From: Candidatus Poribacteria bacterium
GTDB taxonomy: Bacteria; Poribacteria; WGA-4E; WGA-3G
Length of the DNA stretch: 48,299 nucleotides
Assembly (NCBI GenBank): GCA_009841255.1
Contig: VXMD01000018.1
Location: forward strand, 156,736-205,034
Direction: 5' to 3'
Shown here: positions 1 through 48,299 of the stretch, piece after piece
How positions within the stretch are numbered: the first letter of the stretch is position 1
Layout: the number at the start of each line of letters is the position of its first letter
Made by a program: the position numbers and the translations under genes
The notes under the pieces: model-generated
What the model was told of the DNA's origin: nothing
What the model saw: only the letters and a program-made list of their open reading frames with translations
The model's database searches: none

Positions 1-124
1 GACGAACGAAAAGTTGGATGCCCTGAGCGCGAAACTTGACACAAAAGCCGATAAAACGGCTCTCGACGCGACGAACGAAAAGTTGGATGCCCTGAGCGCG
101 AAACTTGACACAAAAGCCGATAAA
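1..124 (+). repeat. 69-bp tandem duplication inside the coiled-coil gene
   Basis: Bases 1-55 and 70-124 are identical, giving a period of 69 bp (23 codons), in frame with the coiled-coil gene. More copies may lie upstream of the window. Identity at every position, including third codon positions, points to recent duplication or ongoing copy-number change. Confidence 0.85.
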
Positions 125-271
125 GCAGATTTGGATACCCTTAATGGCAAGATTGATAATCTCGGACACCGTGTAGAACGTATCGAAGCCGGGATCGGAA
201 CCCTCAAATGGGTCATTGGTGCTGAAGTTGCTGTCATCGGTGTAATTCTCGCCTTTATTAAAGCGTGTTAG
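2..271 (+). CDS. Coiled-coil protein with C-terminal membrane anchor (5' end outside window)
   Basis: The reading frame is open from the first bases of the window, so the gene begins upstream; the TTG at 14 is only an internal codon. The visible 89 residues are made of a 23-residue repeat (TNEKLDALSAKLDTKADKxx...) followed by a heptad-like stretch (LDTLNGKIDNLGHRVERIEAGI) and one hydrophobic segment close to the C-terminus (WVIGAEVAVIGVILAFI), ending in KAC. This is the layout of a small tail-anchored coiled-coil protein, like the protein at 4527-4889. The repeat also exists at DNA level as a recent tandem duplication. No enzymatic motif is visible; a structural or oligomerising role is inference. 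No terminator hairpin is seen behind it. Confidence 0.75.
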   Translation, partial: TNEKLDALSAKLDTKADKTALDATNEKLDALSAKLDTKADKADLDTLNGKIDNLGHRVERIEAGIGTLKWVIGAEVAVIGVILAFIKAC

Positions 272-400
272 CAATTCCTCGCTATACATGTTCTCAAAAC
301 CCGCTACTTCTCCCCATAACATCGTCTGAGCTGTGATGGATTGTGATATGGGATTCCGCTACGAAACTGCTGTAGATAATACATCCGCCTCGGTTACCTT

Positions 401-462
401 AATATATACTGTGATAATATATACTGTGATGGTCCATCATAGTCTATCACAGTAAATCACAG
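401..462. repeat. Short GTGAT/ATCAC repeats downstream of the GxxExxY gene
   Basis: A 15-bp unit AATATATACTGTGAT occurs twice in tandem (401-415 and 416-430), followed by ATCATAG, CTATCACAGTAAATCACAG. The same vocabulary (ATCACAG, GTAAATCA, TCCATCA) is found on the other side of the GxxExxY gene at 868-1122, so the gene is bracketed by related low-complexity repeats. Confidence 0.7.
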
Positions 463-855
463 GTCCGGGGTGAACTTTTTATTCACAAGCCTTCTAAAAT
501 CCAAGCGCGTAGATCCAAAGTTTATTAACAACCCTACTTCCAGATTATAAATCTCGAGATAATTGAGAGCCTGCGCCAGATGGGCGTTTTCCAATTGAAT
601 AACGGCTTTCAATTCAACAGAAATACAGTTTTCTACTAAGAAATCAACCCTTCTGCTCCCGATCTGCTGTCCTTTGTAGGAGAGAGGCATCTCAAATTCG
701 CGCGCAAACGCAATACCTTGACCCGCCATCTCTATCTCCAAAGCTTTTTGATAGATAAACTCTTGAAATCCATTCCTCAACGTAGAATGTACCTCCATCG
801 CACATCTGATTATCTTTCCTGTCAATTCCGAATACTTATATCTCTCATCTACCAT
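457..855 (-). CDS. GxxExxY family protein (PD-(D/E)XK nuclease-like)
   Basis: The 132-residue protein has the family signature G-F-Q-E-F-I-Y at residues 29-35 and a downstream RVDFLVENCISVELKA segment that fits the D...ExK core of PD-(D/E)XK nuclease folds, then ending in LLINFG and a basic tail. The frame stays open upstream to 1053, but the ATG at 855 is preferred because AGGAGG lies 5 nt before it and because the upstream extension is translated short repeats (WSITVWSI...). GxxExxY proteins are common in Planctomycetes, Verrucomicrobia and Poribacteria; their function is not established, and a nuclease role is inferred only from the fold. It is a single gene with repeats on both sides, a setting that suggests a mobile or selfish element. 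Confidence 0.85.
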   Translation of the reverse strand: MVDERYKYSELTGKIIRCAMEVHSTLRNGFQEFIYQKALEIEMAGQGIAFAREFEMPLSYKGQQIGSRRVDFLVENCISVELKAVIQLENAHLAQALNYLEIYNLEVGLLINFGSTRLDFRRLVNKKFTPDL

Positions 856-867
856 ATTAACCCTCCT

Positions 868-1122
868 GACTGTGATTTTACTGATGCTCCACACTGTGAT
901 GCTCCATACTGTGATGGCCCATGATAGTCCATGATGGTCCATGATAAACACACATTTCATCTTCATAGTCCACCAGAGCAAATCGAACTGTGATTTTACT
1001 GATTTCACTGATGAGCCATGATAAACACAGATTTCAGCATCACCGCCCATCAAGGTAAATCACGGTAAATCATAGTAAATCACGGTCCATCACAGTAAAT
1101 CATAGTAAATCATAGTCCATTT
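868..1122. repeat. Cluster of GTGATTT / AAATCACAG short repeats
   Basis: About 250 bp are built from variants of CTGTGATTTTACTGAT, GATGGTCCATGATA and AAATCACAGT/AAATCATAGT, present in both orientations. The last part (1060-1122) is an almost regular series of about 11-bp units ending in TCACGGTAAATCATAGTAAATC-like blocks. No conserved protein is encoded; frames crossing it translate to repeats. The same words recur in the hairpin at 26250-26352, so this is a dispersed family of the genome. The rest of the gap up to 1567 holds an inverted repeat, a promoter and a leader hairpin. Confidence 0.7.
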
Positions 1123-1123
1123 T

Positions 1124-1176
1124 ACACTTTTTTGATAAATTATGCGGTTTTTTGCATTTTTTATGCAAAAAAGTGT
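1124..1176. other. Two overlapping, mutually exclusive inverted repeats
   Basis: TTTTTTGCAT (1148-1157) and ATGCAAAAAA (1163-1172) are perfect inverted copies with a TTTTT loop. ACACTTTTTT (1124-1133) can instead pair with AAAAAAGTGT (1167-1176). The stems are AT-rich. They lie just upstream of the promoter at 1196 and could be an operator, or a weak bidirectional terminator for transcripts entering from either side; the sequence does not decide between these. Confidence 0.45.
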
Positions 1177-1195
1177 ATTTTTTTGTAATTTTAAC

Positions 1196-1224
1196 TTGAC
1201 AAACAGCGTTTAATAGTTTATAAT
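1196..1224 (+). promoter_or_regulatory. Consensus sigma-70 promoter upstream of the lamin-tail protein gene
   Basis: TTGACA (1196-1201), a 17-nt spacer and TATAAT (1219-1224) match the housekeeping consensus exactly. Transcription would start near 1231 and give a leader of about 335 nt before the ATG at 1568. Confidence 0.7.
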
Positions 1225-1408
1225 TATAGCATAAAGGGTTTAAAACGCAATAATTTGCAGAATATGTGTTGAAAACGCGATATTTTACACACTTACGCAA
1301 GAAATTTAAGATGTGGCGATTAGAAGCACATCGAATCCCGTTGAGACCCTTGAAAATAACACATAAGTTTTTAAGGTAACATTATGTGTAAAAGGTTAGG
1401 TTCAAATA

Positions 1409-1448
1409 AAGAATGGATTTAATAATCCCTGGATCCGTTCTTATTTTT
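1409..1448 (+). terminator. Leader hairpin followed by a T run (possible attenuator)
   Basis: AAGAATGGAT (1409-1418) pairs with ATCCGTTCTT (1433-1442), ten pairs including one G-U, with a 14-nt loop, followed by ATTTTT. It stands about 120 nt before the start codon of the secreted protein and after its promoter. Inside it, GGAT and ATCC can form a competing small hairpin. This looks like an intrinsic terminator in a 5' leader, so premature termination control is a reasonable guess; no known riboswitch class was recognised. Confidence 0.4.
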
Positions 1449-1567
1449 CAGATGGTTTTCGGTGATCGGTCAGAAGCAGTTTTTGTGAAACGAGAACCGA
1501 CAACTATCACAGGTTTTAGGTTTATGTTTCAACATTTTTATTCCATAAGAACAAGGAGATAGAACGA

Positions 1568-4342
1568 ATGTTGTCAAAGAAAATGGCAGTTTCGTTAACA
1601 AGTCTAATAACAATCTTCGCTCTCGCTTTTGTGGTACCTCCTGCGATGGCGGGTGATTTCAGCACTGCGATCACAGTGGGTGGTAACGATGTAAGTCATG
1701 AAGACGGTGAACAACGGGTAACTGGCACAAGTGTAACACTCAATGTTACGTTTGGTCGGGTAGTCGCGTTCGATGGCACGGCGGGGGACCCTAATGTGAG
1801 TACCGGCGGAACTGAAGCTTTTCAACCTCGTGATCTCATCGTTGTAGCCTACAATGAAAATGGAGCGGTTGCACCACTTACGGCTGGGACCGATACAGCG
1901 ACTATTGCTGCTGGGTCACCTGCTAATGGTATGAATTACATGGTCACTCTTACCATACCAGCTGCTACGAGGAAACTCTACGTCCAAATCCCACAAGGGC
2001 AAGTTGGTGCAGCGGATCCGACGGTTGATGATGCCGATGATGCAAACGAGAAAAAGGATATAACTATTGGTTTCATACCGACAGATGCTGTTACAGAGAG
2101 GCCGACTGTTTACAAGATTGCATTGGTCGGTGAGGCTTTTTCAACAATCACGACTGCAGAGTTCCAGATTCACGTGCTGTTGAGTGAAATGCCGAAAGAG
2201 GCTATCAAGGATATACTTGACACAGGGGAATCGACTTTTGTGTCAAGTGTTGAGTTAACATCACCTGGTACTACTGGACCTACCTTCGAGGCGGTTGATC
2301 TTAATGGTGATGGTGACACAACTGACCCAAACGAGGGCGCGGCGATTGGAACTGCTGTTCCTACAACGAAGACGGGTGATATGTTGCATCTGTATCTCGT
2401 CACGTTGAAGTCGAAGCCGGGCGAAAAGTCTGTGCTTATTAAAGTGAAAGATTTCTCAGGTATGGCGAGACCTGCTGCTGGTAGTCCTCAAGACATGTAT
2501 ATCCAAGGAGCTGCCACTACGCTCGTTGAAGGTAGACAGCAGTTGACCGTCAAGACCAAGCGAGATGACCCGAAAACCCCGAAAGCCGCGGGGTTGAAGT
2601 TCGGTTTACCAAAAGATAAAGTCATCCCCGCAGGTGGCTTTTTAGTCGTTACCGAAGATAAAGGGGCTTCTGCTGTTCACGTTCCGCCGGGTGCTATAGA
2701 TGCGTCTCCGAAGCCACACGAGCGGAATCAGAATGAACTGATATACAACGTCATTGACGATGGCGATCTCCCGAACCTGGAGACGTTCCTCTCCAACGGG
2801 GGTGTGATTGGTGTTATGGGACCGCACGCCTTGATGATCTCCGAGATCATGTGGGGTTCGGATGCGAGTCAGGATGATCCTGGCAAAAGTCAATGGATTG
2901 AGTTGTATAACGCCGGGGTCGAGTATAAAACCCAGGATGGTGATAATACCACTTACTTGGTTTTCTACGGTCCGGGTGAAGCCCCCACAACGGGACTTCA
3001 TGACACGGTTGGCACAGTCGATGCAACAGGTCTCTATTGGTCGATAGCAGGCAAAGGGCAAAGTGGTCGATCCGGTCAAGGTGAAAAGGCAGCAGGCTTA
3101 ACTGCAGTCGTGCCCACAGTCGCGATTGTCTCAATGTATCGTATGATGGATGCGACAGGTAAACTCGCCGATGGCACGATGGCAAGTTCTTGGACGCAGT
3201 CTATGCCTCCGAGCTTAAACTTCGATGCAGATAACCCGGGTGTCCATATCGGTACCCCCGGTGCGAAAACTTTCACCCGACCGACTCCGCCCGCAGCAGA
3301 AGAACCCGCACCTGTAGCCGTTGTACCCGTTGCGATGGCAGATGAGATCATGATTAGTGAAATCATGGTGGATACCGATAATGGCAGGCTCCCGCAGTGG
3401 ATCGAACTCACCTACTCGGGTATGGCAAAAGCGAGTCTTGAAGGGTGGAGCATAGTGATTGACAATGCGATAGATGCCGGGGTTCTCGGCGGTGGCAATG
3501 CGATTACGGTGAGCCTTGGCGATGCGATGGTGGATGTGAGTAAGAATACGGGGAATATGGGCAAAGGTCAATCCGTCTTAGTGGTTGCTTGGCCCACGAC
3601 GCGTCATTCCGCGAACATCCCTGATGCCCGTGTGATCAACGTTGCCTCACAACTCGGTCAGACGAGTCGCTATCAGTTGCTCAGCTATAACGGTTTCAGG
3701 ATCACATTAGTGCCCCCCGACCAAGAAGCGATCGCCGCGTTTGGCGACATCGCAGGCAATCTGCACGAGGATTGGGACATTCCGATGTCCGAAGGCTCTG
3801 CCCGGAGTTCGCTGATCCGCTATGACATGCTTGCCGATGGCACGATGACGATGGGAACGGACGCTAATGGATGGGTTCTCGCCGATAGCACTGATCTCGC
3901 GACGGGTCCGGAAAGTTTCTATGGTGATGACGAAGATAGCAGCACTCCCGGACAGCATGCTGGTGGACCGCTGCCCGTGGAACTCTCACACTTCAGACCC
4001 GCCCGCGATAAAGCAACAGGTGCAGTCGTGATAACCTGGGCAACACAATCCGAGCTGAACAACGCTGGATTCTTCATCAAGCGTTCACAGCAACGCGATG
4101 GCGAGTTCAAAGTCATCAACGCTACGATGGTCCCAGGCGCAGGCACCACTTCAGAGAAGCAGTTCTATACCTATACGGATACAACTGCTCAACCTAACGT
4201 CGTATACTACTACCAAATTGAAGATGTTTCCCTCGATGGGAATCGTCAGACGCTGACCCGTGGCATCCGTCTGAAAGGACATATCGGTGCCGCCGGTAAA
4301 CTTACCTCCACGTGGGGTGAATTGAAGTCGTCCAATGAGTAG
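1568..4342 (+). CDS. Large secreted protein with two lamin-tail domains and a C-terminal W-G tail motif
   Basis: The 924-residue product starts with a clear Sec signal peptide (hydrophobic core LITIFALAFVV, AMA cleavage site near residue 28). AGGAGA lies 8 nt before the ATG. Two segments beginning MISEIM and containing QWIELYN or QWIELTY (about residues 418-560 and 593-790) are the hallmarks of lamin-tail domains, which in bacteria occur in secreted and surface proteins. Residues of about 795-900 (LPVELSHFRPAR..., VITWATQSELNNAGF, VVYYYQIEDV) match the fibronectin-like module that often precedes C-terminal sorting tails. The extreme C-terminus is GKLTSTWGELKSSNE, a motif also seen at the ends of the proteins at 5840-6625 and 20164-21021. 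No enzyme motif was seen; a surface or matrix role is inferred. It is a single-gene unit between the promoter at 1196 and the terminator at 4401. Confidence 0.85.
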   Translation: MLSKKMAVSLTSLITIFALAFVVPPAMAGDFSTAITVGGNDVSHEDGEQRVTGTSVTLNVTFGRVVAFDGTAGDPNVSTGGTEAFQPRDLIVVAYNENGAVAPLTAGTDTATIAAGSPANGMNYMVTLTIPAATRKLYVQIPQGQVGAADPTVDDADDANEKKDITIGFIPTDAVTERPTVYKIALVGEAFSTITTAEFQIHVLLSEMPKEAIKDILDTGESTFVSSVELTSPGTTGPTFEAVDLNGDGDTTDPNEGAAIGTAVPTTKTGDMLHLYLVTLKSKPGEKSVLIKVKDFSGMARPAAGSPQDMYIQGAATTLVEGRQQLTVKTKRDDPKTPKAAGLKFGLPKDKVIPAGGFLVVTEDKGASAVHVPPGAIDASPKPHERNQNELIYNVIDDGDLPNLETFLSNGGVIGVMGPHALMISEIMWGSDASQDDPGKSQWIELYNAGVEYKTQDGDNTTYLVFYGPGEAPTTGLHDTVGTVDATGLYWSIAGKGQSGRSGQGEKAAGLTAVVPTVAIVSMYRMMDATGKLADGTMASSWTQSMPPSLNFDADNPGVHIGTPGAKTFTRPTPPAAEEPAPVAVVPVAMADEIMISEIMVDTDNGRLPQWIELTYSGMAKASLEGWSIVIDNAIDAGVLGGGNAITVSLGDAMVDVSKNTGNMGKGQSVLVVAWPTTRHSANIPDARVINVASQLGQTSRYQLLSYNGFRITLVPPDQEAIAAFGDIAGNLHEDWDIPMSEGSARSSLIRYDMLADGTMTMGTDANGWVLADSTDLATGPESFYGDDEDSSTPGQHAGGPLPVELSHFRPARDKATGAVVITWATQSELNNAGFFIKRSQQRDGEFKVINATMVPGAGTTSEKQFYTYTDTTAQPNVVYYYQIEDVSLDGNRQTLTRGIRLKGHIGAAGKLTSTWGELKSSNE

Positions 4343-4400
4343 TAGCAACAAAAAGGTTATTTCAGGGATAAAATTTGTTTGAACTAACCTTAACCACAAG

Positions 4401-4438
4401 ACGGGGTAGTGTTTAGCGGCACTACCCCGTTTTGTTTT
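4401..4438 (+). terminator. Strong intrinsic terminator
   Basis: ACGGGGTAGTG (4401-4411) and CACTACCCCGT (4420-4430) form a perfect 11-bp stem with an 8-nt loop, followed by TTTGTTTT. It ends the transcript of the lamin-tail protein gene. Confidence 0.92.
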
Positions 4439-4478
4439 AGTCGGTCAGGAAGGGTGGAAGAGTCCCCGGCAATTTTTA

Positions 4479-4507
4479 TTGACACACACGCACATATGAT
4501 TTACTAT
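4479..4507 (+). promoter_or_regulatory. Sigma-70 promoter of the small coiled-coil gene
   Basis: TTGACA (4479-4484), a 17-nt spacer and TACTAT (4502-4507) lie 20 nt before the ATG at 4527. The leader would therefore be very short, with AAGGAAA as the ribosome binding site. Confidence 0.65.
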
Positions 4508-4526
4508 ATACACAAGGAAACACCCG

Positions 4527-4889
4527 ATGAAAACTTTTCTACTTTGCCTCTCAATACTCTTTTGTGCGATCGCGCTGCCAGCTTTTGGTGAGTTGACCGT
4601 CCAAGACTTCGAAAAGATACGGCAGATCGTTAAAGCGTCAGAAACCGCCTTAACGTCACGTATAGAGACAGTTGAGTCAAAAGTTGACGCGATTGATACA
4701 CGCCTCCGGATAGTCGAAACCGGTGTTGCAGAATTACGAGGACGCAGCCTCGGCTTTGGTGTTTTAAGAGACTGGATCGTTACCATCTGTGCTCTGGGGG
4801 CGCTCGTCCTCTCTATTTTCACATTAATGAAAACACAATCTAACGCCACACAGACCACACAAACCTCTCAAAAATCAGCGTCTCCATAA
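4527..4889 (+). CDS. Small secreted coiled-coil protein with one C-terminal membrane segment
   Basis: The 120-residue product has a signal peptide (MKTFLLCLSILFCAIALPAFG, cut near residue 21), a heptad-rich helix (about residues 24-72, with SRIETVESKVDAIDTRLRIVE) and a membrane segment (WIVTICALGALVLSIFTLM, about 88-106), followed by a polar Thr/Gln-rich tail. The order is that of a periplasmic coiled coil tethered to the inner membrane. It resembles in design, though not clearly in sequence, the partial protein at the window start. It has its own promoter (4479) and ends 19 nt before the convergent gene at 4909. Its function is unknown. Confidence 0.8.
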   Translation: MKTFLLCLSILFCAIALPAFGELTVQDFEKIRQIVKASETALTSRIETVESKVDAIDTRLRIVETGVAELRGRSLGFGVLRDWIVTICALGALVLSIFTLMKTQSNATQTTQTSQKSASP

Positions 4890-4908
4890 GCTTCAAATTG
4901 TGCTTGTC

Positions 4909-5814
4909 TTACGGGACATCCCTGGCACATCGAAACCCGACGACGTTCAGGCTATTGTTCGGATAATCACTGATGCGCTCAGCATTACGAATCGTGTGCA
5001 CAGCACGGTACCACGTTCCGCCCCGTAAAACGCGGCGTTCACCGGCATCAGGTCCCTTCGGATTCCGAAGCGGACGCTCCGGACCTCGCATGTCGCTGTA
5101 GTAGGTTGAACTGTACCAGTCCGCACACCATTCCCAGACATTCCCCGCCATATCATACAAACCGTAACCGTTGGGAGGAAACGTTCCAACGGGTGCAGTA
5201 AAAAGGTATCCATCGTTTACACCGGCACTCCGCCACTCAAATTCCGTTTGCCTGTCAGCGAAGTTGGCACTCGTATGATTCGGTTCGGCATCACCCCATG
5301 GATAGCGTGCGCCTTCTAAGCCACCGCGTGCGGCTTTCTCCCATTCCGCCTCCGTCGGCAACCGTTTGCCTGCCCACTCACAGTAGGCAACGGCATCAAA
5401 CCACGTCACCGTTGTGACGGGTTGATCTGGGTGATTGAAATCCGGGTCACGCCACGGTTCGTAACCCTGTTTGAGAAGTTCGTAGACAGCGGTATAGCCG
5501 ATGCCGCGTGGATCCGGGTGCCCCGTTGCGACGACAAACACCTGATATTTAGCATTTGTTACTTCGTGTTGATCCATGTAAAACGCATCAAGTTCCACTG
5601 TGTGTACGGGTGCTTCGTCCACATCGCCGGTGGTACTTCCCATCTGAAAGGCGCCTGCCGGAATCAGCACCATGCCTTCGGGCGGTTCTGCTATCTCCTC
5701 CTCGGAGCAGGCAAGCCATACAAAAACAAAGGCGAAATGGAGCAGATACCGCAGTTGCGCCCCATTACGCCCTTTCTTAGAATTAGAAATGGTCCTCACT
5801 ACACCCATAAGCAC
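4909..5814 (-). CDS. Lipoprotein with SUMF1/formylglycine-generating-enzyme-like domain, catalytic Cys pair absent
   Basis: The 301-residue product has an N-terminal hydrophobic segment ending in a lipobox (VWLAC), so it is probably a lipoprotein. The rest is a full FGE-sulfatase domain: GMVLIPAGAFQMGS, D-x-F-Y-M-D-x-x-E-V-T-N, a RLPTEAEWEKAARGG block, GNVWEW, then RVLRGGTW and a GFRCA end. True formylglycine-generating enzymes carry two cysteines just after the RGGS motif; here that stretch reads RGGTWYRAVHTIRNAE and has none. So although two Cys-type sulfatases lie in this window (17629 and 37543), this protein is probably not their oxidase and is more likely one of the many non-catalytic SUMF1-fold proteins. 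It is followed downstream by the convergent gene at 4527-4889. Confidence 0.88.
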   Translation of the reverse strand: MLMGVVRTISNSKKGRNGAQLRYLLHFAFVFVWLACSEEEIAEPPEGMVLIPAGAFQMGSTTGDVDEAPVHTVELDAFYMDQHEVTNAKYQVFVVATGHPDPRGIGYTAVYELLKQGYEPWRDPDFNHPDQPVTTVTWFDAVAYCEWAGKRLPTEAEWEKAARGGLEGARYPWGDAEPNHTSANFADRQTEFEWRSAGVNDGYLFTAPVGTFPPNGYGLYDMAGNVWEWCADWYSSTYYSDMRGPERPLRNPKGPDAGERRVLRGGTWYRAVHTIRNAERISDYPNNSLNVVGFRCARDVP

Positions 5815-5839
5815 GTTTCAATATTGCTTAGATCTCAGG

Positions 5840-6625
5840 CTACTGTCCCGCCTTCACTCTACCCCAGACGGTTGCGAGTTTGCCACGTGCGTGAACATCA
5901 AGTGCCTCGTCGATGTTGCCACTCGCCTCTTTAACCTGATCCTCATCTAAAGCGACCGAAAACACCGCGACTTCATCGAGCAAGCCGTTGTACCAGTGCC
6001 CGCTTCCACCGCGATGACCGAGCCTTAAATCCTGTTCTCCGGCAATCAATTTGCCTCCATGCGGTGCCGAATTTCTCAGATCGCCATCAACATAAATTTT
6101 AGCATCTTTGCCATCGTAGGTACAAACACAATGCGTCCACTTCTCGGGCTCGGTTGTACCGGCCCCAGAATTCATCACCTTATGGGCACCCTCTCCCCCC
6201 ACAGACAGTGTGAAGTAGAAATATCGACTGCCACGGTTGACAAAGAGTCCGTAGTTTTCCCACGGTCCACCCTGCATTCCGTTCGCCATGATACACAACC
6301 AGCCATTACCGGGGGCATCGTTCCAGTTCACCCACGCAGAAATCGTGACCTCATCCGCAATTGAGAGCGAATTTGAATCTTTGATGAGGACATGATTATC
6401 TCCACCTTTGAATTCCATTGCGTCGCCGTATTTCCCTTTACCCTTCGCAAGCGATGCCTTCACAATCGTGCCAGTGTTTCCGTTTTCTGAACCGTCCATA
6501 ACTTTGTTGCCTTGAACGTCGTCAAAAGACATATAGAGCGCGAGATCGTCAAGGGGCAATTCCGCCCGCGTCGCTATCGGTAACAGGCAACAGAGCAAGA
6601 CAGTTACGATGATCGTTAATCTCAT
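5840..6625 (-). CDS. Secreted LamG/concanavalin-A-like lectin-fold protein with W-G tail motif
   Basis: The 261-residue product has a signal peptide (MRLTIIVTVLLCCLLPIATRA) followed by one LamG-like jelly-roll domain: LALYMSFDD at the start, VTISAWVNWND, WTHCVCTYDGKDAKIYVDG and the closing GLLDEVAVFSVALDEDQV. Such domains bind glycans or proteins or mediate adhesion outside the cell. The last residues are GKLATVWGRVKAGQ, the same C-terminal motif seen in the proteins at 1568 and 20164. AGGAGG stands 8 nt before the ATG and a consensus promoter lies at 6733-6761. It is followed after 25 nt by the SUMF1-like lipoprotein gene, so the two probably form an operon. Confidence 0.88.
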   Translation of the reverse strand: MRLTIIVTVLLCCLLPIATRAELPLDDLALYMSFDDVQGNKVMDGSENGNTGTIVKASLAKGKGKYGDAMEFKGGDNHVLIKDSNSLSIADEVTISAWVNWNDAPGNGWLCIMANGMQGGPWENYGLFVNRGSRYFYFTLSVGGEGAHKVMNSGAGTTEPEKWTHCVCTYDGKDAKIYVDGDLRNSAPHGGKLIAGEQDLRLGHRGGSGHWYNGLLDEVAVFSVALDEDQVKEASGNIDEALDVHARGKLATVWGRVKAGQ

Positions 6626-6732
6626 GTGTCGTGCCTCCTTGTGTTGGTTTCGGTCAATGTTAACGGATTTTTGGATAAATGTTAATCGGATTGAGGTTCT
6701 GACGCTACCGAGAGTCGCAACGCCATCAGTAA

Positions 6733-6761
6733 ACTATACCTTACTTTCTGCCAGATGTCAA
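6733..6761 (-). promoter_or_regulatory. Consensus sigma-70 promoter of the LamG gene (minus strand)
   Basis: Read on the minus strand, TTGACA (6761-6756), 17 nt and TATAGT (6738-6733). It lies just past the stop codon of the SNF2 gene and gives a leader of about 100 nt to the ATG at 6625. Confidence 0.65.
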
Positions 6762-6763
6762 AT

Positions 6764-8584
6764 TTATTCGGCGGAAACTTCCTTATATCCCTTCGGTAGC
6801 GGCGTCCCGGCAACGAGGGCAGATTTCAGGGGACGGACGTGTCGGCAACTGCCACGGTGCGTGAAGCCAGGACACTCACACGTTACATCTGCCCCTACAG
6901 CCTCTAAGACATAAAATTTGCCCTTCTGTGATGAACTCTCGGCGTGATAAACGGTTCGTTCGGGACCCGTGAGGACCGCGGCTAAGGTGCGAATGGCTTC
7001 TTCGGAATACGGTCGCAGCTGCGCACGCGTCGCCTCTTCGAGATGAGCGGCGTTCTCTTCGAGGTATATATCGCTCGCTTGTTGGAGGACATCGAATAAT
7101 TGCGGTTCCTCGACTTCGGCGGCATGCCCAGAGAGTGCATTCATCATCCGCTTGAGTTCACTCAGCACATCAGGTTGGAGCGCACTATCGGCACCGGGTA
7201 TCAACACCGTGCCTTCAACAAGCGCGTCCATCAAGGCGGCTTTCGTCTCCAAGACAGTCTTGACGAATTCGTCTACCGTCCCGCGCGCAATCATATAAGT
7301 GACGTTAACAGTCCCCGTCTGTCCAATGCGATAGGCACGGTCCTCCGCCTGCCAATGATTCGCCGGCACCCAATCTAAGTCATTGAAGACAACCTGTCGT
7401 CCAGCGGTCAGATTGATTCCGACGCCAGCGACGTGCATATTGGCGATGAAGAGTTGGACGTTTTCATCGTTTTGAAATTGATCGACTCGGTCCTGACGTG
7501 CCTCAGCCGGAACTTCCCCAGAGACGAAGACGGCTCGGTCACCGAAATGTTTGTGGAAACGCTCGAGTGTATTGAGGAAGGCAGTAAAGAGAATGACTTT
7601 TTCGCCCTGTTCCAGTGCGTTTTCGACGAATTTGATGGTATGCCGACATTTTGCAAAGGCGAGTTTTCGACGCGCTGTCGTTAACCGACCCACGGCTTGT
7701 CGCCGTTCCGAATTTTCCGATTCATCTTCAACTGTTCCGATGGATTCAGGTGCGTCAAACTTCGTTAGGAATTCGCGGACAGCGTTATTGAAGTGCTGTA
7801 TCGCATACGGGTGCAATTCAACGTCCAACCACGTTCGGACTTTGGGCGGCAGATCCAACACCTCATTTTTGGTGCGCCGCAGCATCACGCCGTGGAGTTG
7901 AACGGTCAGTTCCGCAATGTTGCTCGCGCCATCTGCGACTAACCCGAAGTCTCCCTGATAGGCGTCACAATACCGTTTGGCGAAACTGAGGAAACTCTTG
8001 CCGAGGGGGTGATCCACCAATCGTAGAATCGGGAAAAGGTCCCGAGGGCGATTCGTCATCGGAGTCCCCGTTAGCGCGTGGACGATCGGCTCCCGTTGAA
8101 GCGTTTTCACCAGTTTCACAGCGTTCCGACTGCGCTGACTCTGATGATTTTTCAAGTAATGCGCTTCGTCAAAGACGATACCTTTCCATTCAAACGCGAG
8201 AAGTCCTTCAAGGTGTTTACCGAGAATCTCATAGTTGATGATAACCCACTCGTGGAACTCAGCTGACGGAAGGGGACCGGGACCGACGATGACAGGTTCG
8301 GCGAAGGGGAACACAAACTCGATTTCACGTGCCCAATTCCGCTTGACAGAAGCGGGGCAAATCACGAGATAGGGACCTTCTGGCTCCGCTTCGGTCATCG
8401 CGATGATGGACTGTCGGGTTTTGCCGAGCCCCATATCGTCGGCGAGAAGTGCACGACGGCGACCCAGCAGGAAGGCGACCCCCTCTATTTGATGTGGATA
8501 GAGCCCCTCAGCAATCTCTTGAGCTTTTTTAAGCTTACCTTGCGAAGGCAGGACGTGGTTTGTGATTTGACGGTTTTCGTTCAA
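6764..8584 (-). CDS. SNF2-family ATPase with C-terminal SWIM zinc finger
   Basis: The 606-residue protein carries the SNF2 helicase motifs in order: LADDMGLGKT (motif I, residues 47-56), CPASVKRNW (Ia), VFDEAHYLKN (DEAH at 139-142), HALTGTPM (III), RRTKNEV, ILFTAFLNT (IV) and an AYRIGQTG...RGTVDEF block (VI). Near the C-terminus CECPGFTHRGSCRHV is a CxCx(n)CxH SWIM finger, a zinc-binding DNA- or protein-interaction module, normally in front of the helicase in RapA-like proteins but here behind it. The start is a TTG at 8584, chosen because GGAGGG lies 6 nt upstream and no better start follows. It probably remodels protein-DNA complexes; the actual target is unknown. It lies 70 nt downstream of the vWA gene. 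Confidence 0.9.
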   Translation of the reverse strand: MNENRQITNHVLPSQGKLKKAQEIAEGLYPHQIEGVAFLLGRRRALLADDMGLGKTRQSIIAMTEAEPEGPYLVICPASVKRNWAREIEFVFPFAEPVIVGPGPLPSAEFHEWVIINYEILGKHLEGLLAFEWKGIVFDEAHYLKNHQSQRSRNAVKLVKTLQREPIVHALTGTPMTNRPRDLFPILRLVDHPLGKSFLSFAKRYCDAYQGDFGLVADGASNIAELTVQLHGVMLRRTKNEVLDLPPKVRTWLDVELHPYAIQHFNNAVREFLTKFDAPESIGTVEDESENSERRQAVGRLTTARRKLAFAKCRHTIKFVENALEQGEKVILFTAFLNTLERFHKHFGDRAVFVSGEVPAEARQDRVDQFQNDENVQLFIANMHVAGVGINLTAGRQVVFNDLDWVPANHWQAEDRAYRIGQTGTVNVTYMIARGTVDEFVKTVLETKAALMDALVEGTVLIPGADSALQPDVLSELKRMMNALSGHAAEVEEPQLFDVLQQASDIYLEENAAHLEEATRAQLRPYSEEAIRTLAAVLTGPERTVYHAESSSQKGKFYVLEAVGADVTCECPGFTHRGSCRHVRPLKSALVAGTPLPKGYKEVSAE

Positions 8585-8613
8585 GATCCGCCCTCCAAAT
8601 GTAAAGCAAGGAC

Positions 8614-8639
8614 AACTTATGCCATTTAAGGCATAAGTT
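8614..8639. other. Perfect 10-bp inverted repeat between vWA and SNF2 genes
   Basis: AACTTATGCC (8614-8623) and GGCATAAGTT (8630-8639) flank ATTTAA. There is no T run on either strand, so it is more likely an operator or a processing or stability hairpin in the vWA-SNF2 transcript than a terminator. Confidence 0.55.
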
Positions 8640-8654
8640 CATTACGGGCTACAG

Positions 8655-9629
8655 TTACCGACCTCTATCAACGAGCCACAGATCACCTTCACTGACGGCC
8701 GAGAGGCGTCTTAACATCACAGCACCCGGGAAATTAGGTGCCATTCCGATTCCCATCGCGAAGATGCGTCCGTTGCCTGCGGCGTGTTCACCGATAAGCG
8801 TGAGATCAGGTCCTGCAATTGTGGTAGGGATGCCGTCGCTAAAGAGAACAACAATCGTAGGGGCGGTTTTGGCGGTTTCGGTCAACGCCGATAGCATATC
8901 GTGGTCGGTCCCTTTCGTGTGAATTTGGGATTGGATGTCGGCGAGATAGTTTGACGAGGCGGCGACTGTCTGTTCTGTTACCGGAATAAAGCCGTCTTGG
9001 TAGATGATGAGTTCTGTGCTAAACGCCATGATGTTGAAACTGTCGTGGGGTTCCAGGAAGGTTAGCGAATTCCGCATGAGATCTATAATCCGCTTGAGCT
9101 TCCGCTGCGGGAGGTTTTGCATACTCGTAGACAGGTCGATGCAATAGACGATGCGTTGGGGTCCCTCCTGCGCCTCAATGAACCTCACCAGCCGACTCTT
9201 GAAACGTGCTTTTTCCTTCTTCTCTTTTTTGAAAGGACGTTCGATCACCCTTTGCACACGTGGGGTATCGTCAAATTCGACATGGGTTGCAGTGGGTCCC
9301 ACAGGCTCGCCCACATCTTTGGTGTCAAAGGGTTGAAAAGGCGCGGGTTCCGCGGCGGAGACGACCCCCCGAGCACTGGCAGGTTGGTTGCTCGTGAGGA
9401 TTTTCAGGCGGGGTTGGCTGACATCCCGTGTTCTTCTGTGCCTGACTCGCGTGCGTTTCGGGGGTGTCACGCGTCTGACTTTCGGTTTTTCTTCGATGAC
9501 GAATAGGGCGTTGATGGCATCAGCATTTCGCTGCGGATGGGTGCTAAACCAGAAGAAGAATCCGAGCACCCCAACGCCGAGATGTAACAGGACAGAGATC
9601 AGTAATGCTTTGCTGGATTTCGATTTCAT
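8655..9629 (-). CDS. Membrane-anchored von Willebrand factor type A protein
   Basis: The 324-residue protein has one N-terminal membrane segment (about residues 8-28, ALLISVLLHLGVGVLGFFFWF), a basic, low-complexity Pro/Arg/Lys linker (residues 45-150) resembling the periplasmic spacer of TonB-like proteins, and a C-terminal vWA domain. The metal-ion-dependent adhesion site is intact: DLSTS at 165-169, a Thr in the GTDHDM loop and FSDG in VVLFSDGIPT. vWA domains bind protein partners through Mg2+; the role here is unknown. No clear ribosome binding site precedes the ATG. The gene stands in the same orientation as SNF2 and the YCF48 gene upstream. Confidence 0.85.
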   Translation of the reverse strand: MKSKSSKALLISVLLHLGVGVLGFFFWFSTHPQRNADAINALFVIEEKPKVRRVTPPKRTRVRHRRTRDVSQPRLKILTSNQPASARGVVSAAEPAPFQPFDTKDVGEPVGPTATHVEFDDTPRVQRVIERPFKKEKKEKARFKSRLVRFIEAQEGPQRIVYCIDLSTSMQNLPQRKLKRIIDLMRNSLTFLEPHDSFNIMAFSTELIIYQDGFIPVTEQTVAASSNYLADIQSQIHTKGTDHDMLSALTETAKTAPTIVVLFSDGIPTTIAGPDLTLIGEHAAGNGRIFAMGIGMAPNFPGAVMLRRLSAVSEGDLWLVDRGR

Positions 9630-9639
9630 TTTTTAATTT

Positions 9640-9834
9640 TTAATCTTTCCTTGCGGTTCGGTCAGGTGAATCGAATAAACAACGATGCTCTCCGTAGATC
9701 CGCCTTCCACTACGTTTCAGGCTACGTTTTTGTTTATCTTTTAAGGAAAGGTATTCATGTTTAGTCGTCGCCTTGCGTTCAAAAGCGAGGTATTCCTCGG
9801 GGGTAAGATAAGTTCTGACTGCAATAGATGACAT
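9640..9834 (-). pseudogene. Uma2-family endonuclease remnant, truncated by the MITE-like element
   Basis: The first 29 codons (MSSIAVRTYLTPEEYLAFER then KATTKHEYL) match the typical N-terminus of Uma2 proteins (PF05685, PD-(D/E)XK fold), which are highly multiplied in this kind of genome. Immediately after HEYL the sequence becomes the MITE-like repeat, and the remaining 35 residues are translated repeat ending at a stop at 9640. The catalytic core is missing, so the gene is dead. The rest of the Uma2 gene is not found on the other side of the element, so part of it was also deleted. Confidence 0.75.
9645..9750. mobile_element. MITE-like repeat (copy 1), inserted in a Uma2 gene
   Basis: A 106-bp non-coding element has 8-bp perfect terminal inverted repeats, CTTTCCTT (9645-9652) and AAGGAAAG (9743-9750). 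Its core contains CCTTGCGGTTCGGTCAGGTG and ATCCGCCTTCCACTACG, shared with the copies at 22106, 30706, 33251 and 34376. It carries no transposase and would need one in trans. Confidence 0.75.
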
Positions 9835-9847
9835 GAACGGCTCCGCG

Positions 9848-12800
9848 TTAGCGCATCGACATCTGTTCCTGGGTCTCTAACTTCCGACGCAGGACAACAC
9901 CCCACTGCCCAACAACCCACAATGCCTTACCGTCCTTAGAACGGCTGATAACATAGAGATTGTTGTCGATATCGGTGTGTTCCTGCTCCCACGTCTCGCC
10001 ACCATCGGTCGAACGGATAATTGTCCCCTCTTCACCGACGGCGTAGATATCCTTTTCGGAGAGTGCGATGATCCCGTGGAGGTTCTTGGTGACCCCAGTC
10101 ATTGTAGGTTGCCACGTAAAACCGCCATCCGTCGTCTTCAGGACGATACCGGCTTCACCTACCGCCCATCCTGTCCGCTTGGCGGCAAATGAGACTGCAT
10201 TGAGATCGTAATTCATCTTTGTTTCGTGCAACCGCCAATACTCACCACCGTTAATAGTGCGTTGGGTCACCCCACTTTGTCCGACCGCCCAACCGAGAGG
10301 TGCGAATTTCATGTCCACATCCATCAGTGTATCGTTTGCGGTGGTGCGCTGGGGTTTCCATGTGGGACCGCCATCCTTGTTATGGATGATGTATCCGAGT
10401 CTACCGACAGCCCAGCCTTCGGAAAACTTACCGAAGTCCACATCGTTGAGTGAGAACGTCCCGGGCGGATCGCCTTCCATGAAAGGCGGTTGTTCAGGTG
10501 TATCTCCGGCTGTCCACGTCGCGCCATCTGTCGTATAGAGGACTGTCCCGTCGCGCTGCATCGCCCACCCCCATTTTTCAGGTTCGAGACTCGCAAAGTG
10601 TACCCCGATGAGACGTTGACGCGTCCGACTTGGGAGTGTCTCCCACGTCTGCCCACCATCTTGGGTTTCCAATAGCACGCCGCCGTCTCCCGCGATCCAA
10701 CCGTTTTTGTCATCATAGAAGAGGACTTCCCGGAAGTCATTGCGCTGCTGTTCACCGAGTTGACGTTCCCATGTCTCCCCACCGTCTGCGGTGTGGTAGA
10801 TACTGCCGCCACTCCCCACAGCCCAGGCGTGTTCCGAATCCAAGAAGTACACGCTGGCGACTCGGCGGGCACCGCGTCTGCGGCGTCCTTCAGGTTCTGG
10901 CGGCGGGGGCGGCGGTTGTGGTTCCGCTCTGTTTGCGGGCGAGGAGACCTCGTCCCTACGGGCGTTAGGCGGGAGTTCGCCTTCCGGCGCGAAACGTCCG
11001 GGACGTTGTCGCTGCGCTCGAAGCCGATTTTGAATTTCCTCCGGTGTCTCGTCGTATTTTAATGTCGGTCCCTCTACGACCTCCTTTTCCGCTTCCGCTT
11101 CTTCTGGCACCTCGGATTCTTCGAGTAAAAACGGGTTGAATTCTTCCATGGCGACCCTATTATCGTCTGCATCGTCTCCCGTATCAACAGGAATCGCTTT
11201 CCAAGTCAATCCCTGATCCTCAGTGACATAAGCACCACCACCGCCGAGCCCCCAAGCGTTGGTATGCGAGTGGAAGGTGATGCGTCTCAAGCCGCGCGTG
11301 CTTCGGGTCGTGGTCTGCAACCTCCACGTTTCACCCCCGTCCTCACTCAACAACGAGTTGCCGTTGCCGAGAACCACCCACCCCCGGTTTTCATCAGCGA
11401 AGTGGACAGCAACACCCGGTTGATTCGTCTTCGCCTGAATTTTCCAGTAGTCGCCACCGTCAACAGTATGGAGAATAAACCCGCCGTCTCGACGTTGCGG
11501 CGTGACTGCCCATCCCTCTTGACTGTTGATAAAGTGTATGTCGGTGATGTTTGCGAGTGTGGTTCCAGTCTTCTGGATTTCCCACGTTTTGCCGCCATCT
11601 GCGGTATGCACGAATTGTCCAATCGTCGCTCCGAGCCACCCTTCGTCGGCATTTAAGAAATACATTGTGCTAACACGCGGTAGGTTCTGCTTGGTTGCCT
11701 GAAGAATCGGCTTCCACGTTTCACCACCGTTCTCGGTCTGGAGCAAGACGTTGGATCCAAGGATTCGCCCGTGTTTTTCATCAGAAAATTCGACTTGGCG
11801 CAGATCCGCATTGACACCGCTGTGCTGCGGCAGCCAGGTTTTACCGCCGTCTGTAGTATGTGCGATTGCACCACCTGAACCGACTGCCCATCCGTGCTGT
11901 GCATCTACGAAATGTGTATCGGCAAAGTTCGTCCGCCACGTTGCTTGACGAATAATGTCCCAATGATAGGCAACGGGTTCAACAAGGGTTTCCTCTTCAG
12001 CTGTAATAATTTCTGGTTCTTCAGCGACAGGCGGCAGTTTTGCTGGCAATTCCGCCTCTTCAATAGAGTAGCGCATCGCAATTCCGCCCTTTCCCACAGC
12101 GACAACGCCATCGGGTGAGAGTGCCAAACCGTAGAGGTCGTTGTCGGTGCCGCTCTCCTGTATTTCCCACTTTTTGCCACCGTTGACGGTGGTAAGCATC
12201 ACACCGTCATCACCGACGACCAATCCGTGTTGTGTGCCCGCAAAATAGAGTTTATTTAAATTCGCTTGCGTGCCGCTGCGTTGGAAGTTCCAACGCTCTC
12301 CACCGTTTGTCGTATGTAAAATCTCGCCAAACTGTCCGACAATCCAGCCGGTGTTTTCATCTGCGAAGTAAACCGCATAGAGTTCATTGAAGGTGTTGGT
12401 CGTTTGTTGGTTCCATGTCAACCCCCCATCTTCCGTCGCGAGGCACACCCCGGGCCATCCGATAGCCCACCCTCTCTTTTCATCGAGAAAAAACACACCC
12501 TTTAGCATCAAAGAAAGAAAATCGCCCGTGGCGGTTTGCGAAAGCCACGTTTGCCCGCCATCAATTGTGTGTATGATACTACCGAGGTCGCCGACAGCCC
12601 AACCGACTTGCGGACTAATGAAGTGGACAGAACGGAGTGTAAATGCTGAATTGCTACGCTGGCGTTCCCAGTTTGTGCCACCATCGTTGGTATGAACGAT
12701 GAGTCCGCGCTCACCGACTGCCCAACCGTGCTTGTCAGTTGCGAAATAGATGTTCCAGATGCCGTCCCAGATATCCGTTTCAATTTCGTTCCATGTCTGA

Positions 12801-13960
12801 CCGCCATCCTCACTCATTGCCATAGTCCCGCGCCTACCGACTGCGATGGCGCGATTTGCATTCGTAAATTGGACGTTCTGCAGGTCATTCGCAGTCGTTC
12901 CACTGGTCATTTTCCATGTCGCACCCGCATCCATCGTGTGCAAAATAGTGCCGTACCACCCAACCGCCCATGCCTCCGTAGGTGTCGTAAACTGGATTCC
13001 CGTTAAATTGTTTTCGGTGCCACTGTCCATCAATTGCCAGTTGTCGCCACCGTCCTCGGTCCGCGTAATAAAGCCGACATCCGCCACGGCGACCCCGTAA
13101 TTTTCATCTGTGAAATGGATACTGTTGATGGTATCTCGGACGTGTCCATTAATCAGTGGGATACGGCTATCTTGACGCTCCCAATCGATACCGCCATTTG
13201 TCGTATGAAAGATAGAGCCGTCACTGCCGACAATCCACCCCTCATTATCACTGACGAAGAAGACCTGTTTATTGTCGTTGATCATCCGATCGCGTTCACC
13301 CGCAAAGCGATTGCTCTGCTCCCGCCACGCTTCACCCCCGGTTTTGGTGTGAAGGATCCTATCATGGGTACCGACAACCCATCCCGTTGAATTATTAACG
13401 AACCAGACACCGTTGAGCATAAATTCGCTGACATACTCGTACCGTTTCCACTCTTTTCCGCCATTTTTAGTGTAGAGGACATCCGAATCCTCGCCAACAA
13501 TCCACCCCACTTTTGAGTTAGCAAAATAGACATCGAGGAGCATTGCGGAGGTGCCGCTCCGTTGCAACGTCCAGTGTTTACCACCATCGTCAGTAGCCGC
13601 AATTAACCCTTCATCGCCAATTGCCCATCCGTAGTCCGCGTTCGTGAAGTAAACCGCTTTGAAATCCAAGGAGGCATCAGGCAGACGAAATCCGGGACTT
13701 GTTGTGTCAACTTCTTGTTGCTTCCACGTTTTTCCACCATCCGCTGTATGGATAATCAACCCTTTCTCCCCGACAATCCATCCCTGTTTATGATTGACGA
13801 AGTGCAGGTCGGTAAAGTGTGTCTCCCAATCCGCCTTTCGGGTCGCTTCCATCTTGACGCAACCGTTAAAAAGGAACAAGGTGCCAAACAGAAGTGCTAT
13901 GACAAGAAGTTTTGACTTCCAAAACACGCCAAAACGGGTCAGATTACGTGCCAAACTCAT
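9848..13960 (-). CDS. Giant YCF48-repeat beta-propeller lipoprotein
   Basis: The 1370-residue product consists of more than twenty repeats with the pattern GWAVGxxGxIxHTxDGGxTWxxQxSG, the YCF48/HCF136-type (BNR-like) propeller module. The number of blades means several propellers in tandem. Two linkers break the series: an acidic Pro/Glu stretch (about residues 645-670) and a Pro-rich, Arg-rich segment (about 1000-1060, with PPPPPP and GRRRRGARR). The N-terminus has a hydrophobic segment ending FLFNGC, a lipobox with Cys34. The frame opens at 14032, but the ATG at 13960 is chosen because GGGAGGG lies 4 nt in front of it. Cyanobacterial YCF48 helps assemble photosystem II; in non-phototrophs these repeats are thought to be extracytoplasmic protein-binding scaffolds. 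Here no partner is suggested beyond its neighbours. Confidence 0.88.
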   Translation of the reverse strand: MSLARNLTRFGVFWKSKLLVIALLFGTLFLFNGCVKMEATRKADWETHFTDLHFVNHKQGWIVGEKGLIIHTADGGKTWKQQEVDTTSPGFRLPDASLDFKAVYFTNADYGWAIGDEGLIAATDDGGKHWTLQRSGTSAMLLDVYFANSKVGWIVGEDSDVLYTKNGGKEWKRYEYVSEFMLNGVWFVNNSTGWVVGTHDRILHTKTGGEAWREQSNRFAGERDRMINDNKQVFFVSDNEGWIVGSDGSIFHTTNGGIDWERQDSRIPLINGHVRDTINSIHFTDENYGVAVADVGFITRTEDGGDNWQLMDSGTENNLTGIQFTTPTEAWAVGWYGTILHTMDAGATWKMTSGTTANDLQNVQFTNANRAIAVGRRGTMAMSEDGGQTWNEIETDIWDGIWNIYFATDKHGWAVGERGLIVHTNDGGTNWERQRSNSAFTLRSVHFISPQVGWAVGDLGSIIHTIDGGQTWLSQTATGDFLSLMLKGVFFLDEKRGWAIGWPGVCLATEDGGLTWNQQTTNTFNELYAVYFADENTGWIVGQFGEILHTTNGGERWNFQRSGTQANLNKLYFAGTQHGLVVGDDGVMLTTVNGGKKWEIQESGTDNDLYGLALSPDGVVAVGKGGIAMRYSIEEAELPAKLPPVAEEPEIITAEEETLVEPVAYHWDIIRQATWRTNFADTHFVDAQHGWAVGSGGAIAHTTDGGKTWLPQHSGVNADLRQVEFSDEKHGRILGSNVLLQTENGGETWKPILQATKQNLPRVSTMYFLNADEGWLGATIGQFVHTADGGKTWEIQKTGTTLANITDIHFINSQEGWAVTPQRRDGGFILHTVDGGDYWKIQAKTNQPGVAVHFADENRGWVVLGNGNSLLSEDGGETWRLQTTTRSTRGLRRITFHSHTNAWGLGGGGAYVTEDQGLTWKAIPVDTGDDADDNRVAMEEFNPFLLEESEVPEEAEAEKEVVEGPTLKYDETPEEIQNRLRAQRQRPGRFAPEGELPPNARRDEVSSPANRAEPQPPPPPPEPEGRRRRGARRVASVYFLDSEHAWAVGSGGSIYHTADGGETWERQLGEQQRNDFREVLFYDDKNGWIAGDGGVLLETQDGGQTWETLPSRTRQRLIGVHFASLEPEKWGWAMQRDGTVLYTTDGATWTAGDTPEQPPFMEGDPPGTFSLNDVDFGKFSEGWAVGRLGYIIHNKDGGPTWKPQRTTANDTLMDVDMKFAPLGWAVGQSGVTQRTINGGEYWRLHETKMNYDLNAVSFAAKRTGWAVGEAGIVLKTTDGGFTWQPTMTGVTKNLHGIIALSEKDIYAVGEEGTIIRSTDGGETWEQEHTDIDNNLYVISRSKDGKALWVVGQWGVVLRRKLETQEQMSMR

Positions 13961-14059
13961 TTTTCCCTCCCATTGTTTGTTCTCTCCGCATAAAAACCGA
14001 GAAGACCTCTTGGATTTAAGGTATTTAGACAAACTTCTCCAGCCTTTTGTTCACGTTAA

Positions 14060-14962
14060 TTAATAAGTACTGCTATCACCCAAAAGGCCGGAGCGCGCGA
14101 CGGCAACACCGATTGCGATAACAACCGGTAACGCAACCCCTGCTATCTGGACAATCAGAGAACGCCGCACACCGAGTCTCTGAATTACCCCTATCCGTCC
14201 GACATGGACAAAGAGCAGCGCAATCAATAACAGAATAGCACTCGCCGCCGGCACTTCCGCAAAAAAGTAACCGTTCATCCAGATACCAATCAGTAGGAAT
14301 GTCACAATCGGCGAGGTACCACGCGGAAAAACGAACCGCTTCCTGTCCCGTTGCAGAACGAGCGTAATTATCCAGCCCGCCGCGAAAATTGCCACTAAAA
14401 TCCCGGCGTGTTGTGCCAAGCGCAAACTGCCCGACAGTGCGAGAACCAGGGCGGTTCCTCCAAAAAGTCCAAAATAAACGAACGGACCCGACGCGCCAGC
14501 GGGTAAGGCACTAAAACTTCCTTCTACGATATGCCAAAACATAAATATCACAACAGCAAGACACACCCACCAAATAATTCCTTCAACGGGTCCCCATGTG
14601 TGCTTGAATGTTGAAGTGAGAAGCAGCCGCGGTATAACTATAGAAATTGCTACCTGTGCTACCGGTCCCCACACCGCCACATGCCAAAAACTCGCAACGA
14701 TTAACCCGACAATAGCGAGATAACAGAGCCACTGTGTTCCCAGACGGGGTGGAAATACGGGCATCCCTTCCATACCGAGATAGCCAACGACATAGCCAAC
14801 TCCGAGTACGGCAGCGATCAGCCAAGCCGTAAATCCACCTTGCTCTTTCTCATATCTAACAGTTGCGTATTCTTTGGGAGCACGCGATCTCGCGAATATA
14901 AAAATCCCACTACCGACGATGGTTGGCAGGAGTAAACCGAGCAAAAGTTGTTTCATTGGCAT
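14060..14962 (-). CDS. Polytopic membrane protein, function unknown
   Basis: The 300-residue product has about nine hydrophobic segments separated by short loops, beginning with LLLGLLLPTIVGSGIFIFA and ending with LIVQIAGVALPVVIAIGVAVA. A soluble loop with RSRAPKEYATVRYEKEQGG follows the first segment. No transporter or enzyme signature was recognised. It lies about 100 nt upstream of the YCF48 gene in the same direction and may be co-transcribed with it. It could be a scaffold or channel subunit, but nothing in the sequence shows which. Confidence 0.75.
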   Translation of the reverse strand: MPMKQLLLGLLLPTIVGSGIFIFARSRAPKEYATVRYEKEQGGFTAWLIAAVLGVGYVVGYLGMEGMPVFPPRLGTQWLCYLAIVGLIVASFWHVAVWGPVAQVAISIVIPRLLLTSTFKHTWGPVEGIIWWVCLAVVIFMFWHIVEGSFSALPAGASGPFVYFGLFGGTALVLALSGSLRLAQHAGILVAIFAAGWIITLVLQRDRKRFVFPRGTSPIVTFLLIGIWMNGYFFAEVPAASAILLLIALLFVHVGRIGVIQRLGVRRSLIVQIAGVALPVVIAIGVAVARSGLLGDSSTY

Positions 14963-15118
14963 CGCTGCTCTCCCTCCATCGGATATATCTATAGGACTGA
15001 CGCAGACAGGCGATACATCGCCTCACTACGAGCGTAGACCTTTTGTAAATACAAGCGCATTTCACTAAGACGCACCGGTTTGTAGACGAAAAGACTGCGC
15101 ATTGTGTCCGTCCTGTAT

Positions 15119-15733
15119 CTATCTTTGCTGCGCCTCAATACTCACAGTCAGTTGGATATCGTCACTGACGGAACCCGCGCCGTAAGTCATCCCGAATTCG
15201 CTTCGATTAATCGTAAAGACGCTCTGAAACCCGATCAGTGCTTCACCTTGTCGTCCTTTACCTCTTCCAGTAATTTCAACATCTACGGTGATGGATTTCT
15301 TGACACCGAGGAGTTCAAGATCACCTGTGACTGCCAACACATCATCTTTCCCTTCCTTCATCTCTACTTTTGTGCTTTTGAAGGTAATCACAGGAAACTG
15401 CTTCGCACTGAAAAAGTCAGGACTCCTCAGATGCTGATCGCGTTTTTCGTTGCCCGTATCAACACTCGCCGTCTTAACTTCAAATTCCACCATGTTCTTG
15501 GACACATCTGCGTCCATCGTGATCTCACCGGTGAACGCATTAAATCTGCCGTAATTGTAAGTAATGCCATTGTGTTTTGCGCGAAAAATTACCATTGAAT
15601 GCGCTGTGTCAATTTCATACGTATCTGCGGCATCCACCATCTGTATGCTTCCAGCAAAGCCGATACCGATCAGTGCCAAAACAAGGATTCTCATACGAGA
15701 AAACCACAAATTCCGTCCTAAATCCATTTTCAT
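15119..15733 (-). CDS. YceI-family periplasmic lipocalin-like protein
   Basis: The 204-residue product has a signal peptide (LVLALIGIGFAGSIQMVDA) followed by a complete YceI domain: YEIDTAHSMVIFRAKHNGI, the FTGEITMD strand, KRDQHLRSPDFFSAKQFPVITFKS and the closing VFTINRSEFGM. YceI proteins form a lipocalin-like barrel that binds isoprenoid chains. The ATG at 15733 has AGGAGA about 10 nt upstream; a second ATG two codons later is an alternative. A perfect promoter (15809-15837) drives it, back to back with the promoter of the selenoprotein gene at 16009. Confidence 0.93.
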   Translation of the reverse strand: MKMDLGRNLWFSRMRILVLALIGIGFAGSIQMVDAADTYEIDTAHSMVIFRAKHNGITYNYGRFNAFTGEITMDADVSKNMVEFEVKTASVDTGNEKRDQHLRSPDFFSAKQFPVITFKSTKVEMKEGKDDVLAVTGDLELLGVKKSITVDVEITGRGKGRQGEALIGFQSVFTINRSEFGMTYGAGSVSDDIQLTVSIEAQQR

Positions 15734-15808
15734 TGACCAAAGATCTCCTTATAGATCGTTGTTAAATTTTTTGGTTACGCGTGTTTTACCTTATATGTAG
15801 GTTAGAGA

Positions 15809-15837
15809 AGTATACCCGATCCGCCAAACTGTGTCAA
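15809..15837 (-). promoter_or_regulatory. Consensus promoter of the YceI gene (minus strand)
   Basis: On the minus strand TTGACA (15837-15832), 17 nt and TATACT (15814-15809), about 75 nt before the start codon. Confidence 0.75.
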
Positions 15838-15894
15838 CAAAAAATACTGAATGAAGCGTTAGAAACTCATCGCCCTACCGCAATCCAATTTTTC

Positions 15895-15924
15895 TTGAAT
15901 TTCATTAGGCAATTGTGGTATAAT
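15895..15924 (+). promoter_or_regulatory. Extended -10 promoter upstream of the cytochrome/WD40/HMA gene
   Basis: TTGAAT (15895-15900), an 18-nt spacer and TATAAT (15919-15924) preceded by TGG, which makes an extended -10. It lies about 85 nt before the ATG at 16009 and is divergent from the YceI promoter. Confidence 0.65.
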
Positions 15925-16008
15925 TACTGCAAAAATGTGTTAATTGCGGCATTTTAGCGCAGCGTGCTATAGAACCGTATCGCAACGACTGGGAGGGTTT
16001 CAAGAAAT

Positions 16009-17607
16009 ATGAAGAAATCGAGATCAGCATTTATTATTCATTTAGCAGTCTATCTGCTCTGCTTTGTCGTATGGAGTCCTTTGGTAGCGGCAGACAATCA
16101 CGGTGGTGGCTCAGCAGTCAGTTACCATTCCCAGATCGTCCCGCTCCTTAAACGGAGTTGTCAAGGATGCCATCACCCTGGGGATCCAAACGGTGATCTG
16201 ATTGTGACAACCTACGAAGGTCTCAAACAGGGTGGAATGGCGGGCGATGCCATTGTCCCCGGGAAACCCGATGAAAGTCTCCTTATCGAACTCATCTCCG
16301 GCGATGAGCCGGCAATGCCACAAAACATGGAACCGCTTTCCGCCGAAGAGGTCGAATTATTTCGACGCTGGATTCTCGAAGGTGCACACGACGATACACC
16401 CGCCGAAGTCGACGACATGGGTGAGGGAAACTATCCAACTTACACAGTGCCCCCCGTGGTTACGGCTCTGGCATATTCTCCGGATGGTAGCACCCTTGCG
16501 GTGTCCGGATTTCGCGAAATTTTGTTGTATGACACAACGAATTTTGAACTCAAAGCAAGATTGGTAGGCAAAGCACATCGCATAGAATCGCTGATGTATA
16601 CGGCAGATGGAAAGATCTTAGGCATGGCAGGTGGCTCCCCGGCACAATTCGGCGAAGTCCAGCTATGGGATACCGCCACAAATACGCTTATTAAAGCGAT
16701 GCGTTCCAGTTACGACACCGTATACGGACTCTCCTTCTCACCAGACGCCAGTCGTGTTGCTTTCGGATGCTCAGATCAGACCGTCCGCATCCTGTCCGTT
16801 GAAGACGAGAAAGAGCTGATTAAATTTGATAACCACAGTGATTGGGTGTTCGGAACAGTGTTTTCTACGGATGGCTCTCATTTTGTGAGTGCAGGACGGG
16901 ATACCGCCCTCAAGTTGGTTGAGGTAGATACAGGCTCTTTCGTTGACGACATAAACTCCAGTAACAAAGGTTATGGAGAAATCAATACTATTGCGCGGCA
17001 CCCGACTGAAGACTGGGTTCTAAATGGCGGTGAAGACCGGATCCCACGGCTCTACAAAATCTTTCGCGAAATACGCAGAGATGTCGGGAATACGGATTTC
17101 AACCTCATCCAAGCGTATGAAGCACAGTCGGGAACAATTGAAGGCGTCGCGTTTTCAACGGATGGCAGTCAATTCGCTACCGGCAGCACAGGCGGTGAAG
17201 CCCGTGTCTATAACGTGGAAGACGGAAAACGTTTGGCAAGCATGCAAGGCGATGCAGTGGGTGTTTTCGCAGTTTCGTTCCACCCGGATGGAAAGCAACT
17301 CGCCACAGGGGGTTTCGATGGAAAGATTCGGATATTTGATACCGCCTCCGGTAAACTCCTGAATGCCTTTATGTCTGTCCCGATCGAACCCGCGGGAAGC
17401 GAAGATGTCGCTCTGGTCGTGACAGGCATGACGTGAGGGGCATGCGTTGCCAGAGTGCAGGATGCACTCACACAGCACCAAAGCGTTATCAGTGTTAAAG
17501 TCTCGCTACCGGATCAAGCCATCATTAAAGTCAGAAAGAATACCGCCACGGCGGACGATCTTGTGAATATCGTTACAGAAACGGGATTCAGCGCGAAGGT
17601 TAAATAG
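16009..17607 (+). CDS. Selenoprotein: secreted PSCyt1 cytochrome / WD40 propeller / HMA domain with in-frame UGA (Sec476)
   Basis: Read with TGA 17434-17436 as selenocysteine, the product has 532 residues. A signal peptide (about 1-28) is followed by a planctomycete-type c-type cytochrome domain with CQGCH at 51-55, then by WD40-type repeats (about 145-460, e.g. FSPDASRVAFGCSDQTVRI and FHPDGKQLATGGFDGKIRIFD). After VVTGMT comes the TGA and then GACVARVQDALTQHQSVIS..., running without interruption to a TAG at 17605. Residues 468-532 are a textbook heavy-metal-associated domain in which the metal motif GMTCxxC is GMT-U-xx-C (Sec476, Cys479). A hairpin fitting a bacterial SECIS lies 17-33 nt behind the UGA. 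Frame, length and conservation after the codon argue against a true stop. The sulfatase gene begins 21 nt downstream. Metal or redox chemistry outside the cytoplasm is inferred. Confidence 0.88.
17453..17469 (+). promoter_or_regulatory. Putative bacterial SECIS element, HMA selenoprotein
   Basis: GAGTGC-AGGAT-GCACTC forms a perfect 6-bp stem (7 bp if A17459 pairs with T17463), with GG at the tip of the loop. The GG starts 23 nt after the UGA, inside the spacing range reported for bacterial SECIS elements, and the tip resembles the E. coli fdhF hairpin (GCAGGUCUGC). It lies inside the coding region, as bacterial SECIS elements do. Confidence 0.8.
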
Positions 17608-17628
17608 CAGGCGTGAAGAGGTTGATGT

Positions 17629-19077
17629 ATGGCTGACAAGGCACCCAACGTCCTCTGGGTTTGCACGGATCAACAACGCTATGACACAATCGGTGCATTA
17701 GGGAATCCGTATGTGTCAACACCGAACATCGACAATTTAGTGGCGGAAGGCGTTGCATTTACGCATGCCTATTGTCAAAGCCCTATCTGTACCCCGAGTC
17801 GAGCGAGCTTTCTCACGGGTATGTATCCGAGCGCGACACACGCCATTCGCAACGGAAACGATTTTTTTTCGGATGCGTACCCGCTTGTAACGCGCACCCT
17901 CGCGGATATCGGTTATGATTGCGGATTGATCGGCAAACTTCACCTTGCGAGTGCTTACGGGCGGGTGGAACCACGTGTAAACGACGGTTACCGTTATTGG
18001 CACTACAGCCATGCACCACGCGACGACTGGGAACAGGGACACGACTACGCTGATTGGGTTCGCACGAAGGGCTACATTTTAGGTGAGTTGAACCAGAATC
18101 CGGAAGGTGTGCCAGCGGAATTGCATCAGACGACATGGTGTGCAGAAAAGACGATTGAATTTATTCGTGAAGATCGGGAGTGCCCATGGCTTGCGAGTGT
18201 CAATATCTACGATCCGCATCCGCCGTTCAATCCACCACAAACACACCGAGACCAATATAATCCGGCGGAAATGCCAGAGCCACTTTTCCGAAACAGCGAT
18301 CTGGAACAGCAGACCCGACTACAAGCGATCGATTTTCAATCCAAAGTGCGTACACCCGATGAACTGGACATTCGGAGTCCGATCTTACCGCAGACCCCGC
18401 GTCAAGAAGCAGATGCAGTCGGGTCGAGAGACGCCAAAACACTCATAGCCGCCTATTATGCGATGATCCAACTGATTGACGAGCAGTTCGGTAGGATCCT
18501 TGAAACGCTTGACGAAATGGGACAACGGGAAAACACCGTCATCATTTTCACCAGTGACCATGGAGAAACACTCGGCGACCATGGACTTATCCAAAAGGGG
18601 TGTCGGTTCTACGAAGGCTTGGTCAGGGTGCCACTGATTTTCTCATGGCAGGGACAATTCGCGAGCGGACTCAAAAGTGACGCACTCGTTGAACTCGTCG
18701 ACAAAGCCCCGACACTCTTGGAATTGGCAGGTTTAACGGTCCCCGAGGAGATGCACGGCACATCACTGCTGCCGATTCTCCGAGGTGAAGCGGATCCGAA
18801 CCATCACCGGGATTTCGTCCGATGTGAGTACTATGATGCCGTGGATCTGCCGGATCACACTTTCGCAACAATGTACCGAAATGAACGTTACAAATTAGTA
18901 GTATACCACGGACACGCAGAGGGTGAACTCTACGATTTAATTGAGGATCCGGACGAGTTTGAGAATCTCTGGCATGCTCCCGCGAAACAGGGTATCAAGC
19001 TGGAATTGTTAAAACGGAATTTTGATGCATCCATGTTTGCTATGGATAGGGGATCGCGGCGGGTAGGACCGATGTGA
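17629..19077 (+). CDS. Sulfatase (type I, Cys-type)
   Basis: The 482-residue protein is a full-length alkaline-phosphatase-superfamily sulfatase without signal peptide. The N-terminal metal site NVLWVCTDQQ, the C-T-P-S-R signature (Cys54 to Arg58, followed by ASFLTG) that is converted to formylglycine, GKLHLA, and the second metal site FTSDHGETLGDHG are all present, as is the C-terminal YKLVVYHGHAEGELYDLIEDP strand found in choline-sulfatase-like and arylsulfatase members. It hydrolyses a sulfate ester; the substrate cannot be told from sequence. Activation needs a formylglycine-generating enzyme, and the SUMF1-like protein at 4909 lacks its cysteines. It follows the HMA selenoprotein by 21 nt and is probably in the same operon. 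Confidence 0.94.
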   Translation: MADKAPNVLWVCTDQQRYDTIGALGNPYVSTPNIDNLVAEGVAFTHAYCQSPICTPSRASFLTGMYPSATHAIRNGNDFFSDAYPLVTRTLADIGYDCGLIGKLHLASAYGRVEPRVNDGYRYWHYSHAPRDDWEQGHDYADWVRTKGYILGELNQNPEGVPAELHQTTWCAEKTIEFIREDRECPWLASVNIYDPHPPFNPPQTHRDQYNPAEMPEPLFRNSDLEQQTRLQAIDFQSKVRTPDELDIRSPILPQTPRQEADAVGSRDAKTLIAAYYAMIQLIDEQFGRILETLDEMGQRENTVIIFTSDHGETLGDHGLIQKGCRFYEGLVRVPLIFSWQGQFASGLKSDALVELVDKAPTLLELAGLTVPEEMHGTSLLPILRGEADPNHHRDFVRCEYYDAVDLPDHTFATMYRNERYKLVVYHGHAEGELYDLIEDPDEFENLWHAPAKQGIKLELLKRNFDASMFAMDRGSRRVGPM

Positions 19078-19193
19078 GGAATTGTGATGGAATGAGTTCC
19101 AATTTCCGCGTTTGTAGTGTTTATCATTGGACTCGGGATAGTCGCCGGAAAGGCGATACACCACGCTAGCAAAGATTGAGATAAAACGAAATT

Positions 19194-19985
19194 ATGCTTG
19201 AGCGTAACACTATCCATTGCGGCGACACCTTCACTCTACTGAAAGAGGTAAAAGACGCTTCAGTGGACCTGATTGTGTGTGATGGACCGTATGGCGTAAC
19301 AGAGAATTCGTGGGACGATATTTCTTCAATTCAGGAATTTAATCTCACGCTTATTAAAGCGTTCACGCCGAAACTGAAGGACGGAGGCGCACTCTATCTG
19401 TTCGGAAAACCGGACTGTATCGACTTCATAGACTACCGACAATACTTAAATCTCCGTTCAAAGATTGTCTGGTATCAGCCAAGCAGGCTTGCACAGGGAC
19501 GCATCAGTTACACCAACAACTATGACATCATCTGCTATTTCATCAAGGGCAAAAAGCCGCGGTGCTATAATTTAGATGCCATCAGAGTTTCGCAACTTGT
19601 TGAGTTAGCGCATCGGAATCGGTGCGAAAATGTGCCCTCCGTAACCAACGGTAAGTTTGGCAAGACAAAATATAATCCGAAAGGAAAGAATCCCGGCGAT
19701 GTCTGGGGCGATATAAAGCAATTAACATACAAATCCAAGGAGTTAGTGAGTAGAAAAGCCCTCAACACGATCCAGAAACCCGAGAAACTCATTGAACGGA
19801 TTGTATTAGCGAGTTCACTACCGGGGGATTTAGTTTTGGATCCTTTTGCGGGCGTCGGCACGTGTCTTGTGGTGTGTAAGCGCCATCAACGGGATTTTAT
19901 CGGGTTTGAGATCGAACCGAGTTTCGTGAAATCAGGAAATGAACGGCTTCGCGCGTGCTATAACGACTCAGACGTGCCTTTATAG
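19194..19985 (+). CDS. Solitary DNA methyltransferase (N4/N6 amino group)
   Basis: The 263-residue protein has the beta-class motif order: catalytic motif IV as LIVCDGPYG (the D-P-P-Y loop with Gly in the second position) near residue 30, and SAM-binding motif I as LDPFAGVGTC near residue 220, followed by FIGFEIEPSFV. Such enzymes methylate adenine N6 or cytosine N4 in DNA. No restriction gene is adjacent, so it is an orphan methylase, perhaps phage- or plasmid-derived or regulatory. The DGPY variant is tolerated in this family. Confidence 0.9.
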   Translation: MLERNTIHCGDTFTLLKEVKDASVDLIVCDGPYGVTENSWDDISSIQEFNLTLIKAFTPKLKDGGALYLFGKPDCIDFIDYRQYLNLRSKIVWYQPSRLAQGRISYTNNYDIICYFIKGKKPRCYNLDAIRVSQLVELAHRNRCENVPSVTNGKFGKTKYNPKGKNPGDVWGDIKQLTYKSKELVSRKALNTIQKPEKLIERIVLASSLPGDLVLDPFAGVGTCLVVCKRHQRDFIGFEIEPSFVKSGNERLRACYNDSDVPL

Positions 19986-20016
19986 GGACGATATCCGCGA
20001 ATTCTATACTAAAGAC

Positions 20017-20045
20017 TTGACAAAAACGTTAATTTATGATACTAT
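20017..20045 (+). promoter_or_regulatory. Sigma-70 promoter upstream of the GATase-like secreted protein
   Basis: TTGACA (20017-20022), a 17-nt spacer and TACTAT (20040-20045), with the same -10 as the promoter at 4479. The ATG at 20164 lies about 110 nt downstream of the start point. Confidence 0.65.
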
Positions 20046-20163
20046 TTATGTTAAATTAGAGGGAAGAGGAACCTGAAACGCACCTTAACGCCACTTATAG
20101 AGGATGCTATCAGTAGGCGTAAGTTTTCGCGCGCCATTTCGTGTAAAGATACAAGGAGCACCC

Positions 20164-21021
20164 ATGGAACGGATTTTCAAACGGCAGGATTTGGCTCACA
20201 AGTGTCGCCAAATGGCATTTTGTTTGACATTTCTTCTCTTTTTTGGTATAACTATTGGCAATGCTGCGGTGGAAGTCGGGTTTGTCTATCTCGGTGAGAA
20301 GGGACCTTTCACTGAGCCGGCGTTGAATTTTGCGGAAAAAGCATTCAAAACGAAGCAACTCGCCAAAGCAGACTTAAAAAGCAACACATTCAAGGAGTTC
20401 GGTGTTATCTGGTGGCATGAAGGCGATACCGATCCGGGTGAATTGTCCCCTGCCGAAATCGGGGCGTTCATGGACTACGCTGAAAGTGGTGGGGCTGTCC
20501 TCTTAACAGGGTGGGCAATCCGGCACGCCACTAACTTCGGACTTGAAAAAGCGGTGGCACGCCAGTTCGGTCCTGTCCCCGCAGACGGTATTGCGGTTGG
20601 TATCACCGTGCTAAAAGAGACGATTGAACGCGGTTTAGTGGAAGGACTCGAAAATATTGACGGAAAAGCACCACAGGTAGACGATAGAGTCCAAGTTAAT
20701 TCCACAGGTTATCCGAAGAGCGGGGACTATTACGATAAGATTTGGACGGACTTTATTACGCTCGCAAACGCCTGGGGACCCCCTGCAAACGACTGGGGTG
20801 ATCGGATCGCGGCGTTCGGCTATTGGGAAGCTGGTGCCGGAAAGGTATTCAATATGAACTGGCGACTCCCGAATTACCACAAGAATAACGAGGATATCGA
20901 ACAACTGGAGAAACTCACAGAGAACGTCATTAATTGGTTAGCAAGCGAATCGGAATACGCGGCGGTCTCCGCTGGCGGTAAGTTGCCAATTGTGTGGGGG
21001 CGGCTGAAGAATAGCCATTAA
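20164..21021 (+). CDS. Secreted protein with GATase-1-like/DUF4960-like domain and W-G tail motif
   Basis: The ATG at 20164 is chosen over the upstream one at 20104 because AAGGAG lies just in front of it, giving 285 residues with a signal peptide (AFCLTFLLFFGITIGNA). The mature part starts VEVGFVYLGEKG and has the alternating alpha/beta pattern of class-I glutamine-amidotransferase-like folds (FGVIWWHEGD, FMDYAESGGAVLLTGW, FGYWEAGAGKVFNMNWRL), but no catalytic Cys-His-Glu triad was seen. The fold is known in secreted ThuA/DUF4960-type proteins of carbohydrate users. The protein ends GKLPIVWGRLKNSH, the motif shared with the proteins at 1568 and 5840. Its substrate is unknown. Confidence 0.8.
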   Translation: MERIFKRQDLAHKCRQMAFCLTFLLFFGITIGNAAVEVGFVYLGEKGPFTEPALNFAEKAFKTKQLAKADLKSNTFKEFGVIWWHEGDTDPGELSPAEIGAFMDYAESGGAVLLTGWAIRHATNFGLEKAVARQFGPVPADGIAVGITVLKETIERGLVEGLENIDGKAPQVDDRVQVNSTGYPKSGDYYDKIWTDFITLANAWGPPANDWGDRIAAFGYWEAGAGKVFNMNWRLPNYHKNNEDIEQLEKLTENVINWLASESEYAAVSAGGKLPIVWGRLKNSH

Positions 21022-21078
21022 CTGATGGCTGACGCTGATTCACATTCTATCCGTAATTGCAAATCTACTACATTTTCC

Positions 21079-21101
21079 CGCAAGCCCACACGCGGCTTGC
21101 G
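21079..21101. other. Hairpin CGCAAGCC/GGCTTGCG in the intergenic gap
   Basis: CGCAAGCC (21079-21086) and GGCTTGCG (21094-21101) flank CACACGC. There is no T run. The sequence ACGCAAGCCGCGTGTGGG recurs in inverse orientation near 33373-33390, so it is another dispersed repeat. Confidence 0.5.
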
Positions 21102-21164
21102 TAGCAGTAATAACAAATTTTAAAAAAGGATACTTTATGCCAGCCTCTATAGGCTTACAGGACA

Positions 21165-22085
21165 ATGGATAATCTAAACGCTCAGACAGACGCACAATCG
21201 AATCTACCTGAAGGCGTCAAAGCACGCCTCGATCAAGGAAACCTAACCGGAGATATAGCATTTTCATCGGATGGCACGCAACTCGCAGTCGCCTGTGACA
21301 TCGGCGTCTGGGTCTATGATGTGGACAGCGGGCTCGGACTTAACCTCCTCGTTGAACACAAGGAATACGTCAGATGCGTCGCGTATTCTCCTGATGGCAG
21401 TGCGATTGCTAGCGGAAGCATAGATAACACGGTAGTCTTATGGGACGCAATGAGTGGATCTCCGACAGCGACGCTTATCGGGCATACCGACGCCGTTAGG
21501 AGTGTTGCATATTCCAGAGATGGTGCCACCGTCGCAAGTGGAAGTCCTGATGGGACAGTGCGGTTATGGGATGCCAACACAGGAGAGGCGAAAGATACAC
21601 TTAAAGGACGCGCAGACTCTATCAGATGTGTTAAATACTCTCCAGATGGGAGCACCCTCGCCGCTGGAACCGGGGACGACATAGTGGTCCTGTGGGATGC
21701 TACCACCGGCAGACACAAAGCAACACTCAAAGGACATACGCATATTATCGATTCAATCGCCTATTCCCCTGATGGAGCCGTTCTTGCAAGCGGAAGTATT
21801 GACGGCACGGTTCGATTGTGGAATACAGATACAAGCGGATTGATAACGACACTTACAGGACATGCGGGTTATGTCTGGAGCGTCGCTTACGCCCCTGACA
21901 GCAAAACCGTCGCAAGCGGTGGAAATGACAACACGATTCGTTTATGGGATGTCGCGACAGCGGAACTGAAAGAAACACTCACAGGACACACAGGAAGCGT
22001 CAGGAATGTCGCGTATTCTCCTAATGGCAGTGTTCTCGCTAGTGGCAGCGAGGACGATACCGTATTCATATGGGATATCACGTAA
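21165..22085 (+). CDS. Cytoplasmic WD40-repeat protein (one seven-bladed propeller)
   Basis: The 306-residue protein has no signal peptide. It consists of seven WD40 repeats with the usual pattern (AYSPDGSxxASGSxDxTVRLWDxxTGxxxxTLxGHTxxVxxV), filling the whole chain, which is the length of one propeller. The strict similarity between blades suggests recent internal amplification. Such propellers serve as protein-protein interaction platforms. Other bacterial WD40 proteins are often attached to kinases or cytochromes, but this one is alone, and the secreted WD40 cytochrome at 16009 is a separate, more divergent protein. Confidence 0.9.
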   Translation: MDNLNAQTDAQSNLPEGVKARLDQGNLTGDIAFSSDGTQLAVACDIGVWVYDVDSGLGLNLLVEHKEYVRCVAYSPDGSAIASGSIDNTVVLWDAMSGSPTATLIGHTDAVRSVAYSRDGATVASGSPDGTVRLWDANTGEAKDTLKGRADSIRCVKYSPDGSTLAAGTGDDIVVLWDATTGRHKATLKGHTHIIDSIAYSPDGAVLASGSIDGTVRLWNTDTSGLITTLTGHAGYVWSVAYAPDSKTVASGGNDNTIRLWDVATAELKETLTGHTGSVRNVAYSPNGSVLASGSEDDTVFIWDIT

Positions 22086-22105
22086 ATCATTAAGCCAAAA
22101 TTGTA

Positions 22106-22232
22106 GCCTGCAACAATACGCAGAAATACTTTCTTCGCATTGGATTTCAGCGTTCGCAAAAACACGCAGGCGGATATACGTTCAGTAATGCGATATATCC
22201 AAACCACTTGACCGAACCGCAAGGTAAAATTA
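22106..22232. mobile_element. MITE-like repeat (copy 2)
   Basis: In inverse orientation this stretch carries GCCTGCAACAATACGCAG, CGCAAAAACACGCAGGCGG and ATATACG, and ends with CCGAACCGCAAGG. These blocks follow the same order as in the copy at 30706-31020 read on the other strand. A hairpin GGAGGA/TCCTCC follows at 22239-22257, before the PSCyt gene. Confidence 0.7.
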
Positions 22233-22293
22233 AAATAAGGAGGACGGCGTCTCCTCCGTCGATCACAGCCGGGGGCTCACGCCGAGTTTTTTG

Positions 22294-24780
22294 ATGAAAC
22301 CCAGGTCTAACTTTGTAACAATATTCCTTGTTGCATTCTCTATCTGTCTCGCATCGGGAATCGGAATTCCCTCCTACGCAGCGAGCGAGATGGAACAGCC
22401 TGCAAGTGCCGAAGTTCCGACGGTGCAAGCGTTAAAAGTCCACCCTGAGTCACTAACATTGGAGCACGCGCGTGACGGTAGACGCGTGCTTGTGTCAGGA
22501 AAGACGAAAAGTGGCGCGTGGGTAGATGTAACACCTTATGCGGCACTGACACCTACCACCGCAGGAGTGAAAGTGTATGAAGATGGTTATATCTTCCCGA
22601 TGGCGGTGGGCACAACAAAAATTACGGTGACCGTCAAAGGTGTCAGCACCGAATTGCCCGTGACCGTTAAAAGCATGGATGCACCCCCTGTCAGTTTCGT
22701 GCGAGATGTCATGCCACTCCTGAGCCATGCTGGGTGTAATAACGGCACATGTCACGGTGCAGCAAAAGGCAAAAATGGGTTCAAACTCTCACTCCGCGGC
22801 TACGACCCCGATTTCGACTATGAACTCTTAATCGAGGACATATCCGGACGGCGGTTCAACCGAGCGTTCCCAGAACAAAGCCTGATGTTGCTAAAACCGA
22901 CATCGGAAGTGCCGCATAAAGGCGGACAGGTAATCGTCCCAGGCGATCGGGATTATGAAATCATTCGTCAATGGATAGCGGAAGGTGCTACTCCTGACGT
23001 TCACACCACAAAACGCGTCGAAAGGTTGGAGGTCCTACCCGATTCGGCTGAGCTTGCAACGCCGGGTATGAAGCAACAACTTATCGTGATCGCACACTAT
23101 CCCGATGGCACAACCCGGGATGTCACCCGTGAAGCGAAGTTCACAAGTAGTGTCAATGAGGTAGCAAAGGTTACAGACAATGGTGTGGTAACCGCAGAAC
23201 GCCGTGGCGAAACTGCGATCCTCACCCGATACGAAGGCGCCTATAGCACGAACGGCATCATCGTTATGGGTGACCGGAGCGGCTACAAGTGGGTCAAAAC
23301 CCCCGAATACAACTATATTGACACACACGTTCACAATAAGCTGAAGCGGATGAAAATCCTACCTTCTGAACTTTGCACGGATGAAGAGTTTGTACGACGC
23401 ATCTATTTCGATCTGACAGGTCTCCCGCCGACGCCGGCACAGGTGCGGAGTTTCTTGACCGATACGACCGCCTCTAAAGCCAAACGGGAAAAACTCATCG
23501 ATACCCTCGTCGAAACATCGGAGTTTGTTGACCACTGGACGCATAAATGGGGCGATCTGTTGCAGTCTAACCGTAAATTCCTCGGTGAGCGTGGGATCTG
23601 GCTCTTCCAGCAGTGGATCTACCAAGCCATTGCCGAGAACCGTCCGTATGATGAGTTTGTGCGTGAGCTGATTACCGCAACCGGTAGCACTTACACAAAT
23701 CCCGCAGCAAACTATTTCCGTGTTTCCCGTGAATATACGGCTGCCGTGGAAAACACAACCCAACTTTTCTTAGGTGTTCGGTTCTCATGCAACAAATGCC
23801 ATGACCATCCCTTTGAAAAATGGACGCAAAACCAGTACTATGAATTCGGTGCGTTCTTCGCGGATGTCAAAGTCAAACCGGGGCAACTTCCCGGCGATGA
23901 GGTCGTCTATGCCAACTACACCCCGGAGCCTGTGAAACACCCGCGGACGTTAGCCGTGGTTGAACCCGCAGTCCCGTTCGGAGAAGTCGCGGAAGAAACC
24001 GACGACAAACGTGAAATGCTCGCAGCGTGGCTCACCGCTAAAGAGAATCCGATGTTTGCTCGGGCAGGTGCGAACCGTATCTGGAGTTACTTCATGGGAC
24101 GTGGGATTATCGAACCTGTAGATGATATTCGAACAAGTAATCCACCGACGAACCCTGAATTGCTTGACGCATTGACTCAGGACTTCGTGGACAGTGGATT
24201 TAACATGAAACATATCATGAAGACAATCACACGTTCTCGAACCTACCAACAGAGCATCACGACCAATAAGTGGAATAAGGCGGATACGATCAACTTTTCG
24301 CACGCAGTTGCCCGACGCTTGACGGCAGAACAGTTGTTAGATGCGATTGGGATCGCGACAGGAAGCCGCCCACGATTTGAAGAGATGCCGAAAAAATTCC
24401 GAGCGGTGCAGTTGCCGGACAGCAAGGTCAAAGACGACGGATTCTTGAAGTTGTTTGGCAGACCTGAGCGCGAAACCTCGTGCGAATGCGAACGTACCAC
24501 GGAGGTCAGTCTCGCACACGCAATGAACCTTATTAATGGACCGACGGTTGCAGAGTCACTCATCGATCCAGAAGGACGTATTGCACAACTCATCGAAACG
24601 AATCATGATGACCGGGTTCTCGTCGAGGAACTCTATCTCGCAACGCTCTCTCGGTTACCGGAGAAGAACGAATACGCAGTAGCGATTGAACACCTTGCGA
24701 ATGCCGAATCTAAGGAAGAAGGTGCGCAAGACTTGTTGTGGGCACTCATTAACAGTCCCGCTTTCTTATTCAATCGATAA
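22294..24780 (+). CDS. PSCyt1 / Ig-like / DUF1549 / DUF1553 protein (planctomycete-type cytochrome)
   Basis: The ATG at 22294 (directly behind a TTG) gives 828 residues with a signal peptide (FVTIFLVAFSICLASGIGIPSYA). In order: a bacterial Ig-like (BIG2) region, a cytochrome-like segment with CNNGTCHG and NGFKLSLRGYDP, a second Ig-like stretch (about 250-330), DUF1549 (about 345-540, including SCNKCHDHPFEKW) and DUF1553 (about 570-810, including ANRIWSYFMGRGIIEPVDD). These proteins are characteristic of Planctomycetes, Verrucomicrobia and Poribacteria, are exported, bind haem through CxxCH and are encoded beside DUF1501 proteins, as here. The role is thought to be extracellular polymer or sulfated-sugar degradation with electron transfer, but is not proved. 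Confidence 0.92.
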   Translation: MKPRSNFVTIFLVAFSICLASGIGIPSYAASEMEQPASAEVPTVQALKVHPESLTLEHARDGRRVLVSGKTKSGAWVDVTPYAALTPTTAGVKVYEDGYIFPMAVGTTKITVTVKGVSTELPVTVKSMDAPPVSFVRDVMPLLSHAGCNNGTCHGAAKGKNGFKLSLRGYDPDFDYELLIEDISGRRFNRAFPEQSLMLLKPTSEVPHKGGQVIVPGDRDYEIIRQWIAEGATPDVHTTKRVERLEVLPDSAELATPGMKQQLIVIAHYPDGTTRDVTREAKFTSSVNEVAKVTDNGVVTAERRGETAILTRYEGAYSTNGIIVMGDRSGYKWVKTPEYNYIDTHVHNKLKRMKILPSELCTDEEFVRRIYFDLTGLPPTPAQVRSFLTDTTASKAKREKLIDTLVETSEFVDHWTHKWGDLLQSNRKFLGERGIWLFQQWIYQAIAENRPYDEFVRELITATGSTYTNPAANYFRVSREYTAAVENTTQLFLGVRFSCNKCHDHPFEKWTQNQYYEFGAFFADVKVKPGQLPGDEVVYANYTPEPVKHPRTLAVVEPAVPFGEVAEETDDKREMLAAWLTAKENPMFARAGANRIWSYFMGRGIIEPVDDIRTSNPPTNPELLDALTQDFVDSGFNMKHIMKTITRSRTYQQSITTNKWNKADTINFSHAVARRLTAEQLLDAIGIATGSRPRFEEMPKKFRAVQLPDSKVKDDGFLKLFGRPERETSCECERTTEVSLAHAMNLINGPTVAESLIDPEGRIAQLIETNHDDRVLVEELYLATLSRLPEKNEYAVAIEHLANAESKEEGAQDLLWALINSPAFLFNR

Positions 24781-24796
24781 ATGGAGGAAACAATCG

Positions 24797-26242
24797 ATGT
24801 TATCGTTACCACAACTACCCGGACGCCTATGTGACGGGTTCTCACGTCGTGAATTTCTACGTGTTGGTGGTGCGGCGATGCTCGGCATTAGTTTGCCACA
24901 GGTATTGTCACTCCAAGCCAACGCGAATACAACAGTTGACCCCGCCAAACCACTCAACGGATGGGGGAAAGCCAACTCGGTCATCCTTCTTTTCTTGCAA
25001 GGCGGTCCGAGCCACCTTGATATTTGGGATCCGAAACCGGAAGCTCCCTCGAACATCCGCGGTGAATTTAATCCGATCCCGACCAACGTGCCGGGAATCC
25101 AGTTGTCTGAGACGATGCCGCGTTTGGCACAACAGATGGATAAAGCGTGCCTTATCCGTTCGGTAAGTTACACACCGGCGGGACTTTTCAACCACACCGC
25201 TGCAATGTACCAAATGGTAACCGGTGAAACACCGGACAAGGTTGCGCCCTCGGGACAACTTGATCCGCCGTCCCCTGCTGACCATCCGAATGCCGCATCG
25301 CATATCGCAAACTATCGTCCACCCGATGAACCGATGCTCGCGGCAGTGCAACTCCCGCGCCCGATGCAGGAGAGTAATATCATCGGTAAAGGTGGAAACG
25401 CTGGCTTCCTTGGGAGAGCCTACGATCCGTATTTCCTCTTCCAAGATCCGAATCAGGAGATTAACCTCGACGATTTGAGCTTGCGTCCAGAGGTGCCACC
25501 GGTGCGTTTGAAACGTCGGAAAAACCTCCTTGAGACGATTAACAAAGGGATGCCCGAAATTGATAAGGTAGCAGATTCTTACGCCTTGAACGAGTATTAC
25601 GAGAAGGCGTATAATCTCATCTTGTCGCAGCGAGCGCGCAATGCGTTCGACTTGTCTCAAGAACCGGATGAGATGCGAGATAAGTACGGTAGACATACGT
25701 TCGGGCAGAGCGCACTCCTCGCTCGCCGGTTGGTGGAAGCAGGTACCCGCTTCGTGCAGGTGAACTGGCCCTCCGTCGCTAACGGTGATCCGAATACCAC
25801 GGCATGGGATACACACGCAACGAACTTCGGTCCGTTGAAGAACCTCCACTGCCCGAAGTTAGACAGTGCCGTCTCCTCACTGCTGGAAGACTTGGATCAA
25901 CGCGGTATGTTGGACGATACCCTCGTCTTAGCGATCGGTGAATTCGGACGCTCGCCGCGGATGGGTATTAGCACTTCCGGTAACAGCAACGCGCCCGATG
26001 GACGCGATCACTGGCCCTATTGTTACACAGGTCTGATTGCAGGTGCTGGTGTTAAAGGTGGACAGGTCTACGGGAAGTCCGATGCAACAGGCTCAACGCC
26101 GCTTGAGAACCCGGTGCATCCAACAGACATTCTTGCTACGGTCTATCATACACTCGGTATCGATCCACACACCATCGTGTACAACCACTTGGATCAACCA
26201 CGTGAATTGGTGAAAGGCGAACCGATTGCCGGGATATTTTAA
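24797..26242 (+). CDS. DUF1501 protein with Tat signal
   Basis: The frame opens at 24686, but the ATG at 24797 is chosen because GGAGGA lies 10 nt upstream and because it gives a Tat signal peptide (SRREFLRVGG, then AMLGISLPQVLSL) within the first 40 residues. The product has 481 residues and the DUF1501 features: a metal-site-like NSVILLFLQGGPSHLDIWDPKP, RLVEAGTRFVQVNW, and the C-terminal LVLAIGEFGRSPRM with DGRDHWPYCYTGL, resembling the alkaline-phosphatase/sulfatase fold. It follows the PSCyt gene by 16 nt, the standard arrangement for this pair, and should be a partner of that protein. The hydrolytic substrate is unknown. Confidence 0.93.
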   Translation: MLSLPQLPGRLCDGFSRREFLRVGGAAMLGISLPQVLSLQANANTTVDPAKPLNGWGKANSVILLFLQGGPSHLDIWDPKPEAPSNIRGEFNPIPTNVPGIQLSETMPRLAQQMDKACLIRSVSYTPAGLFNHTAAMYQMVTGETPDKVAPSGQLDPPSPADHPNAASHIANYRPPDEPMLAAVQLPRPMQESNIIGKGGNAGFLGRAYDPYFLFQDPNQEINLDDLSLRPEVPPVRLKRRKNLLETINKGMPEIDKVADSYALNEYYEKAYNLILSQRARNAFDLSQEPDEMRDKYGRHTFGQSALLARRLVEAGTRFVQVNWPSVANGDPNTTAWDTHATNFGPLKNLHCPKLDSAVSSLLEDLDQRGMLDDTLVLAIGEFGRSPRMGISTSGNSNAPDGRDHWPYCYTGLIAGAGVKGGQVYGKSDATGSTPLENPVHPTDILATVYHTLGIDPHTIVYNHLDQPRELVKGEPIAGIF

Positions 26243-26249
26243 TCGGAAG

Positions 26250-26352
26250 AAGTCTGAACTGGGATTTTTGTGATTTATGTGATTTACCATGATGGGACCT
26301 CCCATAATCAGGGTAATCCTTCAATCCGTTAAATCACAGTTCAGACTTTTTT
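26250..26352. repeat. Long stem-loop of the GTGATTT repeat family, probably also a terminator
   Basis: AAGTCTGAACTG (26250-26261) and CAGTTCAGACTT (26337-26348) are perfect 12-bp inverted arms. Between them are further imperfectly pairing units made of GTGATTT and GATTACC words and a central TGGGACCTCCCA. The right arm runs into a T tract (26347-26352), so RNA from the DUF1501 gene would fold into a terminator-like hairpin. The words match those around the GxxExxY gene at 457-1122. Confidence 0.7.
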
Positions 26353-26398
26353 ATCATTAACGCCCCTATCTTATAGACTTTAACGCCCTGAGAGAGAT

Positions 26399-28096
26399 AT
26401 GAATCCAATCCTCAGCGATAAAATCGCGCTCAATATTGATGATGATGCCAAAGTTTCCGTCAAAGGTTTCATCGTCCCGATTGAACATACCCAATCCAAT
26501 TACCACATGGAGTTTGAGTGGGAGGAGTTAGCGAACTTTCGCGTTGACGTGCCCGAAAAGGTGTATTCGGCATCCGTTTTTCGCGCGTTCCTCCCAGATG
26601 CAGCGGTATCCGTTGGAAATCCGTGGCAGATTGAAGACGCGGGTGCGCTTGAACTGCTTCGACAACTTCATCCGAACCCACGTTTGGATATGCGCGATTA
26701 CGGGGATCCTGGGTTGTGGGCATGCCTGCGTGCTTATACCGATGAATTTGCAGACATTGTGTTTCGCATTCATACGGAATTTAAGTTAGGCGATGGCTGG
26801 TTCACGCCTTCACAGCTTACGGGACATCTCATTATCAACCGTCTGACAGAGACGGTTTCGTTCTTTCAGATGCGCCTGCCGGACGGTCCTGTGAACTTTG
26901 AGGTTGGCTGGGAGGATGAAAGGAGTTGGTGTGACTCTAACTGGATTGCAGACACCGGTTTCTGCGCACAAATGGAACTCCGTGCTGGTGCCGAAGATGT
27001 TCTGCGAGACATCACAACGCTCTACAGATATGGCTCTCCTACGGAGAGCTTCAAAGGAATTTATTCTCCCGATGAAGCACCCCAGCGGGGTGCTATGTCT
27101 GTAGAGGAAGCCGAGCGTGTGCTAAACTGCCAGTTTTACAAATCGGAACAAATCAATTGGGTCTCAATGGAGGCGGCGTTGGAATTAGCACAAGCACAGC
27201 AGAAACCAATTCACGCCATTTCCATAGACGGACCCTTGGCGGACGAGGCTTGCTGAGGGACAGGCAAAAGCCTGAGGGCAGGTGCTCTCTCCGACGAACA
27301 AAACATCAAATTCTTGAATGAACATTTCATCAATACATGGGTATCCAACGTTGCCTTCGGGCGCACACCAAACAAGCGTGCTTATCTTGCCCAGAGAATC
27401 CAGCACGGTTTCAAAGGTGTTGACACGACACACCCGTTGGCGCAAGCCATTATAAGTGGGTGGCATCTACACTCACCCGTAGACTGTCTGGTTATCTCAC
27501 CTGAACTGAAACTGATGGGTAGGCAAGATGCCAATCGGTTCCTCGGAGATAGCAGGAATCGGGGACTCCCCGAAGCGGAGGGGTACCGTCTATTCTTATC
27601 GGAAGCCTTAGAAGGAAAATCCCCCGGGTTGGGTAGAATCGTCCTCACCCGTGTGTGTCCCGCAGTGGAGGTAATGGACACTTTTCAGACCGCTATGGTA
27701 CCCCATCAAGACTACACCGTCGTAGAGATTGATACCACGGCGTTTGAAAACGGCGGTACGCTTACGCTGGATATCGGCGTTGGGAGAGGTAGGGCGGCAG
27801 GAACTTTCTACCTGTTTGATGACGCCAAAGACGTCCCGACAGAAAAAACACCCGAAGGCGTACCGCCCTCTGTCTGGGAAAGTCAAGTAGGCGACGCGTA
27901 TGTGGAAGCTCTCGGTGCCCGCGCCATAGAATGGTATATCGGTCCCGAAGAAACGGGGAAAATCACGTACCCTTTTGACCAGGGCAAGTTGTTTCGCTTG
28001 TGTGTTACGGGAAGTGTGTACGGTGTGAGAGGCAGCCTCAACGCCTTCAGCCTCAACATCTCTGTAGAAGAGAGAACAATCAAGATACCGTCTTGA
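26399..28096 (+). CDS. Selenoprotein N homologue, in-frame UGA at Sec286
   Basis: Read with TGA 27254-27256 as selenocysteine, the frame gives one protein of 565 residues from the ATG at 26399 (GAGAGAG in front). The first part contains GWFTPSQLTGHLIINR, CAQMELRAG and a HAISIDGPLADEA segment, followed by C-U-G-T-G-K-S-L-R-A and LNEHFINTW. These match, in order, the WFTPAQ-type, Q-M-E-L and SCUGSGR...LNESFISTW blocks of animal selenoprotein N (SELENON), the C-U-G motif aligning with its Sec. After 370 the protein carries an extra region of beta-strand-like sequence (VVEIDTTAFENGGTLTLDIGVG). There is no signal peptide. Conventional calling would give two genes, 26399-27256 and 27314-28096, in the same frame. 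It lies among PSCyt and pre-peptidase-domain genes. A redox role is inferred from the family. Confidence 0.88.
27274..27289 (+). promoter_or_regulatory. Putative bacterial SECIS element, SelN homologue
   Basis: GAGGGC-AGGT-GCTCTC forms six pairs including one G-U, with the same A-G-G-(A)-U loop as the hairpin at 17453. The loop GG begins 24 nt after the UGA (23 nt in the other gene). The preceding hairpin CAGGC-AAAA-GCCTG (27261-27274) is closer to the UGA and lacks the loop G, so it is less likely to be the SelB site. Confidence 0.72.
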
Positions 28097-28145
28097 GTCC
28101 TTACCGACAACCGATAACTTTAACCACTAATGAGGTAATTAAAAA

Positions 28146-30705
28146 ATGCCGAATACGCTATTTCGGAAACGCAGAAGACAGGTTAATGCCCCGCTCCCTG
28201 ATCTCTTAACAAAACAGTCCTTTCTCGTCATAGCGATCTTTCTCCTAACGATTGGTTTCGCATACGCCCAGGTACAACCCACATTGACAACTGTTTTTCC
28301 ACAAGGCGGTCAACAGGGGCGCAGCGTAGAAGTCACACTCACAGGCACAAATCTCGGCACGGCAACAGCGGTGTGGTTTAGTGGGAAGGGTATCACAGCA
28401 GAAATTAAAGAAAAAACGGGGCAAGCCGCTGTCGTTTTCAACGGTGCTGGTGTTTCTGGAAGTATTCCGAGTGACGCGCAGTTGGTCGCATTGCTGACGA
28501 TTGCTTCAGACGCCCCGTTAGGTATCCAAGAGATACGCGTCGTTACGCCTTACGGTGTTTCCAATGCAGGCAGCTTCGTCATTGGAAACCTACGAGAAAT
28601 TATTGAGGGAGAGACAGAGGCATCGGACTCGGAAACCCAGTCTACAATGGACACCGACTGGCTTGCGCTGCCAGTTACCGTCAATGGCACAATTACTTCA
28701 ATCGACGACGAAGACAGTTTCACCTTTCAACTGAAAAAGGATGCCCGGCTTATCTGCGAAGTGGCAGCACAGCAAGTAGGCTCGTTGCTGGATTCCTATC
28801 TCGTTCTCCGAGACGCTAACGGGACTGAGGTCGCCAATAGCGGTCTTGGTAATGCCTTTGACTCCGTACTGGATTACACAGCACTTGAGACTGGAAAATA
28901 TACACTTCACATTCGCGACATTCGTTACAAAGGCGGAGATGGGTATGCCTATCGCTTGAGCATCGGCGAATTACCGTATCTTGAGACGATCTTTCCCCTC
29001 GGTGGGCAACGCGGTACCGAGAATACAGTTACTGTCACGGGCGCGAATCTTGAGACGGTAGAATCCATACAGGTTTCAATAGGTCCCGAAACACCGGCAG
29101 GCGAGCAGTCCCTGCGGGTCCAGACGCCCTCCGGATTGGCTACCAATCCACACCCGTTTGCTATCGGAAATTGGGCGGAAATGATGGAGACCGAACCGAA
29201 TAACACGACTGGAAATGCGAATGCTGTAACGACACCGATAACGCTCAACGGGAAAATCGACAAACCCGGCGACGTTGACTATTTTTCGTTTGAGATTGAA
29301 GAACCGCACCTTCTCGTTTTCGAGGTAGAATCACTTAACCTGTCATCAAAACTGGATGCGCTCCTCACGCTTTATGGTCCGGGAAAACCGATGGAAGCGT
29401 CAGAAGAAATGGCATGGGACGCTAACAAAGAACAGGTCTTAATGGTAAACGACGATGCCATCAATGCCGACGCGCGCATCGACTGGAATTTTGAAGAAGC
29501 TGGAAAGTATTCTATCGCCATTCGAGACTTGAACAACCAAGGCGGTGAAACCTACCCGTACCGATTGAACATCCGTCCGCTGGAACCCGACTGCGAACTC
29601 AGTGTGGTCGTACTTGACAATCGGAATCTTTCGTCTCCCATGGATAACCCGCGCGTCAGCAGAGGCAGCAGTGTTACATTGCAGGTTGATGTCACGCGTC
29701 TCGATCAATTTGCGGGTCCAATTCGGCTGCTGTGTCCAGACCTTCCGAAAACGTTTGATGTGAGTCCGACCATTGTTGAAGCAGCCCAGAATCGGGCAAT
29801 GCTTACGATAACGGCGCCATCGGATGCGCCCCTCGGACTCATGCCCGTCTCCATCGTTGGGGTTTGTGCCGTTGGGGGTCGCCAGATAGAGCGCAATGCC
29901 ACGCCGTCCCCAATCCTGCTTACCGTAATGGATGCGCCGGAATTCACACTGACGCTCGCAGAGATCGGCTTAAGTGCTGTGCACAACAAGAAGGTTGATC
30001 TGCACGTGACGGCAAGCCGACGTGATAACTTCATCGGTCCGATCGCATTATCGGTATCAGGACTTCCAAACCGCGTTTCGGCACTTCCTGATCCTGTTAC
30101 TGAAAAACCTGTCACCATTGCAGAAGGCGAAACAGAAGCGATGATTTCGGTTAAAGCTGGAACTTTTGAACGGAGAGAGGAATTTTCTGTCCTGCCGACA
30201 CCGGGTACAAGTTATATATCAGTTACCGGAACGGCAACTGTCAACGGCGAGGCGGTGAAACAATCGACCCCTGCTATCCCTTTGACGATCGTCGAGGCAC
30301 CCTTTATCGTAACGGTTGAGCCTTTGCGCTTTAGCATTGTCTTCCCCGCAACGGCACCCTCAGCGTCTAAAGTCGAGACCGTGGCACTTACGGAAACCAA
30401 CACAACAGTAGACACCGAAACAGCAAAAGCCGAAGATCCGCAAACAAAGGAAGCGATATTGACGTTAACGATCGTCCGGCAGGGCGGCTTCACAGATGAA
30501 GTCACGTTGACACCGATCGATGTCCCAGAAGGCTTCACCACGGAGGCGGTTACCATCCCAGCAAACGAGACAGAAGCCAAAGTCCCACTAAAGGCTCTCA
30601 GCTCTTTAACGGCGGAAACGTACGAGTTTAAATTTCGGGGCTCTGTGATGATTAACGATAAACCTTTTGAGCAGGATAGTCCTACCCTCAAGGTAAAGAT
30701 TATTT

Positions 30706-30710
<5 letters not shown>
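28146..30710 (+). CDS. Secreted protein with IPT/TIG and pre-peptidase C-terminal domains
   Basis: The 854-residue product has a signal peptide (SFLVIAIFLLTIGFAYA, about residues 30-46; the N-region is long and basic) and then an IPT/TIG-like domain (TLTTVFPQGGQQGRSVEVTL), a pre-peptidase C-terminal (PPC) beta domain (about 150-275, VNGTITSIDDEDSFTFQL), a second pair (LETIFPLGGQRGTENTVTV and LNGKIDKPGDVDYFSFEI, about 275-470), and several Ig-like stretches to the C-terminus. PPC-domain proteins with IPT repeats are regular companions of PSCyt/DUF1549/DUF1501 genes. GAGG lies about 12 nt before the ATG. Presumably an extracellular binding component; no catalytic residues were seen. Confidence 0.88.
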
Positions 30711-32223
<1,513 letters not shown>

Positions 32224-32270
32224 CCGCAGGTTTCCTCTATAGGCTTGTGCATAACAATCTACCGCACAGA

Positions 32271-33245
32271 TTACCCAACAAGATACTTAAACACAGAGGA
32301 AAGGTTATCATCAGGCGAATAGAGTTGGGAGACACTCAATTCGTTCTCAATGAGAAGTTCAGGGAGCCGCGCATAGAAGGCATCAGGTTTGGCGGTTTCT
32401 ATGATAATATCGCCTGATTCTTTTTCTGATTCATTGTCCTCGGATGCCACACGCGCATCCGTTACAGCCTCATCGCCATCAACAAAGGTAACACTCAGAA
32501 TGTCCTCAAAAGGGAGACAGACCTGCGCCAAACGGCGGGGTTCATCCGTGCTCAAGTAGACTTTGTGTGGGTGTTCGTCAATCAATTCTCGGATATCAGA
32601 GATGGTGCCTTCTGCGAGAATACGTCCTTGATGGATGAGCAGTATCGTCTCTGTCAACGCCTCAATTTCATAGAGGATATGACTTGAAACGATGATGCTA
32701 ATCTCCTGAGCAGCGAGTTCCTGTAGCAACGTAATCACATGCCGCCTTCCATTCGGATCTAAGCCGGTGAGCGGTTCGTCAAGGAAAAGGAGTTCAGGTT
32801 CATGCACTAATGCCTGTGCGAGTTTAATGCGCTGCCGCATCCCCTTACTATAGGAGGCGATAGGGCGATCCTTTGCGGGTAGCATATCCACTGTTTCAAG
32901 AACGCGTAGACTCCGAGATTCAACCTCTGATTTATCGTATCCATTCAAGGTGGCGAAAAAAGTAATAAACTCAAAGCCGGTCATGAATTGATACGCCAAC
33001 TCTATATCTGGACAGTAGCCGACCTGTCTCGTGAGCTCCGGATTATTCCATACCGGCTGGTTCAGCACTCTGACCTCGCCTTGATTGGGCTTGAGTTGTC
33101 CCGTCATGAGCTTAATCAAACTCGTTTTTCCTGCACCGTTCGGACCCAACAAGCCAGTTATTCCGGGATGAATTGTGAGGGTTACATCGTTGACCCCCAT
33201 CACCTCGCCATACCATTTGGAGAGGTTTTCTGTTTGAACGATCAT
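32271..33245 (-). CDS. ABC transporter ATP-binding protein (ABC-2 type, exporter-like)
   Basis: The 324-residue protein has all ABC motifs: Walker A GPNGAGKTS, Q-loop, signature YSKGMRQRIKLAQALV, Walker B LLFLDEPLTGLDP and the switch His (IIVSSH). The C-terminal 90 residues extend beyond the nucleotide-binding domain, as in the ABC-2 (CcmA/NatA) group. It should energise a membrane permease, but no permease gene lies next to it here; the neighbour upstream is a repeat and a sugar kinase. The substrate is unknown. Confidence 0.94.
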   Translation of the reverse strand: MIVQTENLSKWYGEVMGVNDVTLTIHPGITGLLGPNGAGKTSLIKLMTGQLKPNQGEVRVLNQPVWNNPELTRQVGYCPDIELAYQFMTGFEFITFFATLNGYDKSEVESRSLRVLETVDMLPAKDRPIASYSKGMRQRIKLAQALVHEPELLFLDEPLTGLDPNGRRHVITLLQELAAQEISIIVSSHILYEIEALTETILLIHQGRILAEGTISDIRELIDEHPHKVYLSTDEPRRLAQVCLPFEDILSVTFVDGDEAVTDARVASEDNESEKESGDIIIETAKPDAFYARLPELLIENELSVSQLYSPDDNLSSVFKYLVG

Positions 33246-33250
33246 TTAAT

Positions 33251-33392
33251 CTTACCTTGCGGTTCGGTTAGGTCAATTGTGGAAATAACGCCACTCGCCG
33301 TATATTCGCCTGCGCCGATGTTGCAGGCTATGCGCTTTTGTCCATTCTTCCATTCTTCCATTCCCCCTTTTGACGCAAGCCGCGTGTGGGAA
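33251..33392. repeat. Degenerate copy of the MITE-like repeat family (copy 4)
   Basis: It begins CCTTGCGGTTCGGTTAGG, followed by CGCCGTATATTCGCCTGCG and TTGCAGGCTATGCG, then ACGCAAGCCGCGTGTGGG, which recurs near 21079. A right-hand inverted end is not recognisable, so it is a decayed copy or a mosaic. No gene lies in this gap. Confidence 0.6.
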
Positions 33393-33417
33393 ACCTGCAG
33401 ACAATGCTGAGTGCGGA

Positions 33418-34344
33418 TTACTGATGTCTAATTTTTAGAGTCTCTTCAAGATTCTGGATACCAGCAGTTGTACCAATGGCAGTGACACAGGCGGCACCGG
33501 TAGCGGAAGCCAATTCCGCCGTTGCTTTTAGGTCCCAGCCCATGATAGTTCCGGCGAGGAAACCGGCGACGTACGCATCGCCTGCCCCTGTCGCATCAAC
33601 GGCATTCACAGGATATGCGGGTGCAATGTATTCTGCGTCTGGTGTAGAGGCGTAACTCCCGTTTTCACCCATCTTAATGACGATGGTGTGGATATCGTAA
33701 CGGCTCCTCAAAAATTGGACGATTTCTCGGTACCCAGATAGCCCCGTGAGATGTTGTGCTTCGACGATGCTTGGCATAAACATGTCTACGTAAGGCAGGC
33801 AGGGTTCGAGTGTCTCCATCCACCTGCCTGTGGCATCATACGCTGTGTCGAGTGAGGTGGTTATTCCTAAGGTTTTTGCTTCCCGGAGGACATTTGCCAT
33901 CGGTGTGCCATCAAAACGTGGCATGACGAGTGCGCCAGCGATGTGCAAAATTTTGGCACTCTTTATGACGTCCCAATCAAGGTCCGTCTCACAGAGTTCG
34001 CCGTTCGCACCGATGTAATGGTAGAAAGTTCGCTCGCCATCGGAGGCAACGGCAACGAAACTAAAGGAAGTGCCAGTGCTTATATCCTGTTGCATGCCGG
34101 TGGTGTCAATACCGTTATCCACAAGTCCTTGCAGGATTAGGTCGCCAAAAGCATCAGTACCAACCTTACCCATCGCGCCAGCAGAGATACCTAAGCGTGT
34201 GAGTGCAATAGCCGTGTTGTTCGCGCAGCCTCCAGTATGGATTTCGAGTTCATCAAAGAGGGCTAATCTCCCCTTTTCAGGAAATTGATCTATGGGTCGT
34301 CCCAATACATCAACGACATAAATGCCAAGCGATAACACATCCAT
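33418..34344 (-). CDS. PfkB-family carbohydrate kinase
   Basis: The 308-residue protein belongs to the ribokinase/PfkB family. The first signature GGCANNTAIALTRLG (about residues 33-47) and the second, DATGAGDAYVAGFLAG (about 245-260), which holds the catalytic Asp in GAGD, are intact. It phosphorylates a hydroxyl group of a sugar or nucleoside with ATP; the substrate (ribose, fructose, KDG, adenosine and others) cannot be assigned from these motifs. It is flanked on both sides by MITE-like copies. Confidence 0.93.
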   Translation of the reverse strand: MDVLSLGIYVVDVLGRPIDQFPEKGRLALFDELEIHTGGCANNTAIALTRLGISAGAMGKVGTDAFGDLILQGLVDNGIDTTGMQQDISTGTSFSFVAVASDGERTFYHYIGANGELCETDLDWDVIKSAKILHIAGALVMPRFDGTPMANVLREAKTLGITTSLDTAYDATGRWMETLEPCLPYVDMFMPSIVEAQHLTGLSGYREIVQFLRSRYDIHTIVIKMGENGSYASTPDAEYIAPAYPVNAVDATGAGDAYVAGFLAGTIMGWDLKATAELASATGAACVTAIGTTAGIQNLEETLKIRHQ

Positions 34345-34375
34345 TTTTTAATTATTCCTTGCGAATTTTTAAACG

Positions 34376-34550
34376 TTCCTTGCGGAAAAACAACGGGGTC
34401 CGTGCTTGAAAGGTTTCTTCTTAAATCCGCGCTCCACTTCGTTACGCGCTACGGGTTTGTTTAAAAAGCAGATAGTTCGTAATGAAATGGAGAACGGATA
34501 TACGGAAACACACTGTATGCATCAAACCCACCTGACCGAACCGCAAGGAA
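34376..34550. mobile_element. MITE-like repeat (copy 5), 175 bp
   Basis: TTCCTTGCGG (34376-34385) and CCGCAAGGAA (34541-34550) are perfect 10-bp terminal inverted repeats. Internal blocks CTCCACTTCGTTACGCGCTACGG are shared in inverted form with copy 3. An extra half end (TTCCTTGCG at 34355) lies just outside, suggesting a nested or repeated insertion. No gene lies in this gap. Confidence 0.75.
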
Positions 34551-34601
34551 ACATTAAAACCTGCGCGTAAGCGTAGCGGAGCACAGCCCAAGAGCCACAA
34601 A

Positions 34602-36692
34602 TTAAAAAGCACCAAGACGAAAAATCACTAAAATTTCACCGTTTGTGTTAATATTCCCACCGGCTATCGCGCCAGCAAAATCTTGAGAAATCCACCCAAT
34701 GAAGTAGGGTAAAGGATTCAGGTTCGCCTCTGTCGCCAGATATCGCAACACGTAATCGCGCTGTAGGATTTGCGCAAACGTTTTTCGGGTCCCCTCTAAT
34801 TCCTCATCAGGCGGCATTTTCGGTGTCACTGGCAGCCGAAGACCTGCTATTGAAGGATCGAATGTAGGAGGCGTTTCCAACCCCGATTCCTCTCTTAGCG
34901 CGACGTTCCCTAAGTAAGTCATCTCTTTTCCCGCAACGCGCCACGTATTTTCAAGGATAGAAGGCAATTTGTGTTCACTTAACGTCAAAAATTCTTCCGT
35001 CACATAAGTCGTTGGATGCCATGGCTCTACAAATAGATCCCGTAACTGGACAGACGAACCCCGAATCAATGTCCAAGTCTTTTGAAAAGATCTATTCCGC
35101 GCGGGCTCAACCCTGTGATGACGCACAAAACCCCGTTTCGGAAAATCAATAGATGTTTCGGTACTTGCTACAGCCTTGAGGGAAACATAACTTTGTAAGT
35201 GTGCACGCTGCCGCTCAGGATAAACTGATAAAATCGACAACCGATCCGCCGTGATGTTATTAGGCAAGATATTTCTCGCCAGTGCAATTATGCTTACCGA
35301 AAGCAGAACGAAGAGACATCCGCCTATCCAGTAGGTGCGTGACTTTTGATTCGACTTCCCGAAATAGAGCAAGAAACCACCGAAACCCAGCAGATACATT
35401 GGTAAAACTATAGCCAACAGTTTAATGAGCGGCACTCGAGTCGGCATCTCCGACACAAAGTGTTTATGGATCTCTTCCTCATGTTGGAGTGCAAGTGCAT
35501 ACCGGTCCGCGAAGTGCCGTGGAGATTTACCGTACTTACTGAGTAATCCACTCCAGAACGCTTCAGCCACCTGTTGCTCGGACTTCTCCATACTTTTTTG
35601 GTTTACACCAAAAGGGACGGCATTGTAATCAAACGCGAGGCAGAGAATCTGCCCATCTCCAAAGTCCCGTTTTGCGACATAAATCTGCTCCGATGTACCC
35701 ATCAACACCTCACATCCTGCTTTCGGGACAAACTGGATCCGCTCAAAATGGCTATCAGTCGAGGGGTTGTCGGTTATTCGTGTGGCAGTTGCATTCGTTT
35801 TGTCCGTCACAAACCTCTCTTTACCTGATAACCACTCTTCCAAAACCACTGGAAGTGTATCCGTTTTTTTCACACCCTTCAACTGGACAGGAAGAAAAGG
35901 CTCTATAAAACTGCCTTGCAGGTAGTTAAAACTACCACCGCCCGAGACAATAAGTGTACCGCCACGCTGTATCCAATCAAGCATCGCCATCTGTTGCGGC
36001 TTCAGGATACGTTGTTCGGTTAATCGGGTCTCACGAACAACGAGTACATCAACGGCACTATAGCCTATCCAGTCGCGCGGCAAAAAGCTCGAATTCGGAA
36101 GGTACTTGACATGCACCTGTGCGTCCCCAGAAACCGTTAACTGTTTTTTATCAACAAATCGTTTCAACTTGTCGCCACTCGGAGCCAACACCAACACGAA
36201 GTAGTCTTTGCGTGCAAGGGGTATTGGCAATGGTACATCTTTCAGCAAATCGGAGGCTGCTTCACGTAATTCCGCGTCCTCTGACGGTGCAACAGGTACA
36301 AACTGAATGACGAGTTGCGTAGCGTTTTTTGGGCAGTAAACATAGAAGTCTTTCCGTTGTAACTCGGATCCGATGAGCCGCAGTGGCATCGCGTAACGCT
36401 CGATAGGTGTGTCTGAAGAAAAGTTGCGCACTTCTACAACCAACTCGCCGCTAAACACAACGCGTTCATCTTGATTCCGCACAGTTATAACCACGGGTGC
36501 CCATGTGCCTATTTTGTAACCATCGCCGAATCCGAATGTCACGTCCTCAACTTCTACCGCACCAACAGCAACAGATATAAAAAAAAATGAGAAGAAGTAA
36601 CCAGTAACCAGTAACCAGTAACCAGTGACGCAAGCGGAACGGGAAACTGTCTTTCTTAACTGTAAACTGGTAACTGGTAACTGGTAACTCAT
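34602..36692 (-). CDS. Large exported membrane protein, two transmembrane segments
   Basis: The 696-residue protein starts with a repeat-derived signal sequence (MSYQLPVTSLQL..., then VTGYFFSFFFISVAVGA). The extracytoplasmic part begins VEVEDVTFGFGDGYKIGTW and contains a GATase-like segment with a DWIQRGGTLIVSGGGSFNYL stretch. Two hydrophobic segments follow at about 430-455 (LIKLLAIVLPMYLLGFGGFLLYF) and 464-482 (WIGGCLFVLLSVSIIALA), then a beta-rich C-terminal third. The ATG at 36692 is accepted because it is 3 nt behind the stop of the upstream kinase gene and no other start lies before residue 90. The function is unknown. Confidence 0.75.
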   Translation of the reverse strand: MSYQLPVTSLQLRKTVSRSACVTGYWLLVTGYFFSFFFISVAVGAVEVEDVTFGFGDGYKIGTWAPVVITVRNQDERVVFSGELVVEVRNFSSDTPIERYAMPLRLIGSELQRKDFYVYCPKNATQLVIQFVPVAPSEDAELREAASDLLKDVPLPIPLARKDYFVLVLAPSGDKLKRFVDKKQLTVSGDAQVHVKYLPNSSFLPRDWIGYSAVDVLVVRETRLTEQRILKPQQMAMLDWIQRGGTLIVSGGGSFNYLQGSFIEPFLPVQLKGVKKTDTLPVVLEEWLSGKERFVTDKTNATATRITDNPSTDSHFERIQFVPKAGCEVLMGTSEQIYVAKRDFGDGQILCLAFDYNAVPFGVNQKSMEKSEQQVAEAFWSGLLSKYGKSPRHFADRYALALQHEEEIHKHFVSEMPTRVPLIKLLAIVLPMYLLGFGGFLLYFGKSNQKSRTYWIGGCLFVLLSVSIIALARNILPNNITADRLSILSVYPERQRAHLQSYVSLKAVASTETSIDFPKRGFVRHHRVEPARNRSFQKTWTLIRGSSVQLRDLFVEPWHPTTYVTEEFLTLSEHKLPSILENTWRVAGKEMTYLGNVALREESGLETPPTFDPSIAGLRLPVTPKMPPDEELEGTRKTFAQILQRDYVLRYLATEANLNPLPYFIGWISQDFAGAIAGGNINTNGEILVIFRLGAF
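36596..36690. repeat. Heptamer tandem repeats (CCAGTAA)n and (AACTGGT)n inside the gene start
   Basis: CCAGTAA units occur in tandem at 36596-36626 and AACTGGT units at 36664-36690, in opposite sense with about 40 nt between them. Both lie in the first codons of the gene at 34602-36692, where they encode YQLPVTSLQL and VTGYWLLVTGY. A period of 7 in a coding region shifts frame at every unit, which is why the repeated peptide is scrambled. Confidence 0.85.
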
Positions 36693-36695
36693 AGG

Positions 36696-37541
36696 CTATA
36701 GGAGACGCGCTGGATTATGAACAAGCTTTGTTTCCACTGCATCCGCAAATGGATGCGTGCTAAAAACGCCGTTCCCTAACATAATCATTGAAGCGACACC
36801 ACCTTCCGCTTCAATTCGTTCGATCGTCTCTATCACGCGTGCATCACTGAGTAAACCGCTTTCTACTGAAAATCGCTTCGATACCTCAAAACATGCGTTA
36901 AAGAGTCCAGTATGGGGCTTGGAACTGGTAAGCGTTTGCAAAACGCTTAACGCAGCATCGGCAGCGTGATTGATACGGAGCGTCTGCTCTCTGTTTCCGA
37001 GCACCTCGCTGGTCTGAATCGGTCCGAAGTAACGATAATAGATAGGTTGTTCTGTTATCGGTAACCTATCGGCAACCAATGGCGCGCCTTCTTTCAACTT
37101 GACGAGGCACCCTCCGTGGTATTGCGAACAGACATCACCTAATCCAGTGCGATTTTCCACCTCTGCGACATGCGCTACCATCGCGAGCGTCTCCGTATCT
37201 TTACCCAGATGGAGCAGTTCATTGAGGGCGTAAGCTGTTGCGAGCGAAGCGGCACCACTGAGTCCGAAACCACAACCGAGGGGCAATGGGGACGTAATGT
37301 CTACCTTCACACCTGTAGCACCTGTGTTTCGGATGAGACAAGCGACAACAGCCTTTACCGTCGGAAAATCGATGCTTTGTCCGTTAAACAGCACATTTGT
37401 TTCACGGTGCTCAGAGACGGTAACTTCTATCCCCTCCTTAACGGTGAACCCCATACCGAGCGAATGCATACGGGTTGCATCGGCGTGCGGAATAACCTTG
37501 AAAACACACGAAATGTTGCCGGGGGCAAAGGCTCTCGTCAT
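36696..37541 (-). CDS. GHMP kinase, pantoate-kinase-like
   Basis: The frame opens at 37655, but the ATG at 37541 is preferred: it starts MTRAFAPGNIS, a typical first strand of the family, and it lies 1 nt after the sulfatase stop codon. The 281-residue protein has the GHMP signatures: PLPLGCGFGLSGAAS (ATP loop, about 90-105), and a GGVASMIMLGNGVF C-terminal motif. The A-P-G-N-I start and the later layout match the archaeal pantoate kinase group rather than mevalonate or homoserine kinase. Pantoate kinase in Archaea replaces the bacterial pantothenate kinase in CoA synthesis, so a function in a bacterium is uncertain. The gene is translationally coupled to the sulfatase. Confidence 0.85.
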   Translation of the reverse strand: MTRAFAPGNISCVFKVIPHADATRMHSLGMGFTVKEGIEVTVSEHRETNVLFNGQSIDFPTVKAVVACLIRNTGATGVKVDITSPLPLGCGFGLSGAASLATAYALNELLHLGKDTETLAMVAHVAEVENRTGLGDVCSQYHGGCLVKLKEGAPLVADRLPITEQPIYYRYFGPIQTSEVLGNREQTLRINHAADAALSVLQTLTSSKPHTGLFNACFEVSKRFSVESGLLSDARVIETIERIEAEGGVASMIMLGNGVFSTHPFADAVETKLVHNPARLL

Positions 37542-37542
37542 T

Positions 37543-38946
37543 CTACACACCCCGTCGAGGTGGGGCGTATCTGGGATGGAAAGCACCTTCACCACACTGT
37601 CCCGCCTCAATTTTTGCTGCCTGTCCACCACCAGTAACGGAGCACCTCGCGCCATCTAACTCCGGTAAGACGTATCGCTGAAACCATGCACCCATCTGTT
37701 GTTTCATATCAGTGATGCGAGCATTCTGAGACTTGTCATCTATTAGATTTTTCCGTTCATCCGGGTCGTTTACCAAGTCATACAACTCATGTGGACCATA
37801 CGGATACCTATGGACATACTTCCACTCCTGTGTTCGGATCATGCGGACGGGACCGTATTCATCGTAGATGACGATCTCATCTTTCGCGTCGTTTGTTTCC
37901 CCAGAGAGTGCGGGCACAAAACTTCTGCCCGGAGACATATCGTCGTTCGGATCGGGTAATCCAAGATAATCGAGGAGTGTCGGCATGAAGTCGTATTGGC
38001 TCACCATCGCTTCGCTGGTGCGACCTTCCGGAATACTGCCGGGTTGGCTGATAATGAAGGGGACTTTTACAGAGTTTTCATACATATTTAGCGGGAATGT
38101 TCCGTTCCCTTTATGCCAGAATCCGTGATGTCCACATGAATAACCGTTGTCGCTACTGAAAACAACGAGTGTATTCTCACGGATCCCTAACTGTGCAAGC
38201 CTCTCTAAAATGCGTCCGACGTTCAAATCAAGTGCGGTAATCGCGGCGAAATAGCCTTTTAAGGACTCACGATTGCCCATGTGCACAGCGGCACCTTGCA
38301 CAGCCCACGGGTGCAACGCCTCCTGCGGACATGTTTTGAAGGGACAATCGTCATAGGAGTCAACAATGTCCTGCGGATGCCCCGTAAAGGGTGTATGGGG
38401 TGCGTTATAGTTGACGCTGAGATAGAAAGGTCCCTCCCGATTCGCCGAGATAAAGTCCAACGCATCATCGGTGATGACATCGGTCAGATAGCCGGGTTGC
38501 ATTTCAACCTGTCCGTCGCGGATCATATCCGCATCGTTATACTGACTTCCGCCCGTAGGTAAAGCGAACCAGTGGCTGAACCCGTGTTGCGGCGTTAAAC
38601 TATCGCCAAGGTGCCATTTGCCGCTCAGTCCGACAGTATAGTTATTGTCGGCTAAAACATCGGTGTAACAGGTCAATCCATCAAGGTATTGAGCAGGATC
38701 TGGTGGCATATTTCCGTCGCGGATCCAGTCATGTACGCCGTGTGCTGAAGGGATACGACCGGTCATAAGACTTGCACGTGCGGGTGAGCAAACGGGGCTT
38801 GTGCAGAAGAAATTGGGGAAACGCGTCCCCTCTGCAGCTAACTGGTCAAGATAGGGTGTCCGGACTTCATCGTTGCCGCAACAACCTGCTGCCCACGGTC
38901 CCTGGTCGTCGGTTAAAATAAAGATGACATTCGGCTTATTTTCCAT
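37543..38946 (-). CDS. Sulfatase (type I, Cys-type)
   Basis: The 467-residue protein has metal motif ILTDDQ (residues 10-15), the active-site signature C-S-P-A-R (Cys53 to Arg57) followed by ASLMTG, GKWHLG, and FSSDNGYSCGHHG. It lacks a signal peptide. The catalytic Cys must be oxidised to formylglycine. The C-terminus has a short Cys- and Gly-containing tail that overlaps the family end. It is only distantly related to the sulfatase at 17629. It forms a tight unit with the GHMP kinase gene and lies next to the AAA gene at 38986, separated by 39 nt. Confidence 0.93.
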   Translation of the reverse strand: MENKPNVIFILTDDQGPWAAGCCGNDEVRTPYLDQLAAEGTRFPNFFCTSPVCSPARASLMTGRIPSAHGVHDWIRDGNMPPDPAQYLDGLTCYTDVLADNNYTVGLSGKWHLGDSLTPQHGFSHWFALPTGGSQYNDADMIRDGQVEMQPGYLTDVITDDALDFISANREGPFYLSVNYNAPHTPFTGHPQDIVDSYDDCPFKTCPQEALHPWAVQGAAVHMGNRESLKGYFAAITALDLNVGRILERLAQLGIRENTLVVFSSDNGYSCGHHGFWHKGNGTFPLNMYENSVKVPFIISQPGSIPEGRTSEAMVSQYDFMPTLLDYLGLPDPNDDMSPGRSFVPALSGETNDAKDEIVIYDEYGPVRMIRTQEWKYVHRYPYGPHELYDLVNDPDERKNLIDDKSQNARITDMKQQMGAWFQRYVLPELDGARCSVTGGGQAAKIEAGQCGEGAFHPRYAPPRRGV

Positions 38947-38985
38947 ATAAATCCTCCATTCGATAGGCAGAGCGGATGCGATAGG

Positions 38986-40266
38986 TTACGTAGTTTCCTT
39001 ATGGTCGTCCGATGCGTCCTTAACCCCATGATCTCCCGATTGGTCAGAATGTCCTTTTTCAAAGTCAAACAACTGTAGCTGAGAAGTATCTGCATCGCGA
39101 ACGGCAGATGCTGCATCTGGTTGCAATTGATTGAGGCGTAAGAGTTCTCCTGTTGTAAACAGCTTATCACGCAATACAGATTTACTTGCTTTGTCCATCT
39201 GGGCGATGATTGTATTTCCGTCCTGTGCTTCAACGGCGAGAATTGACTTGGTATTCAACCCCTTATCATCAAGCAGATATGGGCTGTGACTCGTAATAAC
39301 AATTTGTGTTTTGTCGGCAGCATCCCGAAATCCATCAAGCAACACACTTATGGCTGCTGGATGAAGCGTGATCTCTGGCTCCTCAATCCCTACAAGTGTT
39401 ATGCGCTGTTGCGCGTTGTGATTTCCCTGAAACAGTGCCACGAGGATTCCCAATCCGCGAAGCGTGCCATCAGACATATTGTTCGCAAGAAATCGCCACG
39501 GATATTTTGCACCTGCCATATCCTGTCTGAACTCGAGTGTCTCTCTGTGCCCAAGCTCCTTAACTCTTACACCACGTATACCGGGAACAATTTTCGCCAG
39601 ATACTTCTCAACGCGTTGCTTAGCAGTAGGGGACAATCCGGAAAGAACACTGGTAAGGTTGCTCCCGTCCCGCGTAAGCATATCGCCAGCCTCGGGCACT
39701 TGGAGATTTCGGATTTTATCAGGATTGAGTCTATAAAATCCCATGTGAGACAAAACTTCGTAGACAGGTCGAAATTCGGGTAGCCCCGACGCATTTACCA
39801 AGTAGAGCCGATCGCTTGCAGCAGCTGGTGCCACGTCTACACTTGTGCTGGTCACAGTCCCCCCATTAACACGAAAGTACGTCGTCTCCGGCGCGAAAAC
39901 CTCTCCACTCTGAACCATACACACTTCATTCTGAACCTTATACGCTCCACGCGGATGCACATTGATGCGGAAGGCGTAGTACCCCGCGGCACCCTCGGGC
40001 AAAACGAAATCAAGACGGATACTGAAATGGTTCGGATGTCCACCAGAGCGACGTCGGACATCATGGATACCCCCACGGTTACGTAAGGCGTGATCCAACG
40101 ATGCATTCAAGGCATCGGCAACGAATCGCAGCGCATCAAGAAAATTACTTTTACCCGCGCCATTGGCACCTACAAGGAACGTTAACGGCTGCAGCCGAAC
40201 ATCACACGCGGCGATACTTTTATAGTTTCTCAGAACAACTCTTGTAATAAACGTCGAACCTTTCAT
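38986..40266 (-). CDS. AAA ATPase of the RecF/OLD-like group, second copy
   Basis: The 426-residue protein has Walker A VGANGAGKSN (about residues 32-41), an ABC-like signature region (NNMSDGTLRGLGILVALF), Walker B LVGIEEPEITLHP and a terminal His in ITSHSPYLLD, the pattern of AAA_21/AAA_15 ATPases. Such proteins act with a nuclease or TOPRIM partner in defence systems such as OLD, Gabija, Septu and PARIS. The protein is a close paralogue of the one at 41075-42256, the two flanking the DUF4276 gene. The copy ends with an extra acidic, Asp/Ser/His-rich tail (QLQLFDFEKGHSDQSGDHG) absent from the other. The leader before the ATG is similar to that of the paralogue. Confidence 0.9.
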   Translation of the reverse strand: MKGSTFITRVVLRNYKSIAACDVRLQPLTFLVGANGAGKSNFLDALRFVADALNASLDHALRNRGGIHDVRRRSGGHPNHFSIRLDFVLPEGAAGYYAFRINVHPRGAYKVQNEVCMVQSGEVFAPETTYFRVNGGTVTSTSVDVAPAAASDRLYLVNASGLPEFRPVYEVLSHMGFYRLNPDKIRNLQVPEAGDMLTRDGSNLTSVLSGLSPTAKQRVEKYLAKIVPGIRGVRVKELGHRETLEFRQDMAGAKYPWRFLANNMSDGTLRGLGILVALFQGNHNAQQRITLVGIEEPEITLHPAAISVLLDGFRDAADKTQIVITSHSPYLLDDKGLNTKSILAVEAQDGNTIIAQMDKASKSVLRDKLFTTGELLRLNQLQPDAASAVRDADTSQLQLFDFEKGHSDQSGDHGVKDASDDHKETT

Positions 40267-40397
40267 GTCACTAAACCTTACCTCGGTAGCTCTACCGAAG
40301 TGAAGAACCCATCGCTGAACCTACTAAAGTTTCATGAAATCAAAGATGCATTGATGACCGACAACTCCTAAAAACATTTATCGAACTCACATTACAC

Positions 40398-41015
40398 TTA
40401 TACACTACTTGGATCACTTGCTTTTCGTAATTCGTCAAGGAGGCGGACAATATCCCGATAGCACTTGTCGAACGAATCTACTTGACGCGCCTGCTCTATG
40501 TCAAAAAGTGCTGCGAGTGCAGGTTGGTCCTGCGTTTCACGGTATGTTCTACTGTCCTCCATTCGCTGGCTCAGCCATTTTTTTGCGTCCCGGATTACCT
40601 CCGGATCATCTGGAGAGTAAATATCATCTCCTAACCCTCTTTTCCCCCGTAGTGACTCGGCTGCCGCAAGAAACCATGCCTCAAACTCGTTTTTAGCAAT
40701 CACAACGGCAATAGGCAAATCACTGCGAGCTTGTGAGGCCCGATGAAGCAGCGCAGGTCCGAGTTCTGCTGGACAGTCATCGTCACTATCAAGGATGATA
40801 AATATAGCACCTTGCCCGCCAATCTGCCGGGCCACGAATTCAACGGCTCTTTCAAGTTCGTTCTCTTTAACAACCTGATTCCGGGGACGGCGAATAGGGG
40901 GTAGCACAACAATCGGCAATTCTGGATAAAGATTCGCAGCGATGCGGCGAATCAGAAGGGGTACAGTTTTCACCTCGCTTTCCCCTTCGACAAGGCAACC
41001 GATTTTGACTGTCAT
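40398..41015 (-). CDS. DUF4276-family TOPRIM-like protein
   Basis: The 205-residue protein begins MTVKIGCLVEGESEVKTVP, with VEGESE at 9-14, and has IFIILDSDDDC near 72-81, which fit the conserved Glu and Asp-x-Asp positions of a TOPRIM fold. DUF4276 proteins are regularly encoded next to AAA ATPases, and here one lies on each side. The TOPRIM domain in such pairs (for example OLD and AriB of PARIS) is a nuclease or effector. The start follows the AAA gene at 41075 by 59 nt with no clear ribosome binding site. Metal-dependent nuclease activity is inferred only from the fold. Confidence 0.85.
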   Translation of the reverse strand: MTVKIGCLVEGESEVKTVPLLIRRIAANLYPELPIVVLPPIRRPRNQVVKENELERAVEFVARQIGGQGAIFIILDSDDDCPAELGPALLHRASQARSDLPIAVVIAKNEFEAWFLAAAESLRGKRGLGDDIYSPDDPEVIRDAKKWLSQRMEDSRTYRETQDQPALAALFDIEQARQVDSFDKCYRDIVRLLDELRKASDPSSV

Positions 41016-41074
41016 TTGTGCTTTTTTTTACTCCCTTTAATAAATTTCAACTTATCAAAATCAAACAGAGACAG

Positions 41075-42256
41075 TTATTTCTCCTTTGCAGCACGAAGAG
41101 ATGCAGGATCCGGTTGCAATTGATTACTGCGTAAAAGTTCTCCGGCTGTAAACAGTCGATCTCGCACCACAGATCTGCTGGCATCATCCACTGGAGCAAT
41201 TGCCGTGTTTCCATCATAAGCTTCGACTGCAAGAATTGAATCCACATCCAGGTTTTTATCATCAAGCAAATCTGGACTGTGAGTAGTGATGATAACTTGT
41301 GTCCTGTTGGCAGCATCCCGAAGTCCGTCAAGCAGCACAGCTACCGCTCCTGGATGAAGAGCGATCTCAGGTTCTTCTATTCCGACAAGTGTTACGCGCT
41401 CTTCTATCTTCTGATTTCCCTGAAACAGTGCTACGAGAATTCCCAATGCGTGGAGTGCGCCATCAGACATATTGTTCGCATAAAATATCAATGAATCTTT
41501 GTCTTCTGCAACATATTGTCTGAACTGCAATGTTTCCTTCGGTCCACACTTTCGGGCATGTACTTTATGCACGCCAGGAACTATCACTGCCAGATATTCC
41601 TCAATATTTTTTTTCACATCAGATGAGAGTTGCTTGAAGACGCTGTTTAAGTTACTTCCGTCTTGCATCAACATGTCCCCGGGATCGGGATCTTGCAGGT
41701 CTCGGATTATATCGGGATTGAGATTGTAAAATCCCATCCGAGAGAATCCATTATAGACAGGACGAAACTCGGGCAATCCAGAGGCGTTTACTAAATAGAG
41801 TCTATCTTTTATCGCTGCTGGTGACACCTTTACACTCGTATCAATTGTTTTTCCATTATCAACTCTGAAATATGCTTCTGGAGTGTTATCCTGTGCCCTC
41901 TGAATTTTACATTCTTCAGTTTTTACCACGTGCCTCCCACGTGAACGAGATTCAATACTGAAAGTGTAGTATCCGGTGGCACTATTGGGCAAAGTGAATT
42001 CAAGTCTAATATTAAAATGGTTTGGGGATCCGGGTGAGCGATGTAGAATATCCCTAATCCCTCCACGAGCGCGTAAGGCATGGTCAAGCGATAAATTCAA
42101 CGCATCGGCAACGAATCCCAGCGAATCAAGAAAATTGCTCTTACCCGCACCGTTGCGACCTACCAAGAACGTTAATGGATGCAGCCGAACATCACATGCG
42201 GCGATGCTCTTATAGTTCTTCAGAACAACTCTTGTAATAAACGTTGAATCTCCCAT
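41075..42256 (-). CDS. AAA ATPase of the RecF/OLD-like group, first copy
   Basis: The ATG at 42256 is preferred over the GTG at 42271 because GGTGAGG lies 9 nt before it and because the paralogue starts at the same place (MGDSTFITRVV against MKGSTFITRVV). The 393-residue protein carries VGRNGAGKSN, NNMSDGALHALGILVALF, LVGIEEPEIALHP and ITTHSPDLLDD. It is clearly homologous to the protein at 38986 over the whole length. It is the first gene of the three-gene unit and ends RAAKEK without the acidic tail. Role: NTP-driven sensor or switch in a defence module, inferred from the gene pairing. Confidence 0.9.
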   Translation of the reverse strand: MGDSTFITRVVLKNYKSIAACDVRLHPLTFLVGRNGAGKSNFLDSLGFVADALNLSLDHALRARGGIRDILHRSPGSPNHFNIRLEFTLPNSATGYYTFSIESRSRGRHVVKTEECKIQRAQDNTPEAYFRVDNGKTIDTSVKVSPAAIKDRLYLVNASGLPEFRPVYNGFSRMGFYNLNPDIIRDLQDPDPGDMLMQDGSNLNSVFKQLSSDVKKNIEEYLAVIVPGVHKVHARKCGPKETLQFRQYVAEDKDSLIFYANNMSDGALHALGILVALFQGNQKIEERVTLVGIEEPEIALHPGAVAVLLDGLRDAANRTQVIITTHSPDLLDDKNLDVDSILAVEAYDGNTAIAPVDDASRSVVRDRLFTAGELLRSNQLQPDPASLRAAKEK

Positions 42257-42306
42257 GTTATTAAACCTCACCTTGGTGCCTCCCTAGAGCAAGGATGCCA
42301 TGTAGG

Positions 42307-43158
42307 TTACGCTACCGGGAATCCGTCACCGACAAGCGGTTCACCATCCGCGACCTCGATCGTTGGAACGAGGACGTGGTTCGGCGATTGCGCGTTGTTA
42401 TAGCAGACGTCTTGCGCCATGAAAATCATGACGAAGGCGCGGCGTTGACGTTCCGTGACATTCGGTAGCGTGCCGTGCCAGTTGAGGCAGTGATGAAACA
42501 TGCATTCGCCCGCTTTCAGTTCCACGGGAATGCCGTGATCAATGCTCAATTCCCGCCTTTCTGCCCACAGGTCTGGCGGCGGTTCTCGCCCTGCCTCACG
42601 CGCTTTTGCCGCTGCTGCATTTGCTGCGTCTCTCGCTGCGACGGAAAAGCGTTCATCTTTGTGGCTCTTCGGCATAACGTGCATGCATCCGCTCTCCACC
42701 GTCGCATCGTCCAAGGCGAGCCAGCAACTCACAATATTCGGTGGGCTGAGGGGCCAAAAGAAGAAATCGTGATGGAATGCGAAATGACCGTTATCATGTG
42801 GGGGTTTGGAAATCACCTGATCATGCCAGAGACGAACTTCAGGCGTATCCAGCAGCCCACGCGCCGTTCCAGCGATGAGTGGGTGATGGATGGCTGCCTC
42901 GTAATGGGACTCCCGTTTCCACATGTTAACGTACTGATGAATCGCGCGCGGGTGACCGCTTCCCCGATTGAGTCGGTTCTCGCGTCGGTCATGTCCATAC
43001 TTAAACTCTGGCGAGGAATCGTCGCCTTCATTAAGTTCCAATTCAATGACCGCATCCAACCCCGCGCGCATGGCTTCAACGCCCTCGCTATCTAAAACTC
43101 TCCCAAACTTGAGATAGCCGTTTTCGTGAAAAAAATCGACCTGCTCTTGTGTTACCAT
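42307..43158 (-). CDS. Phytanoyl-CoA dioxygenase (PhyH) family protein
   Basis: The frame opens at 43260, but the ATG at 43158 is chosen because GAGGA precedes it and the peptide MVTQEQVDFFHENGYLKFGR is the usual family start. The 283-residue protein is an Fe(II)/2-oxoglutarate dioxygenase: the facial triad is visible as HHDFFFW (His-x-Asp) and a distal His in CMFHHCLNWHGTLPN, followed by an Arg (ERQRRAFV) for 2-oxoglutarate. PhyH enzymes are strongly expanded in Poribacteria. The hydroxylated substrate is unknown. The gene lies between the AAA unit and the restriction operon but need not belong to either. Confidence 0.93.
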   Translation of the reverse strand: MVTQEQVDFFHENGYLKFGRVLDSEGVEAMRAGLDAVIELELNEGDDSSPEFKYGHDRRENRLNRGSGHPRAIHQYVNMWKRESHYEAAIHHPLIAGTARGLLDTPEVRLWHDQVISKPPHDNGHFAFHHDFFFWPLSPPNIVSCWLALDDATVESGCMHVMPKSHKDERFSVAARDAANAAAAKAREAGREPPPDLWAERRELSIDHGIPVELKAGECMFHHCLNWHGTLPNVTERQRRAFVMIFMAQDVCYNNAQSPNHVLVPTIEVADGEPLVGDGFPVA

Positions 43159-43183
43159 TGGCTGTTCCTCGCAAATTTGATGT

Positions 43184-45799
43184 TCATAATTGTAGCACTT
43201 CATCAAGGGCTTCTCGGAATTCATTTTGGTTTTTATCCTGATAAAACGGCAAACCGACAATGCGATAGTTCTTATCTTCTATGATGAGCTCACTTTTACG
43301 CTCGGTATCAATCTCTTTCAGAAAATCTTCTTTCCATCTGTCAAAATCTTCAATGTGCTCGCCTTTAGGTTCAATAAAAAGTTGGTAACTCAGTGTTTCA
43401 CCATTTTTCTTACCCAGAAAGAGGACAAAGTCGGGTTGGAAGGCTTGTCCATCAAAGAAGTTATAGATAGAAAAATGTCTTTCGTTGCGGATGAGATAAA
43501 CACCATCGTAAGTTTTCTGTAGATCCTCAAGATGTGTCTGTAGAAATTGCACGAATGCTTTTTCTTCACCGGTGCCGTAGAGACCATTAAAAGCAAACCA
43601 TTCTTCGGCTTTCGCGAGATGCTCGGCTGGATGACTCTCATCAGCACGCGGATTATTAGTGCTGAATTTCAGGAGTTTGTCCTTAAAAACATCGCGGATT
43701 TGTTCCTGATAAAAATGTTTCGTGCCTTCTTGTTCAGTAATTTGTTTGCGAAGTTCGACTTCAATTTTTTCCAAAAGATCACAACACGCCCTGAGTTTTT
43801 CTGAGGCTTCATCTTCCAATTGAGAAAAATCTCCTTTGAAAGTGATTGACAAGCCTCCCAAATAGTTATCTGAAGTTCTAAATTCGAGCATTGATTTCAA
43901 CTGCGGAAAATATCGTTTGAGGGATGCAAACTGGAAAAACGGATTACGCGCAATGGCGGTCTGGACAATATTCGGTTCAATATCTGTCATGGGTATGTCT
44001 TGACTGTCCTTGTTTCGCGTCGTATAAGTTTGGTCACTCTCTATCATACCCGTTACACCTCCAGATGCTTCATAGATGGTATGCTCATGCCATTTCCTTT
44101 TCACGCTTAGATCCGCCAAGTCCTCAAAAGATTTGACATGCTGATAGTCTTTCTGCGTCTGTCTATTCAACCAGATAACACCATATTTGTAAAGATCTGT
44201 TTCCTTGAATTTCTCCTTCAATTCCAGTTTACACGTTACGACCTGTTCATCCATTAGACCTCTCTCGACTAACGCTTTTTTGATCTCAGTGATATAGGGC
44301 AAATCGTTAATGCTATGATAATGAAATTCTTCCAAAACGCGGAGTTCATGTTCAATGTCTTCGTCAAATTTGCGTTTATACTTATCCTCGTGTTCCGGTG
44401 GCAGGCTAAAAGGATAATAGCGGGCACCGCGCCCGATAAGTTGCGCTTCGGCGATTGTTGATTTTCCAATTTTGTTATGTCCTGTACTGCCGGTATCATA
44501 ACAGCGCACGATATCAAACAGGTTCAATACATCCCATCCCTCACTGAGCATTTGCACGGCGAAGATGGCACGAATAGGGTTGTTTTCTTCTTCAAGTCTA
44601 TTTACCTCTACCTGATACTTCTCTTTTTCGACTTTGGAGTTGACAGCGAGACAGTATCTCTCGTGGAAATCCGTTTTTAGATCGCGTGCCAGTCGCTCGG
44701 AACTGATATTGCGTTTATCAAAGAAACGAAATGCCTGCTTAATAATCGGAACTTCAGACCTCCGAATCCTGTCAATATCCTTTCCGGTGAGCCCATCAAT
44801 CAACCTATGGAAGTCTGCTTTGTTATCTTTGGACTCTTGGATTGATTTCCCCTTAAACAGAATGACGGGTTTGAGTTGGATCTTGTATTTCAAGGCAACA
44901 GACTGCTTGTAATGACTGAGAAGGGTTGCCTGCAAAGTACGGTCCTCCAGACTGAAATCGGACCTCACGATTTCAATGTCTTTTGAGTATTTGTCGTTCC
45001 GAAATTTTACCAAATCATAGCGGTAGATGACCTTATTCCGATACTTTTCTACTATTGCAGGCTTTTTGTCTTCAAAGGTGGCACTGAACCCCAGTAACAA
45101 GTTATCCTTGTTCGCTTTAAATATCTTTTCGACGGTGTTCTCCCATGTCGGCTTTTCCTTCTGATTCAATTTCTCTCCTGCCAAGTCAAATTCTATCTGC
45201 TGTTTCCCCCGCTGTTTCGCCAAGGCGTTTAGATGGTGGTCTTCATCTGCCAAGAGAACGGTTTTCTTATTCTTGAAATCTTCAATGGTTACAGAATTTT
45301 CCTTTTCGACTTTCAGGTCGCTGTGTAACTTCTGGATGGTGGCAAATCGGATGTTGATGTCGTTCTCGCTGATGCCTTCAAAATTGTCTACTTCTGTTAC
45401 CTTGACCTGTTTCCCCCCGAAATAGATATTTGTATTGAAAAGGTATTTTGAGGATCCCGAGTTGAGGAAATTGTCTTTCGTTTTTTCAATGATGTTGTCA
45501 GCGTTGACGAAAAAGAGGAAGTCCCGATATCCCTGTTCATAAAGATAGAGAACCAACCCTGCCATGATAAGCGTCTTACCGCTGCCGGTTGCCATATTGA
45601 ACAACAGATGTAAAGGATTTCTTTTCCCCGGGAAACTCTTGTTTAAGCAGTGAATGAACCTTGCAAACGCTTCCACTTGATAATCACGGATTTCAAACTT
45701 GGGATGCAGATTTTGCGTAATGCTATCGGGCATTTCCTTGTCCAAAACATCAAACTGGGACAGTGTATCAAGTTGTTCATAAAGAAATTGTTCAGACAT
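43184..45799 (-). CDS. Type III-like restriction subunit (Res, DEAD/DEAH helicase with nuclease)
   Basis: The 871-residue protein has superfamily-2 helicase motifs: NMATGSGKTLIMAGL (motif I, about residue 68), LLADEDHHLNALAK (motif II as DEDH), GFSATFEDKK (III), and AQLIGRGARYYPF (VI). Close to the C-terminus FQPDFVLFLGKK and LFIEPKGEHI form a PD-(D/E)XK nuclease site (PD...ExK). This is the layout of type III Res enzymes, which cut after translocation and need the Mod subunit. The operon has Mod upstream (47463) with a HEPN protein between. The island from here on is AT-rich. Confidence 0.93.
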   Translation of the reverse strand: MSEQFLYEQLDTLSQFDVLDKEMPDSITQNLHPKFEIRDYQVEAFARFIHCLNKSFPGKRNPLHLLFNMATGSGKTLIMAGLVLYLYEQGYRDFLFFVNADNIIEKTKDNFLNSGSSKYLFNTNIYFGGKQVKVTEVDNFEGISENDINIRFATIQKLHSDLKVEKENSVTIEDFKNKKTVLLADEDHHLNALAKQRGKQQIEFDLAGEKLNQKEKPTWENTVEKIFKANKDNLLLGFSATFEDKKPAIVEKYRNKVIYRYDLVKFRNDKYSKDIEIVRSDFSLEDRTLQATLLSHYKQSVALKYKIQLKPVILFKGKSIQESKDNKADFHRLIDGLTGKDIDRIRRSEVPIIKQAFRFFDKRNISSERLARDLKTDFHERYCLAVNSKVEKEKYQVEVNRLEEENNPIRAIFAVQMLSEGWDVLNLFDIVRCYDTGSTGHNKIGKSTIAEAQLIGRGARYYPFSLPPEHEDKYKRKFDEDIEHELRVLEEFHYHSINDLPYITEIKKALVERGLMDEQVVTCKLELKEKFKETDLYKYGVIWLNRQTQKDYQHVKSFEDLADLSVKRKWHEHTIYEASGGVTGMIESDQTYTTRNKDSQDIPMTDIEPNIVQTAIARNPFFQFASLKRYFPQLKSMLEFRTSDNYLGGLSITFKGDFSQLEDEASEKLRACCDLLEKIEVELRKQITEQEGTKHFYQEQIRDVFKDKLLKFSTNNPRADESHPAEHLAKAEEWFAFNGLYGTGEEKAFVQFLQTHLEDLQKTYDGVYLIRNERHFSIYNFFDGQAFQPDFVLFLGKKNGETLSYQLFIEPKGEHIEDFDRWKEDFLKEIDTERKSELIIEDKNYRIVGLPFYQDKNQNEFREALDEVLQL

Positions 45800-45834
45800 T
45801 ATACATTTCCTGGAAATATAAAAGTGAGTCGTAG

Positions 45835-45853
45835 CACAAACTGGCAGTTTGTG
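45835..45853. other. Palindrome CACAAACTG-G-CAGTTTGTG between HEPN and Res genes
   Basis: A perfect 9-bp inverted repeat around a single base, ending one base before the HEPN stop codon and 35 nt before the Res start. It has no T run; an operator or RNA-processing site is possible. Confidence 0.45.
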
Positions 45854-47407
45854 TTATGTGGTCTCTTCACCGAGTATCAAACTGTTCCAATTGGGAAATT
45901 CGCCATCTTCCAGAATCTTTATTATTGATTCTTGACATAAATCTTGTGCTTGTGTGATTAATTCCGAGATCTCTTCTTGAGTATAAGGTCTTTTCTTCGT
46001 TCTACTAATTTTTTTCTCGGGTAATTTCCCATTATGGATAACAGCGGAACGCCAATCGTATAACCTATTAAAAATTTTCATTAACTCCTTCCGATCCTTC
46101 GTTTTTTCCTTTAAGTACCAAGCAGCATAAAGACGAAGGCGAAAGGATAATTCGGTTGGTTCAGGTATATTCGATAGATAGAGGGATTCAAGTGCTATTG
46201 CCAAGTCAATTATTTTATCTTCAGGAATCTGAGATGTTTTAGACTTTATCCATCTATCAATAGGAATTTGTAGTTTTTCCCCGATGTTTGATGACGGGTT
46301 AGTTAAGAGTTGATATAGACACTTGGCTCTATCTATGTCAGTTTCATTAATTACGTGGATGCCAGATCCAGAGTCTATCATGACACGGGGGCGCATTAAT
46401 TTCGTATACCACCAGTCTCCCACTTTGAAAAGCTCGTCTTCATCTATATATTGCCATTGAAATAGAGGTTTAACAGCATAATTAGCAATTAAGGATAACG
46501 CATGGTAGAATTTATCCACATCAAAATTCGGAAATTCCGCGCTTTTTATTTTAATTTCAAACCGATCGGAGATATCTACTCCTTCAATAGATTTGACAGA
46601 AGGCTTGCAGAATAGGGGTGATACGGTATAATCAATTATAAGGAGAATAGCCTCAGAAAACAATGATAGATGCAATGCCATCGGAGATTCAGACCAAGAT
46701 TGTATCTTGTCTTCCGTAAGAATAAAACTTTCCTGAAACAAATACGAGGGGAAACCTGCAGCATAACTTGGAAGTTCGATAAACCCGGATTGCTCACTTT
46801 CACACAGATCCCATATTTGTCCTATAGTACAACTTGGAAGTTGGACAAACTTTATTCCTTCAGCAATGTGTGTCTCGCGAATCTGTGTTTTGCTTGCTTC
46901 TCTTGTCGTACCAGAATATTGTACACGAAGATCTTGTAAAAATATTATTTTTTGAAAAGTTCCGCTCGTCTCTCTGGTGCATCTATCAAGTGCTAATATT
47001 GCTTGTTCTGTTCCGTTAGCGATGGCGATCTCCAGAAATTTTTCTAATAGACTGTCCAGGCCGCAAGGGATTAGGCGCCTGGCATCGCGTGTGGCAGCCT
47101 TGGCGGTCTGTATCCAATAAGTAGGCAAATCTAAAGATTCATCTTCAAATTCATGTTCGCGGATATAGTCTGCTAATTCTTCCTTCATAAAATCAAAAAG
47201 TTTTGATTTCACCGCGTCATCTTGAATATTCAGCCGATAGTCCAAAATAGATGACAAATCGGGTCTGTAAGACTTTTGAAATGCTTTGACCCATTCTCTA
47301 TACTCCTCAACTGATATACGTTTATATCCTTTAGGTGCCTCAATTATGACATTCTGTCTTGCTTCATGTAGCAATTGCCTCAGTTCCACTTTTCTTTCCT
47401 CAGTCAT
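45854..47407 (-). CDS. HEPN-domain (Apea-like) protein embedded in a type III restriction operon
   Basis: The frame opens at 47431, but the ATG at 47407 is preferred because AAGGGA lies about 8 nt upstream. The 517-residue protein has no recognised domain in its N-terminal 370 residues. Its C-terminal part (about 390-480) contains DKIIDLAIALESLYLSN, RLYAAWYL and WRSAVIHNGKLP, the arrangement of Apea-like HEPN domains. R-S-A-V-I-H is the R-x4-H motif of HEPN ribonucleases, so the catalytic pair is present. It stands between Mod and Res in the same direction (55 nt each side), which suggests that it is a defence component added to or controlled with the restriction system. It could be an abortive-infection toxin, but this is inference. 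Confidence 0.75.
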   Translation of the reverse strand: MTEERKVELRQLLHEARQNVIIEAPKGYKRISVEEYREWVKAFQKSYRPDLSSILDYRLNIQDDAVKSKLFDFMKEELADYIREHEFEDESLDLPTYWIQTAKAATRDARRLIPCGLDSLLEKFLEIAIANGTEQAILALDRCTRETSGTFQKIIFLQDLRVQYSGTTREASKTQIRETHIAEGIKFVQLPSCTIGQIWDLCESEQSGFIELPSYAAGFPSYLFQESFILTEDKIQSWSESPMALHLSLFSEAILLIIDYTVSPLFCKPSVKSIEGVDISDRFEIKIKSAEFPNFDVDKFYHALSLIANYAVKPLFQWQYIDEDELFKVGDWWYTKLMRPRVMIDSGSGIHVINETDIDRAKCLYQLLTNPSSNIGEKLQIPIDRWIKSKTSQIPEDKIIDLAIALESLYLSNIPEPTELSFRLRLYAAWYLKEKTKDRKELMKIFNRLYDWRSAVIHNGKLPEKKISRTKKRPYTQEEISELITQAQDLCQESIIKILEDGEFPNWNSLILGEETT

Positions 47408-47462
47408 TTCATCATTCCCTTTCAACACCATTATTGGTCTGAATCCCCATAAAATGCCTTAT

Positions 47463-48299
47463 TTAATACTTTATCCACTTCACTGACCGCAAAGTCTCAT
47501 CCTCTATTTCGGAGAGATGGACATACAATTGGTTCTTATTCAGCAGTTCCGCTAACAGTTGTTTCTGTTTCTCAGCGTCGTTGATGGCGATAAACTGTTC
47601 TTCTGCCTCCTCCGGTTTTTGAGGTTTGACATACCAATTCAGAACGGAATTTTTTGACATATCGTGATAGATGCCCAAAAGTTCTTCACTTGACCTTGCT
47701 GATTGGATGCGCTCCATGAAAACTTTGTTGTAAGGCATCAATTCACAATAAACAAAATCACCTCCACCTTGCCATTTAACAGATTTGGAGATGCCGCTTG
47801 GCTCACCAGCAACCACTTTTGTTAAGCGTTCTATTGTGATAGTTTTCACGTAATCCATCTGTTCAATGCCTATGTATTGCCTGCCCATCTTATGAGCAAC
47901 TGCGGCGGCTGTACCGCTCCCAACGTGAAAATCCATAATCAGATCGCCTTCAACTGTGCCAAAACTAAGTATTTTTTTTAGCAACACTTCGGGTTTTTTG
48001 CCATTTTTGAACTCAACGCCACCTTCAAGATGCAAACTGGCATTTGGAATGTTCCACAAATTCGTCAATTTTGATTTCCGATACACATCGCCCTCTATTT
48101 CTATCAATATCTCTGATAAAAATGATAAAATTCTGCGATTCATAAAATACACTTTACTTTGTGTACCAGCCCTCTTTCCTTTAGTTGGCGTATATTCAAT
48201 GAATGATAATCCTTTCGCCGGGAGTTGTCCCCGAATCGCGAGTATTGAAGTGCCACCGTTTATTCAGACCACAATTTCGCAAATTTAATCCAAGTTTTG
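47463..48299 (-). CDS. Type III DNA methyltransferase (Mod) C-terminal part, frameshifted, 5' end outside window
   Basis: From the window edge to about 48264 one frame reads KTWIKFAKLWSE and then hits a stop, while another frame carries on directly with INGGTSILAIRGQLPAKG..., so a -1 frameshift (one missing A in GAATAAA, about 48261-48266) separates the two. Read across it, the protein continues through VEFKNGKKPEVLLKKILSF, a SAM-binding motif I (DFHVGSGTAAAVAHKMG) and IGIEQMDYV, to a TAA at 47463. These are the C-terminal part of a beta-class adenine methyltransferase of the type III Mod type, whose catalytic D-P-P-Y motif lies outside the window. It is the first gene of the Mod-HEPN-Res unit. 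Whether the frameshift is biological or a sequencing error cannot be told. Confidence 0.85.

Follow-up and report, generated by a model that had tools for sequence, protein, structure and literature searches.

SELENON is the animal selenoprotein whose loss leads to congenital myopathy, and its catalytic target is debated. In the mRNA of animal SELENON, a stem-loop directly 3' of the UGA acts as a redefinition element. SELENON is known from sponges, other metazoans and a few algae (PMC3473315, PMC7539508). It is absent from the 119 families of prokaryotic selenoproteins inventoried in 2026, and the few families that this inventory reports as shared with eukaryotes are SelD, GPX, deiodinase, SELENOW and MsrA, with SelO-like elsewhere in its table (PMC13188914). 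Our search of the open-access literature found no paper that names a bacterial or poribacterial SELENON; mention elsewhere is possible.

The window analyzed here is a stretch of 48,299 nt from the Candidatus Poribacteria contig VXMD01000018.1 (positions 156,736 to 205,034, forward strand; assembly GCA_009841255.1, genome size 5.73 Mb). It carries a gene whose product is very likely a SELENON-family, selenocysteine (Sec)-dependent thiol oxidoreductase with its UGA decoded via the bacterial SelB/SECIS route. The features are listed in Table 1.

Table 1. Features of the SELENON-like locus and its neighbors (positions in the window)
Feature	Position	Strand	Remarks
DUF1501 gene	24686..26242	+	Upstream; position kept in 9 relatives, 97-99% identical
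SELENON-like selenoprotein gene, whole	26399..28096	+	565 aa plus stop; from frame reading and homology
N-terminal beta-rich domain	26450..26989	+	Residues 18-197; common with human SELENON; predicted alone, pLDDT 87
Thioredoxin-fold domain with C285-U286	27140..27619	+	Residues 248-407; predicted model and fold comparison
UGA codon for selenocysteine 286	27254..27256	+	Beside Cys285 (C-U-G); aligned with human Sec462; UGA in 223/223 full-length relatives
Putative bacterial SECIS hairpin	27274..27289	+	Stem GAGGGC/GCUCUC, loop AGGU; spans nt 18-33 beyond the UGA
C-terminal beta-sandwich	27650..28072	+	Residues 418-558; absent from human SELENON; predicted model
PPC/TIG-domain gene	28146..30710	+	49 nt downstream; position kept in 9 relatives, 68-89%

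Reading frame and in-frame UGA

Between the ATG at 26399 and the terminal stop, a TGA at 28094-28096, the window contains a single frame of 565 residues (26399-28093) with one internal TGA at 27254-27256 (residue 286). Plain ORF calling splits this gene in two, 26399-27256 and 27314-28096. The preliminary description had joined both parts through the TGA into one protein, and this was borne out: the blocks WFTPSQ, QMEL, CUGTGKSLR and LNEHFINTW occur along the joined 565-residue protein in SELENON order, homologues continue past the UGA, and neither half was found as a gene of its own. Nucleotides 27257-27313, which lie between the UGA and the earliest possible start of the second ORF, must be translated, since they code for conserved residues ahead of any second start codon.

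UGA was present at the Sec column in all 223 full-length frames fetched from relatives in Poribacteria and Planctomycetota, which are not mutually independent, so that counts from shuffling them are not probabilities. Copies lacking the UGA were sought in other poribacterial genomes as copies without a stop; at this site they had a Gly codon (GGA or GGC) or a Ser codon (TCA), and the gene was continuous in a single frame. The in-frame TGA is not a chance event, since the frame of relatives runs on through this TGA in 65 of the phylum's 85 genomes and the GGA, GGC and TCA copies form one uninterrupted frame. The Gly and Ser copies are a natural control against reading the UGA as a gene break. 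These rare poribacterial copies include L161:5402-6529, L162:634-1536, L163:685-1590 and L164:1117-2022. The Cys-containing bacterial orthologues that had been proposed as a check did not turn up among the stop-less copies listed in poribacterial genomes, all of which were Gly or Ser. The vertebrate C-U-G motif noted earlier is present in the window copy (A-C-U-G) and is not universal, as the residues after Cys-Sec vary and other members have C-U-A, C-U-P or C-U-L.

Hairpin downstream of the UGA and Sec machinery

Hairpin-forming potential was found 3' of the UGA in every sequence type. In 52 distinct sequences with Val or Ala at codon 10, the six pairs formed by nucleotides 18-23 with 33-28 after the UGA were 98.7% standard pairs; column shuffles of the same sequences were paired at a mean of 95.8%, and none of 1000 was as high as 98.7%. 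Where Pro, Leu or Arg occurred nearby, a second register (18-25 with 35-28) was used, and nearly all of these variants formed eight pairs around a GU loop, indicating that pairing follows the protein changes. Glu variants had fewer pairs, four to six in the second register, and in a planctomycete subgroup (L099, L132, L133 and L135) the stem was shifted upstream with a loop of CGUGC.

Within the sequence data, codon choice is the clearest sign that the putative hairpin is under constraint. Arg codon 7 at the hairpin was AGG or AGA in 156 of 156 cases (100%) compared to 24% in the rest of these genes, Leu 6 was TTG or CTG in 155 of 155 (100%) compared to 42%, and Leu 11 was CTC in 96% compared to 18%. 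Wobble bases outside the stem varied freely. Folding energy gave a weaker signal, with a mean z of only -1.2 per sequence against synonymous shuffles. No family matched in an Rfam scan of the UGA region, and tRNA and Rfam scans of the window found no element. Another hairpin, CAGGC-AAAA-GCCTG at 27261-27274, was set aside as a SECIS because it occurs in few copies only and lies too near the UGA.

The hairpin was compared with the SECIS of E. coli fdhF, the 37-nt sequence of which was confirmed in 5368 E. coli genomes. Both lie right after the UGA, and the apex of the planctomycete copy L080, GCAGGUCUGC (10 nt), is identical to the fdhF apex. The window copy, in contrast, has its own stem and loop (GAGGGC/GCUCUC, AGGU), and the coding context is unrelated.

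The genome of the window encodes a tRNA-Sec (78 bits, anticodon UCA) adjoining selB, and matches for selB (353 bits), selA (596 bits) and selD (361 bits) were obtained. Three sequence features of bacterial selenoproteins were found together: an in-frame UGA kept in homologues (223/223, rare Gly and Ser copies aside), a putative SECIS hairpin immediately 3' of it, albeit without an Rfam match, and selA, selB, selC and selD in the same genome. The conserved UGA, the Sec genes and the constrained hairpin suggest that SelB decodes this UGA as Sec. The selD gene itself (C31:125360-126283) has an in-frame TGA, and SelD is probably also a selenoprotein. Contig C50 of this genome contains, besides an intact selB (L171:5466-7406), a frame in which the N-terminus of selB runs on into a LepA-like C-terminus (L171:9325-10701); it is flanked by identical lepB-like copies and is probably a mis-assembly or a recent recombination.

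Other readings of the UGA and the hairpin were weighed against this evidence. That the UGA is a true stop, with two separate genes or a decaying pseudogene, would agree with the split frame of mechanical ORF calling; we give it almost no credence, since conservation crosses the UGA in 223/223 full-length relatives, including 27257-27313, the gene is unbroken in the Gly and Ser copies and the Sec machinery is complete. Hardly more probable is insertion of another amino acid, through a Trp code or near-cognate read-through. Such decoding would account for UGA inside frames and for Gly or Ser at the site in rare copies, but UGA is also the terminal stop of the window gene, the genome has selA, selB, tRNA-Sec and selD, a SECIS-like hairpin is found at the distance usual for bacteria and the animal homologue has Sec here. 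The codon bias at the hairpin might instead stabilize the mRNA or cause pausing, with no part in recruiting SelB; in keeping with this, the Gly and Ser copies retain most of the stem. We regard this as quite improbable: the position and GU loop fit a bacterial SECIS, the fdhF apex recurs in the planctomycete copy, the loop has turned to AACU in two of four non-Sec copies (L163 and L164), and the Gly and Ser losses look recent, so that the leftover stem may be a relic.

Comparison with SELENON and domain anatomy

For comparison we used a provisional human SELENON row, taken as the 590-aa protein, with C written for Sec462. In blastp this row and the window protein aligned over 369 residues at 28% identity (E 1e-35), and the UGA residue came to lie opposite Sec462. 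A profile built from 51 bacterial members without an animal row scored this human row at 251 bits (E 1.5e-76, residues ~152-583), while none of 200 shuffled human sequences was reported by it; a profile restricted to the clade of the window copy gave E 1e-47 for the same row. These results upheld the proposed homology to SELENON and the placement of the UGA at the animal Sec position, and the predicted protein is homologous to human SELENON along nearly the whole luminal part. The published variants p.Sec462Arg and p.Arg466Gln (PMC8967691) fall on C/Sec462 and Arg466 of the provisional row. At least 95% conservation in the 51 bacterial rows was seen at only 19 of the 354 human positions compared, including Cys461, Sec462, Gly465, Arg469, Gly315, His293 and Gly273 (human numbering). 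Gly273, His293, Gly315, Gly465 and Arg469 are common to the bacterial and animal proteins, and several of them are presumably myopathy missense sites. Human Arg466 is Lys in most bacteria.

No N-terminal transmembrane segment, EF-hand or upstream extension was found, and the frame begins at the conserved domain. The absence of the transmembrane segment and EF-hand indicates that this is a SELENON homologue and not the animal ER calcium-sensor form. The bacterial protein further differs from animal SELENON in its additional C-terminal beta-sandwich, which agrees with the extra C-terminal region described previously, in its many copies per genome, and in the UGA, which would be decoded through an in-frame bacterial SECIS, whereas animals use a SECIS in the 3'UTR.

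The AlphaFold model had a mean pLDDT of 76, with the residues around Sec (283-290) at low confidence. The N-terminal beta domain, which the animal protein also has, contains most of the invariant residues other than the Cys-Sec pair; against solved folds this domain gave a best Foldseek E of 0.18 and a Z of at most 5.4, and no fold was assigned. The middle domain of the predicted model resembled DsbH (VIA-align Z 13.0), AGR3 (Z 11.3), TXNDC12/ERp19 (Z 10.8) and DsbD gamma (~10), and C285-U286 was placed just ahead of its first long helix. The fold of residues 248-407 is therefore that of AGR2/AGR3/TXNDC12 and DsbH oxidoreductases in the model; unlike them, the window protein has C-U in place of CxxC or CxxS and an extra N-terminal beta domain. 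The CxxC of classical thioredoxins is missing, as C285 and U286 are adjacent and no partner Cys lies two residues away. Together, homology across the luminal region, Sec at the column of the SCUG motif (A-C-U-G in the window copy) and a predicted thioredoxin-like fold around Sec assign the protein to the SELENON family. The C-terminal domain resembled PliG (Z 10.7), GOLD domains (Z ~9, with 9.5 for that of TMED1) and collagen-binding/PPC domains (Z 8.5-9), and a similar domain occurs in planctomycete members L099, L132, L133 and L135. For the joined protein, Pfam and NCBIfam yielded nothing above cut-off, and a search by sequence of the PDB copy used gave no match; a PRNT match below cut-off was dismissed as a short chance stretch.

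Distribution, origin and proposed function

Relatives in named genome records were almost all from Candidatus Poribacteria, as sponge-associated MAGs. Of the phylum's 85 genomes, 65 carried the family, all from a single order; each had between 2 and about 30 matches, some of them split. The genome of the window has seven full-length genes, each with one TGA, and one fragment. Poribacteria appear to be rich in copies of a single selenoprotein; L168 has seven in tandem within about 11 kb. Signal peptides were recognized by eye in three of the six full-length paralogues of the window genome and were not visible in the window copy, so that members of the family probably function in the cytoplasm as well as outside it. 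Nine close relatives of the window copy (77-84% identical) keep the DUF1501 gene upstream and the PPC/TIG gene downstream. In the genome of the window, the paralogue L182 (C36:11708-12739) is fused to an AhpC/TSA-type (TlpA/ResA-like) thioredoxin-fold domain, which is a possible redox partner. A scan of viral contigs found no relatives.

In Planctomycetota, long SELENON-like members were present in 12 of 392 sampled genomes and in the genome of L099. Most of about 48 other genomes matched in the Sec domain only, in short proteins. These short, mostly secreted proteins (L148, L149, L152-L157, L159 and L160) share the Sec domain with its UGA (e.g. GDLDGGLUSAGHSLRAVTLS) and, in contrast to the window protein, measure about 230-330 aa and have no N-terminal SELENON domain; those scanned were matched by no Pfam or NCBIfam model. 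They may represent another unlisted selenoprotein family.

The tree places the window copy in a derived poribacterial clade that has expanded, with a second poribacterial clade and planctomycete clades closer to the human row. By profile score and identity, too, other copies from Poribacteria and Planctomycetota are nearer the human protein. With human SELENON represented by this one row, the tree joined it to the L080 planctomycete clade (SH-aLRT 89), while grouping it with Poribacteria was not rejected by the AU test (p-AU 0.20 and 0.40). As the AU test leaves more than one position for the human row, no conclusion is drawn on origin or direction of transfer. Of the earlier suggestion that the locus bears on the origin of SELENON, the existence of bacterial relatives stands; the window copy is not the closest of them to the animal protein. 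It is conceivable, if rather unlikely, that SELENON arose in bacteria and passed to eukaryotes, the animal redefinition element being a remnant of the bacterial SECIS kept after a 3'UTR SECIS took over.

In the proposed mechanism, SelB and tRNA-Sec would read the UGA as selenocysteine, guided by the coding-region SECIS hairpin just downstream. Cys285-Sec286, at the helix start in the thioredoxin-fold domain, would most likely cycle between the reduced thiol/selenol and an S-Se bond, and this cycle may reduce disulfides or oxidized thiols of partner proteins. The N-terminal beta domain probably has a part in partner binding or in the shape of the active site, and the C-terminal beta-sandwich could be a lineage-specific binding or placement module. 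We lean towards a role unlike that of animal SELENON, for example as a periplasmic or cytoplasmic DsbH/AGR-type folding factor with no calcium sensing, as there is no EF-hand or transmembrane segment and the nearest folds are DsbH, AGR3 and TXNDC12. Such a role is nevertheless compatible with a Sec-dependent SELENON-family oxidoreductase and touches the role of the protein, not its family.

A large bacterial SELENON family is missing from the 2026 inventory of 119 prokaryotic families. Its hundreds of diverse sequences give the alignment depth to tell catalytic from animal-specific residues, its soluble forms without membrane segment or EF-hand are suited to expression and crystallization, and its gene neighborhoods and fusions hint at partners. 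The family is thus a bacterial starting point for the study of the human myopathy protein SELENON.
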